Assembly (NCBI RefSeq): GCF_001434115.1
Contig: NZ_AZDW01000001.1
Span: 1-55,774, forward strand
DNA: 55,774 bases
DNA from: Levilactobacillus zymae DSM 19395
Lineage (GTDB): Bacteria; Bacillota; Bacilli; Lactobacillales; Lactobacillaceae
Reading direction: 5' to 3'
The notes under the pieces are model-generated. The model was given only the letters and a program-made list of their open reading frames with translations, was not told where the DNA came from and did no database searches. Made by a program: the position numbers and the translations under genes. Shown here piece by piece: positions 1 to 55,774 of the stretch (position 1 is the stretch's first letter; each line of letters opens with the position of its first letter).

Positions 1-1248
1 CACTTGAATCATGTGTTTGATGGGGATTTTGGAGTTTCTGGTGAATAATTCAGGTGAAGTATACCTTATTAATTTTTTTAGCAAAGAGGTTGGCTTAGGG
101 TAACTAAAGCACTTTGATTTAAAAAGCTCTATTATCTCGTTAGTACCGTCTTTGGTAGTTCCAACATTCTTCAATATTGAACTAGGAGTTTTTGAATCGC
201 CTTTAGAAATACGTTCTTTAAGAAACAATTTTCTTTTAGGAGAAGAATCATCATTCATCCCAAACTTTATTCTCCCGTCATCCATCAATCTTTTAATACC
301 ATCTCTATTAAAAGCCCAGATTCTATTATGAGGAGGAAAATATTCTTTACCAGTATTGGGGTTAGTAATTCCAAAAACAGTATCGCCTCCGGCTTTATTA
401 GCATCCAACGGAGTTAATTTCCAAGGACCTCTTGGGTCATTGTCTGGGTTCTTATATTCTTTTGAACTCAATGGATCTCCATACCATTGCAATTGTTGAA
501 TATTCTTTGCGTAAACCAAAATGTAATTATGATTTAGAGATATCGGCGAATCATTAGATATAGATGCCCTTGACTTCCATACAAATGCATCAACATAATT
601 CGCTTCACCAAAAATCTCATCACAAATATTTTTAAGATTGGAGAATTCATTGTCATCTATGGAAATAAAAATTGTGCCCTTAGAAGATAAAATTCGTTTT
701 GCAATAACCAACCTTGGATACATAAACGTTAGCCAGGCCGAATGACTTGAGCTACCTTGTATTGATTTAAGCCTTTCTACTTGTTCGTCCTCTAAGCCAA
801 ACATATTCTTTATCTGATCATCTGAATGTTCAAACGAATCCGGGTATTCAAAATCATTACTTCCAGTATTGTATGGTGGGTCGATAAATATAGTATTTAT
901 TTTATTCAAATACCCTACCTCTAGATGACGCAATACCTCCAAGTTATCACCAGTAAAGAATAGGTTCTTACTCTCTTTTCCTTCACCTTGATTTTGTTTT
1001 TCATCAGGAACAATAACAGTAGTAGGCATTTCACCAGCTTGTCGACGTGCATAATCTTTACCAATAAAGTCCAGTTGATACCCTTCACTCAACTCGTTGA
1101 TGTTCTTGTCTTTCAATTGAGCCTTGAACTTATCTAAATCAAAGGACCCGTCTTCTGTAAAGAATTCCGGCAGTTTGTCCTTAAGTTCATTTAAGAAAGC
1201 CGTATTAGGTCGCACAATTTCATTGTATTTTTCGTTATCTGTTTGCAT
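1..1248 (-). CDS. mod: Type III restriction-modification DNA methyltransferase (Mod), C-terminus outside window
   Basis: This frame is open from an ATG at 1248 to the window edge (416 codons), so only the N-terminal two thirds or so are present. A GGAG Shine-Dalgarno lies 7-8 nt before the ATG. Residues 97-102 read FFTGDN followed by LEVLRHL, and residues 122-127 read IDPPYN. That is the catalytic motif IV of beta-class N6-adenine methyltransferases and the arrangement typical of type III Mod subunits. The target recognition region should begin around residue 150. The SAM-binding FxGxG motif of this class is near the C-terminus and would lie beyond the edge. The partner res gene would be expected further left. 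Base composition is clearly richer in A+T than the following genes, which suggests horizontal acquisition. A type I or solitary methyltransferase is less likely. Confidence 0.85.
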   Translation of the reverse strand, partial: MQTDNEKYNEIVRPNTAFLNELKDKLPEFFTEDGSFDLDKFKAQLKDKNINELSEGYQLDFIGKDYARRQAGEMPTTVIVPDEKQNQGEGKESKNLFFTGDNLEVLRHLEVGYLNKINTIFIDPPYNTGSNDFEYPDSFEHSDDQIKNMFGLEDEQVERLKSIQGSSSHSAWLTFMYPRLVIAKRILSSKGTIFISIDDNEFSNLKNICDEIFGEANYVDAFVWKSRASISNDSPISLNHNYILVYAKNIQQLQWYGDPLSSKEYKNPDNDPRGPWKLTPLDANKAGGDTVFGITNPNTGKEYFPPHNRIWAFNRDGIKRLMDDGRIKFGMNDDSSPKRKLFLKERISKGDSKTPSSILKNVGTTKDGTNEIIELFKSKCFSYPKPTSLLKKLIRYTSPELFTRNSKIPIKHMIQV

Positions 1249-1436
1249 TAATTATTCTCCTGTCAACCATACTCCTATGAACTAGTCCCCATTCGAAGTA
1301 ACAATTTGTTATAACTAATCATACCAGCCTTGAGAAAAATTAATACCTCCAAGGCTTATTTAGTTGGCTCTAAATTAAGAAATAAGGTTCTATGATATTT
1401 GGTGTTGATGGATTAAATCTATCAACATTATTTTAA

Positions 1437-1465
1437 AAGGACATCCCCAAATCGAGAATGTCCTT
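1437..1465 (-). terminator. Terminator after degV
   Basis: An 8 bp stem (AAGGACAT/ATGTCCTT) with a 13 nt loop is followed on the minus strand by TTTTAAAAT. It lies just downstream of the degV stop codon. The rest of 1249-1500 holds the start region of the methyltransferase gene and no other gene that I can see. Confidence 0.6.
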
Positions 1466-1500
1466 CCTGCTTTTATCGAATTCACTGGATTAATCAATAC

Positions 1501-2367
1501 TTAAGCGCGTTCGTAGTCCTTGATCCAGGCTAACGCTAACGCCTTTTCGCCCAGATGCGCCCCGATGACCGGTCCAAAGTAGGAACGTTCCACGGGAATA
1601 TCCGGGTACTGCTGGGTAATCTTAGCCGCCCAGGCCGCCCCACCGTCGGGATCGTTGGCATCGATCACCAACGCCTTTAGGGGGTAGTCGACCTTGGCCT
1701 GCGCCTCGACGAAGAGGTCTTCCACGCGGGCTAAGGCCTTCTTGCGCGACCGCACCTTTTCGAAGGCCACGATTTCGTGGGTCTGGTCGTCAAAGGTCAG
1801 TAACGGCTTGATCCGTAAGACACTGCCGATAAAGGCCGAGGCATTGGACAAACGTCCGCCCCGCACCAGGTTTTGCAAATCATCGACCACGAAATATTCC
1901 CCAATGGTCGACCGTAAGTCGTCCAGGCGCGCCAAAATCTCTTCGGGCGTCGCCCCCTTAGCCGCCATGCGGGACGCCTCAATGGCCAAATAGCCCATGA
2001 GTTTGACCGTAATCTGTGAATCGTAAGGAATCACCCTGATGTTATCGATCGTGGGTGCTAAGTTCTTTAATTGGTTAACGAAGCCGGAAATCGTGCTGGC
2101 TAGGTGAATACTAATCACCGTATCGTAGCCTTCATCCGCCAATTGGTTGTAGAGATTAATCATCTCACCCAACGGTGGTTGAGAAGTACTGGGGAATGAC
2201 TTGGAGTTACGCAGCCAGTCATAGAATTCCTCAGTGGTGATATCGACGCCTTCATCGTAGGAACGGCCGTCAATGATCACCGGAATCGGAACGACGTGAA
2301 TATTGTATCGTTTCGCCTCTTCTGCGGACAAATAGCTGGTACTATCGGTGACCACAGCAATCTTCAT
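1501..2367 (-). CDS. DegV family fatty-acid-binding protein
   Basis: The 288-residue product begins MKIAVVTDSTSYLS and has the DegV layout. The N-terminal lobe carries the VTDST motif, a region STSQPP near residue 60 and a C-terminal lobe with RGGRLSNA and FGPVIGAHLG. DegV-fold proteins bind a fatty acyl chain. In Firmicutes some (FakB) present the fatty acid to the FakA kinase for incorporation of exogenous fatty acids. No fakA lies nearby, so the FakB role is an inference. AGGTG precedes the ATG at a good distance. The gene lies 61 bp after the transporter gene on the same strand and could be the last gene of the marR unit. It is followed by a terminator. Confidence 0.85.
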   Translation of the reverse strand: MKIAVVTDSTSYLSAEEAKRYNIHVVPIPVIIDGRSYDEGVDITTEEFYDWLRNSKSFPSTSQPPLGEMINLYNQLADEGYDTVISIHLASTISGFVNQLKNLAPTIDNIRVIPYDSQITVKLMGYLAIEASRMAAKGATPEEILARLDDLRSTIGEYFVVDDLQNLVRGGRLSNASAFIGSVLRIKPLLTFDDQTHEIVAFEKVRSRKKALARVEDLFVEAQAKVDYPLKALVIDANDPDGGAAWAAKITQQYPDIPVERSYFGPVIGAHLGEKALALAWIKDYERA

Positions 2368-2428
2368 GTTCTTACACCTACTTTTACTTTCGTTTATCCC
2401 CTAGAATACCATAAAACCCATACAAGGA

Positions 2429-3676
2429 CTAGGAATTGTCCGCCGCGAGCTTGGGCAGCGCCAGAAAAATACCTAGGCCGGCCAAGAACAACAGGGACAA
2501 CGAAGCCGCCCCAATCCGGGATTGACCGGTGAATTGGGTGACCACCCCGACTAAGATGGGCCCCAAGACCGCGGAGAACTTACCCAAGATGTTGTAGAAG
2601 CCAAAAAACTCACTGGACTGTTCCTTAGGGACCAAGCGGCCAAAGTACGACCGCGAGAGCGCCTGAATGCCCCCCTGACTGGTTCCAACCAGAATCGCCA
2701 ACAACCAGAAGTCGTTGACCGTATGCAGGTGTAAGGCGTCCACACAGATAATTAAATAAACAATAATGGCAATCAAAATTCCCGTGCGGGCGCTGGTCTT
2801 TTGGGCCAACCAGCCGTAGAAGATGGAACACGGAAAGGCGACCAGCTGAACGGCCAGTAACACCATGATCAGCGTGGTGCTGGTGATCCCGATATCCAGG
2901 CCGATCGACGTGGCCATGGTAAAGATGGTGTCGACCCCGTCAATGTAGCAAAAGTACGCCACCAAAAACCACGCCAACTGGCGGTGTTGTCGCAAGTGCC
3001 GCACGGTCTGCCAGACCCGCGCCCAACTCTGTTTCAAGGGCGCCGGGGTGGCGGACAAGGCGTGACGCTGGCGCACGTTTCTCAGTAGCGGAATGAAGAA
3101 GATCACCCACCACACGGCCGCCAGCGCAAAGCCCCAGCGGGCCACCGCCGTACTCGACAACTGACCAAACCCGTGGGTAAACTCGAGGATCATAAATAAA
3201 ATAAAGGCTAACACCCCACCGAGATACCCAAAGCCGTAACCCACACTCGAAATCTGGTCCATCTGCCGGTCGTCACTGACGTCGGTCAAGAAGCTGTCGT
3301 AAAACAGGTTCCCTCCTGAATACCCCAGCACCGACAACACGTAGATCACTAACAACCACTGCCACAGCGTTGGCGGCAGCAGGGCTAATCCCAGCGTCAT
3401 CACCATCCCCAGCGTGGTGAAGCCCGTTAAGAGGCGTTTCTTAAATCCGGGATAGTCGGCTAACGCCCCCAGGAACGGGGCCAGTACGGCAACCAGCAAC
3501 GTCCCCAAACTGTTGGCGTACCCCCAGAAGGCCGTGGCGTTGGCCGCGGTGACTCCGTTGGCCTGGGCCACCCCCTTGAAGTAGATCGGTAACACGGCGG
3601 TGGTCACGATGATGCCATACCCGGAATTGGCCCAATCGTAGAAGACCCAACTCCACTGTTCTTTAGTCAGCTTCAT
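2429..3676 (-). CDS. MFS transporter, UMF1/Atg22-like
   Basis: This 415-residue protein has about 12 hydrophobic segments. Its start, MKLTKEQWSWVFYDWANSG, contains the WxFYDWANSG signature of the Atg22/UMF1 branch of the major facilitator superfamily. A central cytoplasmic loop with basic residues lies near position 210. The substrate is not predictable; relatives are annotated as permeases of unknown cargo. Its start codon overlaps the 3' end of the phosphatase gene by 14 bp, so the two are probably translationally coupled and controlled by the upstream MarR protein. Confidence 0.85.
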   Translation of the reverse strand: MKLTKEQWSWVFYDWANSGYGIIVTTAVLPIYFKGVAQANGVTAANATAFWGYANSLGTLLVAVLAPFLGALADYPGFKKRLLTGFTTLGMVMTLGLALLPPTLWQWLLVIYVLSVLGYSGGNLFYDSFLTDVSDDRQMDQISSVGYGFGYLGGVLAFILFMILEFTHGFGQLSSTAVARWGFALAAVWWVIFFIPLLRNVRQRHALSATPAPLKQSWARVWQTVRHLRQHRQLAWFLVAYFCYIDGVDTIFTMATSIGLDIGITSTTLIMVLLAVQLVAFPCSIFYGWLAQKTSARTGILIAIIVYLIICVDALHLHTVNDFWLLAILVGTSQGGIQALSRSYFGRLVPKEQSSEFFGFYNILGKFSAVLGPILVGVVTQFTGQSRIGAASLSLLFLAGLGIFLALPKLAADNS

Positions 3677-4967
3677 GGTGGCCCCCCTTGAACGCCGCGG
3701 TCAAGGCGTGACCCGGCAACGGCTCGGGGAAGTGGACCCCCAGTAGCCGTGCGAACGTCGGCGCCTCGTCCACTAACGCCGCGTCGTCGATGGTTTGGCC
3801 CGCCTTGATGGCCGGACCGGATAAGACCAGCGTGGTCCGATAATCCGGTTTGTCCGGGTCGTAACCGTGGACCCCGTGATAGCGGTCCGGCGTCCCCAGG
3901 CTGGCAGGGTCGACGGCCTCCACCACGGCCGGGCGGTTGGTCTCGTCGGTAAAGTAGTAGCCGGCCTTAGCTTCGACCAACCACTGGCAGTGCGGGTCGG
4001 CCCCGCGTTGTGCCGCTTCGGCGCCGCTGTAGATTGCTTGGACTCCCGGCGTTGTGGCCAGAAGTTCCTTTAAATGTTGGCCGTCCGCGAAGTTGCGGGT
4101 GTAGACGTAGGTGCACCCGTCACAGGACTTGGCCCAGACGTGCCAGTCGTTTTTGACCGTGCCCTCCTTGGTCGGCGTCAACCAGCCCCGTTGCGCGAAG
4201 GCCTGGTTCAAATGGATCATGTGATCGACGTTGATCTGGTAATGGTCCCCCAAGACCGCGAAGTTGGTCTCGCTAAAGGTCCCGGCCGCGATTGTGGCGT
4301 CGATCAACTTACCGACGCGCGCGTCTAAGCGTTTCAACGCCGCCATGGCTTCGGTCGAACGCACCCCGTACCGGTGGCGCATGCTATCCATGTCGACCAA
4401 GTGGATCAACGTGAGGGCTGGCTGCTTGTGATACAGCGTGTCGACCGCACAGGCGGTGATGAAATCGTCGAGCTCGGGTTGCTGGATACCGCGGCGCAAG
4501 TGACCGTATTTCTGGTTCATTCGCAACAGGAAGGCCGGACTGCTGGCCTTCAGTGACACCAGGACTTGGTTGGTCCAAATCCGGTTGGGAAAGATCTCGG
4601 CCAGGTTATAACTGATACGACTGCCCGCGGTGACCGGCCACAAAAAGGCCGCCGTCTTGCGGTGCTGTTGGCGCACCAGGTCGTATAAGGTCGGCACCTT
4701 GACGTCGCGTTGGTACCAGTACCAATCCGGCGAGCGCCGTTGCGGTTGTAATTTAGTGTTATTGATGATGCCGTGTTCTCGCGGGTACTGGCCCGTAATA
4801 ATGGTGGTATGGGACGGGTAGGTCAGCGTGGGGTAGATGCCCCGCACCCGCTTGACCCGCGTACCGGTGACCACTAACCGCCGTAAGTTCGGCAATTCGT
4901 CGAGGTGCTCATCGAGATCCCGACTGCCCATCGCGTCTAACGAAATGACGACTAATCGTTGCTGAAT
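3663..4967 (-). CDS. Alkaline phosphatase-superfamily phosphodiesterase (NPP-like), probable ATT start
   Basis: The protein belongs to the type I phosphodiesterase/nucleotide pyrophosphatase group. It has PTLTYPSH near residue 46 (nucleophilic Thr and metal ligands), DMDSMRH, LGDHY and a late GVHGYDP. The first ATG (4931) falls after the invariant metal-binding Asp of the VVISLDAMG strand. The reading frame stays open 12 codons upstream to a point just after AAGGAG, and the only initiator-like codon there is ATT at 4967, about 9 nt from the Shine-Dalgarno. No ATG, GTG or TTG exists in frame before the upstream TGA. I therefore place the start at 4967 (434 residues). The Shine-Dalgarno overlaps the TAA of the marR gene (TAAGGAG), and the 3' end overlaps the transporter gene. 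The substrate is unknown. Confidence 0.75.
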   Translation of the reverse strand: MQQRLVVISLDAMGSRDLDEHLDELPNLRRLVVTGTRVKRVRGIYPTLTYPSHTTIITGQYPREHGIINNTKLQPQRRSPDWYWYQRDVKVPTLYDLVRQQHRKTAAFLWPVTAGSRISYNLAEIFPNRIWTNQVLVSLKASSPAFLLRMNQKYGHLRRGIQQPELDDFITACAVDTLYHKQPALTLIHLVDMDSMRHRYGVRSTEAMAALKRLDARVGKLIDATIAAGTFSETNFAVLGDHYQINVDHMIHLNQAFAQRGWLTPTKEGTVKNDWHVWAKSCDGCTYVYTRNFADGQHLKELLATTPGVQAIYSGAEAAQRGADPHCQWLVEAKAGYYFTDETNRPAVVEAVDPASLGTPDRYHGVHGYDPDKPDYRTTLVLSGPAIKAGQTIDDAALVDEAPTFARLLGVHFPEPLPGHALTAAFKGGHHEAD

Positions 4968-4980
4968 ATGACTTCACTCC

Positions 4981-5412
4981 TTACTTCACAGACATGGTCC
5001 GTTGCCGGTCCATGCTTTTGGCTAACCGGTTCAATAAGATCTGTAACAGGTTCCGCTCGTCGGCCGACCAGTGCTCGAAAACCTGATCCGCCAACGCTTC
5101 AAAGGCGGTGTTGATGGCCGCCGCGGTCTCGGTCCCCGTGGCGGTAATGGTGTACACCAATTGGCGTTTGTCCCGCCCGATGGCTTCCTTGGTGACCATC
5201 TCCTTGGTCACCAAGCCCTTGAGTTGCCGACTGAGCGTCGACGTGTCTAAGCGGGTCTGTTGGGCGAGGATCTCTTGGGTGTTGGCCCCTTCACCGATCT
5301 GGTCCAAAAGTTGCCACTCCGACACCGTTAAATGGTATTGCTTGGCCATCCGCTGCAACAGGGTCTGCTGCGCCTTGGTGACCGTCATTAAGGCTGCTAG
5401 ACTGGATTTCAA
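4981..5412 (-). CDS. MarR family transcriptional regulator
   Basis: A 143-residue winged-helix repressor. The recognition region LDTSTLSRQLKGLVTKEMV is followed by a wing containing RDKRQLVYTIT. The start is TTG at 5412, with AAGGAG upstream; no nearer ATG fits. It is the first gene of the unit marR-phosphatase-transporter. An imperfect palindrome overlaps its own -10 box, so autoregulation is likely. MarR proteins usually respond to a small aromatic or oxidising ligand; which one applies here cannot be read from the sequence. Confidence 0.85.
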   Translation of the reverse strand: MKSSLAALMTVTKAQQTLLQRMAKQYHLTVSEWQLLDQIGEGANTQEILAQQTRLDTSTLSRQLKGLVTKEMVTKEAIGRDKRQLVYTITATGTETAAAINTAFEALADQVFEHWSADERNLLQILLNRLAKSMDRQRTMSVK

Positions 5413-5429
5413 CTGCCCTCACTCCTTTG

Positions 5430-5464
5430 GTTGCATTATACAACGGACTGATTGGCCGTCACAA
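5430..5464 (-). promoter_or_regulatory. marR promoter with overlapping palindrome
   Basis: On the minus strand a -35 TTGTGA (5459-5464) and a -10 TATAAT (5435-5440) are separated by 18 nt. A 15 bp imperfect palindrome (12 of 15 positions symmetric, arms GTTG/CAAC) at 5430-5444 covers the -10 box and is the best candidate for the MarR operator. Confidence 0.6.
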
Positions 5465-5512
5465 GCACTAATTCGGCCAGTCCTGAGGAAAGTTTTTGGC
5501 GAGGAAACTTCT

Positions 5513-5540
5513 TTGCGCTTTAGGGCCACAATCGCTATAC
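5513..5540 (+). promoter_or_regulatory. Probable rqcH promoter
   Basis: TTGCGC and TATACT are separated by 16 nt, giving a leader of about 155 nt before rqcH. Nothing else was recognised in 5465-5704. Confidence 0.4.
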
Positions 5541-5704
5541 TTTAAGATGTATTGCTTTTTTGAACGTCTATGGACCGCGGCATTGCGCAGCGTCGCTCGG
5601 GGGGATCACGCCGGGGAAAGTTTCTCGCCGCTCAACCTCGCCAACCGACTGCCGTGAGCCGCCCCCTTTAACCCAAAATCAACTCTCTAGAAAGGTGTGA
5701 TTCG

Positions 5705-7423
5705 ATGTCCTTTGATGGGTCCTTCACCCACGCCATGGTCCACGAGCTCCAACAAACCGTGACCACTGGCCGGGTCAGCAAAATTAACCAACCCTACGCC
5801 AACGAGGTGGTCCTGACCATTCGGGCCAACGGGCATAATTACCCGATCCTTTTGTCGGCCAACCCGACTTACGCGCGGATCCAAGTCACCGAAATTCCGT
5901 ACGTTAATCCCCCGGTTCCCACGAACTTTACCATGATCCTGCGTAAATACCTGCAGGGCGCGATCTTAAAGGGCGTCACCCAGGCCGCTAACGACCGGGT
6001 GGTCCACCTGAACTTCACATCCCGTAACGAATTAGGGGATCAACAGGAACTGCATTTAATCATTGAAATCATGGCCCGTCACAGTAACGTAATCTTAGTC
6101 GACCAGGCCAGCGGCAAGATCCTCGACGCCATCAAACACGTCGGCTCCGACCAGAACCGTTACCGGCTACTGCTTCCCGGCGCCCAGTACATCACCCCGC
6201 CCAAGCAAGACCTCGACGATCCGTTCGCCGGACCACGGGCCGACTTAGCGGCGACCATCCGTGAATTTCCCAACCGCGACGTGTTAGCCGGTACCCTGCA
6301 GCATCAGTACCAGGGCCTCGGCAAGGACACCGCCGCCGCACTGGCCAGCGCCCTACACCAACCCGGCGACGCCAACGCGCACTTCACGGCGTTCTTCGCG
6401 CACTTCGATGCCCCGCAACCCACGCTGACCATCTCGCCGAAGGGCAAGACCAGTTTCACGGCCTTCCCGTACCCGACCGAGGGTCAGCAGCAGACCGCCA
6501 CGACCCTCAGCCAATTGCTCGACACCTACTACCAGGACAAGGCCGAACGGGACCGGGTCCAGCAACAAGGCAGCGTCCTGATCCGGGTGGTCCGCAACGA
6601 GTTGAAGAAGAACCGCAACAAGTTGAAGAAGTTACAACGCACCCTAGCCGAAACGGAAAACGCCGACGAATACCGGGTCAAGGGTGAAATCCTGACCACC
6701 TACCTGTACCAGGTGAAGCGCGGTGACACATCTGTGACACTGCCGAACTTCTACGACCAAGAAAAGCCACTGAAAATCGCCCTGTCGAACCAGCTATCGC
6801 CCAATCAAAACGCCCAGAAGTATTTTAAACGGTACCAAAAGGCCAAAAACGCGGTCAGTTACGTGACCACGCAGATTGAGCAGACCCAGGCCAACGTCGA
6901 CTACTTCGACAACATCATGGCCCAGATCGAACTGGCCGCCCCCAAAGACCTGATCGATATTCGCTTGGAACTCCAACAAGGGGGTTACCTGCGCGATCAC
7001 GACCACCAAAAGAAGGCCAAGAAGCGGCGGAAGCAGCAGATCAGTAAGCCCGACCAATTCACGGCCAGCGACGGCACCAAGATTTCCGTGGGGAAAAACA
7101 ACCTGCAAAACGACAAGTTGACCCTGCACACGGCCAAGCGCACCGATATCTGGTTGCACGTCAAGGACATGCCGGGCTCCCACGTGATCGTTCACGCCGC
7201 CGACCCCAGCGAGCAGACCATTCTGGAAGCGGCGAACCTGGCCGCTTACTTCAGTAAGGCCCGCGCGTCCAGCACCGTGCCGGTGGATTACGTGCCGGTC
7301 AAGCGCATCCATAAACCCAACGGCGCCAAACCCGGTTTCGTGATTTTCACCGGGCAAAAGACGGTCTTCGTGACCCCCGAAAGCGCCCTGGTCGACCAAT
7401 TAACGGCGAACAATACGAAGTAA
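5705..7423 (+). CDS. rqcH: Ribosome quality control factor RqcH (NFACT, FbpA/Rqc2 family)
   Basis: A 572-residue protein with the full NFACT layout. The NFACT-N domain starts MSFDGSFTHAMVHEL, a helix-hairpin-helix region and a long coiled coil follow (about 285-400), and a C-terminal NFACT-R domain carries LTLHTAKRTDIWLHVKDMPGSHV. RqcH binds peptidyl-tRNA-blocked 50S subunits and directs addition of alanine tails that mark the nascent chain for degradation. Older annotations call it fibronectin-binding protein. AAAGGTGTGA precedes the ATG. It converges on carB across a shared terminator. In Bacillus its homologue also lies just beyond the pyr operon, so the position is ancestral. Confidence 0.93.
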   Translation: MSFDGSFTHAMVHELQQTVTTGRVSKINQPYANEVVLTIRANGHNYPILLSANPTYARIQVTEIPYVNPPVPTNFTMILRKYLQGAILKGVTQAANDRVVHLNFTSRNELGDQQELHLIIEIMARHSNVILVDQASGKILDAIKHVGSDQNRYRLLLPGAQYITPPKQDLDDPFAGPRADLAATIREFPNRDVLAGTLQHQYQGLGKDTAAALASALHQPGDANAHFTAFFAHFDAPQPTLTISPKGKTSFTAFPYPTEGQQQTATTLSQLLDTYYQDKAERDRVQQQGSVLIRVVRNELKKNRNKLKKLQRTLAETENADEYRVKGEILTTYLYQVKRGDTSVTLPNFYDQEKPLKIALSNQLSPNQNAQKYFKRYQKAKNAVSYVTTQIEQTQANVDYFDNIMAQIELAAPKDLIDIRLELQQGGYLRDHDHQKKAKKRRKQQISKPDQFTASDGTKISVGKNNLQNDKLTLHTAKRTDIWLHVKDMPGSHVIVHAADPSEQTILEAANLAAYFSKARASSTVPVDYVPVKRIHKPNGAKPGFVIFTGQKTVFVTPESALVDQLTANNTK

Positions 7424-7438
7424 ACCGACAGCAACGTT

Positions 7439-7478
7439 AAAAGGCATCAACCCGCTCAAGTGCGAGTTGATGCCTTTT
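7439..7478. terminator. Bidirectional terminator between rqcH and carB
   Basis: A 13 bp perfect stem (AAAAGGCATCAAC/GTTGATGCCTTTT) has A- and T-runs on both sides and lies between convergent stop codons. Confidence 0.85.
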
Positions 7479-7490
7479 TGTATTTAGCAA

Positions 7491-10064
7491 TTAAATCGTG
7501 CGGTTGATAATTCGGTCGAGTTCGGCCGTATCACTCAGGTTGTTGAGCTTTAAGGCCTCGCTGGAGCCAAAGGCGATCGTCGCGCCCACTTCCTGGTCCG
7601 TGGTGCCGGGCCGGTTCAAGACGTGCAACTGCTGGAACGGAAAGGCCGCGTTCATCAAAGCGACCCGTTTACTATTCAGGTCGATCTTGATGGTCGCCAG
7701 TTCGGCAGCGTCCAACGTTTCGATGTGTTGCCGCGTTAGCATCCGCACCCAGTTGATCCCGGTGACCTTACTGAGAAAGGCCATCTCGGTCAGCCGCGTG
7801 GGCCGCGTCCCGACGCAGACTAACTGCTTGGACGTGGCGCTCTTGGGCGCGAACAGGACCTGGACCATCCCGCGGACCTGGCGTTCGCTGACGGCCTTTT
7901 TCGCCGCCTCGACCAGGTTCAGTCGCTGGGCCTTGGGGAGTTCCGCCGGCATCCGGAAGGCCGTGATCTGGGCTAAGTTCTGGGTCATCCCCGGGGCGAT
8001 CAGGTCCATCACCCCGATGGCGACCTTCTCCTGCTCGTGGACGAACAGGCTGACCCCAATGGTGGCCATCTTAGGCAGCTGATCGGCGGTCTCCTGGTCC
8101 GGCGGCAGGACGTGCAGGTTCAAGTCGAGTTTCTTAAGCTCGCGCGTCAGGTAGTGCCGGTTCCCCGGTACGATGACGATGTCGGGGTGTTCCACGTGGA
8201 TGACGTTGAGCACGTCGCCGAGTTGAATCGGGTCGACGTACTGTTTGTCGGAAAACTCGGGCGCCACCCCGACCGCATTGGGGTTGGTGTTCATCAAAAT
8301 GGTGTGGTAGCCCGCGCGCTTCAGCTGTTTGAGCATCTCGGTGGTGAAGTACTCGGCCGCCGAGTTGGGCCCCAGCTGGTTACCGCCCCGGCCCAAGACC
8401 AGCGCGGTCCGGTCGCCGAGCGGTTGACTTTCGTTTTCGTATTCAAACGTACTGTAGTACCCGCTGGCGTCCTCGGGGAATTCCCCCGCCGTGGGTTCGA
8501 TCATCTTGTAGGTCGGTTGAATCTTGGCCTGCGTCGACAGCCGCCGAATCTCAGCGGTATCGGTCTGCCAGATGCGGGCAATCATCCCGTCCCCGAAACC
8601 GTAATACCGCGCTCGTTTCAGCGTCGCCACGTCCAAGGGATTCTCCTGAATCTGCTTTTCGATGGTCAACAGGTGTTGGAGTTTAACGAAATAAAACGGA
8701 TCGATTTTGGTCAGTTCGCTGAGCTCGGCCGGGGAATACCCGCGCCGCAGCGCTTCGATCAGAACCAAGATGCGGTTGGCCAACGGGTGGATCAGCTGGC
8801 TGATCATTTCGCCGTCGGTTAGATTGCTGACGGACGGCAAAACGTCTCGCGGTGAGAACTGCGAACTGCGGACCGACTTGAGCATGGCCTCTTCGACCGA
8901 GCGCCCGATGCCCACGGTCGAGCCGACCGCCTTCATCGCCGTGTCCAGGTGCTGGTCCGCATCGGGGACCTCCTGGAACGGCCAGAGCGGGATGCGCACG
9001 CTGATGTGGTCGTTCATGGGTTCCATGATGGCCGTTTGCTTGACGTACCGGCTGGGGAGCTTGACGTCGACCAGCCGTTGGCCCAACAAGAGTTCCCCGG
9101 TCACGATGGCCACGGGATAGCCCACGGTCCGGGCCGCTAACGCCACGCCGCGCGTGAAGTACGGCGCGACCTTGGTCACGTAGAAGTGCTGGTTAGCCGG
9201 ATTCAACGCGAAATGCACGTGTAAGATGCCCACCACGTTGAGTTCCGTGGCGATCCGAAAAGTCGCATCCCGCAAGTCCTGGTACTCCCGGTCGTTTAAG
9301 GTCTGCGGCGGACTCAAGACGATGGAGTCGCCGGAATGGATCCCAATGGGGTCGACGTTTTCCAGCCCGCTGATCAGCAGTTCCGTGTCGACGCGGTCGC
9401 GAATGGCGACCATTTCGATTTCCTTATAGCCGACCACGCTGCGTTCCAGGGTACACTGGTCGAAGCGCGACTGCTGGAAACCCTGACTCAGCGCCGTCAA
9501 CATGTCGTCGACGTTTTCGCAGATGGTCCGGTTGGTATCCACGCGCGGGGCGACCGGTTTGACGATCAGCGGAAAGCCGATTGCCTCGACTAGGCCCAAC
9601 GCCTCGTCTTCGGTCTGGACGACCTGCGCTTCGATGACCGGTTCGTGAATTTCTTTTAAGGTGGCGTTTAACGCCGCCGGATTATTGATTTGTTCTAAGG
9701 TACTGGTGGGCATGCCCAAGACGGCGACTTCGTAGCGGCCCAAATCCCCGTTTTCCTGGAGCTCCTGGGCGATCCGTAGCCCCCGTAGGCCCCCCAACGT
9801 GGGTAAAATCGCGTCGGGATGGTCCTTTTCCAAGATGTGGCGCACGTTAGCCGTGGTGACGGCCTGGACGTACATGTTGGTGGGTTGGATCTCCTCTAAG
9901 GCGACCGAGAAGGGATTGTTATCGATGACTAGTGTACGGACCCCGTGCTTCTTAAACTCGGTCAAAATCTGCACGGTGGCACTATCTAGCTCGGTCTCGT
10001 GACCAATCTCGGTCGGCCCACTGCCAATAATTAAGACTTTTTGTAACTGATCCCAGTTTTGCAA
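7491..10064 (-). CDS. carB: Degenerate carbamoyl phosphate synthetase large-chain homologue (probable pseudoenzyme)
   Basis: The 857-residue protein aligns along its length with CarB (usually about 1060 residues) but lacks key parts. In the first ATP-grasp half the glycine-rich loop (GGTGGG in the family) is replaced by PRVDTNRTI at 173-181. The metal ligands that are Glu and Asn in E. coli CarB (299, 301) are K298 and A300, and the Gln of NVQFA is H284. In the second half the pre-ATP-grasp region is present (from about 553), but about 80 residues of the ATP-binding subdomain are missing. The ligand Glu/Asn pair is C750/G752. The C-terminal allosteric (MGS-like) domain is absent. The frame is intact, codon use matches the neighbours, and the gene starts 2 bp after carA. 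It is unlikely to make carbamoyl phosphate. Residue correspondences were aligned by eye. Confidence 0.85.
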   Translation of the reverse strand: MQNWDQLQKVLIIGSGPTEIGHETELDSATVQILTEFKKHGVRTLVIDNNPFSVALEEIQPTNMYVQAVTTANVRHILEKDHPDAILPTLGGLRGLRIAQELQENGDLGRYEVAVLGMPTSTLEQINNPAALNATLKEIHEPVIEAQVVQTEDEALGLVEAIGFPLIVKPVAPRVDTNRTICENVDDMLTALSQGFQQSRFDQCTLERSVVGYKEIEMVAIRDRVDTELLISGLENVDPIGIHSGDSIVLSPPQTLNDREYQDLRDATFRIATELNVVGILHVHFALNPANQHFYVTKVAPYFTRGVALAARTVGYPVAIVTGELLLGQRLVDVKLPSRYVKQTAIMEPMNDHISVRIPLWPFQEVPDADQHLDTAMKAVGSTVGIGRSVEEAMLKSVRSSQFSPRDVLPSVSNLTDGEMISQLIHPLANRILVLIEALRRGYSPAELSELTKIDPFYFVKLQHLLTIEKQIQENPLDVATLKRARYYGFGDGMIARIWQTDTAEIRRLSTQAKIQPTYKMIEPTAGEFPEDASGYYSTFEYENESQPLGDRTALVLGRGGNQLGPNSAAEYFTTEMLKQLKRAGYHTILMNTNPNAVGVAPEFSDKQYVDPIQLGDVLNVIHVEHPDIVIVPGNRHYLTRELKKLDLNLHVLPPDQETADQLPKMATIGVSLFVHEQEKVAIGVMDLIAPGMTQNLAQITAFRMPAELPKAQRLNLVEAAKKAVSERQVRGMVQVLFAPKSATSKQLVCVGTRPTRLTEMAFLSKVTGINWVRMLTRQHIETLDAAELATIKIDLNSKRVALMNAAFPFQQLHVLNRPGTTDQEVGATIAFGSSEALKLNNLSDTAELDRIINRTI

Positions 10065-10066
10065 CT

Positions 10067-11140
10067 CTATCCCTCCCGTGAGGTCATCGCTTCCATAAAT
10101 TCATCGAAGAGGTCGCGACTTTCGTGGGGACCCGGGGCCCCGTCCGCAAAAAACTGTACGGAGAAGGCCGGAAAATCCCGGTGACGCAAGCCCTGCACGG
10201 TCCCGTCGATCAGATCCACGTAGGTGGTGATCAACCGGTCGCGGTCGATGGACTTCGCTAGCACCGCGTACCCCTGTCCCTGGGTCGCGTAGATGACGTC
10301 GTTGGTGATGATGCGGCGAATCGGGTGGCTACTGCCGTGGTATTCCACCGGTAGCGCCGTTAATTCCGCGCCGTTGGCCAGGGCGAACAACTCGTGGCCC
10401 AGGCCGATCGCAAATAGCGGAATCTCGGCTTGGACCTCGCGAATCATGTCTAAGACCCCGGTCCCCAGGTCTAACGGCGACCCCGGTCCCGTGGACAGCA
10501 GTACACCATCCGGGTCCAGGTTCAAGACGTCCTGGGCGCTGGCCGTCCACGGTAAGACCGTGACGTTGCAGCGCCGTTCGGACAATTGACGCAAGATTCC
10601 GTGTTTCAACCCAAAATCGATGACCACCACGTTCTTCCCGGTATCCGGGTTGGGATACGGCTTGGGCGTGGCGACCTGGTCGACTTGGCGGTTGGTCAGC
10701 ACCGTGGCGTTCAACTGGTCGAACGCGTGCGCGTCGGCCACGTCGACGATACTGCCCTTCATCGGCCCCGCCTGGCGGAGCTTGCGAATCAGGTGGCGCG
10801 TATCGATGCCGCTGATGCCGGGGATGTTGTGCTGCTGGAGAAATTCGTCGAGCGACAGCCGGGATAACCGGTTCGTCGAGATATTGGTCAAGTCGCGCAC
10901 GACCATCCCCTTAGCCGTGGGCAGGATGGATTCGTAACTATCGTGGTTGATGCCCACGTTGCCGATGGCCGGCTGCGCAAAGATGATGATCTGGTTGTGG
11001 TAAATCTGGTCGGTGATGGTTTCTTGATAGCCCAAAAGGTTCAGGTTAAAAATGACTTCACCGCTCGTGGTTGCCCCGGCGCCGAACCCTTCACCCGCGT
11101 AAGCCGAACCGTCTTCTAAAATTAAATAACGTTTTGCCAT
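10067..11140 (-). CDS. carA: Degenerate carbamoyl phosphate synthetase small-chain homologue (glutaminase-dead)
   Basis: At 357 residues it has the normal CarA length. The N-terminal CarA-specific domain is well kept (LEDGSAYAGEGFGA, IGNVGIN, GISGIDTRHLIRKLR). In the class I glutaminase domain the catalytic Cys of the GICLGHQ motif is G246 (FAIGLGHE), and the catalytic His and Glu of the family HPE motif are F331 and D333 (VQFFADGAPGP). The substrate-site stretch that is normally SQNHG reads TQGQG. Glutamine hydrolysis should therefore be impossible. AAAGGGG precedes the ATG. It follows pyrR by 31 bp and precedes carB by 2 bp. Known CarA proteins channel ammonia to CarB; here both partners are altered together. 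Confidence 0.87.
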   Translation of the reverse strand: MAKRYLILEDGSAYAGEGFGAGATTSGEVIFNLNLLGYQETITDQIYHNQIIIFAQPAIGNVGINHDSYESILPTAKGMVVRDLTNISTNRLSRLSLDEFLQQHNIPGISGIDTRHLIRKLRQAGPMKGSIVDVADAHAFDQLNATVLTNRQVDQVATPKPYPNPDTGKNVVVIDFGLKHGILRQLSERRCNVTVLPWTASAQDVLNLDPDGVLLSTGPGSPLDLGTGVLDMIREVQAEIPLFAIGLGHELFALANGAELTALPVEYHGSSHPIRRIITNDVIYATQGQGYAVLAKSIDRDRLITTYVDLIDGTVQGLRHRDFPAFSVQFFADGAPGPHESRDLFDEFMEAMTSREG

Positions 11141-11171
11141 GCAAAATCGGCCCCTTTGTCTAGCTAGGTGC

Positions 11172-11795
<624 letters not shown>

Positions 11796-11825
11796 CTACC
11801 GGCAAACCCTTTTGATATTAAGTTT

Positions 11826-11854
11826 AGCATAAAAAAACTAAATGGCTTTGTCAA
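11826..11854 (-). promoter_or_regulatory. pyrR promoter
   Basis: TTGACA (11849-11854) and TATGCT (11826-11831) are spaced exactly 17 nt apart. The -35 box lies inside the last codons of rluD, so pyrR-carA-carB can be transcribed separately from lspA-rluD with a leader of about 115 nt. Confidence 0.7.
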
Positions 11855-12761
11855 CCGGCAATCCCGCTTGGCGCCGTAAGCGTTGAACGGTGTCGTGGAA
11901 AATCGGCGGCACCGGGCAGGTAAAGTCCAGTTGTTCGCCCGTACTAGGCTGCTTAAATCCCAGTTCGCGCGCGTGTAAGAATTGGCCGTGGCCCTTCAGG
12001 GTCTTCTTGGGCCCGTACAGCGGATCGCCGGCGACCGGATGGCCGATGTAGGCCAAATGAACGCGAATCTGGTGGGTCCGGCCGGTCTCTAGCCGACAGG
12101 CGATCAGGGTGTAGTCGCCGTAGCGTTCCAGCACCCGAAAATGGGTCACGGCGGGCCGCCCATCGGCCACGACGGCCTGCTTCTTGCGGTCCTTGGGCGA
12201 CCGGCCGAGCGGCGCGCGAATCACCCCTTCGTCTTCCTTAAAGTTCCCGTGGACGATGGCTAGATACTCGCGCAGGTTGGTCTTGGCGTGCAGTTGGTCG
12301 GAGAGGCTGTGGTGAGCGTGGTCGTTTTTGGCCACCATCAACAGGCCCGACGTGTCCTTGTCGATGCGGTGCACGATGCCGGGCCGCAGTTCCCCGTTGA
12401 TTTGCGACAAGGGACTGTGGTACAGCAGGGCGTTGACCAGCGTGTGGTTGGGGTGCCCCGGCGCGGGGTGGACCACCATCCCCTGGGGCTTATTGACCAC
12501 GATCACGTCGTCGTCTTCGTAGACGATGTCTAAGGGGATGTTCTCGGGCGTCAAATCGATCGGCTGCGGGTCCGGTAAGGCGATGTGGACCACCGCCCCC
12601 ACAGCTGCCACGTCCTTAGGCCGCACCGTTTGGCCGTCGACCGTGATCTGCCCGGCTTCGATGGCTGATTTAGCCTGCGACCGGGAAATCTCGGGTTCCT
12701 TGACCGCCACCAGCTTATCGAGCCGTAATTTTTGATCCACCGTAAACTCTTTAATGTCCAT
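11838..12761 (-). CDS. rluD: RluD-family 23S rRNA/tRNA pseudouridine synthase
   Basis: A 307-residue RluA/RluD-type enzyme. An N-terminal S4 RNA-binding domain (about 12-75) precedes the catalytic domain with HRIDKDTSGLLMVAK (catalytic Asp in the HRIDKDTSG motif) and the late RTHQIRVH motif. It converts specific uridines of structured RNA to pseudouridine. It is the Bacillus YlyB counterpart by position, following lspA by 2 bp and preceding pyrR. Confidence 0.93.
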   Translation of the reverse strand: MDIKEFTVDQKLRLDKLVAVKEPEISRSQAKSAIEAGQITVDGQTVRPKDVAAVGAVVHIALPDPQPIDLTPENIPLDIVYEDDDVIVVNKPQGMVVHPAPGHPNHTLVNALLYHSPLSQINGELRPGIVHRIDKDTSGLLMVAKNDHAHHSLSDQLHAKTNLREYLAIVHGNFKEDEGVIRAPLGRSPKDRKKQAVVADGRPAVTHFRVLERYGDYTLIACRLETGRTHQIRVHLAYIGHPVAGDPLYGPKKTLKGHGQFLHARELGFKQPSTGEQLDFTCPVPPIFHDTVQRLRRQAGLPVDKAI

Positions 12762-12763
12762 GT

Positions 12764-13231
12764 TTATTGGTTAGCCTCCCGTCGATCGGCCAGAAAGACG
12801 CCGATCATAATCAAGATGACCCCCACCGTCAGGCAGGAATCCGCAAAGTTAAAGATTGGAAAATTCACAAAGTCGAGTTGAAACATGTCGACCACGTAGC
12901 CCTGGGTCAGACGGTCGATGAAGTTACCGACCGTGCCGGCCATCATGCAGGCCAAGCCCAGTTCGTCGATCCAGTGGTCTTTTTGGTGCCGGTAGCGCCA
13001 GAAGAACCAGCCCATGACGCCTAGGGCCACGATGGCGATCACGGTAAAGAACCACATTTGGCCCTGTAAGATGCTCCAAGCCGCCCCGTCGTTACGCAAA
13101 TGGGTCAGCGAGAAGACCCCGTCGATGACCGGGTGCTGGCCCCCCAACGCAATGTTGGCCACCACCGCGTGCTTGATCAGTTGGTCGATCACGATCAACA
13201 CGATGATCAGAATGGAATCAAAAATTAGCAT
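12764..13231 (-). CDS. lspA: Lipoprotein signal peptidase II
   Basis: LspA cleaves the signal peptide of prolipoproteins at the lipobox Cys. The protein has four membrane segments and the two catalytic Asp motifs, TVGNFIDR and FNFADS. I choose ATG 13231 (155 residues, MLIFDSILII) because AAGGGGGG lies 10 nt before it. The upstream ATG at 13264 has no ribosome site and nearly coincides with the likely transcription start (TATACT at about 13274). It heads the lspA-rluD unit. The lipoprotein at 46.3 kb is one probable substrate. Confidence 0.92.
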   Translation of the reverse strand: MLIFDSILIIVLIVIDQLIKHAVVANIALGGQHPVIDGVFSLTHLRNDGAAWSILQGQMWFFTVIAIVALGVMGWFFWRYRHQKDHWIDELGLACMMAGTVGNFIDRLTQGYVVDMFQLDFVNFPIFNFADSCLTVGVILIMIGVFLADRREANQ

Positions 13232-13537
13232 GGGACCGAATCCCCCCTTTTTGAGTTTAGTCATTGGCTAAAAGTATACCAGAAAAACCGCCCCACCGCG
13301 GCCTTAACCTGGTAATTTTGTGGCTTAACTGGTCAATCGGTCCCCCGACGTGGCCGCCAGACCCGCCCGGCAGACCGGGGCCCGTTACCAAAGACGACTT
13401 TCACGACTGGCCGCACGACCGTATCCCCGGTGAAAACCGCTCACGCCGGGACCTGACGCGGTGTGCCCCGGTAAGCCCTGACCGACGATGTTCCCGGCAA
13501 CGTCCCCGTAAAAGTGAAAATTCTTGCAAGATGGCTT

Positions 13538-13564
13538 TATAATGTAAGCGCTTACTGTTATAAT
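13538..13564 (+). promoter_or_regulatory. Promoter region with CcpA cre-like site
   Basis: TGTAAGCGCTTACT at 13543-13556 contains a perfect 12 bp palindrome and matches the catabolite-responsive element consensus (TGWAARCGYTWNCW) closely. It lies between two TATAAT-like boxes (13538 and 13559) just before the flavin reductase gene, so carbon catabolite control is likely. The rest of 13232-13595 is GC-rich and shows no gene. Confidence 0.7.
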
Positions 13565-13595
13565 TAACTTATCGTTAAGAAAAGAGGAGTTATTA

Positions 13596-14237
13596 ATGAC
13601 TAAAGTATTAGTAATTTATGCTCACCCTGAAACGAAGACCTATTCAACGACTGATAAGTTCTACCAACAATTTATCACGGCGTACCGGACCGCCCACCCC
13701 GAAGACGAGATCGTCGAACACAACGTCTCGGAATACATGCCGTTCCCGTTGGATAAAATTGCCGTGGCCATCTATAACAAGGCCCTGGTCAACCAACCGT
13801 TGAACCCCGACGAAGAACGCTTCAAAGCTTCCCGGCAGGCCTGGATCGACGAATTCGTGTCCGCCGACAAATACGTCTTCGCCAACCCGATGTATAACCT
13901 ATTCGTGCCGACCGAAATGAAGAGCTACCTCGACATGGTCATGCAGATTCCCGACACCTTCCACTACACCAAGGAAGGCACCATGGCCGGCGCGTTAGCG
14001 GGCAAGAAGGCCATTCACCTGCAAACGTCTGGTGGCGACTACCACGGCACAGCGGGCGGCCCCGACATGAGTCAACTCGACTTAGGGCACCAGTACTTAC
14101 AGGCCGTCTTACACGTGATGGGCATCACCGACTTCACCGGCGTCTACGCCGAGGGGATGGACCACGACCCAGCCAACGCCCCCGACATCATGGCCAAGGC
14201 CTTTGCCCGCGCCGAGGATGCGGGTCGCAACTTCTAA
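13596..14237 (+). CDS. FMN-dependent NAD(P)H dehydrogenase / azoreductase-like flavodoxin-fold protein
   Basis: This 213-residue protein has the flavodoxin-like fold of the AzoR/NQO group. It has VLVIYAHPETKTYST at the N-terminus, FANPMYNLFVPTEMKSYLDM at the flavin site and TSGGDYHG near residue 150. Members move two electrons from NAD(P)H to quinones or azo compounds using FMN. GAGGAG precedes the ATG. It is a single gene with a cre-like site in its promoter and a strong terminator after it. The exact acceptor is unknown. Confidence 0.85.
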   Translation: MTKVLVIYAHPETKTYSTTDKFYQQFITAYRTAHPEDEIVEHNVSEYMPFPLDKIAVAIYNKALVNQPLNPDEERFKASRQAWIDEFVSADKYVFANPMYNLFVPTEMKSYLDMVMQIPDTFHYTKEGTMAGALAGKKAIHLQTSGGDYHGTAGGPDMSQLDLGHQYLQAVLHVMGITDFTGVYAEGMDHDPANAPDIMAKAFARAEDAGRNF

Positions 14238-14249
14238 GCTTAACCAATG

Positions 14250-14298
14250 AAAAACACGTTTTTCGACCGTCACCAACGGTTGCGAAAAACGTGTTTTT
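14250..14298. terminator. Bidirectional terminator
   Basis: A 16 bp stem (AAAAACACGTTTTTCG and its complement) with A/T runs separates the flavin reductase gene from the convergent permease gene. Confidence 0.85.
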
Positions 14299-14309
14299 TT
14301 TCATCTCTT

Positions 14310-15593
14310 TTAGTGAGTGGAACGTTGGCCGCGTTCCAAGAACCAGTAAAACGGCATGGCGATCACCAGACACCCCAGCCCCATGACCAGCTGGAAGACC
14401 GAGGCCTTCGACAACAGCCAGAGACTGACCAGCACCGCCAGAATCGGTAAGACCGGCCCGAACGGCACCCGGAAGTGGCTGCCCTGTTGGACCTTACGCC
14501 GCCGAAAGATCAACACGGCCAAGATGGTCGGGATGTACTGGGCGAACCGCGACACCACCGAAATGGCCGCTAACGTCTGGAACGTCCCGGAAATGGCTAA
14601 CGGGTAGGCGATCACAAACGAGATCAGCATGGCCACGGCGGGCACGTTTTGCCGGTTGCGGTAGCCGACGACCTTGGGCATCACGCCGTTATCGGCCATC
14701 GACGCCCCGATACGTGGCAGGTAGAAGGACTGCGCCGTGGCGATCCCTAAGATCGACACGATGGTCCCCACGGCCACCAACGTTTTGCCGGCCGGCCCAA
14801 TCATCCGTTCCAGGCCGTCTTGAATCGGCGCGCTACTGGTGGCCAGCTGCGGCCCCAGAACCCCGATAGAGACCACCTGAATCAGGATGTAGAGTAACGC
14901 CACGACCGCTAAGACCACGATAATGGCCAACGGAATCGTGCGTTGCGGGTTCCGAAATTCCTGCGCCGCAATCGCCAGGGCTTCAAAGCCGGTGAAGGCG
15001 TAGAAAATCAGAATGGCCGCGGAGCCAAACGAACCGCCAAAGCTGCCGGTGGTCACCACGAACGGCGTAAAGTGCGCGCCGTTAATGAAGAAGACCCCGA
15101 CGCCCACGAAGATCAGTAACGGGATCAACTTGGCAATCGTGACCACGTTATTGACCAGCTTGGTCAGCGTGATCCCCGAAATGTTGATCAGCGTCAAGGT
15201 CCCCAGGAGCACCAAGATCATCAGGTCCTTCCACAGTGGTTGGGTGAGGACCGGAAAGATGGCCCCCAGCGCCGTGGTAAAGGCGTTAGACATGGTCGCC
15301 CAGGCGATGATACTGATGGCCCAGACGCTAAAACCGACCTCGTAGCCCACGAAATTGCCGAAGGCTTCCTTGGCGTAGAGGTACGGCCCCCCGTTTTCCT
15401 GAAAATAGGTCGCGTCTTCGGCGTAGCACAACGCGATGGAGATGATCAGTAACATATCGAAAATAAAGACTAAAATGCTGGCCGGTCCAATCAGTTTTTC
15501 CGCTTGACCCGGCAATAAAAAGATTCCTGACCCAATAATTGAATTGATGCCCAGTAAGATCACACTGAGCATCCCAAACTTAGCTTTCACCAT
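14310..15593 (-). CDS. APC family amino acid permease
   Basis: About 12 membrane segments. The consensus GINSIIGSGIFLLPG at the first helix and GFEALAIAAQE further on identify the amino acid-polyamine-organocation superfamily. The ATG at 15593 (427 residues) has GGGAG at 5-6 nt; the in-frame TTG at 15614 lacks a site. Substrate unknown. The gene is transcribed alone. Confidence 0.88.
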   Translation of the reverse strand: MVKAKFGMLSVILLGINSIIGSGIFLLPGQAEKLIGPASILVFIFDMLLIISIALCYAEDATYFQENGGPYLYAKEAFGNFVGYEVGFSVWAISIIAWATMSNAFTTALGAIFPVLTQPLWKDLMILVLLGTLTLINISGITLTKLVNNVVTIAKLIPLLIFVGVGVFFINGAHFTPFVVTTGSFGGSFGSAAILIFYAFTGFEALAIAAQEFRNPQRTIPLAIIVVLAVVALLYILIQVVSIGVLGPQLATSSAPIQDGLERMIGPAGKTLVAVGTIVSILGIATAQSFYLPRIGASMADNGVMPKVVGYRNRQNVPAVAMLISFVIAYPLAISGTFQTLAAISVVSRFAQYIPTILAVLIFRRRKVQQGSHFRVPFGPVLPILAVLVSLWLLSKASVFQLVMGLGCLVIAMPFYWFLERGQRSTH

Positions 15594-15672
15594 ACCATCT
15601 CCCAAATTAATCAACTCCCATCACCGGCCAAACCGGTGACGAAATCAATTATTGTCCAGGAAAGGCCTGGCG

Positions 15673-16494
15673 TCAACTTGGACGATTGGATTGCGCCCCA
15701 TCACGCCCGTTAATTCGTGCTAACCGGGTCGCCGTTGCCGCATCCCCTGGCGTTTGAATCATGACGATTTGCTGGGTGGTCGGCACGATCAAGGGTGTTT
15801 CTACAAGATATAGGTTCCCCCATTGACTGTTTAATAACAGGCGTTGAGGTGTCAAATCCGCAACGGTCAGCCGTTGCCAGGGTTTCTGAAAGGCCGGGTC
15901 AGTTTGGACGGCTTGAAAGACTTGGTACAGGTCGACCGCCGCCGCATCTTGACTGTAGACCTGCCGAAAACGAGCCACCTGAGTCGCAACCACTTGGTCC
16001 CAATCTTGAAAAAGTTGCCGCCAGGCGCGCTGATGAAACAAACGCCAAATCAGATTATTTTCGAGGGCCGTTACTGCCGGCGTAAATTGATACAACCGGG
16101 CATAACTTGGATTGGTCTGTTCAATTTGAAAATGCGCGCCCAACACGTAAGCCGGTCGGGGGAGCTGCGCCATTAATAAATCCGTTAAGTCCTTAGCCGT
16201 GGTCGCCAGCGCCGGTGGTAACTGCCCCGCTAAATGAAAGACATAGTGCGTCTCGGCGTTCGAAAGTCGCAGGGCCTGACAGAGGGCTAGTAGGACCTCG
16301 CGGGATACCTGACTTTTAGCCCGCCCCTGCTCGATTCTAGTGTACCAGTCGCTACTAACGTGAGCTAACGCGGCCACCTCATCGCGCGTCAATCCCGGCG
16401 TTCTTCGCCGGGAGGTGGGCGTAATGTCAAACTCATTCAGCGTTGCCGTGGTGCGTTTATACCGTAAAAAGTGGCCTAAAACCTGTTCATTCAT
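15673..16494 (-). CDS. XRE-type regulator with MmyB-like ligand-binding domain
   Basis: An N-terminal helix-turn-helix contains RRRTPGLTRDEVAALAHVSSDWYTRIEQGR, the hallmark of the MmyB-type family. It is followed by a PAS-like C-terminal domain (about 100-260). ATG 16494 lies 7 nt after AAGGAG; the TTG at 16500 is too close to the site. It is divergent from the gap gene, with a 21 bp inverted repeat between them, so it is a good candidate to control gap and itself. The ligand is unknown; some relatives appear to bind fatty acid-like molecules. Confidence 0.85.
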   Translation of the reverse strand: MNEQVLGHFLRYKRTTATLNEFDITPTSRRRTPGLTRDEVAALAHVSSDWYTRIEQGRAKSQVSREVLLALCQALRLSNAETHYVFHLAGQLPPALATTAKDLTDLLMAQLPRPAYVLGAHFQIEQTNPSYARLYQFTPAVTALENNLIWRLFHQRAWRQLFQDWDQVVATQVARFRQVYSQDAAAVDLYQVFQAVQTDPAFQKPWQRLTVADLTPQRLLLNSQWGNLYLVETPLIVPTTQQIVMIQTPGDAATATRLARINGRDGAQSNRPS

Positions 16495-16511
16495 GCGCAA
16501 ACTCCTTTCAG

Positions 16512-16532
16512 CCTAGGACAACTGATCCTAGG
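16512..16532. promoter_or_regulatory. Inverted repeat, candidate operator between regulator and gap
   Basis: CCTAGGA and TCCTAGG arms are separated by 7 nt in the divergent intergenic region. The symmetry and place suit a dimeric HTH regulator. Confidence 0.5.
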
Positions 16533-16606
16533 ATCACCTCGCTCTACCTAATCGTGCCTCCAGCGACGATACTATAACCGTACTTAAATTTTAGGAGGTC
16601 ATTACG

Positions 16607-17626
16607 ATGACAATTAAAATCGGAATCAACGGTTTTGGCCGCATTGGTCGGTTGGCTTTCCGGCGGCTTTGGGAATTACGCGACACCCACGATGTTCAGG
16701 TCGTGGCGATTAACGACCTGAGCGAGCCGGCCATGCTAGCTTATCTTCTACAATACGACTCGACACACGGCCGTTTCCCCGGAACCGTCACGGCCACAGC
16801 TACGGCGATTTGGGTCGATGGCCAGGAAATCCCCGTCTACGCACAGGCCGATGCGCGCCACCTTCCCTGGGTCGCCCAGGACGGCGTGACCATCGTTCTG
16901 GAATGTACCGGGTTTTATACCTCGGCACGCAAGGCCCAAGCCCATCTCGATGCTGGTGCCCAACGGGTCTTGATCTCGGCTCCCGCCGGTGACGATGTGA
17001 AAACTATCGTGGCGGGCGTCAACGATCAAGCGTTAACGGCGAACGATCATCTGGTCTCGGCGGGGTCGTGTACCACCAACTGTCTCGCCCCCATGGCCGC
17101 GGCACTCGACGCCGAATTTAAGCTGATTGCGGGAACCATGACCACCGTTCATGCCTTCACCGCATCACAAACGATTCTGGACGGTCCTCACAGCCGGAAT
17201 CGCCGGGCAAATCGTACCGCTTCCACCAATATTATCCCCCATTCTTCGGGTGCCGCTAAGGCCATTGGGTTAGTGCTCCCACAGCTAGCTGGTAAACTCA
17301 CCGGCCACGCACAACGGGTACCGGTGGTTGACGGGTCGTTGACCGAGCTGGTGAGCGCCGTCCAGACGCCCCACCTCACCGCGGAACAAGTCAACCAACA
17401 CCTCTACCCGTATACCCAGACCAATCCGGGATTTTCCTGGACTTCTGACGAAATTGTATCGAGCGATATTTTGGGCAACCCGGCCGGTTCCATCTTCGAC
17501 GCCACGCAAACCACCGTCGTAACAGCCAGGACGACTCAGTTGATCAAAACCGTGGCTTGGTACGATAACGAATACGGGTTTACTTGCCAGTTGATTCGAA
17601 CGTTACTGCACTTAGCCCAACTTTAA
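16607..17626 (+). CDS. gap: Glyceraldehyde-3-phosphate dehydrogenase, type I (probably a secondary copy)
   Basis: The 339-residue enzyme has NGFGRIGR for NAD binding, ND at 36-37, catalytic C155 in [10 protein letters not shown]182 in [10 protein letters not shown], and late WYDNEYG. The catalytic set is complete. Unusual positions are SAG where SNA is common, and NRRANR where most have DLRRAR. The strong TAGGAGGT precedes the ATG. It stands alone beside an MmyB-type regulator and not in a pgk-tpi cluster, so it is probably a conditionally expressed second gap; that is inference. Confidence 0.9.
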
Positions 17627-17640
17627 CCATATTTACTATA

Positions 17641-17667
17641 AAAGGGTGCTCAACCGGCACCCTTTTT
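17641..17667 (+). terminator. Terminator after gap
   Basis: AAAGGGTGC/GCACCCTTT stem with a 7 nt loop and a T-run. Confidence 0.85.
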
Positions 17668-17718
17668 TCAACTTATCATTTCCCCTAAGGACTAATCAAT
17701 TTACCAGAGAACCAGATT

Positions 17719-18078
17719 TTATGAACGATCCCGTCGCAGGTAGCCCCAGAGTTGCTTCAACGTCTGGTAAAGAATGCCCAGCGTCACCAGGGCGGATCCC
17801 CCGCCCAGGCCTAGGGCCACGTAAACGTTGCGGGTCCGCTGCGCCCAGCCAAAGCTTTCGACGTTTAACGCCCACAGGCCCAACGACGCGAGAATCAGCA
17901 CGGCCCCGTCCAGTCCGATGAGCCCGATGGTCAGCACCAACGCCGTTAACGAATTCGGGTCCAGGTCGCGTTGGGCAATCAGCTGGCGAGCGAACTTCTC
18001 GCAGGCCATAATCGTGACCATGGTAAACGCCCCACCGAACACCGCCACTAAAATGGCGCCTATGATTTTCAGTCCCAT
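17719..18078 (-). CDS. Small membrane protein, function unknown
   Basis: A 119-residue protein with three hydrophobic segments (about 4-25, 45-68, 88-108) and a basic C-terminus (LRRDRS). AAAGGAG lies before the ATG. I do not recognise a family. It stands alone between a terminator and a 190 bp stretch without genes. Confidence 0.7.
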   Translation of the reverse strand: MGLKIIGAILVAVFGGAFTMVTIMACEKFARQLIAQRDLDPNSLTALVLTIGLIGLDGAVLILASLGLWALNVESFGWAQRTRNVYVALGLGGGSALVTLGILYQTLKQLWGYLRRDRS

Positions 18079-18267
18079 CGGCTTTCGACTCCTTTACGCT
18101 AGTTTCATTACCCCTAGTTTACCCGGAAACGTGGCGTTTGTCTGGTCTTCCGAGGAAAAATCGCTAGTTCGCCCGAAATTCGATGGGCCTCGCCGAATTG
18201 ACCTCGTACAAGTACGTGATCGACGGCGACGGTCAGGTCCGCGCCTGATGCGTGGCAACCCGAACTA

Positions 18268-18310
18268 AAAATGGCACCGTCACCCTGTTTACGGTTGACG
18301 GTGCCATTTT
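18268..18310 (-). terminator. Terminator after the secreted protein gene
   Basis: A 15 bp perfect stem (AAAATGGCACCGTCA and its complement) with a 13 nt loop. 18079-18267 shows nothing else recognisable. Confidence 0.8.
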
Positions 18311-18339
18311 CGTTTAACGCCTTAATCCTGCGGTCGGCC

Positions 18340-19179
18340 TCAGGGTTTCCCAATAATCGTGACCAGGGTCTTACCGCCCACCGTGTACCGGCTCCAAAAA
18401 AGCGTGTTCGGGTCATCCGGGTCGCCGTCCGTTCGGAATGGGCGGTGCTGATTAACGACGGTCAACCGATACTTCAGCTTGCCGCTCTGATGGACCCGCT
18501 GCATCCCCCAACCGGGGACCTTTTGAGCAAAGTAGAGCTGACGCGTGTTGCCCCGATTGGTGGCCTTTTGAATCTTAACTTGAAACTGTGGCCGTTGGTC
18601 CCCATTAACGGCGTTCGGGTTTTTAAAACGGGTGAACTCGGCGAAACCATTACTGGTAATCTTCAACTGAGAATAAACCTTGTTATCTTGATTGGGGTTG
18701 GTCGTAAATTTCATCTGCCGCAAGGTCCCCAGACTCAGTGCCGGCAAGTAAGCCGGTCTGGCAATGCGTTGGTAATCCTGTGGCCGCCTTGACCCAATCG
18801 CGTCACTGGTGGACAAAAGCTCGACGTGTTTCGGCCGCCCTTTATTTAGAAACTTATAATCAAGCTGACCTAAATAAAAGCTAATAGTGGGCTTTTCGAC
18901 GGCCGACCCTTTGAACTTATTCCCAATGACGACGGTGCCTTTGGGGAGTTGCCGCGTCTTCTTGGTATTGTTGGCGTAAAGAAACACCACCGGGGTTGGG
19001 CGTTTGACCTTATAATATTTATAATCGTTAAGGTCATAGTCTTGAACCACCTGGCCGCCAATCTGGTAACTTTTGGCCTGGGCCTGACTGGGCAACATGC
19101 CACCCAGGGTCACTAACAGGGACGCCAGGGCGATGACTTTGAGCATTACTTTGGGGGTTATATCTTCTATTCTCCTCAT
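18340..19179 (-). CDS. Secreted protein of unknown function
   Basis: The product has a signal peptide (hydrophobic stretch MLKVIALASLLVTLGGML, likely cleavage after AQA) and a soluble, basic remainder of about 240 residues rich in Lys, Asn, Gln and Tyr, typical of lactobacillus cell-surface proteins. No sortase motif or repeat was seen. The start is uncertain. ATG 19179 lacks a proper Shine-Dalgarno, while AGGAG lies inside the frame a few codons later. ATG 19146 gives a classic signal peptide but is 25 nt from that site. I keep 19179 as the longest form. Confidence 0.7.
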   Translation of the reverse strand: MRRIEDITPKVMLKVIALASLLVTLGGMLPSQAQAKSYQIGGQVVQDYDLNDYKYYKVKRPTPVVFLYANNTKKTRQLPKGTVVIGNKFKGSAVEKPTISFYLGQLDYKFLNKGRPKHVELLSTSDAIGSRRPQDYQRIARPAYLPALSLGTLRQMKFTTNPNQDNKVYSQLKITSNGFAEFTRFKNPNAVNGDQRPQFQVKIQKATNRGNTRQLYFAQKVPGWGMQRVHQSGKLKYRLTVVNQHRPFRTDGDPDDPNTLFWSRYTVGGKTLVTIIGKP

Positions 19180-19181
19180 CT

Positions 19182-19202
19182 CTAATGTTTTGACAACATT
19201 AG
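19182..19202. promoter_or_regulatory. Inverted repeat at the start of the secreted protein gene
   Basis: CTAATGTT and AACATTAG arms flank 5 nt, ending 2-3 nt before the annotated ATG. It could be an operator or an mRNA hairpin masking the start. Confidence 0.5.
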
Positions 19203-19331
19203 TTTAGCCGTTAATCGCTAACCAACTCACGAAAAAGCAAAATTAGTTTGGCTGGGGGTCATAATTGAGTCGGATTTCAGCGTTGTTACCGCTCAGTCCC
19301 CCTCAAAACCATCTGTCAACTCGACAACCTA

Positions 19332-19365
19332 AAAAAGTGGCATCCCCAACAGGATGCCACTTTTT
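19332..19365 (-). terminator. Terminator after fhs
   Basis: A 14 bp stem AAAAAGTGGCATCC/GGATGCCACTTTTT with a short loop. Confidence 0.85.
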
Positions 19366-19380
19366 CAATCACTCTAAATT

Positions 19381-21045
19381 TTAGAACAGTCCCGTAATCG
19401 TCCCATCGGCCGCGATGTCCATGTCGAGCGCCGCCGGATGCTTCGGCAAGCCCGGCATAGTCAACACGTTCCCGGTCAAGGCGACCACGAAGCCGGCCCC
19501 CAGACGTGGCGAGAATTCGCGCACGTGAATGGTGAAGTCCGTCGGGGCCCCCAACTGGTGGGCGTCGTCGGTCAGCGAGTACTGGGTCTTGGCCATGCAG
19601 ACCGGTAAGTGGTCCCAGCCGCGCTTGGCAAAGGTCTTCAATTGCCGTTGCGCCTTACTCGACAGTTCCACCTTGGCGCCCCCGTAAATCTTCTGGGTGA
19701 TGGTCTTGACCTGCGTTAACAGGTCCGTGCCCGGTTCAACCAATGGCGTAAAGTGACTTTCCTGGTTGGCCGCTTTGACCACGGCTTCGGCCAGGTCGGT
19801 GGTCCCGGCCCCGCCATCGGCCCATTCGGTCGTGGTGGCCACGGCCACGTTTTGGGCCTTGACGATGTCGGTCAACGTTTGGATCTCCGCGTCGGTATCG
19901 CTAGTGAAACGGTTGATGGCTACGACCACCGGCACACCGTACTGCTGCATGCTGTGGATGTGCCGTAAGAGGTTGGCACTCCCCTGCTTTAAGGCCGCTA
20001 AGTTCTCGGTCTCTAAATCGGCGCGCTTAACGCCGCCATTGTACTTCAACGCCCGGACCGTGGCGACGATGACCACGGCATCCGGCGTTTTGCCTAAGAC
20101 GGGGGTCTTGATGTCCATGAACTTTTCGCCCCCGAGGTCGGCTCCGAAGCCGGCTTCCGTAACGGCGTAGTCGCCCAACTTCAGCGCCGTTTGGGTCGCT
20201 AGAACCGAGTTACAGCCGTGCGCGATGTTGGCGAACGGGCCCCCGTGAATGATGGCCGGGTTGTGTTCCAGCGTTTGGACCAGGTTCGGCTTGATGGCGT
20301 CCTTGAGGAGTAAGGTGATCGCCCCGCCAACCTTCAAGTCACCGACCGTAACGGGTTCCTTGTCGGTGTTATACCCGATCAGGATGCGGTTGACCCGGCG
20401 CTTCAAGTCGGTCAGGTCTTCACTCAGACACAGCACCGCCATCAGTTCGCTGGCCACGGTGATGTCGAAGCCGTCTTGACGCGGCACACCGGACGTCCGG
20501 CCACCCAAGCCGATCACGGTTTGGCGCAAGGCCCGGTCGTTGATGTCGAGCACGCGTTTCCACACGATCTGCCGCGGGTCTAAATGTAATTCGTTCCCTT
20601 GTTGGATGTGGTTATCAATCAGAGCCGCTAGGGTATCGTGGGCCTCGGTTAGCGCGTGCATGTCGCCCGTAAAGTGCAGGTTGATGTCTTCCATCGGCAC
20701 CACCTGGGCGTGGCCACCCCCGGTCGCGCCCCCCTTTAAGCCCATCACGGGGCCTAAGGACGGTTCCCGTAAGGCTAAGACGGTCTTGTGGCCGATCAGG
20801 TTCAAGGCATCCCCCAACCCGATGGCGACCGTGGACTTGCCTTCACCGGCCGGCGTGGGGTTGATCGAGGTGACCAAGACCAGCTTGCCTAATTGGTGTT
20901 GCCCGGTCAACGGCAGATTGATTTTGGCCTTGGTGTGGCCGTAAGGTTCAATCTGGTCGGGCGTTAAGCCGACCTTGGCGGCAATCTTTTCGATGGGGTC
21001 TAGGGGTGTAGCTTGGGAAATAGCAATATCTGTGTTTAAGGTCAT
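19381..21045 (-). CDS. fhs: Formate--tetrahydrofolate ligase
   Basis: The 554-residue enzyme has the ATP-binding loop TPAGEGKST and the formate-THF ligase signature [20 protein letters not shown]. It makes 10-formyl-THF from formate, ATP and THF for purine and formyl-Met-tRNA synthesis in the cytoplasm. It overlaps the ebsA stop by one base (TAATG), so the two genes are translationally coupled. GAGG is about 10 nt upstream of the ATG. Confidence 0.96.
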
Positions 21046-21464
21046 TAAACGGATTCCTCCTCAGAATTTGAATGATCGATGGCGGTCTGAATCAGGCTCG
21101 CCAATTCGATAGCCGAATTACGCGGTAATAAGAACTGGTAAATGCGACCCTGGGCGACCAGGCCTAAACGGTACCGGGCCAGGTGCACACTACTGATTTG
21201 ATGCAACGGGATGACCAGGTGGCGGTGGTTTAAGACCGTGCTAACGGTCAAGACGTTATGGGCCATGGTGATGTTTCGAAAGTGGATTTCTAGCCAGCAC
21301 AGCCCGGCAAAGGCCGCAAAAAAGGCCAACGTGATCCAGTTGAAATGGGTGACCTCGAGCCAAAAAATGGCCCCGATCAGCAGTACGATAAACGTCCAAC
21401 TCCAGTTGATGACACTGCTAATCGGGTTCGGTTGGTACAAAAAGCGCCGTTCCTGGGTTATCAT
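21045..21464 (-). CDS. ebsA: EbsA family membrane protein
   Basis: A 139-residue protein with two adjacent membrane helices (about 20-60) and a cytoplasmic PH-like domain. The look and the neighbourhood (RNase HI-like gene divergent, as in other lactobacilli) match EbsA, often annotated as a pore-forming protein; its role is unproven. It is upstream of and coupled to fhs. Confidence 0.75.
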
Positions 21465-21498
21465 TACTTACAACACCTCACAAAAAGGAGTGATTCCT

Positions 21499-21906
21499 TT
21501 GTATTCATTATATACGGATGCCGCCACCCAACCGCAAAGCGGCCTGAGCGCCGGGGGCATCCTCTTGATTCACAACCATCAACAAGTTCAACACGGCGTG
21601 GCGTTGACCGCCACGACCAACCATTTAGCCGAGTTTGAAGTGGCGACCATCGCCTTCACGCGACTGGCCCACGATTTAGGCGCGCAGTGCGCCACAACCA
21701 CCGTGCTCTTTTACACGGATAGTCAAATCGTGAGCCAGAGTCTGGAGAAACGGTACGCCAAACACTATCAAGCGCAGGTCGACGCCCTGTTGGCCGCGCA
21801 ACAGCCCTTCCAGTTGGTCTTAACGCAGTGGGTCCCCGAGAAACAAAACATGGGCGCCCACACGTTAGCCAATCAGGCCCTTCACGCCAGAGAAGACGTC
21901 AAGTAG
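21499..21906 (+). CDS. RNase HI-like (RVT_3 type) protein
   Basis: The start is TTG at 21499, 8-10 nt after AAGGAG, giving 135 residues (initiator + YSLYTDAAT). Active-site positions are visible: Asp in YTDAA, Glu in LAEFEVA, Asp in YTDSQIV. The fourth carboxylate, normally ADxLA, is His here (AHTLANQAL). RNase HI degrades the RNA of RNA-DNA hybrids. The D-to-H change at the last position is tolerated in E. coli RNase HI as far as I recall, so activity remains possible. The 3' end overlaps the convergent oxidase gene by 25 bp. Confidence 0.8.
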   Translation: MYSLYTDAATQPQSGLSAGGILLIHNHQQVQHGVALTATTNHLAEFEVATIAFTRLAHDLGAQCATTTVLFYTDSQIVSQSLEKRYAKHYQAQVDALLAAQQPFQLVLTQWVPEKQNMGAHTLANQALHAREDVK

Positions 21907-23006
21907 GTGGTCAGGGGCTTTTCGTACTCGCTCCAATCGGGCGTACCGCCGTACAACGCGGAACCGGCCAGGAAACGACCGATTTGCGGTCCGGTGGTCA
22001 AGCCCGACGAGCCCAGCCCGGAGGCCACTAAGAAACGCTCGTGTTCCGGTAACGGGCCGAAGAACGGCGCAAAGTCGCTGGTGTAGGCCCGCGTGCCGAC
22101 TCGCACGCCGGTAATGCTTTGATCCGTCAAGCCGCTCATCAGGCGTTGGGCACTGGCCAAGAGGTCGGCCGTGACCACGGCGTCTAGGCTGAGGTCAAAG
22201 TGCTTGTCGTCTTCGTGGGTGGCTCCCACGATCAATTTTCCGTGACCGAACGGCACAAAGTCCCGTTCGCCTTCGGGCATCAACACGGGCAGGTTTTCCT
22301 GTACGGGGTAATCCTTGACCGCTAATTCGATCAGTTGCCCCTTTTGGGCCCGCACGTCGGTCCGCACGTGAAGCGGCACCAGTAATTCGGGTAGCCAGGC
22401 ACCGGCCGCGACGATGACTCTGTCGAAGCGTTGCGCGCCTAACGACGTCACCACGTTTTCGTCCTGATCCAATTTAACGCGTTCGCGCCGCACGGTCAGG
22501 TTACGTTGACTGGCCTGAGCTAACAGCGCCTCGACTAAGGCGCCCCCGTCGACGCGGGCCCCACCGCTGAGGAAGACCCCGGCTTGCGGGTTGGTCAGTA
22601 ACGGTAACTTGGCCTGTACTTCTTGGGCCGTTAACTGTTGGACCGTTCCCATCGTGGGGGCGGTCTTTTGGCGTTCCTGCGCTAAGGCGTCTAGGGCCTC
22701 TAGGTCTGGTAACGCGGCGCGCGTCACGATGGTCCCGGTCTGTTGATAGACCTCGGTCCCCAGTTGCGCGTCGTGGACCAGTTGCGGATACAGATCCGCC
22801 CCGGCCTTGGCCAGGCGATACCACCGTTGGTTCCGGCGTTTCGAGAGCCACGGGGAGATGATCCCGGCCGCCGCTTTGCTGGCTTGGCCGTTCCCGTCGT
22901 CATACAGCGTCACTTTCACGTGTTGTGCGCCCGGTAACGTACTGAGATAGTACGCTGCGGTCGCCCCGACGATGCCGCCACCAATGATTGCAATTCGTTT
23001 TTGCAT
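21882..23006 (-). CDS. FAD-dependent amino acid oxidase (DadA/ThiO-like)
   Basis: The Rossmann fingerprint IAIIGGGIVGATAAYYLS opens the protein, and the C-terminal FAD segment GLGSSGLTTGPQIG closes it, as in D-amino acid dehydrogenases and glycine oxidases. ATG 23006 (374 residues) has AAGGAGG upstream; longer forms would put the site inside the gene. The substrate cannot be deduced. No thi genes are nearby, so ThiO is less likely than a D-amino acid or sarcosine-type oxidase. Confidence 0.85.
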   Translation of the reverse strand: MQKRIAIIGGGIVGATAAYYLSTLPGAQHVKVTLYDDGNGQASKAAAGIISPWLSKRRNQRWYRLAKAGADLYPQLVHDAQLGTEVYQQTGTIVTRAALPDLEALDALAQERQKTAPTMGTVQQLTAQEVQAKLPLLTNPQAGVFLSGGARVDGGALVEALLAQASQRNLTVRRERVKLDQDENVVTSLGAQRFDRVIVAAGAWLPELLVPLHVRTDVRAQKGQLIELAVKDYPVQENLPVLMPEGERDFVPFGHGKLIVGATHEDDKHFDLSLDAVVTADLLASAQRLMSGLTDQSITGVRVGTRAYTSDFAPFFGPLPEHERFLVASGLGSSGLTTGPQIGRFLAGSALYGGTPDWSEYEKPLTTYLTSSLA

Positions 23007-23107
23007 GTAAATTCCGACCTCCTTATACCACCAATCTTGCACTCGGTTTCATTCTAGCATAACTTCTTTGGGGGCGACGATGATTCTGCCCGGTGTTTCG
23101 GAAAAAA

Positions 23108-23200
23108 GCGGTCAAAACCGCATGACTGGTCAGTCAGACGGCTTCGTAAGTTTGTTTAAAACCCGCGCGATTTCGGGGGTAGCGGGCCGCTCGCTACCCG
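23108..23200. other. Structured intergenic DNA with three inverted repeats
   Basis: The region 23007-23293 has no gene but three palindromes: GCGGT/ACCGC at 23108-23121, TGACTG/CAGTCA (14 bp site at 23123-23136, like many TetR-type operators) and GGGTAGCG/CGCTACCC near 23178-23200. The central one may be an operator for the oxidase gene. Confidence 0.4.
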
Positions 23201-23293
23201 TTTGCGGATTAAAACCTTCCTATCATAGTTTCATTCAATAAACGTGTTAGACTAAAAGTAAAACCAAATCACGTTAAAAGGAAGTGTCTAGCC

Positions 23294-23506
23294 ATGACCG
23301 AAGCCGATTCCGCCAAGTATTCGATTACCGTGACGGCCGATGACGACGGCAACGTCAAATTGGCGTCCACCCTCGATGAGGGCCGCACCGTAAGCGCATT
23401 GATGTTGTCGGCGCTGAGCACCATCAAGAAGAGCCAACCGCAATTGACCCAAAAGCAGTTTCTCGCCATCTGTAACGGTATCTGGGACTACGATCAAAAG
23501 TATTGA
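23294..23506 (+). CDS. Small protein of unknown function (70 aa)
   Basis: A 70-residue acidic protein (starts MTEADSAKYSITVTADDDGN) with a plausible beta N-terminus and helical C-terminus ending WDYDQKY. AAAGGAAG precedes the ATG, and a strong terminator follows directly, which supports a real gene. No family recognised. Confidence 0.7.
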   Translation: MTEADSAKYSITVTADDDGNVKLASTLDEGRTVSALMLSALSTIKKSQPQLTQKQFLAICNGIWDYDQKY

Positions 23507-23514
23507 GTCCACGC

Positions 23515-23560
23515 AAAAGGGACGCCACCTTCACGTTTTCGTGAGGGTGACGTCCCTTTT
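23515..23560. terminator. Bidirectional terminator
   Basis: A long stem of about 20 bp (AAAAGGGACG...CGTCCCTTTT) lies between the 70-aa gene and the convergent nitroreductase gene. Confidence 0.85.
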
Positions 23561-23574
23561 TGACTGACTTTAAG

Positions 23575-24177
23575 TTACTTGAAAACCTTGAACCGGTCGG
23601 CATCGGCCATGAAGTCCTTGTCGCCCGCCGGTGCTTCGATGGACCCAAAGTCCATTTCGGCCCGTAATTCCCAGCTGGCCGGCACGTCAAAGGCGGCCCG
23701 CACCTGATCATCGATCAGTGGGTTGTAGTGTTGGATGTTCGCGCCCAAACCATTTTCCGCTAAGGACGTCCAGACCGCGAATTGCGCGTTTCCCTGTGCC
23801 TGTTCCGACCAGTCGCGGAAGTTGTCGGCGTACAGTGGGAAATTATCCTCAAATTGCTTGACCACGGCGGTATCCGTAAAGAACAACACCGTCCCAAACG
23901 CGGCCTTGAAGCCGTTGACCTTGTCCGCCGTCTTGGCGAAGGCGTCATCGTCCTTGACCACCTTGCGCAGTTCGTCGTGCACGATGTCCCAGAGTTGGTC
24001 GTGGGCCTGGTTGAACAGGATCACGGCTCGCGTGGTCTGGTTGTTAAACGGCGTTGGCGCCAACTTGATGTTGGTTTTGATCAACTCCGTTAAATCGTCC
24101 GGCGTGGCGGTCACGTTACGGCCTAAGGCGTAGATACTTCGACGTTGTTTGGCTAAATCGATTAATTGCGTTTTCAT
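23575..24177 (-). CDS. Nitroreductase family protein
   Basis: A 200-residue flavoprotein of the nitroreductase fold. It has QRRSIYALGR for FMN phosphate contacts, APTPFNNQTTRAVILF, and GLGANIQHYNP near the C-terminal flavin site. Such enzymes reduce nitro compounds or quinones with NAD(P)H. GTGAGG lies upstream of the ATG. The promoter contains a 17 bp inverted repeat; the tetR gene starts 628 bp upstream and is on the same strand. Confidence 0.88.
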   Translation of the reverse strand: MKTQLIDLAKQRRSIYALGRNVTATPDDLTELIKTNIKLAPTPFNNQTTRAVILFNQAHDQLWDIVHDELRKVVKDDDAFAKTADKVNGFKAAFGTVLFFTDTAVVKQFEDNFPLYADNFRDWSEQAQGNAQFAVWTSLAENGLGANIQHYNPLIDDQVRAAFDVPASWELRAEMDFGSIEAPAGDKDFMADADRFKVFK

Positions 24178-24233
24178 GTAGGTTAAGTCCTCACTTTTTA
24201 GATTTAAGGTTTAGTTTAACCAGCAGAACATCT

Positions 24234-24274
24234 CTGGTGTGAACCTAGCATATCAACTTACTTTTTGAAAGTAA
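24234..24274 (-). promoter_or_regulatory. Nitroreductase promoter with 17 bp inverted repeat
   Basis: TTACTTT/AAAGTAA arms around 3 nt sit at 24258-24274. They overlap a -35 (TTTACT) whose -10 is TATGCT, 17 nt downstream on the minus strand. The sequence type is like operators of HxlR-type redox sensors in Firmicutes, an inference from symmetry and target gene. Confidence 0.55.
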
Positions 24275-24280
24275 AGGATT

Positions 24281-24805
24281 TTAACTTGAGGGTCGTAAAA
24301 GTTGGGTGACCTGTCGTTGGACCCACTCGCCGGGATAGGTCGCGGGCGGTTGGCACAACACGCCCAGTAAGAAGGTCCACACCGCCGTCACTTGATCGGA
24401 CACCACGGTCACCTGCGCCTGGGCGCCCCACAGCGTCAAGACTGTGTTGAGACTCTGTGGCAGCGGCCAGGGCGCCGTCAACACGAAGGCCACCGCACGG
24501 GGATGGTCCTGCTGATAGGTCAACAGGTTGGCGATCAAGCGCTGGAGCATGGTGGTCGCGTCCGGCGAGTCCAGCACCCCCGCTCGCAGCGCCGCCCCCA
24601 CCTCGTCTAAGATCTCCGCCCGTAACGTCGCCAGTAGACTGGCCTTGTCGGGAAAATGCCGATAAATCGCCGCGGGTGTCACCGCCAAGAAACGGGCCAA
24701 CTGGCGGAGCGATAATTGGTCCGCGCCAGCAGTCTCGAGTTCTTGCCGGGCGCGCTGTTGAATCGCCGCGGCTAAATTTTCACGATGGTAGGGCAGGTTC
24801 GTCAT
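24281..24805 (-). CDS. TetR family transcriptional regulator
   Basis: The 174-residue protein has a TetR helix-turn-helix (LSLRQLARFLAVTPAAIYRHFPDKASLL, about 31-58) and an all-helical ligand domain. AAGGAGG precedes the ATG. A very large symmetric dyad overlaps its promoter and a mirror promoter reading toward the CAAX protease gene, so it likely represses both. Confidence 0.88.
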   Translation of the reverse strand: MTNLPYHRENLAAAIQQRARQELETAGADQLSLRQLARFLAVTPAAIYRHFPDKASLLATLRAEILDEVGAALRAGVLDSPDATTMLQRLIANLLTYQQDHPRAVAFVLTAPWPLPQSLNTVLTLWGAQAQVTVVSDQVTAVWTFLLGVLCQPPATYPGEWVQRQVTQLLRPSS

Positions 24806-24854
24806 GACAAGGCCTCCTTAGGGTCATTCTAGGCACACACTACTATTGGCTCCT

Positions 24855-24895
24855 ATGTTATCATCGTTTACATTAAATGTAAACAGTGATAACAT
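24855..24895. promoter_or_regulatory. 41 bp nested palindrome with mirror-image promoters
   Basis: The core GTTTACATTAAATGTAAAC (24866-24884) is a perfect 19 bp palindrome, flanked by a second pair of perfect 9 bp arms, ATGTTATCA (24855-24863) and TGATAACAT (24887-24895). On both strands TTTACA and TAACAT are 17 nt apart, so the dyad contains two divergent sigma-A-type promoters. It is the obvious operator of the adjacent TetR protein. Confidence 0.75.
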
Positions 24896-24993
24896 CTAGC
24901 CTTTTTCACTAACCTTTACGTTTTTTTTACACGTTAAACCACTGAATGGGCTTACAATGAAGGTAATCATCCTATTAGAAAAGAGTCGTCCTT

Positions 24994-25659
24994 ATGTCTG
25001 AAACCGTTTCTCGTCGCCGTTTAACCTGGCAATTCGTGGGCTTCTGGCTCACTTGGTTAGTGGTCCAGGTCGTCATCAATTCCCCCATCGAGCACCACCT
25101 GTCCGGGTGGCCCCAAGAGCTGACCCTCGATGCCATCAAATTAGTCGTCTGGCTGGGTGGTGGCTGGTGGTTCATCCACCAAGCCCAGCCCCAAACGCTC
25201 GCTATCGCCCCGCGTGACCAGTGGCGGCCCAACTGGCACTTCACGGCCGGTTACCTCGTCTGGGGCATCGTCGTGATCTACCTGCTCGGCCAATTCTGGT
25301 TGACCCATCACGGTCTGCGCATCAGTCACAGCTTTCTGCCCGAGTACTGGGGCCGTTACTTCGTGGTCGTGGGGATCACCGAGGAGTTCGTTTTCCGGGG
25401 GTACTTCTTAAACGCCCTGCTGAAGCACACCAGCTTCGTTTGGGCCAACACCATTCAGGCCATCGCCTTCACCGCGATGCACATCCCCCGTTACCTCACC
25501 ACCATTCCGCCGATGAGTCCCACGGTCTGGCTCAGTAATCTGGTCTCCGTGGCCCTACTGGGTGCCCTCTTCGGCTGGTTATACGCCAAGAGTCGGTCAC
25601 TCTGGCCCGGCATCATCGTCCACATGACCTGGGATATTCTGGTCACGTTATTCGCGTAA
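24994..25659 (+). CDS. CPBP-family intramembrane metalloprotease (CAAX/Abi)
   Basis: A 221-residue membrane protein with about 6-7 helices and the family motifs: EEFVFRG (catalytic Glu pair and Arg), FTAMHIPRY and GIIVHMTWDIL (His ligands). Such proteases act in bacteriocin self-immunity, surface protein processing or stress responses. No bacteriocin gene is nearby. It is transcribed away from tetR with a leader of about 90 nt from the shared operator. Confidence 0.87.
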   Translation: MSETVSRRRLTWQFVGFWLTWLVVQVVINSPIEHHLSGWPQELTLDAIKLVVWLGGGWWFIHQAQPQTLAIAPRDQWRPNWHFTAGYLVWGIVVIYLLGQFWLTHHGLRISHSFLPEYWGRYFVVVGITEEFVFRGYFLNALLKHTSFVWANTIQAIAFTAMHIPRYLTTIPPMSPTVWLSNLVSVALLGALFGWLYAKSRSLWPGIIVHMTWDILVTLFA

Positions 25660-25686
25660 GCTGGCACCCATTATCGAAGTCAATCA

Positions 25687-25740
25687 AAAAAGAATTGTCC
25701 CGCTAAACGATTTCAATCATTTAGCGGGACAATTCTTTTT
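25687..25740 (+). terminator. Terminator after CAAX protease gene
   Basis: A 21 bp perfect stem (from AAAAAGAATTGTCCCGC) with a 12 nt loop and T-run. Beyond it, 25769-25810 contains a further inverted repeat ACAAATCTG/CAGATTTGT upstream of the antitoxin gene. Confidence 0.85.
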
Positions 25741-25914
25741 ACAGCTAAGTCTTATCGGTTAACCAAATACAAATCTGAGAAGGATGGTTAGATAAATCCC
25801 ACAGATTTGTGAGTCCTTCTTCCTGTTATTTTTCTGGATTTTTGGTGCTAATCATTATATACTCAACGTAAGATGTAGGAAGTAAGACGTAAAACAAAAC
25901 AGGAGGTTGGCACT

Positions 25915-26202
25915 ATGTTAAACAAACCAATCAGTTATCGTATTAAGCTGTCTAGCAAAGGTCAGATGGTCCTCCCTGCCCAGCTGCGACATGATCTAGA
26001 CTTAAAATCAGGTGACGAACTACAGCTAACCGTTGCTGCCGATGGTTCCATGACTTTAGAAGCAAAGCCTAATGCGCTTGATTGGAGTGACTTAATCAAA
26101 GGGTTGCCCACCGAGAACGTTGACATTGACGAAAATGGTAATTTTGATAAAAGTCAATCTCCGGAGTTCTATAAGTGGATGAAGGGCGATGATCCCGATT
26201 AA
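25915..26202 (+). CDS. AbrB/MazE-type antitoxin
   Basis: The 95-residue protein has an N-terminal swapped-hairpin AbrB domain (KLSSKGQMVLPAQLRHDLDLKSGDEL) and an acidic C-terminal tail that would wrap the toxin. AGGAGG lies before the ATG. It overlaps the next gene by 14 bp, the usual antitoxin-first order. GTAAGA occurs twice just upstream (about 25868-25888) and could be part of the autoregulatory operator. More A+T-rich than its neighbours. Confidence 0.85.
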   Translation: MLNKPISYRIKLSSKGQMVLPAQLRHDLDLKSGDELQLTVAADGSMTLEAKPNALDWSDLIKGLPTENVDIDENGNFDKSQSPEFYKWMKGDDPD

Positions 26203-26575
26203 CCCCGAGTCCTTTGGTAACTTAGAACTAAACGATTTGATCATGATTCACCTGCCCTACACCATGACCTCAAAAGGCCAAGTTAAGCATTTTAATCGAC
26301 CGGCATTGGTACTACTACTCAAGAATAACCGAGCAATCGTTTTTCGCTGTACGAGTAGGTTTTCCACTAAAACGCCCGCCATTCAAGCGCGTTACTACAA
26401 AATCAATGATTGGCTGGCTGCCGGACTGAAAAAACAGTCATACATTGATGTCGGTCGTGCCTACTCCATTAATATTTCAGCAATTTTGCGACAACATCCT
26501 ATTGGGAAACTCACTCTAAATGATCAATTAGGTCTACAGGAGTTCTTAGCAACTTGGCGTAACCAACAAAAGTGA
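26189..26575 (+). CDS. PemK/MazF-like toxin
   Basis: A 128-residue protein with the MazF/PemK start pattern LNDLIMIHLPY and RPALVLLLK followed by beta strands. This fold is an mRNA endoribonuclease. The overlap with the AbrB-type gene supports a type II toxin-antitoxin pair. The sequence is divergent from classical MazF, so the activity is inferred from context and fold resemblance. Confidence 0.7.
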   Translation: MIPINPESFGNLELNDLIMIHLPYTMTSKGQVKHFNRPALVLLLKNNRAIVFRCTSRFSTKTPAIQARYYKINDWLAAGLKKQSYIDVGRAYSINISAILRQHPIGKLTLNDQLGLQEFLATWRNQQK

Positions 26576-26579
26576 CGAA

Positions 26580-26621
26580 AAAACGACCTTAGAAATCAAA
26601 AAGGATTTCTAAGGCCGTTTT
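26580..26621 (+). terminator. Terminator after toxin gene
   Basis: An 18 bp stem with one mismatch (AAAACGACCTTAGAAATC against its partner) and a T-run. Confidence 0.8.
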
Positions 26622-26780
26622 AATTGGCAGATTCAAAAAATAAGTTCAGTCTTCAATAACTACTCTGCGGCCGTAGCGTAAACACAAGCATTGTCTTGGC
26701 ACGCATCGGTGTCAAGGGCGGTTTAAAAATGTTGGTTTTGGGCGGTCAACCGACGCCTTTTAGTCGATATTTAATCTTCC

Positions 26781-26829
26781 TAAAAGTTGGCCCTAGAAAC
26801 CGTTAAACGATTTCTAGGGCCAACTTTTA
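26781..26829. repeat. Isolated 19 bp perfect inverted repeat
   Basis: TAAAAGTTGGCCCTAGAAA and its exact complement flank 11 nt. It stands 160 bp from the toxin terminator and 77 bp from the Nudix stop. It may be a terminator for the minus-strand Nudix gene or for an unseen short transcript. 26622-26905 shows no gene. Confidence 0.7.
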
Positions 26830-26905
26830 ATGATCAATATTTAGGAATCAATGTCTCCCAATGCCTGAATAGGTTATTTAAGCACCGTCAGAGTATCCCC
26901 GTATC

Positions 26906-27379
26906 TCAGTAGCGGGTCGTCCCCGCATCCACGTGCAGTTCGCCGTCCCACTGCTCACTGACCACGGCCGCCGTCTCGTGGTGAAAGACCCGCAGTAACG
27001 TCAACAAACTTTCGGCACTGTTTTCGACCGTCAGCTCATTTTCGGGCAACCAGTACACCCGGCCCTCCGCGCTAGCGTGCAACTCCCCGGTGAATTGGTC
27101 GCTTTGGTACAGCAAGCCCAACTTGCGCCGACCCCCGGCCACGTCGAACCATTCGCAGGTCCCGCAGAATTCGGCGGTGGTCAAGACCAAACCGGTTTCT
27201 TCGCGGACCTCGCGGATGGCGGCGCTCAGGCCACTTTCGCCGACCTCGACGTGTCCCCCGGGAAAACTATGCCCGGCCTTCCAGGGCACGTTGACCTTAT
27301 CTTCGACCAGCACTTGTTTGGTTTGGGGATCACGCACCAAGACCATGGTGACTAATTCGACGGGTTGCGTTCGGGACAT
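26906..27379 (-). CDS. Nudix hydrolase
   Basis: The Nudix box GGHVEVGESGLSAAIREVREETG is complete (Gx5Ex7REUxEExGU). The 157-residue product resembles MutT/8-oxo-dGTP diphosphatase-like hydrolases of nucleoside diphosphates linked to X. The substrate is not predictable. ATG 27379 lies 8 nt after GAGGAG; a GTG three codons upstream is less likely. Confidence 0.9.
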   Translation of the reverse strand: MSRTQPVELVTMVLVRDPQTKQVLVEDKVNVPWKAGHSFPGGHVEVGESGLSAAIREVREETGLVLTTAEFCGTCEWFDVAGGRRKLGLLYQSDQFTGELHASAEGRVYWLPENELTVENSAESLLTLLRVFHHETAAVVSEQWDGELHVDAGTTRY

Positions 27380-27431
27380 CTGAACCACTCCTCTAAGCTT
27401 TTTCTTCCATTATATCAGTTTCCGGGTAAAC

Positions 27432-27456
27432 AAAAAGGAGGCTCACGGGCCTCCCT
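27432..27456 (-). terminator. Terminator after small membrane protein gene
   Basis: GGAGGC/GCCTCC stem with a T-run on the minus strand. Confidence 0.7.
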
Positions 27457-27476
27457 TATTTCTCGATTAAACCGTT

Positions 27477-27662
27477 CTAGGCTTGACGTTGATTATTTTT
27501 AGACTTCATGAGCAAGGCCTCGCCGCCGTAGCACAGCACACCCAGTGCAGCGAACGCGGCTGGAAAACCAACGGCCCAGAGAAGTGACTTCATCAGTACC
27601 AAACTCAATAACAGGACTGACAGTACCACCATCACGATTAAAACCAAAGTATCTTTTTTCAT
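27477..27662 (-). CDS. Small membrane protein (61 aa), unknown function
   Basis: From ATG 27662 (GGGGG upstream) the protein starts MKKDTLVLIVM and has two hydrophobic helices (about 5-23 and 26-46) with a basic tail KSKNNQRQA. A longer frame exists to 27707 without a ribosome site. It follows amt on the same strand by about 100 bp. No family recognised. Confidence 0.65.
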   Translation of the reverse strand: MKKDTLVLIVMVVLSVLLLSLVLMKSLLWAVGFPAAFAALGVLCYGGEALLMKSKNNQRQA

Positions 27663-27778
27663 GTTAATTCCCCCAATTCCCCGAAATATTTGTGGCCCCA
27701 ACCACATTTACAGGTTAGCAAATTCTCCGGAGAGTTGCAAACTTTCGTCCCAATCTTAACCAAACCTAAACTAACATT

Positions 27779-29125
27779 TTACGAATGGTCGTTGAGACTT
27801 GACCCCGATGGTTGGCTTGGCCGCTGGAGCCGTTGTAATTGTCCCTTGAACTCCGGCGCGTACTTTTCTTGATCGGAGGTAAAGGCGCTCAACTTGGCGT
27901 TTAGGCTGATGGTGTAATCGGCGTGTTCCCCGTGTTCGCCTTCATCCAGGCCTTGCCGTTCCTCGACGGCGTTGACCCGCATCGGAATGAACTGCTTCAA
28001 AACCCAGATCAACAGGCTACCCACGATTGCGACAAAGGCAATCGTGAAGACCGTGGCCAGAATCTGAATCCCCAACAGGTGCCAGCCACCACCATAAGCT
28101 AAACCGTTGGTGGTCACGGCCGAGTTGACGGACTTCGTGGCGAAGACCCCGGTCAAGATACTGCCGACGATGCCGCTGACCCCGTGACACCCGAAGGCAT
28201 CCAGCGCATCGTCCACGCCCAACCGTGGCTTAAGCAACGTGATAAAGCTGTAGCTGGCTAACGTGGCAATCGCGCCGATGGCCACGGAGCCTAGAATCGT
28301 GACGTAGCCGGCCGCCGGGGTGATCCCGACTAACCCGCATAACGTCCCGGTGCAGACCCCGACCAGCGTCGGCTTACCGGTGGTCCAGATATCCAAGATC
28401 ATCCAAACCACCATCGCGGTCCCGGTCGCCACCGTGGTAGTGATAGCCGCCTGCATGGCCACGTTGTTCACGGCCAGCGCACTGCCGGCGTTAAAGCCGT
28501 ACCAACCGATCCACAGAATGGTCGTGCCCAGCAAGACCCACGGCAAGTTGTAGTGGTTCTTGCTGTCGACCTTGAGGCGCGGTCCCAACCAGATGGATAA
28601 GATCAGCGCCGTGACCCCGGCGTTGATGTGGACGACGGTCCCGCCGGCAAAGTCTAGCACACCCAAGTTGGCTAACCAGCCGTTGGGACTCCAAACCAAG
28701 TGGACCATCGGGTAGTAGATAAAGATGGACCAGACGATCAGAAACGCCAGTAAGAACTTAAAGTGCGTCCGGCCAACAATCGCCCCGACGAACAACGCCG
28801 GCGTGATGATCGCAAACATCATTTGAAACAAGGAATAATCGCCGATCGGAATCTTCGTGGCGGTCAACCCGCCCAGATTGACGCCGGCCATGAAGACGTG
28901 TTTCAGGTTACCCACGACGCCCAAGATGTTCCCGGAAAACGCCATCGTGTACCCTAAGGCGATCCACAAGACAATCGCGACCCCCGTCATGATAAAGACG
29001 GACAACATGGTGTTGACCACGTTCTTTTCGGTGACCAGGCCACCGTAGAAGAAGGCCAACCCGGGAGTCATAAATAAGACCAAGATACTCGCAATTAACA
29101 CAAATGCCGTATTTGCCAGATTCAT
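27779..29125 (-). CDS. amt: Ammonium transporter (Amt)
   Basis: A protein of 448 residues with 11 membrane helices expected for Amt/MEP. The twin pore His residues are visible in VVHINAGV and FGCHGVSG, and LAFFYGGLV marks the first helices. Amt channels move ammonium or ammonia into the cell. After the last helix there is a tail of about 70 residues rich in polar and charged residues. The start is ATG 29125; a TTG two codons upstream is possible. No glnK/PII gene lies next to it in this window, unlike the usual pairing. Confidence 0.93.
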   Translation of the reverse strand: MNLANTAFVLIASILVLFMTPGLAFFYGGLVTEKNVVNTMLSVFIMTGVAIVLWIALGYTMAFSGNILGVVGNLKHVFMAGVNLGGLTATKIPIGDYSLFQMMFAIITPALFVGAIVGRTHFKFLLAFLIVWSIFIYYPMVHLVWSPNGWLANLGVLDFAGGTVVHINAGVTALILSIWLGPRLKVDSKNHYNLPWVLLGTTILWIGWYGFNAGSALAVNNVAMQAAITTTVATGTAMVVWMILDIWTTGKPTLVGVCTGTLCGLVGITPAAGYVTILGSVAIGAIATLASYSFITLLKPRLGVDDALDAFGCHGVSGIVGSILTGVFATKSVNSAVTTNGLAYGGGWHLLGIQILATVFTIAFVAIVGSLLIWVLKQFIPMRVNAVEERQGLDEGEHGEHADYTISLNAKLSAFTSDQEKYAPEFKGQLQRLQRPSQPSGSSLNDHS

Positions 29126-29233
29126 TCGCAACGCCCTCTCTGCTCTTTATGTAATAAGTTCTAACACCAGAATTGACATTTGTCATGACTTTTTGTGTTT
29201 TTATCCCGGATTCGATAGATGATTTAACAAAGA

Positions 29234-29275
29234 AAGGGGCCACAACTGCTAAAATATCAGTAGTTGTGGCCCCTT
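29234..29275 (-). terminator. Terminator after small HTH-like gene
   Basis: A 14 bp stem AAGGGGCCACAACT/AGTTGTGGCCCCTT. Confidence 0.8.
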
Positions 29276-29316
29276 CATCATTTTATGTAATTTTTTCTCA
29301 CATACCAGTCATTGGC

Positions 29317-29544
29317 CTAGGCCGATTCCCAGCAAGCTTGTTGGTACTTTTCCTCGTAGATGGCCACGACGTTGCGCACCGCGCACAGCTTTTCGGCCTG
29401 CGCCAAGGTCAGACTCGCGACCGCGACGTCGTGCTCGCGTAACTGCTTGAGTAACGACGCCGGGATCCCCGTCAACCGGCTCAACTCCGTATTCAACAAC
29501 GAACTCTCCAAAATAAAGCGAATATCCCCATAAACGCCAGTCAT
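29317..29544 (-). CDS. Small helix-turn-helix-like protein, paralogue of the 31.8 kb gene
   Basis: A 75-residue protein. The middle part (LNTELSRLTGIPASLLKQLREHD, then LTLAQAEKLCAV) looks like a short HTH unit and resembles the protein encoded at 31751-31963 (LAQATGVPVKLINNLL, then ITLAQAERLADY). ATG 29544 has GGGGG upstream. The frame extends to ATG 29616, 2 bp after the stop of a 41-codon ORF, so a coupled 99-residue form is possible. Function unknown; DNA binding is inferred. Confidence 0.6.
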   Translation of the reverse strand: MTGVYGDIRFILESSLLNTELSRLTGIPASLLKQLREHDVAVASLTLAQAEKLCAVRNVVAIYEEKYQQACWESA

Positions 29545-29618
29545 GCCATTTCCCCCATGAATTTCGATTTGTGGTACAGACCAATTGTACCCAAAATCAT
29601 CGGGAATTGCACGCATGA

Positions 29619-29744
29619 TTAATTATTAATATCGTTATCGTGCGGGGTAACGGAATCTTGTGGCGTTTTCGTCCAACTCACCAGTTCCGGGTAAGGCAAT
29701 AAGGCACTGAAAATCAATTGACTGTAACTGTAAAAGGATAGCAT
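29619..29744 (-). CDS. Possible 41-aa small ORF upstream of the HTH-like gene
   Basis: ATG at 29744 is preceded by AGGGGAG at 8 nt. The peptide begins MLSFYSYSQLIFSALLPYPE and ends DNDINN. Its TAA is followed after 2 nt by the ATG of the longer form of the next gene. An A+T-rich promoter-like stretch (about 29757-29785) lies upstream. It may be a real peptide or a leader ORF. Confidence 0.45.
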   Translation of the reverse strand: MLSFYSYSQLIFSALLPYPELVSWTKTPQDSVTPHDNDINN

Positions 29745-29847
29745 GTGTAGATCTCCCCTATAATAAATATTTTTATCATTAGTTAGGAACTCTCATTTTC
29801 GGGTCCCCTAACTATTTTACCAAAGAATCCCCCGGCTGACTACGCCA

Positions 29848-29879
29848 AAAAGGCCTAACCGCTAAGCAGTTAGACCTTT
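29848..29879 (-). terminator. Terminator after HIT gene
   Basis: An imperfect 13 bp stem with AAAGG/CCTTT base and a T-run on the minus strand. Confidence 0.7.
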
Positions 29880-29886
29880 GCGTTAT

Positions 29887-30270
29887 TTATTTTGTAAAAT
29901 GGCGTCGCACCGCGGCCGGAATCATCTTGCGGATGCCGCCCCGTGGGTCCTTGACGTCGCCCACGTAACGCGGAATCAGGTGGATGTGGGCGTGCATCAC
30001 CGTTTGGCCGCCGGCGGGGTTAACGTTGATCCCCACGTTGTAGCCGGCCGGCTGATACCGCTGGTCCAAAAAGGCCTTGGCCTGAAACAAAAGGTCATCC
30101 ATGGCTTGGCGGGTCTTGACCGGCACGTCGAAGTAGGTCGCGTAGTGGTCCTTCGGCACGATCAACAGGTGTCCCTTCCGGACCGGATGCAGGTCCCAAA
30201 ACGCCTTGGCCAAGTCATTTTCCAGCACCAGGTCTGTTTTCTGACAAAAGACACAGTCTGGTTGGCGCAT
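29887..30270 (-). CDS. HIT (histidine triad) family protein
   Basis: The 127-residue protein ends its catalytic core with HAHIHLIPR (HxHxHxx) and begins with a CxxC-type DCVFC. HIT proteins of this size are nucleoside phosphoramidase/hydrolase enzymes of the HINT or Ap4A type. It starts 2 bp after the stop of the THUMP methyltransferase gene, so the pair is coupled. Confidence 0.9.
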   Translation of the reverse strand: MRQPDCVFCQKTDLVLENDLAKAFWDLHPVRKGHLLIVPKDHYATYFDVPVKTRQAMDDLLFQAKAFLDQRYQPAGYNVGINVNPAGGQTVMHAHIHLIPRYVGDVKDPRGGIRKMIPAAVRRHFTK

Positions 30271-30272
30271 GG

Positions 30273-31421
30273 TTAATGCGCCGCCTTGTGCCGAGGTTGC
30301 CGTTGGGCCCAGAACTGGAAGTAGTCCGTCCGTAGCGCCCCGTTATAGAGTTTACGCTTCTTGGTGGCCTTTTGGCCGTAGAAGTGTTCGAATTCCAGGT
30401 CGGCGGTCAAGATGTACTTCGACCAATCGGTCAGGGGCTTAAAGACCTGCCCCATCTGCTTGTACAGCGCCCGGACCCCGGCCTGGTCGCTCAACCGTTC
30501 CCCGTAAGGCGGGTTGGCCACGATGACCCCGTGGTGCAGGTCGGTCGTGAAGTCCTGGACCGCTAACTGCTTGAATTCGATGTCTTGGGACAGCCCGGCT
30601 TCGGCGGCGTTACGTTTGGCGATCTCGATCATACTACCGTCGATATCGCTCCCAAAGATCTGTAGCGGCGTGTCGTAGTCGGCCTTTTCGTCGGCTTCGG
30701 CGCGGACCTGGCGGCTGAGTTCGTTAGGAATCCAGTCCCACTTTTCGCAGAGAAAGTCGCGGTTATAGCCGGGCGCTAAGTTCCGACCGATCATTGCGGC
30801 TTCGATGGGGATGGTCCCGGACCCACACACGGGGTCGACGAACGGCATGTCGGCGTGCCAACTGGTCAACGCAATCAATGCGGCGGCCATGTTTTCCTTG
30901 ATGGGCGCGCCCCCCTTGCCGACCCGGTAGCCGCGCTTAAACAGGCTGGGGCCGGTGGTATCCAACGTCAAGATGACGTGGTCCTTGTTGATCATGACTT
31001 CCAGCGGGTAGGTCGCCCCGGTTTCGGGCAACCGCGTCCGCCGGTGATAAATGGCGGCTAGCTTCGTGGCCACGGCCTTCTTGACGATGGCCTGCGCGTC
31101 GGGCACACTGTGCAGTTGCGACTTTTGCGACCGACCTTCCACCGGAAAGGCGGCGTCCATGGGCAAGAATTGGTCCCACGGCACGGCCTTGGTGGCTTCA
31201 AAGAGTTCGTCAAAGGTCACCGCGTCAAATTCGGCCACGATGATCCGAATCCGGTCGGCCGTCCGCAGCCAGAGATTCGTTTTTAAGATATCGGCGATGG
31301 TGCCGTCGAAGCGCACCCGCCCGTTTTCGACCTGCGTCTGGTACCCCAGGTCCCGTAATTCGCGACCCGCTAAGGCTTCCACGCCCGCTGCGGTGGCCGC
31401 GTATAAATGAAATTTTTCCAT
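30273..31421 (-). CDS. THUMP-domain class I rRNA N2-guanine methyltransferase (RlmL/YpsC-like)
   Basis: 382 residues from ATG 31421 (AGGAGG at 7-8 nt). The N-terminal THUMP RNA-binding domain (about 50-160) is followed by a Rossmann methyltransferase with DPVCGSGTIPIEAAMIG (SAM site) and VIVANPPYGERL (catalytic NPPY). The family methylates guanine N2 in 23S rRNA. In Bacillus ypsC lies next to rnpB and gpsB, as here. Confidence 0.9.
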   Translation of the reverse strand: MEKFHLYAATAAGVEALAGRELRDLGYQTQVENGRVRFDGTIADILKTNLWLRTADRIRIIVAEFDAVTFDELFEATKAVPWDQFLPMDAAFPVEGRSQKSQLHSVPDAQAIVKKAVATKLAAIYHRRTRLPETGATYPLEVMINKDHVILTLDTTGPSLFKRGYRVGKGGAPIKENMAAALIALTSWHADMPFVDPVCGSGTIPIEAAMIGRNLAPGYNRDFLCEKWDWIPNELSRQVRAEADEKADYDTPLQIFGSDIDGSMIEIAKRNAAEAGLSQDIEFKQLAVQDFTTDLHHGVIVANPPYGERLSDQAGVRALYKQMGQVFKPLTDWSKYILTADLEFEHFYGQKATKKRKLYNGALRTDYFQFWAQRQPRHKAAH

Positions 31422-31493
31422 ATTGTCCTCCTGTTGTGCATTCCTCAAAGCGTCTGGTTCGAAACGCCAGACATTTTTATCAGTTCATAAAAT

Positions 31494-31618
31494 GGTGCCG
31501 AAACGTGTGCCAAAGGGCAGCTGGTCCCGCTTAGCCCCGTCAGGCAGACAATCCCAACCCCGGATGATCCACCTGACGTCGTTAATGCTCACCAGCTAAC
31601 CGCCCTTTGTCCCACTCT
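31494..31618 (-). repeat. Dispersed structured repeat, copy 1
   Basis: This stretch aligns over its length with 44033-44162 at roughly 80 percent identity by eye. Outer arms AAAGGGC..AGCTGG and CCAGCT..GCCCTTT pair, and an inner 17 bp arm pair forms a second hairpin. Most differences between copies in the inner stem give G-U pairs only if the minus strand is the RNA. Both copies lie directly downstream of a minus-strand gene. 31619-31718 shows no gene. Confidence 0.7.
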
Positions 31619-31718
31619 GATTAGACCCTAACTTTTGGCCATTTCGAGGAGACCTAGGATAATCCTATCATTGAATGGCGGGGCTGACCACCATTCCCCG
31701 AAAATTTTGGTTAAAAAA

Positions 31719-31742
31719 AACGGCAGCCGCCAAGCCACCGTT
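31719..31742 (-). terminator. Probable terminator after small HTH-like gene
   Basis: AACGGTGGC and GCTGCCGTT arms (with wobble pairs) followed by eight T on the minus strand. Confidence 0.65.
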
Positions 31743-31750
31743 CCTCAAAA

Positions 31751-31963
31751 CTATTTTGCCGCCGGTCGTGTGGCGGCACTGGTCAGCTGGTCCCAGTAAT
31801 CGGCCAAACGTTCGGCTTGGGCTAAGGTGATATCCCCGGCCGCTAGGTTATGCCAGAGTAAATTATTGATCAGCTTGACCGGCACCCCGGTCGCCTGGGC
31901 CAACTGGTACGGATTATTGCCCATGTGTTGTAAGACTAATTGAACCTTCTGACTCGTTTTCAT
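31751..31963 (-). CDS. Small helix-turn-helix-like protein
   Basis: A 70-residue basic protein with an XRE-like core (NPYQLAQATGVPVKLINNLL) and the ITLAQAERLADYWDQ stretch shared in pattern with the gene at 29317-29544. ATG 31963 follows GGGGTGG. It is probably a DNA-binding regulator, but there is no direct evidence. Confidence 0.65.
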   Translation of the reverse strand: MKTSQKVQLVLQHMGNNPYQLAQATGVPVKLINNLLWHNLAAGDITLAQAERLADYWDQLTSAATRPAAK

Positions 31964-32058
31964 CACTCACTGCCACCCCTTATGCTGGAAACACTTAGCG
32001 TTAAGGTAGCATAGATCACCCGTTAAGGCATAGTCGGAGGCCTTATAAATTTAGGCAT

Positions 32059-32083
32059 AAAAAAAGTGGGAGCAAGCTCCCAC
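32059..32083 (-). terminator. Terminator after rnpB
   Basis: GTGGGAGC/GCTCCCAC stem, 2 nt loop, seven T on the minus strand. Confidence 0.85.
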
Positions 32084-32094
32084 CACCTGACTAA

Positions 32095-32483
32095 GTGCAA
32101 ATCCCTGTAAGCCATGTTTTGTACTGACCGCTAACTCAGGCAGCTAGCGTCCAGCGGTAATCATCTATCTCAGACATCTCTGTCTGCCCCACGCATCGTT
32201 CAGTTCCTTACGTGAAGCTCCCCTACCAAAGTTTGGGTTTCCCGCTCGAGGGGTTTACCGCGTTCCACCGCCTAAGTTTCCCTAGACGTATCGTCACTGT
32301 GGCACTTTTCAGGGGTACTCAGGCATAGCCGAAGCCTTAGCCGTTTTCCCCCGCCGTAACGTGCAAAGCACGCCCGCCGGCTTATTTTTTCACCGACCAC
32401 GAACACTACAGGCATCACAGCCTGTGCGAGAATGGACTTTCCTCAGCCGACATGAGCCGACCGCAATTACCCAGGATTTACAC
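32095..32483 (-). ncRNA. rnpB: RNase P RNA (bacterial class B)
   Basis: Minus-strand RNA with the conserved GAGGAAAGTCC (near the 5' end), GTGCCACAGTGACG-like segment and the 3' ACAAAACATGGCTTACAG. The ends are set by the P1 helix GTGTAAATCC/GGGATTTGCAC, giving about 389 nt. A TATAAT lies at 32488-32493 within the gap after gpsB. The RNA is the catalytic part of RNase P, which matures tRNA 5' ends. The order gpsB-rnpB-methyltransferase matches Bacillus. Confidence 0.95.
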
Positions 32484-32496
32484 CGTCATTATAATT

Positions 32497-32850
32497 CTAC
32501 AAACGATGTGACTCGTTTGGATCATTATCTAATTGAGAACCGAAAACGTGCCGTTCCAAATTGGAAAGCCGCTTGAGAATGTCCATGTTGGTGACATTCG
32601 AAGCTGCTGGACTGGCCGTTGTGGTTTGGGGTTGGCTGGCACCCACTTGCACTTGCTTAGTGAGTTCGTCAACCTTGGCCAACAACCGTTCGTTTTCTTC
32701 TTGAAGCCGTTGATTTTCCTTGACAAAGGTGTCGTAGTCCTTGATGACGTTGTCTAAAAAGCTATCCACGTCGTCAGGATCGTAGCCACGCATCTTTTGC
32801 CGAAATTGCTTTTGTAAAATTTCTTTAGGAGTAAAATTAACGTTTTCCAT
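32497..32850 (-). CDS. gpsB: Cell division protein GpsB
   Basis: A 117-residue DivIVA-like protein. It has an N-terminal membrane-binding fold ([34 protein letters not shown]), a coiled coil (about 42-68), a low-complexity linker ([12 protein letters not shown]) and a C-terminal trimerisation helix. GpsB links division and wall synthesis by moving PBP1; a PBP1A gene lies 1.5 kb away. ypsA precedes it. Confidence 0.93.
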
Positions 32851-32904
32851 CGATCACTACACCTCGTTGTCTTATCGAACCGGCACTATTAATAATACCA
32901 GTCT

Positions 32905-33474
32905 TCAGTCATTTTGGGAACTATTATTTAAATTTTCTTGATATTCGTTGGCACTTTCCTGTAACCAATCCATATCAATCAACGTTAAGGGATAGGTATG
33001 CCGCTCGCGGTACCGGTCGATCGCCCGGTAATCGTACTGCGGCTTACCGCTAACCTCTAAATCATAAACCAAGACCGCCTCGTCCGTGTGGGTCAGCATA
33101 AATTCTTGATAGTTTCTTAATTGTTGGGGCCCGTGATAGGGTTGGCTACTAACGGCCTGATGAAAATCGACCCGACTAGCCAATTGACTGTACGTGGCCT
33201 GATTGGTCTCGTTCCACTGCCCGCCGAATTCCGCAAACGGCGTCATCATGGCGATTTTCAGCTCCGGGTAGGTCGCCTTTAGGTCCAGTCCCACCTCGGC
33301 GGCCCACTGTTCGACCCCCAGTTGACCGCCCGTAATCAGCCAATCGACGCCATTTTCGATTTTCTCGGTCAACAATTTTTTCAACGTGGCTTTAATCACC
33401 AGCAGCTTCGGATCTTCGGTCCCAAAAACACCGAGTTCATAGCTCCGATAGCCCGTCAGCCATAAGCGACTCAC
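32905..33474 (-). CDS. YpsA-like DUF1273 (SLOG domain) protein
   Basis: From GTG 33474 the product is 189 residues starting MSRLWLTGYRSYELGVFG, the typical DUF1273 start. Conserved stretches are TGGQLGVEQWAAEVG and the late RQYDYRAI-like PQYDYRAIDRY. YpsA belongs to the SLOG superfamily proposed to bind nucleotide ligands, and in Bacillus and Staphylococcus it affects division. An in-frame GTG at 33486 is an alternative start. It is next to gpsB as in Bacillus and divergent from recU. Confidence 0.88.
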   Translation of the reverse strand: MSRLWLTGYRSYELGVFGTEDPKLLVIKATLKKLLTEKIENGVDWLITGGQLGVEQWAAEVGLDLKATYPELKIAMMTPFAEFGGQWNETNQATYSQLASRVDFHQAVSSQPYHGPQQLRNYQEFMLTHTDEAVLVYDLEVSGKPQYDYRAIDRYRERHTYPLTLIDMDWLQESANEYQENLNNSSQND

Positions 33475-33663
33475 ACCATCACCCACTTTGTGCTAATTTG
33501 TTTTCTCTACCTATTAGTGTAGCGAAAAACGCGCGCGGGGGCAATTGATAAGGCACGATTTTCGGCGAAACGAGACTCACGTGCGGTTTAGAGTTTTTAT
33601 TTTCAGGCGAGCTTGGTATAATGTCAATAACTGGGCCAGCAACACGAAGGAGTGTGAGGCGTC

Positions 33664-34269
33664 ATGACCATCCGGTATCCCAATGGGCATGCCTACCGAG
33701 CGCCGGCGACCAGCGAATCCGCCCACTTTTCCAATACGTATACCAACTACGGTAAACGGGGCATGTCGCTGGAAGAAGCGCTCAACGAAAGTAATGTTTA
33801 CTATGAAACGCACGGCTTAGCGGTCGTGCACAAGAAGCCGACACCCATTCGGATTGTCAAAGTCGATTACCCGAAACGTAGTGCCGCGGTGATTAAAGAG
33901 GCCTACTTTAGCACCGCATCGACGACCGATTACAATGGAGTTTATCAGGGCCGGTATCTCGACTTTGATGCCAAGGAAACCCGCAATAAGACCGCGTTTC
34001 CCCTGAAAAACTTCCATCAGCACCAAATCGACCACTTTCGCGCTTGCACCGCGCAAGGCGGCATCTGTTTTGCCATTATTAAGTTCGTGGTCCACCAGGA
34101 GATCTACCTTTATCGTGCGGAAGACCTCTTTACCTTCTGGGACGATCAAGCAACCGGCGGGCGTAAGTCCATCCCCTACACCGAAATTGCGGCGCACGGG
34201 ATCCTGATTACCCCGCACATCCAGCCTTTAATTCCTTATCTAAAGGCCGTAGATCAGCTCCTCGCTTAA
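33664..34269 (+). CDS. recU: Holliday junction resolvase RecU
   Basis: The 201-residue nuclease has NYGKRGMSLEEALNESN, the acidic core TDYNGVYQGRYLDFDAKE (Asp and E-x-K type metal site) and NFHQHQIDH. RecU cuts four-way junctions during recombination and chromosome segregation. AAGGAG lies before the ATG. A TATAAT at 33617-33622 drives recU and pbp1A, a pairing common in Firmicutes. Confidence 0.95.
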   Translation: MTIRYPNGHAYRAPATSESAHFSNTYTNYGKRGMSLEEALNESNVYYETHGLAVVHKKPTPIRIVKVDYPKRSAAVIKEAYFSTASTTDYNGVYQGRYLDFDAKETRNKTAFPLKNFHQHQIDHFRACTAQGGICFAIIKFVVHQEIYLYRAEDLFTFWDDQATGGRKSIPYTEIAAHGILITPHIQPLIPYLKAVDQLLA

Positions 34270-34308
34270 CCGAGCCCTGGCTACGTTTATTACACAAAGG
34301 AGATTACC

Positions 34309-36666
34309 ATGTCTAGTCACAATGAACCGCGGGAAACCCGCATGAGCCGGCATGCCGATGAACGGCAGCGGGCAGAAGCAGGCCCGCAAAAACCCCGTCG
34401 CGGCGGGTGGCGCACCTTTCGTCGAATCTTATACGTCATCGTTGCGGTGATCGTCTTAGGCCTCCTCGCCGGCGCGGGTTTATTCTTCTACTACGCTCAA
34501 AGCGCGCCGCAAATTTCGAAGAGTGCCCTCTCCAGTGACGCCTCGACGCGGGTCTACGACGCCGACGGGAAAGTGATTTCCCGGTTAGGTGCCCAGAACC
34601 GGACCTACGTTAAAGCCAAGAACATCCCCATCTTGTTAGCCAAAGCGGTGATTTCTACCGAAGACAAGCGCTTCTACAAGAACAACGGGATCGATCCCGT
34701 GCGGATCTTGGGGGCCGCCTTCGCCAACGTCACCGGCTCGTCGCTGGGGATGCAAGGGGGCAGTACCCTGACGCAACAACTGGTCAAACTGTCGGTCTTC
34801 TCGACCGCCGCTTCCGACCGGACCCTGAAACGGAAGGCCCAGGAAGCCTGGTTGGCCTTGAAGGTCGACCACGACTACTCCAAGCCCCAAATTTTGGAAT
34901 ACTACATCAACAAGGTCTACATGGGGAACGGCGTTTACGGGATGCAAACGGCTGCCCAGTACTATTACGGTAAGAAGTTGACCGAGTTAAACCTGGCCCA
35001 GTTGGCCCAACTCGCCGGCATGCCGCAGTCTCCGGTCAGTTACGACCCGATCAAGTACCCGCAATACGCCAAGAAGCGGCGGGACCTGGTCTTACAGTCC
35101 ATGGCCAAGAGCAAGGTCATCACCAGCGAACAGGCCCAACAGGCGCAAGCCACCAGCATTTCTAGCGGTCTGGTCAAGGACCATTCGTTGACCAGCGCCA
35201 CCAGCGCCCACACCACCAAGGTGGTCGACGCTTACCTGAAACAGGTCTACCAAGAATTGAAGAACAAGGGCTACAACACCACGACCGGGGGACTGAAGGT
35301 CTACACCAACCTGGACATGGGCGCCCAGAAGCGGTTGTATAACATCGTCAACACCAACAACTACGTCAACTTCCCGTCCAGCAAGTTCCAGGTCGGCTCG
35401 ACGATCGTCAACCCGAATAACGGGAAAGTTGTCGCCATGATTGGGGGCCGTAAGACCGGTAACGTAACCTTCGGGCTGAACCGCGCCGTGCAAACCGACC
35501 GGTCCAGTGCCTCGACGGCCAAGCCGTTAATGGATTACGGGCCAGCCATCGAGTACCTCTACTACCCGACCTACGAGCCCGTCAAGGATACCGCGTTTAC
35601 CTACCCCGGGACCACCAAGAGCCTGTACGACTGGGACCGTAAGTACCAAGGCACCATCACCATGCGCAAGGCCCTGTACGAATCCCGGAACATTCCGGCC
35701 GTGCGGACCTTACAAAACGTGGGTATTAAGAAGGCCACGACCTTCTTGAACGGGCTGGGGATGTCGTTTGACAAGACGTTGACCCTGCAAAACGGGATCG
35801 GGTTGTACATCTCCTCCGAACAGGAAGCCGCGGCCTACGCCGCCTTCGCCAACGGTGGGACCTACTACAAGCCGTACCTGGTTTCTAAGGTGGTCACCCA
35901 AGACGGCAAGGCGCACAACTACACGTCGACCGGGAAGAAGGCTATGTCTAGTGCGACCGCCTTCATGTTGACCGACATGATGAAGGACGTCATCACCAAC
36001 GAAAACGGGTCGGGCCGTTCCGCCGCCATTTCCGGGCTGTACCAAGCCGGTAAGACCGGGACGGACTCCTATCCGGACGATTACGCCGACAAGGTACCGG
36101 ATGGCGCCACGATGGACTCCTGGTTCACCGGGTACACCAAGAACTACGCGGTTTCCGTTTGGACTGGGTACGATAAACAGTTCCAGACCGGTCACTACGT
36201 CAGCGAGAGTCAGACCTCGATTGCCCAGGAAATTTACAAGTACGAAATGAGTTACCTGGCACAACAGAGCCCTAACTCCAACTGGACGGCGCCAAGTACC
36301 GTCACCGAGACCAAGCAAAACGGCAACACCGAGTACTACGTGACCGGTCACGCCGGCACGGTCTCCGATACCACGTCGACCAGTCAGTACGGCTCGACCA
36401 ACACCACCAGTTCGTCGGCCTACAGTAGTAACGGTCAGGTCACCACGAATTCGAGTTCGCGGACCACGACCAGCACGACCGAGTCTAGCACGTCGAAGGA
36501 ATCTTCCAGTACGGAACAAAAACCGACTGGCGGTGACGACGACAATACCGATAGTAGTACCACGTCGTCGACCACGACCACGTCCTCGGCTAGCTCGACC
36601 AGTACCGCTAACAGTACCAGTGAGACCAACAATCACACCAACGCCGCGTCTGACGCGGAAAGCTAA
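34309..36666 (+). CDS. pbp1A: Class A penicillin-binding protein PBP1A with Ser/Thr-rich tail
   Basis: A bifunctional wall synthase of 785 residues. There is a cytoplasmic basic N-terminus and a membrane anchor at 38-62. The transglycosylase domain has catalytic E118 (STEDKRFY) and GGSTLTQQLVK. The transpeptidase has S402-TAK, S459-RN and K582-TGT motifs. Residues from about 685 to the end are almost only Ser, Thr, Asn, Gln and acidic residues, an unstructured extracellular tail longer than in many relatives. It is in an operon with recU. GpsB, encoded nearby, is its known partner in Bacillus. Confidence 0.95.
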   Translation: MSSHNEPRETRMSRHADERQRAEAGPQKPRRGGWRTFRRILYVIVAVIVLGLLAGAGLFFYYAQSAPQISKSALSSDASTRVYDADGKVISRLGAQNRTYVKAKNIPILLAKAVISTEDKRFYKNNGIDPVRILGAAFANVTGSSLGMQGGSTLTQQLVKLSVFSTAASDRTLKRKAQEAWLALKVDHDYSKPQILEYYINKVYMGNGVYGMQTAAQYYYGKKLTELNLAQLAQLAGMPQSPVSYDPIKYPQYAKKRRDLVLQSMAKSKVITSEQAQQAQATSISSGLVKDHSLTSATSAHTTKVVDAYLKQVYQELKNKGYNTTTGGLKVYTNLDMGAQKRLYNIVNTNNYVNFPSSKFQVGSTIVNPNNGKVVAMIGGRKTGNVTFGLNRAVQTDRSSASTAKPLMDYGPAIEYLYYPTYEPVKDTAFTYPGTTKSLYDWDRKYQGTITMRKALYESRNIPAVRTLQNVGIKKATTFLNGLGMSFDKTLTLQNGIGLYISSEQEAAAYAAFANGGTYYKPYLVSKVVTQDGKAHNYTSTGKKAMSSATAFMLTDMMKDVITNENGSGRSAAISGLYQAGKTGTDSYPDDYADKVPDGATMDSWFTGYTKNYAVSVWTGYDKQFQTGHYVSESQTSIAQEIYKYEMSYLAQQSPNSNWTAPSTVTETKQNGNTEYYVTGHAGTVSDTTSTSQYGSTNTTSSSAYSSNGQVTTNSSSRTTTSTTESSTSKESSSTEQKPTGGDDDNTDSSTTSSTTTTSSASSTSTANSTSETNNHTNAASDAES

Positions 36667-36679
36667 ATTAGCCTAAAGC

Positions 36680-36732
36680 AACGGCCCACCCCGCTGACCT
36701 GTCATGGTCGGTGAGGTGGGCCGTTGGTTTTT
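36680..36732 (+). terminator. Terminator after pbp1A
   Basis: AACGGCCCACC/GGTGGGCCGTT stem followed by GGTTTTT. Confidence 0.85.
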
Positions 36733-36755
36733 GTTCCCTTCAGCGTAGCGGTGCG

Positions 36756-37238
36756 TTAACCCAGGTCTTTGACCATGAACCGGTCCATGGTCGGGTGTTC
36801 GGCGACCCGTAACGGCCCCGCTAATAAGCGAAACCCGGCCCGGTGGTAAACGTGCAGGGCCGCAGCCAGTCGGTGGTGCGTTTCGAGATACAGCTGGCGG
36901 TACCCAGCCTGCCGGGCAAAGGCTTCCACGTGCTGGAGCAGTTGGTAACTTAAGCTCTGCCCCCGCGCATCGGCCCGCAAGTACAGCTTCTGCAGTTCGG
37001 CCACGCCATTGGCTGCGTCGTAGGCCGCTACTCCGGCCCCGCCGACGACTTCTCGCTGGGCGTTGACCACCACGAAATACTGCCGGTTAGCCTGGGCGGC
37101 GTAGAATTGGCTGAGCGTCGCCAACTCCGGATCATCATAGGCCGTCCCGGGTAACGCCAGACCCGCCGCTTGCAGGTCCGTTTGAATGATGTGGTACAGG
37201 GCCGAATCATCGGCCGGTTGAATGGGACGAATTTGCAT
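36756..37238 (-). CDS. GNAT family N-acetyltransferase
   Basis: The 160-residue protein starts MQIRPIQPADDSALY and has the acetyl-CoA segment LYLRADARGQSLSYQLL (R/QxxGxG/A type) and YLETH. The substrate is unknown. GAGGGGG precedes the ATG. Confidence 0.88.
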   Translation of the reverse strand: MQIRPIQPADDSALYHIIQTDLQAAGLALPGTAYDDPELATLSQFYAAQANRQYFVVVNAQREVVGGAGVAAYDAANGVAELQKLYLRADARGQSLSYQLLQHVEAFARQAGYRQLYLETHHRLAAALHVYHRAGFRLLAGPLRVAEHPTMDRFMVKDLG

Positions 37239-37300
37239 GGAACCCCCTCACTTTCTTCATGGGGTTAGTTTAGCAACTATCGGGGCGTAAAGAAAGTCCC

Positions 37301-37957
37301 TTACCCCCGTCTCAATGCGGCTAGCCGCCACTCGTACCACCAAATTGGCGGGCCGCTCGGTAACCTTAACCAGGTGGCTGCGGCAACCTGACGCAGCGAC
37401 CGGGACGGCCGCAGTTGGGCGCGCAGTAAGTTGTCGTAAAACGTCACGGGCACCGCGACCAGGTTTCCGTTGAGTAACACCCGTAACGCACTGGCTTGCC
37501 GCACCATCCCTGACCACGCCACGCCGGCCGCGCTCCGCTCCGTGACTGCGATGTCGCGGCGGTTGACCCGCTTAAGTGGCCAGACGACTTCGCCTAAATG
37601 CGCCCAGGTTTGCCAGGTTCCCAGAGTCGGCCCCGGCCCCATCAACGGGACGGTGACCTGGGTGAGCCGGTTCGAAGCCGCGCCCAACATCGAACACAGC
37701 CACCAATACCCCAGCTGGTCATCGGCGGTGTCGCTGACCCAGACGGTTAAAGCGTCACCCGTGGCGATCACCTTTTTCAATTGCCGCACCCGCGCTTGAT
37801 TCCGTTGAAACGCCTGACCGGAATCAGTCCAAAAGGCGTCTTGCGGGTCAGCTAACCGTTTCAGGTTGCCGACTTGAAGTGCCAGCGGCAAGGCCAAAAC
37901 CGCATGACCGGCGGCTCGCAGCTGTTCCGCAAACGCGGTATTAAACGTGATGTTCAT
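37301..37957 (-). CDS. DUF1835-type protein, function unknown
   Basis: A 218-residue protein starting MNITFNTAFAEQLRAAG with ATGDALTVWVSDTADDQLGYWWLCSML, the pattern of the DUF1835 domain. The C-terminal half is helical and basic. No enzymatic role is established. AAGGAG lies 12 nt before the ATG. It is transcribed alone. Confidence 0.7.
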   Translation of the reverse strand: MNITFNTAFAEQLRAAGHAVLALPLALQVGNLKRLADPQDAFWTDSGQAFQRNQARVRQLKKVIATGDALTVWVSDTADDQLGYWWLCSMLGAASNRLTQVTVPLMGPGPTLGTWQTWAHLGEVVWPLKRVNRRDIAVTERSAAGVAWSGMVRQASALRVLLNGNLVAVPVTFYDNLLRAQLRPSRSLRQVAAATWLRLPSGPPIWWYEWRLAALRRG

Positions 37958-38138
37958 AATGTCGATTGTCTCCTTCAGTCCGTTTCTTTTAGTCTACTAA
38001 ATTGGCGACCCCAAACCCGGGTTAACGGCCTGACAACGCCAAATCCCCTATAAAGATTTTCATAAAGTGATCCACCTTTTAATCACTAAGCCCGCAAAAG
38101 TGTAGACTAGGTTTAGATTCATTGGGAGGATGATTTGC

Positions 38139-38954
38139 ATGCAAAAATTGATTCAGGGGACCCTGGCCTTAGGCTTAGGACTCGGCTTATGGACCGGCTT
38201 AACCACGACGGCTGCGGCCAGCCAACAGTATTCCGCACAACGGTCAAATTCGGTCCGGCTAATTTGGCGGCGGTCGATGGGACGCCACGCCATGACGGCC
38301 ACCCGGGGGGCTCGCTACTCTAAACACTTAGGCCTGCGTTACGGTAACAATGACGTAACCACCCACGTGACCTGGTACACCGACGCCCACGAGAAGCTTT
38401 ACGAAAAGGCTAAGCACGTGTCGGCCATCTACTATCACGTGGTTAGCGCGGACGGAACGCTACAGGGCTGGATCTGGCACGGGTACCTCAAGGAAGGCGC
38501 CGCCAAGTCAAGTACCACGCCGACACCAGCCACGGCCCAGCAGACGACCACGACGGTGGACACCAACGACTTAGACCCCGACGACCGGCAATACCTGTAC
38601 GACATTCAACACGCACCGGCCTACACAGCAACTATCCGGGCACTCTTTCCCGGGACCGTAAACGACCAGAACCTGGTTCAAGCGGCCGGACAAGCCGCCG
38701 ACACCACGGATGGTGAAGAATCCCCCACCACGAGTGCGAGTGGGCGCTTGATTCGCCTGCAAAGCGTCAATACCGCCAATCAGCAACACATCGATCCTAG
38801 CCAATACGCGCGCCTACTTAGTGCGGCGGGGTATCCCGCTAGCCAGCGCGCCAAGTTTGCGGGCTGGCACATCGGGGTGGCTATTCACACGACCGAAACC
38901 GATGAAGGTATCAATCAAGGAGCCGTCTTCATCTACCTGCAACCAACCGCATAA
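38139..38954 (+). CDS. Secreted surface protein of unknown function
   Basis: ATG 38139 lies 9 nt after GGGAGG; an ATG at 38130 touches the site and is not used here. A signal peptide (MQKLIQGTLALGLGLGL, likely cut after AAA or AAAS) is followed by an SH3-like region (about 45-120, ending HGYLKEG), a Thr-rich linker and a C-terminal domain (about 150-270). Similar proteins are common on lactobacillus surfaces; the N-terminal unit resembles wall-binding GW/SLAP-type modules. No LPxTG motif is present. Confidence 0.75.
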   Translation: MQKLIQGTLALGLGLGLWTGLTTTAAASQQYSAQRSNSVRLIWRRSMGRHAMTATRGARYSKHLGLRYGNNDVTTHVTWYTDAHEKLYEKAKHVSAIYYHVVSADGTLQGWIWHGYLKEGAAKSSTTPTPATAQQTTTTVDTNDLDPDDRQYLYDIQHAPAYTATIRALFPGTVNDQNLVQAAGQAADTTDGEESPTTSASGRLIRLQSVNTANQQHIDPSQYARLLSAAGYPASQRAKFAGWHIGVAIHTTETDEGINQGAVFIYLQPTA

Positions 38955-38958
38955 TCCT

Positions 38959-39002
38959 AACGCTCAGCCTTCCAAGCACCGGTACTTGGGAGGTTGAGCG
39001 TT
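38959..39002 (+). terminator. Terminator
   Basis: AACGCTCA and TGAGCGTT end a mostly paired stem of about 17 bp. 39003-39166 shows no gene. Confidence 0.75.
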
Positions 39003-39166
39003 TATTTACGGGTTAATTTCATGAAGAAACTCGTCCCCCGGGGATTAGCCGCCCACTTTTGGTGACTAATGATTCCAGCGACGCACGCCAAAATTAAATT
39101 CATCATGTTTAAATTAAAGTCCCCTCATGAAATAAATATGCTATGATCATTTAACAAGGGGATGAC

Positions 39167-39787
39167 GTGAGCATGACATCGTTTATCATCGCAATTATTT
39201 TAATTTATTTCATTCACGACCAATTTGAATTCAGTAAGATTACCCGTATCAGTTTCTGGATTATTCCACTTTCCACGCTTTATCAATTTTTCAATACGTT
39301 CGTTTTCAACCGGACTAACCTCTTGATCGTTGGCGGCTTGATTCTATTTTCCATCGCGATTGGTTACTATCAGGCCAGTCACACCAAGGTTCGTTTGGAA
39401 GAAACGTCCAATACTTTTTTCCGGGATGCCACCGGCCAGGAAGTGCCCCTATACAAAAAAGTGATCACCGCTCAGGGCGGGCGGCATTACCTGTACGGCT
39501 GGTTGCTCGTCCTGGTGGTGCAAATCCTGATTGAGGCCCTCTATCTTCACGAACCCCTAACCCCGGTCAAAATTTGGGACGTTTTTCTAGAAGAAGTGAT
39601 AGCCGACCTCTTTAGCTTTAGTCGGTTCATTGACGGGGCGCACACCAGCTGGATCATCTGGGCCTTAGCCTCGTTCACTAGCTTCGGTTACACGTTCTGG
39701 ATTGCCCGGTTGCACCCGCTGGCTTACCGCAAACTCTTCAACAAGGATAAGTTTGTCCGAATTACCGAAGAAAGTTCACACAAATAA
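39167..39787 (+). CDS. Integral membrane protein, unknown function
   Basis: A 206-residue protein with four to five hydrophobic segments (two at about 5-70, one near 110-130, one near 165-185). It has a cytoplasmic-looking stretch between and a basic C-terminus (RKLFNKDKFVR). GTG 39167 is 6-7 nt from AAGGGG and is preferred; ATG 39173 is the alternative. No family recognised. Richer in A+T than its left neighbours. Confidence 0.7.
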   Translation: MSMTSFIIAIILIYFIHDQFEFSKITRISFWIIPLSTLYQFFNTFVFNRTNLLIVGGLILFSIAIGYYQASHTKVRLEETSNTFFRDATGQEVPLYKKVITAQGGRHYLYGWLLVLVVQILIEALYLHEPLTPVKIWDVFLEEVIADLFSFSRFIDGAHTSWIIWALASFTSFGYTFWIARLHPLAYRKLFNKDKFVRITEESSHK

Positions 39788-39825
39788 AGCACCATCCCGG
39801 CGCCTAGGCGGCGAGACAGTGCTTT
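39786..39825 (+). terminator. Terminator after membrane protein gene
   Basis: AAAGCAC...GTGCTTTTT with an inner GC-rich stem. Confidence 0.65.
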
Positions 39826-39832
39826 TTCAATT

Positions 39833-39906
39833 CACGCTTAGACAGTCACGGCCGCTTAAGCGTGATTTTTAGATTTAAGCTGATGGTAACTGGTCCAACT
39901 CCGTCT
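39833..39906 (-). pseudogene. Relic of the Tet(M)-like gene 3' end plus its terminator
   Basis: The sequence repeats the layout of 40591-40668: a TCACGCTT...AAGCGTGATTTTT hairpin followed by CTGATGGTAACTGGTCCAA-CTCCG. On the minus strand it would encode ELDQLPSA then stop, against ELDQLPSD in the intact gene. Similarity ends after about 40 bp. The toxin-antitoxin genes lie between the two copies. Confidence 0.7.
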
Positions 39907-39942
39907 AAATTGCCCCGCTTATAAAAACACTTGTATAGACAT

Positions 39943-39976
39943 CAGGTGCTTTTCACCACCTAACCTGCTATAATCA
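39943..39976 (+). promoter_or_regulatory. Antitoxin promoter region with small inverted repeat
   Basis: GGTGCTTTTCACC (arms GGTG/CACC) at 39945-39957 lies before a TATAAT near 39970. This is the likely autoregulated promoter of the RelB-type antitoxin. Confidence 0.45.
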
Positions 39977-39997
39977 GCTTAAAAATGAGGTGAAACT

Positions 39998-40300
39998 ATG
40001 CAAGAACCCAAAAGCGCTAAAATCATCTTCCGAACGGACAACGAATTAAAGCAAGAAGCCCAAAATGCGTTTGCAGATATGGGACTGACCCTGTCTCAAG
40101 GACTAAATCTTTACCTCAAAGAAGTCGTTGCCACGGGAAAAATTCCGTTCCAGGTTCAAACGCCAGCGGCCCGGCTGAAGGCTGAAGCTGAGGAAGCCGA
40201 AAAATTGGCTGCTCAGGGTAAATTAAAAACTTATACGCCTAGTGAATACTTTGCTCACGCTCGTCAAATCGAAAAAGAGGCCCAGCACCCACATGAGTGA
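39998..40300 (+). CDS. RelB/DinJ-family antitoxin
   Basis: A 100-residue protein with a ribbon-helix-helix N-terminus (AKIIFRTDNELKQEAQNAFADMGLTLSQGLNLYLKEVV) and a charged helical tail that would bind the toxin. GAGGTG lies before the ATG. It overlaps the toxin gene by 8 bp. Confidence 0.88.
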   Translation: MQEPKSAKIIFRTDNELKQEAQNAFADMGLTLSQGLNLYLKEVVATGKIPFQVQTPAARLKAEAEEAEKLAAQGKLKTYTPSEYFAHARQIEKEAQHPHE

Positions 40301-40592
40301 TGATTCGGCATGGACCATTCTGCCAACCCCCAAGTATAATCGACAATTTAAACGTCTCGCCAAAAAACATTATCCCATGGAAAAACTCTATACAGCAATT
40401 GCCCATATTCTCGCTAATGATTACCAGATTTTGCTGACCAAGTATCACCTACACAATTTAACCGGTGATAAACAGGGAATTTTAGAAATTCATCTGGAAC
40501 CCAATTGGCTGCTAGAATATCAGGTTAAAGCCCAAGTCCTTACCTTAATTTTGATTGAAACCGGGTCCCATCAAGACCTTCTAGCTAAATAA
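40293..40592 (+). CDS. YafQ-family mRNA interferase toxin
   Basis: ATG 40293 gives 99 residues. The YafQ core is visible: YHLHNLTGD (His), IHLEPNW (His, Trp) and TGSHQDLL (C-terminal His). Compared with E. coli YafQ, the Asp of HVEPDW is Asn here and the Asp before the second His is Glu, so catalytic efficiency may differ. YafQ cuts mRNA on the ribosome. It pairs with the overlapping RelB/DinJ antitoxin. Confidence 0.85.
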   Translation: MSDDSAWTILPTPKYNRQFKRLAKKHYPMEKLYTAIAHILANDYQILLTKYHLHNLTGDKQGILEIHLEPNWLLEYQVKAQVLTLILIETGSHQDLLAK

Positions 40593-40668
40593 TCACGCTT
40601 AAACCGACAACTCGTGTCCGTTCAAGCGTGATTTTTCATTACTCTTAATCTGATGGTAACTGGTCCAA
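40591..40668. repeat. Second copy of the repeat flanking the toxin-antitoxin pair, with terminator
   Basis: A TCACGCTT/AAGCGTGA hairpin serves the toxin gene and the convergent Tet(M)-like gene, followed by the last codons of the latter. It is the direct-repeat partner of 39833-39906. Confidence 0.7.
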
Positions 40669-42618
40669 TTCCGCGGCCGTATACGCGTACGGCACGTGGG
40701 CCATTGATGGGACCTGGTCCCACTTGACCGGATAGCCGGCGCCATGGGCACAGAACACCGAATCCGGCGTGTTCGGCAAATCCGCCACCGGGTCGTAGGC
40801 CTGAGCCGCCACCACTTCGGCGGCGTTGTGGCACGGCCGGTAGCCGTCAATCAGGCATTCCAGCTGGCCCTGGCCGTGGGTGTAAGCCCGGACCTCTTGG
40901 GAATACCCCTGCATTTCGCTGACCGGGGCCACCCCGGTCAAGGCGACTAGGCCCGCGGCGTTCGGGGTGCTATCCGGCGTATCGAACTCGCCGTGCAAGC
41001 GTTGGATGTCACTCATGGCGCGGCCCAGTTGGTCCTGGCTCACCTCGAGGCGGAACCGGTACCAGGGCTCTAACAGTTGACACTGCTGTTGCGTTTTCAG
41101 CATCATCAAGCCCTGCCGGACCGAACGCCAGGTGGCCTCGCGGAAGTCCCCGCCCACCGAATGAACGATGCTGGCGCGGCCCGTGACCAGGGTTATTCGC
41201 ACATCGGTCAGCGGTGCGCCCACCAAGACCCCCAGTTGAGTCTTGGCCTGTAAATTAGTCAAGACCTGATGTTGCCAGTTTTTCCCTAGGACCTCTAAGC
41301 TACAATCGGCCGCCACCGTTAGCCCGCTGCCGCGCGGCGTGGGCTGCATCAGCACGTGGACCTCGGCGTAGTGCCGCAAGGGTTCGAAGTGCCCGACCCC
41401 TTCGACGGCGTGGGTGATGGTCTCGCGATACAGGATACTGCCGGCATCGAAGCCCACGGTCAGGTGGAAACGGTCCGCTAAGATCTGTTGCAGAATTTCC
41501 AGTTGGACGTCGCCCATGATCTGGACGCGTAATTCCTGTAGCTGACTGGACCACGACACGTGTAGTTGCGGGTCTTCGTCTTCTAGCTCGCGTAACGCGG
41601 CCAAACAGGCGTGGAGATCTTCGGCTTGCGGGTCCAACGCGTAGGTCAGCACCGGTTGCATGGCCGGCGTTTCGGCGTTGGCCTGGTTGCCGAGGCCCTG
41701 CCCCGGCTGGGTAGCGGTCAGTCCCGGAATCGCGCAGACTTCGCCGGCGTGGATCACCGGTTGGGCGGTAAACTTTTCACCGTTATATTGACGGAGTTGG
41801 TTGGCCTTTTGGTCGCCCAAGACCACGTCTTTTGGCTTGAGCTCGCCGCCGGTCACCCGCACCCAGGTCAGGCGTTCGTGCTTGTCCGTATGCGAAATCT
41901 TAAAGACCTGCGCGCCAAACTCGGCGGGATAGGCCGTGGCGGCGGTCCAGTGGTCCAGCCCCGCTAGCAGGGCATCGACCCCGTCAACCTTTAGCGCCGA
42001 CCCGAAATAACACGGGAAGACTTTGCGGCGTTGAATCAGTTGCCGAACCGTGTCGTCACTGAGTTGCCCGGTCTCCAAAAAGTCGGCCAGCACATCATCG
42101 TCTTGTGAAGCCACGTCCTCGATGGTCGCCTCGCTCAACCCGTCCGTGGCGGTGAAGTCGAGACAGCCCGCCGCAAAGTTGGCCTGGAGCTGAGCCAAAA
42201 CTTGATCCCGGTCGGTGCCGGTCACGTCCATTTTATTGACGAAGATGAAGACCGGTACGTGGTAGCGCGTCAGTAGCCGCCACAAAGTGCGCGTGTAGCC
42301 CTGAATGCCGTCGGTCCCCGACACCACCAGGATGGCGTAATCCAAGACGCTGAGGACTTGTTCGGTTTGGGCCGCGAAGTCCACGTGTCCCGGGGTGTCC
42401 AGCATGGTCAGCTTCAGCTCGTGATACTGGAGATTGGCTTCGTGGGAAAAAATGGTGATGCCGCGCTGTTTTTCCAGCTCGTCGGGGTCCAAAAAAGCAT
42501 CCCCGTTGTCGACGCGACCCAGTTGGCGTAACTCACCGGAGCGGTACAGGAGCGCTTCGGATAACGTGGTCTTGCCGGCATCGACGTGGGCCACGATGCC
42601 CGTTACGATGTGTGTCAT
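40645..42618 (-). CDS. Tet(M)-like ribosomal-protection-type translational GTPase
   Basis: A 657-residue EF-G-like protein with G motifs AHVDAGKTT, DTPGH and NKMD, followed by domains II-V as in Tet(M)/Tet(O) (about 640 residues). It could release tetracycline from ribosomes, but chromosomal copies in lactobacilli are often divergent and not known to give resistance. Domain IV loop residues could not be judged with certainty. AAAGGAAG precedes the ATG. It stands alone, convergent with the YafQ gene. Confidence 0.85.
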   Translation of the reverse strand: MTHIVTGIVAHVDAGKTTLSEALLYRSGELRQLGRVDNGDAFLDPDELEKQRGITIFSHEANLQYHELKLTMLDTPGHVDFAAQTEQVLSVLDYAILVVSGTDGIQGYTRTLWRLLTRYHVPVFIFVNKMDVTGTDRDQVLAQLQANFAAGCLDFTATDGLSEATIEDVASQDDDVLADFLETGQLSDDTVRQLIQRRKVFPCYFGSALKVDGVDALLAGLDHWTAATAYPAEFGAQVFKISHTDKHERLTWVRVTGGELKPKDVVLGDQKANQLRQYNGEKFTAQPVIHAGEVCAIPGLTATQPGQGLGNQANAETPAMQPVLTYALDPQAEDLHACLAALRELEDEDPQLHVSWSSQLQELRVQIMGDVQLEILQQILADRFHLTVGFDAGSILYRETITHAVEGVGHFEPLRHYAEVHVLMQPTPRGSGLTVAADCSLEVLGKNWQHQVLTNLQAKTQLGVLVGAPLTDVRITLVTGRASIVHSVGGDFREATWRSVRQGLMMLKTQQQCQLLEPWYRFRLEVSQDQLGRAMSDIQRLHGEFDTPDSTPNAAGLVALTGVAPVSEMQGYSQEVRAYTHGQGQLECLIDGYRPCHNAAEVVAAQAYDPVADLPNTPDSVFCAHGAGYPVKWDQVPSMAHVPYAYTAAELDQLPSD

Positions 42619-42825
42619 AGTATGACTTCCTTTAAGTTTAATTAGTCGGTTTGTAAAAAAGAGCTCTCGTTTTAGTTTAGCAGATTCCCCGCGATTGCGA
42701 CACTTTTAACCGATTACGTCCCGACTCAGTTCTAAAACCACGGTTGCCAAGCCGTTTTAATTCGGGTATACTCACCTCATCAAATCAATTCCGATAGCGA
42801 ACCGCGCGTTCGTCATGTTACTAGT

Positions 42826-42870
42826 AGACACTGCTGCTAGGCTGGAAGAGCCTAAAGGGGTGTCTTTTTT
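42826..42870 (+). promoter_or_regulatory. Terminator-like hairpin containing the Shine-Dalgarno of the MFS gene
   Basis: AGACAC (42826-42831) pairs with GTGTCT (42860-42865), and TAGGCT with AGCCTA inside. The ribosome site AAAGGGGTG lies in the 3' side, and the T-run TTTTTT ends at the start codon. It could act as an attenuator or hide the ribosome site. 42619-42825 has no gene. Confidence 0.6.
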
Positions 42871-44004
42871 ATGACCAAAAATGCTAAAACTGTTTTAATT
42901 CTACTGACCGCCATGAACCTCCGCCTAGCCGTCACCGCCGTTACGCCCCTGTTCGGGACCATCCAACGGGCGCTACACGTGACCAGCGCCACCACCGCCC
43001 TGCTGGTCACCCTGCCGTTACTCTGCTTTGCCGGCGGGGCACTTCTCACGCCGCGGTTATACCAGCGGTTTGGTGCGCAACCCCTACTGGTCACGGCGAC
43101 CGGGCTACTAGTCCTCGCCAACCTCCTACGCCCAACCAACGTCGTTTGGCTGTTGAGCGGCACCCTCCTGATTGGACTCGCCATCGCCGGGTTGAACGTC
43201 CTGGTGCCCATCATGGTGGCGCAGACCAGTTCGTCACCCGCCGCCACGACTCAGCTGACCAGTGCCTACGCCGTCACCATGAACGTGGTCGCCGCTTGCG
43301 GCACCGCCCTGGTGATGCCGCTGGCCCAACGCTGGGGCTGGGCGGCCGTCTTACGCAGCTTTGCGTTGCCCGCCGCCATTACCTTAGTCGCGGCTCTCTG
43401 GGTCAGATTCCCGCGGCCGTCTCGTCAGTCCCCCACCACAAGTAAGCACGGAAACGCGTTGTCCCTCTTAAAACGCGACCGCACCGCCCGGTTATTAACG
43501 GTGTTCATGGGCCTACAGTCGTTGATTTTTTACAGTCTGATTGCCTGGCTCCCCGATATTTTTCACGCCCTGGGCGCCACCACTACGCAGGCCGGCAACT
43601 TACTGGCCGTCTTCCAACTGGTGGGCATCCCCGCCGCGCTGGTCTTAAACTGGGTGACCAACCCGCGCCATTTGCTCTGGGGCTTGGGGGGTGGGTATCT
43701 GGTGGGACTTCTCAGTCTGTTTTGGCCAGGCGCCGGTTGGTGGATCGCCGCCGGTGTGCTGGGGGTTACCGCCGCATTGATTTTCAGTCTGGCCTTAAAC
43801 CTCATCGCCACCAGTAGTGCGGTGGTGACCACGGTCGCCCGCCGCTCGGCCCTGGCTCAATCCGTGGGTTACCTGCTGGCCGCCGCGGGCCCTGTGATTT
43901 TGGGAAACCTGTACGACGTGACCCAGACTTGGTTACCCGTTTTAGGCGTGCTGGGTCTCCTCAGCGGGTTAACCCTCATGGTGGGCTTACGCCTAAGTCG
44001 CTAA
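42871..44004 (+). CDS. MFS transporter, CynX/NimT-like
   Basis: A 377-residue, 12-helix protein. Its start, LTAMNLRLAVTAVTPL, matches the CynX/NimT group (cyanate or 2-nitroimidazole transporters), and RFGAQPLL is the loop 2-3 motif. The substrate is unknown. Translation is probably influenced by the hairpin ending at its ATG. Confidence 0.85.
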   Translation: MTKNAKTVLILLTAMNLRLAVTAVTPLFGTIQRALHVTSATTALLVTLPLLCFAGGALLTPRLYQRFGAQPLLVTATGLLVLANLLRPTNVVWLLSGTLLIGLAIAGLNVLVPIMVAQTSSSPAATTQLTSAYAVTMNVVAACGTALVMPLAQRWGWAAVLRSFALPAAITLVAALWVRFPRPSRQSPTTSKHGNALSLLKRDRTARLLTVFMGLQSLIFYSLIAWLPDIFHALGATTTQAGNLLAVFQLVGIPAALVLNWVTNPRHLLWGLGGGYLVGLLSLFWPGAGWWIAAGVLGVTAALIFSLALNLIATSSAVVTTVARRSALAQSVGYLLAAAGPVILGNLYDVTQTWLPVLGVLGLLSGLTLMVGLRLSR

Positions 44005-44032
44005 TCTTAATATGTTTCATCTCCGAATATCT

Positions 44033-44162
44033 GGTGCCAAAACCTGCGCCAAAAGGCAGCTGGTTCCGCTTAACCCCGTAAGGCGGATAATCCAGGTTCA
44101 GGATTATCCGCCTTACGAACCGTCGTTCATGCTCGCCAGCTAACCGCCTTCTGTCGCACTCT
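44033..44162 (-). repeat. Dispersed structured repeat, copy 2
   Basis: Partner of 31494-31618. Here the inner hairpin is a perfect 17 bp stem (CGTAAGGCGGATAATCC and complement, 7 nt loop). The outer arms CAAAAGGCAGCTGG and CCAGCTAACCGCCTT also pair. It fills the space between two convergent genes, 3 bp from the antiporter stop. Confidence 0.7.
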
Positions 44163-44165
44163 TTA

Positions 44166-45764
44166 TTAAATATCGTTCGGGTCCTCCTCGTGCCGGTCAA
44201 TGGCCGGGCCAATCACCAGCGATTCGGCCAGCAGGACTTCGTTGTACAGTTGGAAAACGAAATCTTGATACTTGACTTCACTTTGCGAAATCATGTCCAG
44301 GTATTGCCGCTCCTGAGCGAAGGCGGTGATGAACGCCCGCATCTCCAGTTCCTTTTCGGCGCCGGTAAAGTCGGGATGCCGGACCACCTCCAGCCAGGCC
44401 TTGGTGAAGTCGCGCACCCGGGTCTTTTGTTTCTGTGATTGCAGGTCAAAGATCACGGACGCCTTGACGTTGGGTGGCAGGTACATCTTCTGGACCGTCT
44501 CGATGGCCTGGTGCACCATGGTCGTGCGTACCTGGTCCAACTCGTGCGCCGCGTCCCGGTTGGTCACGTCCTTGGGAAGGAGGAACCGAAAGACCACGGT
44601 CGGCACCAGTAGGCTCAAAATAATCAACGTGCTTTCGGCCATCAATACCAGGTTGAAATCACCGTGCCGTACCGGCATGTCGGCCAGCGTATAGGCCAAC
44701 GCCAACGTGACGGCCCCGTGGACCCCGCCCAGCGCAAAGATCCAGCCGGACCGGTTACTGAAGTGGAGCCGCAAGCGACCAAAGGCGTACCGGACCGCCA
44801 CGTTGATCACGTACAGCAGGACACCGATGACCAACCAGTTGAGAGAAGCCGTAGTCATCCGGTCATCAGCGATAATTTTTAGGAACATGAAGCCCAGGAC
44901 CACGAAGACGATGCTGTTAAAGATCTCGGTGATCATGTCTTCCAAGTCGAGTCCCAGGTGAATCTGCCGCGAATTCAGCAGGCGACTGCGCTGGGCCTCC
45001 GCGTTACTGACCAGCCCGGCACAGACCACGGCGATGATCCCCGAGACCCGGATGACCTCCGACGCGTAGTACAACACGAACGGCGTGATCACGTACAACA
45101 GGATCTGCGCATTTAACGGGTTGTACGAGGTCCGCATCAGCAGCTGTCGAAACAGGGTCAACGCCCAGGCGACCACGAACCCGAACAACGCCCCACCGAC
45201 CGCCGAAATCAAAAAGTCGACGATGGTTTCTTGGTAGTTGATGTAGCCGTTGACGTACCACAGCGCGGCCATGTTCAGCAGGATGATCCCAGAGGCGTCG
45301 TTGAACAGCGACTCCATCTTGAGGAAGACCCCCTCCTTTTGCGGGCTCCGCAGGCCGTTCGTCACCGACTCCATGGCCGTAGCATCGGTGGGCGTGCTGA
45401 TGGCCGCCAAGATGAAGGCCAGCGGCAGGCTGACCCCGGCGGCCGCCCAGACGCCAAAGCCCGCTAAGATCAGGCACAGGATGACCAGGACCACGGTGGT
45501 TTGCAGGATATGGTGAAACTCGCGACCCACCGCGTTTAACCGCGTGGCCTGTCCCTCGAAGAACAGCAACGGCGCCACGACCATCCCGATGAAGATGTCC
45601 GAGTTAAACGCCGCCACGTGGTGTCCCAACGCCGGAATCAGGTAAATGATGGCCCCGCCCACCAGGCTGATGTAGCTGACCGAGATGCGCGGAAAGGCTT
45701 GGGACAGAAAGATACTGATCACGGCGACCAAGACCAGAATAAAGGTTGAAATCATTTGGCTCAT
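44166..45764 (-). CDS. Na+/H+ antiporter, CPA1 family (NhaP-like)
   Basis: 532 residues with about 12 membrane helices and a cytoplasmic C-terminal domain (about 410-532). AISTPTDATAMESV and MESLFNDASGIILL carry the conserved Asp residues of the ion site. It exchanges sodium or potassium for protons across the membrane. AAGGGGG precedes the ATG. Confidence 0.92.
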   Translation of the reverse strand: MSQMISTFILVLVAVISIFLSQAFPRISVSYISLVGGAIIYLIPALGHHVAAFNSDIFIGMVVAPLLFFEGQATRLNAVGREFHHILQTTVVLVILCLILAGFGVWAAAGVSLPLAFILAAISTPTDATAMESVTNGLRSPQKEGVFLKMESLFNDASGIILLNMAALWYVNGYINYQETIVDFLISAVGGALFGFVVAWALTLFRQLLMRTSYNPLNAQILLYVITPFVLYYASEVIRVSGIIAVVCAGLVSNAEAQRSRLLNSRQIHLGLDLEDMITEIFNSIVFVVLGFMFLKIIADDRMTTASLNWLVIGVLLYVINVAVRYAFGRLRLHFSNRSGWIFALGGVHGAVTLALAYTLADMPVRHGDFNLVLMAESTLIILSLLVPTVVFRFLLPKDVTNRDAAHELDQVRTTMVHQAIETVQKMYLPPNVKASVIFDLQSQKQKTRVRDFTKAWLEVVRHPDFTGAEKELEMRAFITAFAQERQYLDMISQSEVKYQDFVFQLYNEVLLAESLVIGPAIDRHEEDPNDI

Positions 45765-45952
45765 TGACAGGCGTCCCCCTTGATAGCATGGTTACTTAAT
45801 TAACTAAAATATACCACACCCCCGCTCATCCCGGGGATGCAAGGTCTTGGGACGGCGAGCAAAAAAACATATTAAATGATTTATACACCAGTCTTCTATA
45901 ATAGCCCGTTCCAGCGGCCCCGGTAGTTCAGACCCTTATCGAATTTTTGGCG

Positions 45953-45981
45953 TTGACACCCGGCCGCAACCGGCCTACCCT
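45953..45981 (+). promoter_or_regulatory. Promoter of the T-box leader
   Basis: TTGACA (45953-45958) and TACCCT (45976-45981) are 17 nt apart, and a TATAAT further up at 45897-45902 may be a second promoter. Confidence 0.6.
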
Positions 45982-45987
45982 AAGGGA

Positions 45988-46265
45988 CAAGTTTTACAGT
46001 TGAACGCGAGATCAGGAAGAGTACGTTAACCGCCCCCGCCAAGAGAGCCTCCGGTAGCTGCAAAGGAGGTCCCCGGCCGTTAACCGAAGATGAACCTGAG
46101 AGCTAACGATCGGTGCCAGCTGGTCGTCCGACGCCGTGACCCGTTACCGTCACCGACTTTTGGCAACAGAAGTTACGGAGCGGCTGGGCGTGAGTTCAGT
46201 CCAAAGCGGGGTGGCACCACGGGAAATCGTCCTCATGTTTACGCAACATGGCGACGATTTTTTAG
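45988..46265 (+). promoter_or_regulatory. T-box riboswitch
   Basis: The T-box core GGGTGGCACCACGG at 46208-46222 is followed by a terminator (AATCGTC...GACGATTTTTT, to 46265). Stem I is visible: TCAGG (46012-) pairs with CCTGA, AGTA on the 5' side and GAA on the 3' side form the loop E, and GTTAAC arms form the helix above. The specifier loop reads GAAGATGAACC, so the best guess for the specifier codon is ATG (Met) at 46091-46093. Uncharged tRNA would allow read-through into the lipoprotein gene. Confidence 0.9.
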
Positions 46266-46286
46266 TTTGCAGAGGAGATGGCGTTC

Positions 46287-47933
46287 ATGATTCAACACAA
46301 GTTATACCTTAGTTTCGCGGTACTGGGCCTCCTGACCCTCGCCGGGTGTGGGCAACAGGCCAGCGGTCACAACGGCCACGGCAAGTACGCGGCCAACCAG
46401 ACGTTAAACTGGACGGAGATCCAAGAACTCTCCACGTCCGACCTGTCCAAGGTCACCGATACCGTGAGTTTCACCATGTTACAAAACACCCAGGAGGGCC
46501 TGTACCGCTTAGACGCTAAGGGCCGGCCCCAACCGGCGATTGCCACGCACACCCGCCTGTCTAACGGCGGCAAGACCTACACCTTCGACCTGCGGCACAA
46601 CGCCCGCTGGTCCAACGGCGACCCGGTCACGGCCCAAGACTTCGTGTATTCGTGGCGGCGGACGTTGACGCCCAAGACGGCCGCGCAGATGCAAAGTTAC
46701 CTGTTTCCGGTGGTCAACGCCAAGGCCATTAACGCTGGCAAGTTGCCCGCCAGTACACTGGGGATTCACGCGCAGGGCAAGTACCGACTGGTGGTCAACC
46801 TGACCAAGCCGGTGGCCTACTGGAAGACTTTACTGGCCTGGCCGCTCTTCTACCCGGAAAACGCCAAGGTGGTCGCCAAGTACGGCAGTCGTTACGGGAC
46901 GTCGTCGGCGCGCGTGGTTTCCGACGGCCCCTACCAACTGACCAAGTGGAACGGGACCGGCAAGACCTGGACGCTGGCGAAGAACCCGCACTACTGGAAC
47001 CACGCCAACGTCCATCTAACCGCCATCAACTACCAGGTCAACGAAAGCACCACCACCAGCTACAACCTGTTCACCGCCAAGAAGGCCGACGAGACGCTGT
47101 TAAGTGGCCAGCAGGTCAAAAACAACCTGAATAATCCTAATTTCGTTAAACGCCTACCCACCGGCACCCAACGCCTCGACTTGAACCAAAAGAAGGTCGC
47201 GGCCCTGCGGAACGTCAAAATTCGCCAGGCGTTATCGGCGGCCATCAACCGTCAACAACTGGTCAAAAACGTTTTGCAGGACGGTTCGGTGGCCTCGAGC
47301 GGGTTGGTGCCCGTGGGGATGGGCAAGAATCCTAAGACCGGTGAGGACTTTAGTCGCGAGGCCGTGGTCCAGTCGGCGACCGCCTACGACCTTGCCCGAG
47401 CCAAGGCGTTATTGAAACAGGGCTATCAGGCCACCCACACCCACCAGTTACACCTCACGCTGTCGGTGGGCGACGTGGACGCCACCAAGCAGACGGCCGA
47501 ATTTCTCCAGAGTTCGCTGGAAAAGTTGCCGGGCGTCAAAATCGCGGTCAAGGCGGTGCCCTACGTTCAACTGATCAACCAGCAAAGCGCTGGGAATTAT
47601 CAGCTCACGTTGAGCGGCGCGCAGTCCGTCATGGCCGACCCCAACGAATTTCTGGACAACTACCTGACACACACCAGTGACAACATCACCGGCTTTACCA
47701 ACGCCCAGTTCGACCGGTTGATGGACCAGGCCGATAATCAGGACGGCAACCAACCGGCCGTTCGCTGGCAAAAGCTGGTGGCCGCCGAAAAGGTCCTGAT
47801 GACCCAGCAAGCCACGATTCCGTTATTCCAGCAGGCCAAGTCGCAACTCCTCCGCACGACCGTTAAGGGCATCATCTACAACCCCGCCGGCGTGCCGTTT
47901 GACTTCACCCACGCCTACATGGGCCAAGCCTAA
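46287..47933 (+). CDS. Peptide ABC transporter substrate-binding lipoprotein (OppA-like)
   Basis: ATG 46287 is 9 nt from GAGGAG (the ATG at 46278 touches the site), giving 548 residues. A lipoprotein signal ends LTLAGC, so Cys is the lipidated residue after LspA cleavage. The rest is a cluster C (SBP_bac_5) peptide-binding protein with YTFDLRHNARWSNGDPVTAQDFVYSWRR. No permease or ATPase genes are adjacent, so it must use a transporter encoded elsewhere. The T-box suggests supply of one amino acid, likely Met, via peptides. Confidence 0.9.
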   Translation: MIQHKLYLSFAVLGLLTLAGCGQQASGHNGHGKYAANQTLNWTEIQELSTSDLSKVTDTVSFTMLQNTQEGLYRLDAKGRPQPAIATHTRLSNGGKTYTFDLRHNARWSNGDPVTAQDFVYSWRRTLTPKTAAQMQSYLFPVVNAKAINAGKLPASTLGIHAQGKYRLVVNLTKPVAYWKTLLAWPLFYPENAKVVAKYGSRYGTSSARVVSDGPYQLTKWNGTGKTWTLAKNPHYWNHANVHLTAINYQVNESTTTSYNLFTAKKADETLLSGQQVKNNLNNPNFVKRLPTGTQRLDLNQKKVAALRNVKIRQALSAAINRQQLVKNVLQDGSVASSGLVPVGMGKNPKTGEDFSREAVVQSATAYDLARAKALLKQGYQATHTHQLHLTLSVGDVDATKQTAEFLQSSLEKLPGVKIAVKAVPYVQLINQQSAGNYQLTLSGAQSVMADPNEFLDNYLTHTSDNITGFTNAQFDRLMDQADNQDGNQPAVRWQKLVAAEKVLMTQQATIPLFQQAKSQLLRTTVKGIIYNPAGVPFDFTHAYMGQA

Positions 47934-47950
47934 TGTTGCCAACCCACATT

Positions 47951-47989
47951 AAAGGCGCCATCCCGCATTCTCTCGGGGTGGCGCCTTTT
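47951..47989 (+). terminator. Terminator
   Basis: AAAGGCGCC...GGCGCCTTTT with a 12-13 bp stem. Confidence 0.85.
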
Positions 47990-48002
47990 CGTGATGCTGT
48001 GT

Positions 48003-48353
48003 TTAACGTAAGAAGTCCTCGCGGATTGGCGTAAAGGCGTCCAGTAACCGGCTATCGTCGGCTAACGGGATGCAGCCGTGTGCGTGGTCGCTGGGGAAGT
48101 AAATACTGTCGCCGGCGTGCACCTCCTGAACCTCGGTGTGGTCGGGATACTTGACCGCAAACTTAAACGCCCCGCGCAACACGTACGTGGTTTGCACATG
48201 AACGTGGTGGTGAAACGGAATCGGCGTGTCGGCGGGCACCGCGTGTTCGAAAATCACCAGCGCGTCCATGAGCCCCTCCCCGTGGGCACCGACCTGCCGT
48301 AGCGTGTTGTCGTCGACCCGTTCTAACTTTAAATTTTCTGCTTTAAAAAACAT
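48003..48353 (-). CDS. Cupin domain protein
   Basis: 116 residues from ATG 48353 (GGGGG 9 nt upstream). Cupin motif 1 is FHHHVHVQTTYVLRG and motif 2 is HAGDSIYFPSDHAHG; the His ligands for a metal are present. It is a small single-domain cupin with no assignable substrate. It stands alone between a terminator and the phosphoesterase gene. Confidence 0.85.
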   Translation of the reverse strand: MFFKAENLKLERVDDNTLRQVGAHGEGLMDALVIFEHAVPADTPIPFHHHVHVQTTYVLRGAFKFAVKYPDHTEVQEVHAGDSIYFPSDHAHGCIPLADDSRLLDAFTPIREDFLR

Positions 48354-48464
48354 TCTGAGCATCCCCCTCTAATTTGGCGTCGACCGACGGATTAATGAAA
48401 TCGGTTTCAGTCGTTACCTCTAAGGATGCCCCTTTTACCGCGACATTTCAATGCCGGGCGAACG

Positions 48465-49307
48465 TTAATCCTGATGCAACCGCGCTAAAATGGCCTGCAA
48501 CCGCCGATTATAGCCTAGCTGGGTGGTCAACTGCGTCAACGCCGTGGCGTCGTGGGTGTTGACCATCCCCTCGCGGAGTTGCTGGGTGTACATCGTCAAA
48601 TACGGCAACTGGCGGTTCCGCGCTAGGGCCAACTCCGCGTCAACGTCGTAGGCCACGTGGCGGAAGTCGACGGTGGGCAGCGCTACGCCGTGCGTGGTCA
48701 CGATGGCGTATTGGGCCCGCAAGTCCGCGGTGAAGCTGGGCCAATCGGGATAGGGCATCCCCACGGTGCCGGGGTTGATGATCAATTGCCCGGCACTACT
48801 CCAGCGCATCAACTGTTGGTGGGTATGGCCATAAACAACCACGTCCGCCGTGGGCCCCACCAACTGGTCGAAGGCCGGCTGGTCGCCCACCGGTCGGAGG
48901 GTCTTGCCCCAATTTTGGGTGGGTAAGTTATGACTGAGTTGAAAGGTCAAGCCGTCCACCGTGCGAGTCTGAACCAGGGGCAGCTGGTGTAACCGGGCAA
49001 TGTCGGCCGCCGTCAGTTGGGCCCGCACGTAGTCGCCCAGGATGGCCAGGTAGATTTTCCGGGGCCGGGCCAATTGAATCGGCCCGTCGATGGCTTCCAA
49101 GAGGTTATCTTCCCAGTTACCCCGGACGTACGCGGTCACCGGTAGCGAATCCAGGACCGCTAGCAGGTCGTGGGCGCCGGGCCCGGGCAGAAAGAGGTCA
49201 CCAATCAGCCAAAAGACCGTACAGCCGGCTTGCTGCGCGTCGGCCACCACGGCCTTGAGCGCCGTGACGTCACCATGCACGTCTGAAATTAACGCAATTT
49301 TTGTCAT
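48465..49307 (-). CDS. Metallophosphoesterase (YfcE/calcineurin-like)
   Basis: A 280-residue enzyme with all metal motifs: SDVHGD, WLIGDLF, VRGNWED, QLSHN, VYGHTHQQ. It hydrolyses phosphodiesters or phosphoproteins; the substrate is unknown. GGTGAGG precedes the ATG. Confidence 0.88.
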   Translation of the reverse strand: MTKIALISDVHGDVTALKAVVADAQQAGCTVFWLIGDLFLPGPGAHDLLAVLDSLPVTAYVRGNWEDNLLEAIDGPIQLARPRKIYLAILGDYVRAQLTAADIARLHQLPLVQTRTVDGLTFQLSHNLPTQNWGKTLRPVGDQPAFDQLVGPTADVVVYGHTHQQLMRWSSAGQLIINPGTVGMPYPDWPSFTADLRAQYAIVTTHGVALPTVDFRHVAYDVDAELALARNRQLPYLTMYTQQLREGMVNTHDATALTQLTTQLGYNRRLQAILARLHQD

Positions 49308-49384
49308 GTGAACACCTCACCTTCTAGTTTGCCACAACTCGCGGGTTAGTGAACCGCTCGACCCCCACTTTTCTCGGTGAATCG

Positions 49385-50995
49385 TCAAACGTCGGCCGGA
49401 ACCAATCGTCCGTCCCATAAGGCCAGCACGCGGTCACACAGGGCCAACGAACTTTGCCGGTGGGTCACTAAGATGACGGTGCCGTGGTAGTAACGCCGCA
49501 CCGCGGTTAAAATCAAGGCTTCATTGAGCACGTCCAGGTTACTAGTGGGTTCGTCTAGAATCAATAACTCGCTGGGATGGACCAGTGCCCGCGCCAATTC
49601 TAGGCGTTGCACCTCCCCGGCCGACAGCACCGGTCGGCTGGACGAGACCTGCGTGTCTAATTGATCCGGTAAGTGGCGGATGGTGACGGCCAAATCTAGC
49701 CAGTCCAAGACCTGCCAGAGCCGCTCATCCGTGAACTGTTCGTCGCGTAAGGTTAGATTTTCGCGTAAAGTGCCGGTAAAGAGCTGCGCGGTTTGGGGCA
49801 CGTAGTTGATGACTTGGCGCACCGCCGCTAACGCCAACGTCTCGCCGGCTTGACCGTTAAACGTGACAGTCCCCCGGTCGGCCGCGTACCAGCGCATGAT
49901 GAGTTTCACGATGGTCGACTTACCGGCACCACTGGGGCCCACAAGACCGAGGCGTTCCCCCGCCGTGACCGTCAAGTCGGTGTGCCGTAAGATGGGCTCC
50001 GTGGGCCGCTGCGGGTAGGCAAAGTCCACTTGCTGCAGTTGCGCTTGTTGCAGCGGCCCCAAGTTAGCCGTCCCCGTAGCGGCCACCCGCGGCGTTTCGT
50101 CCAAGAAATCAAAGACGTTTTGCGCGGCGAGAAGGCCCCCACTCAACGATCCCGGCAGGTTGCCTAACGCCAATAGTCGACTGAACGTGAAGGGAAACAG
50201 CACCGCCCAGACCAACGACAAGTGTTGCGTGACCACGACGCCGATCACGGCCATTAAGCTTAGCACCACGATCAGTTGCATGATCACGGCCGTTTGAGTC
50301 TGCCGCAAGGCCTTTTGCCGGTTCACCCGCCAGTAGGCTTGCGAGGCTTGGTCGAGCTGGTGCAGGCGGGCGGCCGTGGCTTGATACTGCTGCAGCTCCG
50401 TTTGTCCCGTGATGGCTTCAGCCAGTTGGCGTTGTTCCTGTAAATCACGGGCGTTGAGTTCGGTCGTCAACGTCTTCAACCGGTGATGGGTGGCCAGCGG
50501 GAGGCCCAGGCCAATGCTGACGTAGGCAATCAGCGCAATCAGGCCCAGCCAGGGCGAAGCGCTCCCTAAGACGATTACGAGGCTCACCGCCGTCAGGCTG
50601 CCGATAATCACCGGCGCCAGGGTGTGAGCGTAAAAGATTTCAATCAGTCCGATGTCTTGGGCCAGGAGTTTGAGCACGTCGCTACTGCGCTGGTCGTCTA
50701 ACTTGGCGGGCGCTAAACGCAGGAGTTGTTGGTAGGTTAAGTTTCGCAGGTGCGATAGGATTTTAAAGGCCGCCAGGTGGCCTAGGTACTGTTCGCCGAA
50801 GCGACAAATTCCCCCGACCAGCGCCAGGACCAGTAACCAGGCCCACCAGAACGGGATGGGGTGAAATAGCACCGTAAAGCCGCCCCATAACAGGCCCAGT
50901 TGGAAGCCGGTGGCGGCGAGTCCGGCCAAAATACTGGCGGCCAACACCCAGTTCAGGCGGCCAGCGGTCACTAACAAACGTCTAAATAGCTTCAT
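49385..50995 (-). CDS. cydC: CydC-type ABC exporter subunit
   Basis: A 536-residue half-transporter with six membrane helices and an ATPase domain (Walker A GPSGAGKST, signature LSAGEVQRLELARAL, Walker B LLILDEPTSNLD). With CydD it forms the heterodimer that in E. coli exports Cys/glutathione and is needed for cytochrome bd assembly. It overlaps cydD by 4 bp. No cydAB genes are in the window, so export of another thiol or amino acid is possible. Confidence 0.82.
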   Translation of the reverse strand: MKLFRRLLVTAGRLNWVLAASILAGLAATGFQLGLLWGGFTVLFHPIPFWWAWLLVLALVGGICRFGEQYLGHLAAFKILSHLRNLTYQQLLRLAPAKLDDQRSSDVLKLLAQDIGLIEIFYAHTLAPVIIGSLTAVSLVIVLGSASPWLGLIALIAYVSIGLGLPLATHHRLKTLTTELNARDLQEQRQLAEAITGQTELQQYQATAARLHQLDQASQAYWRVNRQKALRQTQTAVIMQLIVVLSLMAVIGVVVTQHLSLVWAVLFPFTFSRLLALGNLPGSLSGGLLAAQNVFDFLDETPRVAATGTANLGPLQQAQLQQVDFAYPQRPTEPILRHTDLTVTAGERLGLVGPSGAGKSTIVKLIMRWYAADRGTVTFNGQAGETLALAAVRQVINYVPQTAQLFTGTLRENLTLRDEQFTDERLWQVLDWLDLAVTIRHLPDQLDTQVSSSRPVLSAGEVQRLELARALVHPSELLILDEPTSNLDVLNEALILTAVRRYYHGTVILVTHRQSSLALCDRVLALWDGRLVPADV

Positions 50996-52686
50996 ACGGT
51001 CGCCACCTCCTTGAGTAAGCGTTGTTGTTCTTGGACCAATTGCGCAAACGCCGGGACTTGGGTTTGCAGACTGGTAAAGGTTCCGCTTATCAGTTGGTGA
51101 TCCGTCAAGAAAAGCAGTCGGTCCAGCCGGTTGAGGTCGTCTAAGCGGTGGGTGATCAGTAGCACCAGTTTCGTTTGGGCCAATTGCTGAATCACAGACA
51201 AAATCTGATTGGCATTAGTCGGATCAATGTTAGACGTCACCTCGTCGAAGAGGTAGCCGTCCTTATTTGCCAGAACGGCGCGCGCAACGGCGACTTGTTG
51301 CCGTTGGCCGGGTGACAATTGAGCCCCGTTTTCCCCCACCTGAGTGGCGTACCCCGCAGGCAAGTCCACCACGAAGTGACAGAGGCCCAAGTCGGTCAAA
51401 CGTTGCTGCCAATCGATGGCCTGATTGCCCAATAGTAGGTTGTCTTGGATGCTCCCGGCAAAAATTTTCGCCGTGGGGCCCAGATAGGCGAAGTGTTTTA
51501 ACCAATCGGTCGGCGCCACCGCCGCCAGGTCCGTGGTGCCGTTAACCAGTATTTGCCCGGCTAATAGTGGTTGGCGTTGCATCAAGGTTTGCGCCAAAGT
51601 GCTTTTGCCACTCCCACTGGGGCCGGTCAGCCCCACCAGTTGTCCCGCCGTTAACGTCAGGTCTGTGGTCAGTAAGGACTGGTCGGTGTGACCCACCGTG
51701 CCGGTGAGTTGCAAGCGGGTGACCGGTGCGTCGAGCGTAACGACCGCCGTTCCTGTCTGGGGCACCGCGGCCGCGTCGATCACGGCAAACAGGTGCCGCA
51801 ATTTCGGTAACGTCGACATGAAAACATGCATGAAATACCCGAACTGGCGAAAATCAATTAGCCAAACCGCGGTCAAGGTCCCAATCCCCAACGCCGTGCT
51901 CAAAGCTAGTGTGTGGGCCTGCACCGCGTTGACCTGGGCCAGTAAGAAATAACCGATTGCTCCATACAGACAAAAGTCCATGATGGTTAGCGACTGCAGC
52001 TGGTAGCGTAAGACGCCCATGGTCTTTTGCCGGTAGTCCTCCGAATCGGTCGCAAAATCCTGCGCATAGCGGTGTTGGCGCTGGTACATGATGAGTGTAC
52101 TCATCCCCAGAAAGTCGTCGAGAAACCGTTGGCCCATTCGGTTAAAACTTTGGATGTAGGCTAAGTTTTGCCGGTTTCCGAGGCCTTGCAACAGACCCAT
52201 TCCCATCCCCAGCAGTAAGATACCGCCAACGGGGATCACCACGGTCCAAGCATGTGCCCACAACACAACGCCCAGCAGGACCAGACCGGTCAGTATCAGC
52301 TGTAAAATGGTGGGAATGACGGTGTCAAAAAAGATGGTCACCGCCCGCAACGTGCTAAGGTCTTGTTGAAGGCCCTGCATCACGTTAGTCGTGGCTTGCG
52401 TTGGTCGGAAGGTAGCGTTTAGAAATTGACGTTGGAGATCCTGACTGGCCGCGGCCGCCCATCCATTGCGGCTCAGCCAGCGACTCGCGACTAGGTAAAG
52501 CACTGTGACCACCAGCTGAAGCCCGATCAAGCCGAGCAAAACGGCATTCACGGTACCCCGTAGCGCCCACTGCGCGCCGGCCCAGACCAACGTGACCACT
52601 AACAGGCGACTCAGCCACTGGCCTACCAGTTGAACTTCCATTTTCCAGCGTTGGGCGGCACCGAGCTGCCATAACCGTTTAATCAT
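50992..52686 (-). CDS. cydD: CydD-type ABC exporter subunit
   Basis: A 564-residue half-transporter with six helices and an ATPase domain (Walker A GPSGSGKST, signature LSPGQRQQVAVARA, Walker B GYLFDEVTSNIDP). The first gene of the pair; AAGGGGAC lies before the ATG. It is very likely the heterodimer partner of the following gene. Assignment to CydD over other exporters rests on pairing and order. Confidence 0.82.
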   Translation of the reverse strand: MIKRLWQLGAAQRWKMEVQLVGQWLSRLLVVTLVWAGAQWALRGTVNAVLLGLIGLQLVVTVLYLVASRWLSRNGWAAAASQDLQRQFLNATFRPTQATTNVMQGLQQDLSTLRAVTIFFDTVIPTILQLILTGLVLLGVVLWAHAWTVVIPVGGILLLGMGMGLLQGLGNRQNLAYIQSFNRMGQRFLDDFLGMSTLIMYQRQHRYAQDFATDSEDYRQKTMGVLRYQLQSLTIMDFCLYGAIGYFLLAQVNAVQAHTLALSTALGIGTLTAVWLIDFRQFGYFMHVFMSTLPKLRHLFAVIDAAAVPQTGTAVVTLDAPVTRLQLTGTVGHTDQSLLTTDLTLTAGQLVGLTGPSGSGKSTLAQTLMQRQPLLAGQILVNGTTDLAAVAPTDWLKHFAYLGPTAKIFAGSIQDNLLLGNQAIDWQQRLTDLGLCHFVVDLPAGYATQVGENGAQLSPGQRQQVAVARAVLANKDGYLFDEVTSNIDPTNANQILSVIQQLAQTKLVLLITHRLDDLNRLDRLLFLTDHQLISGTFTSLQTQVPAFAQLVQEQQRLLKEVATV

Positions 52687-52917
52687 TAATCTGTAGTCCC
52701 CTTTTCCAAATAATTTTTAGTCTAATAAATCTAGTTTGCCCTTTTTATCGGGCGAAGGCAATCCGGTAAGTTCCTGATTTATCGGGGGATAATTGAAAAT
52801 AATTAACTTTTTTAAGTAAGAAACTGCTAACGTCATAATGTGTCAGGGCCTTCAGCTATAATTTAAGCCGTAATGACCAAAGCTGTCATCAATAAATTAG
52901 AATCGAGGCCCATCACA

Positions 52918-54108
52918 ATGACAGAAACTTTACGTTCCGCCACTCCCCAAGATGTTCACAACACCTATACACAAGCTCAAGCGTTTAGCCATCAAACGAC
53001 ATGGAATCAGCCAAAATATTCATGGCAAATTGAAAACGTTCAACAACTCCAACAAATGTCCATGGTTGACTTAACCAGTCATCTCAAACAATTGCTGGCT
53101 GCTCAGTTTGCTTTAGATAATTTAAAACAGGCCCATCAACAACGGACAGCCAATTTTATCCAAAACTATCGGCAAACAAAGGATCGGGTCAATGCTGACT
53201 TCAAAACCTACACTTGGCAAGTTCAGCATCCGACACTAAGAGCCTACTTCCAGCAAAACCAAACCGACCATTTACCAGTAGAGGAAAAAATTAATAATGC
53301 AGATACCCGCTTCGCCAAATACGGACTGCTTGGAATCATTATTCTGACAATTGTACTCAGCCTAAATACTGGTACGTACTTATTCCTTAATTCAACCTGG
53401 ACTGGCCTTGCAATTGTGGCTTTATTACTAATCTGTTTTATCGCTTTTGTCCTCCTTTATTTCTTCGCCAAACTACATCTACCATTCTCCCAACCAATTC
53501 CGTTTTACCGCAATCATCGTATACGGGCACTAAAACGCCGTATCGCCAAAACGGATGACCGTTTTTGTCGGGAAAATGACCGCTATAATCAATCTAAGCT
53601 TAAGACAGAATTTAAATATGACGAAAGCTTACAAGCAAACCGTAGCGTTTACGTTGAACAAATGGCGGCGGAACAAACCGATACCGCCCGTTATTTACAA
53701 GGTTACGCCCAGACAATCAAGGCTCAAATCGGCTATTTTCCACCACACGATACTCATGATATGCGTCATCTTTTATACGTTTACACAGCGTTTTTGGATG
53801 GGCGTGCGACCACTTGGCAAGAAGCCACGACTTATATCGATCAGCAAGAACAACTCCACCACATGCAGCAAACACTGGTCGCGGAAATTCGCTCAGCCAA
53901 ACAAGCCATTACAGATTCTATCAGTCAGGCCAGTCAAACCATTACCAAGGAAATCTTTCGGAATACAGTTGCTATTAATGGATTAGGTCAGAATATTCGC
54001 GAACAAACCCAAACTATAAACGAATGGAATTCAATTCAAACTTCCATCATGGATTACCAAACCGAACTTCTCAAAAATAACAACAGAAAAATCGGTGCCG
54101 ATATTTAG
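52918..54108 (+). CDS. Membrane protein with coiled coils, function unknown
   Basis: ATG 52918 has GAGG at a proper distance (396 residues); an earlier in-frame ATG at 52873 lies only about 10 bp after the TATAAT (52857-52862) and is unlikely. A polar, Gln-rich N-terminal helical part is followed by two membrane helices (about 145-165 and 170-195). The C-terminal half is basic then helical and contains LLYVYTAFLDGRATTWQEATTYID, a pattern (length, DGRA..T..EA) seen in many uncharacterised Firmicute membrane proteins. It is clearly richer in A+T than the preceding genes. Confidence 0.7.
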   Translation: MTETLRSATPQDVHNTYTQAQAFSHQTTWNQPKYSWQIENVQQLQQMSMVDLTSHLKQLLAAQFALDNLKQAHQQRTANFIQNYRQTKDRVNADFKTYTWQVQHPTLRAYFQQNQTDHLPVEEKINNADTRFAKYGLLGIIILTIVLSLNTGTYLFLNSTWTGLAIVALLLICFIAFVLLYFFAKLHLPFSQPIPFYRNHRIRALKRRIAKTDDRFCRENDRYNQSKLKTEFKYDESLQANRSVYVEQMAAEQTDTARYLQGYAQTIKAQIGYFPPHDTHDMRHLLYVYTAFLDGRATTWQEATTYIDQQEQLHHMQQTLVAEIRSAKQAITDSISQASQTITKEIFRNTVAINGLGQNIREQTQTINEWNSIQTSIMDYQTELLKNNNRKIGADI

Positions 54109-54117
54109 GTTCATAGA

Positions 54118-54158
54118 TTAGGCCCCAAGTCCGTTTGCTCGTGACTTGGGGCCTAATT
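54118..54158 (+). terminator. Terminator
   Basis: A 14 bp perfect stem TTAGGCCCCAAGTC/GACTTGGGGCCTAA. Confidence 0.85.
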
Positions 54159-54221
54159 GGCTATACTGGAGATGGATAAGTTAATTCTAAGGGAATTAAT
54201 CACACAAAATCGAAGGGAAGT

Positions 54222-54560
54222 ATGACCATGGAGGAACAACTAAAAGCACCAGCATTTTGGATTGACCCCTCTTTTGTCGAACACGCCACAGGAGAAGTGG
54301 TCCACCTGGCACCTCAATACTTGGAAACCAAAAATTACGAGACTTATTTTACGGCACTCCGGGACCGACACTACACGCTGATTCCACAAGCCGATGGCGG
54401 CCTGAAAGCCTTAGCGCCGTTACGTGATAGCCGTTCGCAGGTCTCGACAATTACGCTAACACCCGTTGATGAGAATCAACCGCGAACGCCGATGCAGCAA
54501 TTAGCCTATGAACAACGGGATGCCGTCGTTCGCGGGCAATTGATTGGCTCGGCCGATTAA
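54222..54560 (+). CDS. Small protein of unknown function (112 aa)
   Basis: A soluble 112-residue protein with no membrane helix, starting MTMEEQLKAPAFWIDPSF. AAGGGAAG lies just before the ATG, and a terminator follows the stop. No family recognised. It lies just before the replication-initiator-like gene. Confidence 0.65.
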   Translation: MTMEEQLKAPAFWIDPSFVEHATGEVVHLAPQYLETKNYETYFTALRDRHYTLIPQADGGLKALAPLRDSRSQVSTITLTPVDENQPRTPMQQLAYEQRDAVVRGQLIGSAD

Positions 54561-54576
54561 CTTTAACTTATTAATG

Positions 54577-54610
54577 AACCACTGGTCTGCAGACTGGTGG
54601 TTTTAATTTT
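54577..54610 (+). terminator. Terminator
   Basis: AACCACTGGTC/GACTGGTGGTT (with G-U pairs), 4 nt loop and TTTTAATTTTT. Confidence 0.75.
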
Positions 54611-54618
54611 TAGGTGAC

Positions 54619-54678
54619 AAAATCCTCCAGAATTTCGTTAGTAAAGGTATAACCTTAAAATTTTCGGAGGATTTTTTT
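54619..54678 (+). promoter_or_regulatory. Hairpin sequestering the ribosome site of the initiator-like gene
   Basis: AAAATCCTCC at 54619-54628 pairs with GGAGGATTTT at 54666-54675, which is the Shine-Dalgarno. A T-run leads directly into the ATG. A small palindrome AAGGTATAACCTT sits in the loop at 54644-54656. Confidence 0.6.
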
Positions 54679-55602
54679 ATGCTGATCAAGACGCAATACT
54701 TGTCCCTTCGTCTAACTCTCATTCGAAAGCACCAACTCAATCCAACTCTAGCGGTCATTTATAGTGCCCTCATCGACCGAATGCTTTCCAGTCGCCGGCA
54801 GGACCGCCGCTTTTTTGACGCATCTCGGCAGTCCTACTTCGTCAACTACGCCCATTCTGAAATGGCGGCAAACTACTTCATTAGTTCCCGAACGGTTCAA
54901 CGGGCCTACGATCAATTAGAAGAAATGGGACTTCTGCTTAAAAAGCATCGGCGAAACGCCAGTGATTGCCTTTTCTTGCCCGAAATGGAGGGCTGGCTTT
55001 ACGCCCACCAGGCCAAATTGGCACGGCCGGATTGGTCATTTTGGCCAACTAATCATTTGACCTTAAACCAATCTTTTAAAAGCACAATTAAAACAGCCAA
55101 TACGAGCCAGGTTCCTCGCACTTCTGCACAATCAAATTCAGCCCAAGCTAACCAAGCGACATTGACCCCAGCCCAGATAACTCGGTCCACCGACCAACCA
55201 TCCGAAAAATTACTCACCCGCTTGGAATTCACGAACTTAACTCAGTCGCTAACCACCGTGGGCGGTATCCCCGCAGCGACCGCTCAGTTGATGGCGGCTT
55301 TAGCCGATCACGACCATACCCGACTCTATGAGATGGCGCGCGTGATTTATCAAGCCAAGGCGGCGGTCTGTCGCATGGCCGAAGCTCAGCTAGGTAGTCG
55401 CGGCCAATCAGCTACGCGCTTAGAGCATAATTGGGTGTTACTCGAAAACCTGCATACAGCGGTCGCTCGCATCATTCCCGCGGCCTATCGTAAGAATCGC
55501 CAAGCCTGGCAGGGATACGCCTATGTGGCCTTTCGACGGTTCTTTGAAGAAGTGGCTAATGAGTGGCTGCGGGGACAAAGGGATGGGATGGAAACGGGGT
55601 GA
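54679..55602 (+). CDS. Winged-helix, replication-initiator-like protein
   Basis: The 307-residue protein has an N-terminal winged helix (YLSLRLTLIRKHQLNPTLAVIYSALIDRM, then AANYFISSRTVQRAYDQLEEMGLL) like plasmid and phage replication initiators of lactobacilli. A linker rich in Ser, Thr, Gln (about 135-175) and a helical C-terminal domain ending FRRFFEEVANEWLRGQ follow. No replicase, partition or mobilisation gene is in the window, so replication remains an inference; a plain regulator is possible. Expression seems gated by the leader hairpin. Confidence 0.6.
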   Translation: MLIKTQYLSLRLTLIRKHQLNPTLAVIYSALIDRMLSSRRQDRRFFDASRQSYFVNYAHSEMAANYFISSRTVQRAYDQLEEMGLLLKKHRRNASDCLFLPEMEGWLYAHQAKLARPDWSFWPTNHLTLNQSFKSTIKTANTSQVPRTSAQSNSAQANQATLTPAQITRSTDQPSEKLLTRLEFTNLTQSLTTVGGIPAATAQLMAALADHDHTRLYEMARVIYQAKAAVCRMAEAQLGSRGQSATRLEHNWVLLENLHTAVARIIPAAYRKNRQAWQGYAYVAFRRFFEEVANEWLRGQRDGMETG

Positions 55603-55691
55603 AATTAACCCCCACATGTGTGGGGAATACGGCCAATGCCGAAGAAAAAAAGCTACCGATTAAGAATCACCCCCGCATGCGCGGGGAATAC
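55603..55691 (-). CRISPR. Two-repeat type I-E-like CRISPR remnant
   Basis: Two 28 bp units (55603-55630 and 55664-55691) share 21 positions and end CGGGGAATAC-like; they are separated by exactly 33 bp (55631-55663). Repeat 2, read on the minus strand, begins GTATTCCCCGCGC and ends GGGGGTGATTC, the form of lactobacillus type I-E repeats. The first unit is diverged, but its stem changes are paired (G-C to A-T). No third repeat follows after 33 bp. No cas gene is visible in the window. Outer arms GCTACCGA/TCGGTAGC (55652-55659, 55711-55718) enclose repeat 2. Confidence 0.65.
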
Positions 55692-55774
55692 ACCGTTACC
55701 ATCACGTAGCTCGGTAGCGTTTTTCTACGTCTTGTCAATGGAAATGTTGTTAAATCAACGATTCATGATAAGAA

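Follow-up and report, generated by a model that had tools for sequence, protein, structure and literature searches.

A carbamoyl-phosphate synthetase pair without its catalytic residues, retained in most genera of the Lactobacillaceae

The window, which is the whole stretch of 55,774 nucleotides of Levilactobacillus zymae DSM 19395 that was analysed, contains two adjacent genes homologous to the small and large subunits of carbamoyl-phosphate synthetase (CPS), separated by 2 bp and preceded immediately by a PyrR gene. The asterisk denotes the dead form throughout (CarA*/CarB*, genes carA*/carB*), as opposed to intact CarA and CarB. The features of the locus are the following, and the rluD-, lspA- and rqc2/fbpA-type names are those that we presume from sequence and gene order:

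5705..7423, forward strand: rqc2/fbpA-type gene, convergent with the pair and its 3' flank in many mapped loci
7491..10064, reverse strand: carB*, putatively dead homologue of the CPS large subunit, 857 aa from a TTG start, with a shortened second ATP-grasp domain and the allosteric domain absent
10067..11140, reverse strand: carA*, putatively dead CPS small-subunit homologue, 357 aa, with Cys269 replaced by Gly246 and His353 by Phe331
11172..11705, reverse strand: pyrR, 31 bp upstream of carA*, in the position of PyrR2 of L. plantarum
11838..12761, reverse strand: rluD-type pseudouridine synthase gene, 5' flank, a marker of the ancestral pyr locus
12764..13264, reverse strand: lspA-type gene, 5' flank of the locus

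The likely start of pyrR is the ATG at 11705, because homology begins at residue 22 of a TTG open reading frame that starts at 11768. The TTG start of CarB* is kept in 30 of 30 loci examined. A search of positions 7000-14000 of the window for the PyrR-binding leader RNA (RF00515) gave no match at E<=1, and the three matches found elsewhere in the genome (contigs C21, C17 and C35) are all under the Rfam gathering score.

Both proteins are assigned CPSase domains by Pfam and NCBIfam, and CarB* retains the oligomerisation domain (PF02787). CarA* scores above the curated cut-offs of NF009475 (413 bits, cut-off 221) and TIGR01368 (342 bits, cut-off 307); CarB* is below those of TIGR01369 (550 versus 1027 bits) and NF003671 (527 versus 599 bits). 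With CPS domains in both genes and a CarA* above the small-subunit cut-offs, automatic annotation and metabolic models may assign carbamoyl-phosphate synthesis to organisms that do not have it. The homology with E. coli CarAB (PDB 1bxr; PyrAA/PyrAB) runs along most of both subunits, and gene order, close coupling and the CPSase and oligomerisation domains are also alike. The differences are the Cys-His pair absent from CarA*, the metal ligands, glycine loop and phosphate-binding arginines absent from CarB* and, in the short form of CarB*, the shortened second ATP-grasp domain and the missing allosteric domain.

The residues were checked by alignment of the window proteins to E. coli CarAB at catalytic positions that we take to be those of the CPS literature, and this confirmed the claim of the initial annotation that a complete pair lies behind pyrR with the catalytic residues gone from both members. 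In CarA*, C269 is replaced by G246, H353 by F331, S47 by I and Q273 by E. The first two had been recognised from the window alone, together with D333, which is no loss, because Asp is also present in the intact CarA of the same genome and in most intact relatives examined. In the first half of CarB*, E299 is replaced by K298, N301 by A300, R303 by Y302, R129 by P, Q285 by H and R169 by K, and the glycine loop is gone, in agreement with the losses proposed for this half (glycine loop, K298/A300); E215, G241, H243 and R306 are retained. The metal ligands of the second half are lost as well, E841 and N843 being substituted, with the substitutions placed at G752/R754 rather than at C750/G752 as first read, and R675 and R715 are deleted. 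The absence of about 80 residues of the second-half ATP-grasp domain and of the whole allosteric domain was borne out, and past E. coli position 936 the window CarB* has only 10 residues, versus about 130 in intact CarB. The window pair thus has neither the Cys269/His353 of the small subunit of glutamine-dependent CPS (EC 6.3.5.5) nor the two intact ATP-grasp sites of its large subunit (Q285/E299/N301; Q829/E841/N843; R129/R169/R715). AlphaFold models reached a mean pLDDT of 43 for CarA* and 55 for CarB*, which is too poor for examining the sites or the interface.

The short form of CarB* (820-900 aa) is remodelled in a conserved manner. G179 is replaced by R in 31 of 33 sequences and E299 by K or R in all 33, and two further conserved changes are Y354H (31/33) and T531P (32/33). 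Dead CarB that do not belong to the short form mostly lack the basic residues of this remodelled site.

CarB* was found in all 35 Levilactobacillus genomes searched, 84-100% identical and with zero internal stops. Of 465 pairs in the genus, 331 were usable for CarA* and 98 for CarB*, with a median dN/dS of 0.020 and 0.047 respectively, and the genes used for comparison gave 0.032 (PyrR), 0.054 (RluD), 0.049 (Rqc2) and 0.089 (LspA). Judged by these ratios, purifying selection on the pair in Levilactobacillus is strong; the measurement covers this genus and, as a small sample of four usable pairs, the CarA* of genus g29 (dN/dS 0.020). The dead pair is more constrained than the working copy in the three genomes where both are measurable, with 0.012 for CarA* versus 0.080 for intact CarA and 0.032 for CarB* versus 0.055 for intact CarB. 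The claim that both subunits have lost catalysis and are still maintained is strongly supported by the residues, the 35/35 retention and the dN/dS of 0.02-0.05, a combination that corresponds to a conserved pseudoenzyme as far as sequences can indicate. Selection thus holds the pair roughly as tightly as the working neighbour genes despite the lost active sites, and its role is probably a non-catalytic one. The CarB* of Secundilactobacillus similis (L078) and that of a relative (L167/L181) are split across several frames while CarA* stays open, which shows that the large subunit can be lost.

Within the Lactobacillaceae the dead pair was encountered in 33 of 40 genera, and open CarA* frames occur in members of 33 genera. 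The context of CarA was surveyed over 152 distinct sequences. Gly269 is present in 101 of 101 distinct CarA encoded downstream of rluD/pyrR without pyrBC, with His353 in 0 of 101, and Cys269 in 41 of 41 encoded downstream of pyrB/pyrC. CarB in the former context has both halves broken in 102 of 103 cases, the second half alone in one and no complete case, while pyr-operon CarB is complete at 15 residues in 41 of 41. An ammonia-dependent CPS, which would join a dead glutaminase to intact synthetase domains, does not describe these proteins, since the second half is broken in 103/103 and the first in 102/103. Five genera (L240, L241, L242, L244, L245) have an intact pyrR-uraA-pyrB-pyrC-carA-carB cluster at this position, and a uraA-like gene is still found upstream in six dead CarA loci (the query frame is Xan_ur_permease by Pfam). 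The suggestion that activity was lost from both subunits together is too simple: the L224 genus has a complete first ATP site in the CarB beside a dead CarA, and the L243 genus has a CarA with Cys and without His beside a dead CarB. Beyond the family, dead CarB was found in three of 23 genomes from other families; in these three, all of family f4, the sole CarB match is 583-591 aa long, lacks the first-site residues and lies beside PyrR and a Gly269 CarA.

When 36 dead CarA were placed in a tree with 26 intact ones, the dead formed one clade (100/100), and in a tree of 96 rows a branch with SH-aLRT 90 has all 47 dead CarA of the Lactobacillaceae on one of its sides. Removal of the active-site columns and of four long rows (92 rows) leads to a tree in which two changes are needed and one clade is unrejected (p-AU 0.29). 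With the three dead f4 CarA added, the dead Lactobacillaceae CarA need four changes, of which the starred branches force at least two. Several origins of dead CarA, or reversals and transfers, are therefore possible on these sequences.

Single pseudoenzymes are common; here a whole two-subunit synthetase is kept dead, in its original place, in most genera of a large family. Mitochondrial ammonia-dependent CPS I (PDB 5dot) has lost the glutaminase Cys, keeps both ATP-grasp sites and the allosteric domain and is active, so the Cys loss is common to both systems, but only in the lactobacillar pair is CarB dead too. Pseudo-dihydroorotase domains retained in pyrimidine multienzymes are scaffold domains inside an active complex. 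They are comparable in that a pyrimidine-pathway enzyme is retained after catalysis is lost, while CarAB* is an entire dead two-subunit enzyme, often in cells without active CPS.

We favour, with moderate confidence, the explanation that carA*-carB* is an in-place remnant of the ancestral pyr operon, kept as a non-catalytic ligand-binding complex that tunes metabolism. The ancestral order in the Lactobacillaceae would have been lspA-rluD-pyrR-uraA-pyrB-pyrC-carA-carB...rqc2, from which pyrB and pyrC were presumably lost, while carbamoyl-phosphate synthesis was lost or passed to a second pyr operon and the CarA-CarB pair may have been retained as a non-catalytic complex. CarA* and CarB* would still pair as the CPS heterodimer. 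Remodelled in the 820-900 aa form by two conserved basic residues (Gly179 to Arg, Glu299 to Lys/Arg), with E215 and H243 kept, the first ATP site of CarB* could hold, but not turn over, a nucleotide or some other ligand of CPS (bicarbonate, glutamine, UMP). With ligand bound, the complex might then adjust pyrimidine salvage or metabolism that depends on inorganic carbon, acting in many genera with the adjacent PyrR.

L. plantarum gives this reading a more specific form. In genome G606, whose pyruvate oxidase has one difference in 575 residues from PDB 1pow, the PyrR encoded upstream of carA* is 62.6% identical to the PyrR of the pyr operon (PyrR1), and from its position and this identity it is taken to be PyrR2. 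An inorganic carbon response is reported for PyrR2 of the PyrR1/PyrR2 system (in work cited by PMC3582564); that work deals with PyrR2, while the adjacent dead CarAB is the subject here. Titles and abstracts of the open-access literature searched gave nothing on dead CarAB in lactobacilli, nor any title on a dead CarAB adjoining pyrR2 (pyrAa2/pyrAb2). CarAB* is a new candidate for the connection of PyrR2 and inorganic carbon with the pyrimidine metabolism of L. plantarum. It is a tentative and rather doubtful proposal that the dead CPS of most Lactobacillaceae senses a ligand of CPS (bicarbonate, glutamine or nucleotide) without catalysis, and that in L. plantarum the carA*-carB* genes just downstream account for all or part of the inorganic-carbon response credited to PyrR2.

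A neofunctionalised enzyme, in which the fold has been redirected to a different reaction that is independent of the CPS residues, would agree with CarA* being more constrained than intact CarA where the two were compared within three genomes, and with the short-form substitutions described above, such as G179R, Y354H and T531P. Against it, the thiol nucleophile has been lost along with both ATP sites, and sequence comparison of all dead CarB reveals no common set of conserved residues suggestive of a new active site, so we regard this alternative as unlikely.

An obligate partnership with PyrR, in which CarAB* is a sensor that acts on nothing but the neighbouring PyrR and changes how it binds its leader RNAs, is improbable. 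The pyrR gene lies directly upstream of carA* in most mapped loci, 31 of 35 Levilactobacillus genomes show no other PyrR, and genomes without CPS still have PyrR-leader-like RNAs at pyrFE and at nucleobase permease genes; the dead pair adjoining PyrR in another family and the reported connection of PyrR2 with inorganic carbon (PMC3582564) point in the same direction. A PyrR match is nevertheless absent from 4 of 28 genomes tested (G270, G388, G670 and G430, the last 87% complete), two of which carry a dead CarAB (G270 at L231, G430 at L239), which disfavours the partnership, and the g21 and g27 genomes examined do have a PyrR, though away from the dead-CarAB locus. The PyrR-linked sensor suggested by the initial annotation is accordingly possible as a role of the pair in many genera but not obligatory.

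The initial annotation had also considered a decoy that modulates an active enzyme elsewhere, and such a decoy or regulatory role of CarAB*, in mixed oligomers with active CPS, is very improbable. The retained PF02787 domain would permit it, and L. plantarum G606 has two other CarAB pairs besides CarAB*. The search for a second carAB in the L. zymae genome also found another CarB, an intact CarA and PyrB, but such a further CarB together with PyrB occurs in only 4 of 35 Levilactobacillus genomes, L. zymae included. The other 31 (among them G005, 72% complete) lack both a further CarB and an aspartate carbamoyltransferase scoring over the cut-off, and yet keep CarAB*, which is strongly constrained in this genus; the decoy is disfavoured because an active synthetase is absent from most of the genus, and the short form also lacks the allosteric domain. 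Simple decay, to which the lost active sites, the broken CarB* of the S. similis lineage and the intact orthologues that five genera have at this position might point, is hardly credible and was rejected, since dN/dS is 0.02-0.05 with frames open in 35/35 Levilactobacillus genomes and CarA* frames are open in members of 33 genera.

Two further features of the dead proteins were considered. No 6-phosphofructokinase match over the cut-off was found in 19 of 21 genera with the 820-900 aa form and in 2 of 19 other genera, but CarAB* as a marker of heterofermenters was rejected, because full-length or 640-800 aa dead forms occur in genera with phosphofructokinase. The HAFDQL... linker (around residues 129-160) was rejected as a motif gained in CarA*; the vertical lineage (L190, L192, L193) has it in its intact CarA too, so it is ancestral and has simply been retained.

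The two frames in the window, carA-like and carB-like, are as the initial annotation reported them. A domain scan assigns CPSase small chain and GATase domains to the dead CarA and CPSase large chain domains D1, D2 and D3 to the dead CarB, and in a family-profile scan CarA lies above and CarB below the curated CPS cut-offs. Residues were compared by alignment with E. coli CarAB from NC_000913, whose numbering is used unless stated, at positions that we take to be the catalytic ones of CPS. CarA shows Cys269 to Gly, His353 to Phe, Ser47 to Ile and Gln273 to Glu, and the reported absence of the glutaminase nucleophile is confirmed by the glycine at Cys269. The claim that its His/Glu partners are gone holds for the histidine (Phe at 353) and fails for Asp333 (window numbering), which is no loss because Asp is also found there in most intact Lactobacillaceae CarA examined. 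In the first half of CarB, the glycine loop is gone together with R129, E299, N301, R303 and Q285, and the second half lacks its metal ligands and has R675 and R715 deleted, in agreement with the reported absence of the loop and of the metal ligands of both halves; E215, G241, H243 and R306 are still present.

The short form of CarB (820-900 aa) shares further changes: loop Gly179 is Arg in 31 of 33 sequences, metal ligand Glu299 is always replaced by Lys or Arg (33/33), and Y354H and T531P occur in 31/33 and 32/33, with E215 (32/33) and H243 (31/33) retained. Most of these switches are absent from 18 other dead or odd CarB. The first CarB site may have been rebuilt without metal, and possibly still holds an anion or a nucleotide. 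The dead carB starts with TTG (window 10064) in all 30 Levilactobacillus loci examined (the window and 29 orthologous loci), and this conserved non-ATG start sits a few bases past the carA stop.

A second, intact carAB is found in the same genome, on contig C21, as a pyrR-pyrB-pyrC-carA-carB-pyrD operon, whose CarA belongs to a different lineage from the dead CarA in two trees. In a CarB search of 58 genomes (35 Levilactobacillus and 23 of other families), the dead CarB is present in 35/35 Levilactobacillus, with 84-100% identity and without stops. Among these 35, a further CarB, an aspartate carbamoyltransferase over the cut-off and a second PyrR match are each found only in G000, G012, G013 and G021, so no CarAB besides the dead pair is found in the other 31, one of which (G005) is 72% complete. 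In the close relative G012, the second carB is listed with one in-frame TAG in its match (G012:C1:852235-854118) and is otherwise intact.

Retention of the pair is borne out by dN/dS across orthologues (Nei-Gojobori, pairs with 0.1<dS<2) at 31 Levilactobacillus loci, two of them titled Lactobacillus sp., with 29-31 sequences per gene. The medians are 0.020 for the dead CarA (331/465 pairs usable) and 0.047 for the dead CarB (98/465), against 0.032 for PyrR, 0.054 for RluD, 0.049 for Rqc2 and 0.089 for LspA in the flanks, the dead CarA being the most constrained of the six genes compared; a separate set of 30 loci gives 0.019 and 0.048. Where both copies were compared, dead and intact CarA have 0.012 and 0.080, and dead and intact CarB 0.032 and 0.055; all these figures are estimates, because only three genomes enter the two-copy comparison and many dS are near saturation, and the carA-carB values are nevertheless far from neutrality. 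Beyond Levilactobacillus, the dead CarA of genus g29 has 0.020 (4 usable pairs).

A CarB-profile survey of 397 Lactobacillaceae genomes finds the short form (best E <1e-230, a threshold of our own read off the table) in 21 of 40 genera, in each of which residues were checked in at least one member. For the other 19, a CarA profile was run on 25 genomes from 17 of them, together with two short-form controls (27 genomes in all), and g87 and g100 were each examined in a single genome. Twelve of the 19 carry a dead pair of this type, observed in one to four genomes each (g19, g24, g25, g31, g37, g84, g85, g87, g88, g90, g97 and g100), so that it is found in 33/40 genera. In g100, a PyrR match lies close upstream and the rluD flank is beyond the stretch examined. 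Only the intact operon is found in g23, g32, g35, g86 and g93 (one genome each), and the CarA observed in g92 is intact only. In g95 (locus L243, genome G438) CarA retains Cys269 but has Leu for His353, and the full-length CarB next to it is dead, the same outcome reached by another route; no further CarA match is found in G438. At the dead locus L224 (G431, g88), all eight residues scored in the first half are intact in a 1056-aa carB frame, and the second CarB half and CarA are dead; this CarB is possibly a half-active intermediate. In the Secundilactobacillus similis lineage (L078, DSM 23365; L167 and L181, G638) the coding sequence of CarB is spread across four reading frames and that of CarA is open, possibly a recent loss or an assembly problem.

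The five genera with only the intact operon have a functional lspA-rluD-pyrR-(uraA-like)-pyrB-pyrC-carA-carB at exactly this place, with rqc2 observed downstream in four. Dead loci have identical flanks and miss pyrB and pyrC, and the uraA-like gene is still upstream of six dead CarA sequences. Among 152 distinct CarA sequences (frames of at least 330 aa; the loci of another family, f4, were obtained later and are excluded), residue 269 is Gly in 101/101 with rluD/pyrR and no pyrBC upstream and Cys in 41/41 with pyrB/pyrC upstream; where context is unseen or other, there are 9 Cys and 1 Gly. Both CarB halves are broken in 102 of 103 sequences at dead loci, L224 alone keeping the first, and all 15 scored residues are complete in 41/41 pyr-operon CarB. 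The eight CarB in other contexts comprise three with both halves broken (one of them the window's own CarB in a truncated copy), three complete and two whose second half alone is incomplete (L001, truncated at the end of the locus; L221, Asp for E841). A reading of the pair as a double pseudoenzyme, conserved where an ancestral operon once stood, is well supported.

Of the 23 other-family genomes, 14 have a CarB match in an open frame of at least 1062 aa, six have no match and three (G037, G045 and G052, genus g4 of f4) have only a 583-591 aa frame. This sole CarB lacks the first-site residues and adjoins a CarA with Gly269, with PyrR upstream:

L250 (G037), 4135-6992, dead CarA and CarB beside PyrR
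L251 (G052), 4319-7146, dead CarA and CarB beside PyrR
L252 (G045), 5180-7998, dead CarA and CarB beside PyrR

In two of the three, PyrB lies between PyrR and the dead CarA, an exception to the context rule, and aspartate carbamoyltransferase is present in all three despite the dead CarB. Further g4 genomes have CarB frames of normal length. The same event therefore occurred in, or reached, a second family. The dead Lactobacillaceae CarA form one group in two trees, a grouping that is unclear once active-site columns are removed and is lost once f4 rows are added. The f4 dead CarA separate from the intact CarA of f4 genome L137, and their linker motif resembles that of the Lactobacillaceae lineage.

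The explanation favoured, at slightly better than even chances as a whole, includes the pair as a non-catalytic ligand-binding regulator; any single named ligand is less probable than that. A link to PyrR is favoured by the f4 pairs beside PyrR. A strict PyrR role is opposed by the absence of a PyrR match in 4/28 genomes tested (G270, G388, G670 and G430); the sequences of G270 and G430 show dead CarAB, and in G388 and G670 CarB is known by CarB-profile score only. Since these findings oppose each other, the f4 pairs leave the odds for the regulator unchanged.

Levilactobacillus genomes contain 1-3 PyrR-leader-like RNAs each at E<=0.001, many of which, including all three of the window's own genome, are under the Rfam gathering score; the Rfam-model search found none at the carA-carB locus. 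Downstream of ten leader loci, the genes (named by eye) resemble pyrFE in two, a deoxyribosyltransferase with an NCS1-type permease in five and a uracil-type permease in three, and a Pfam scan agrees for eight proteins from six of these loci.

Over 575 aligned residues, the pyruvate oxidase of G606 differs at a single position from PDB 1pow, the L. plantarum enzyme. G606 has two PyrR matches, one belonging to the pyr operon and the other lying immediately upstream of the dead carA, with 62.6% mutual identity; the abstract on L. plantarum PyrR2 reportedly gives 62%. PyrR2, the regulator reportedly linked to inorganic carbon, is therefore encoded about 34 nt (by eye) upstream of the dead relative of a bicarbonate-using enzyme, and pyrR2 replacement could alter expression of the dead carAB. 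G606 has three CarA-CarB pairs (L220, L221 and L222): the dead one, one in the pyr operon whose residues are intact, and another whose CarB is intact except Asp for E841.
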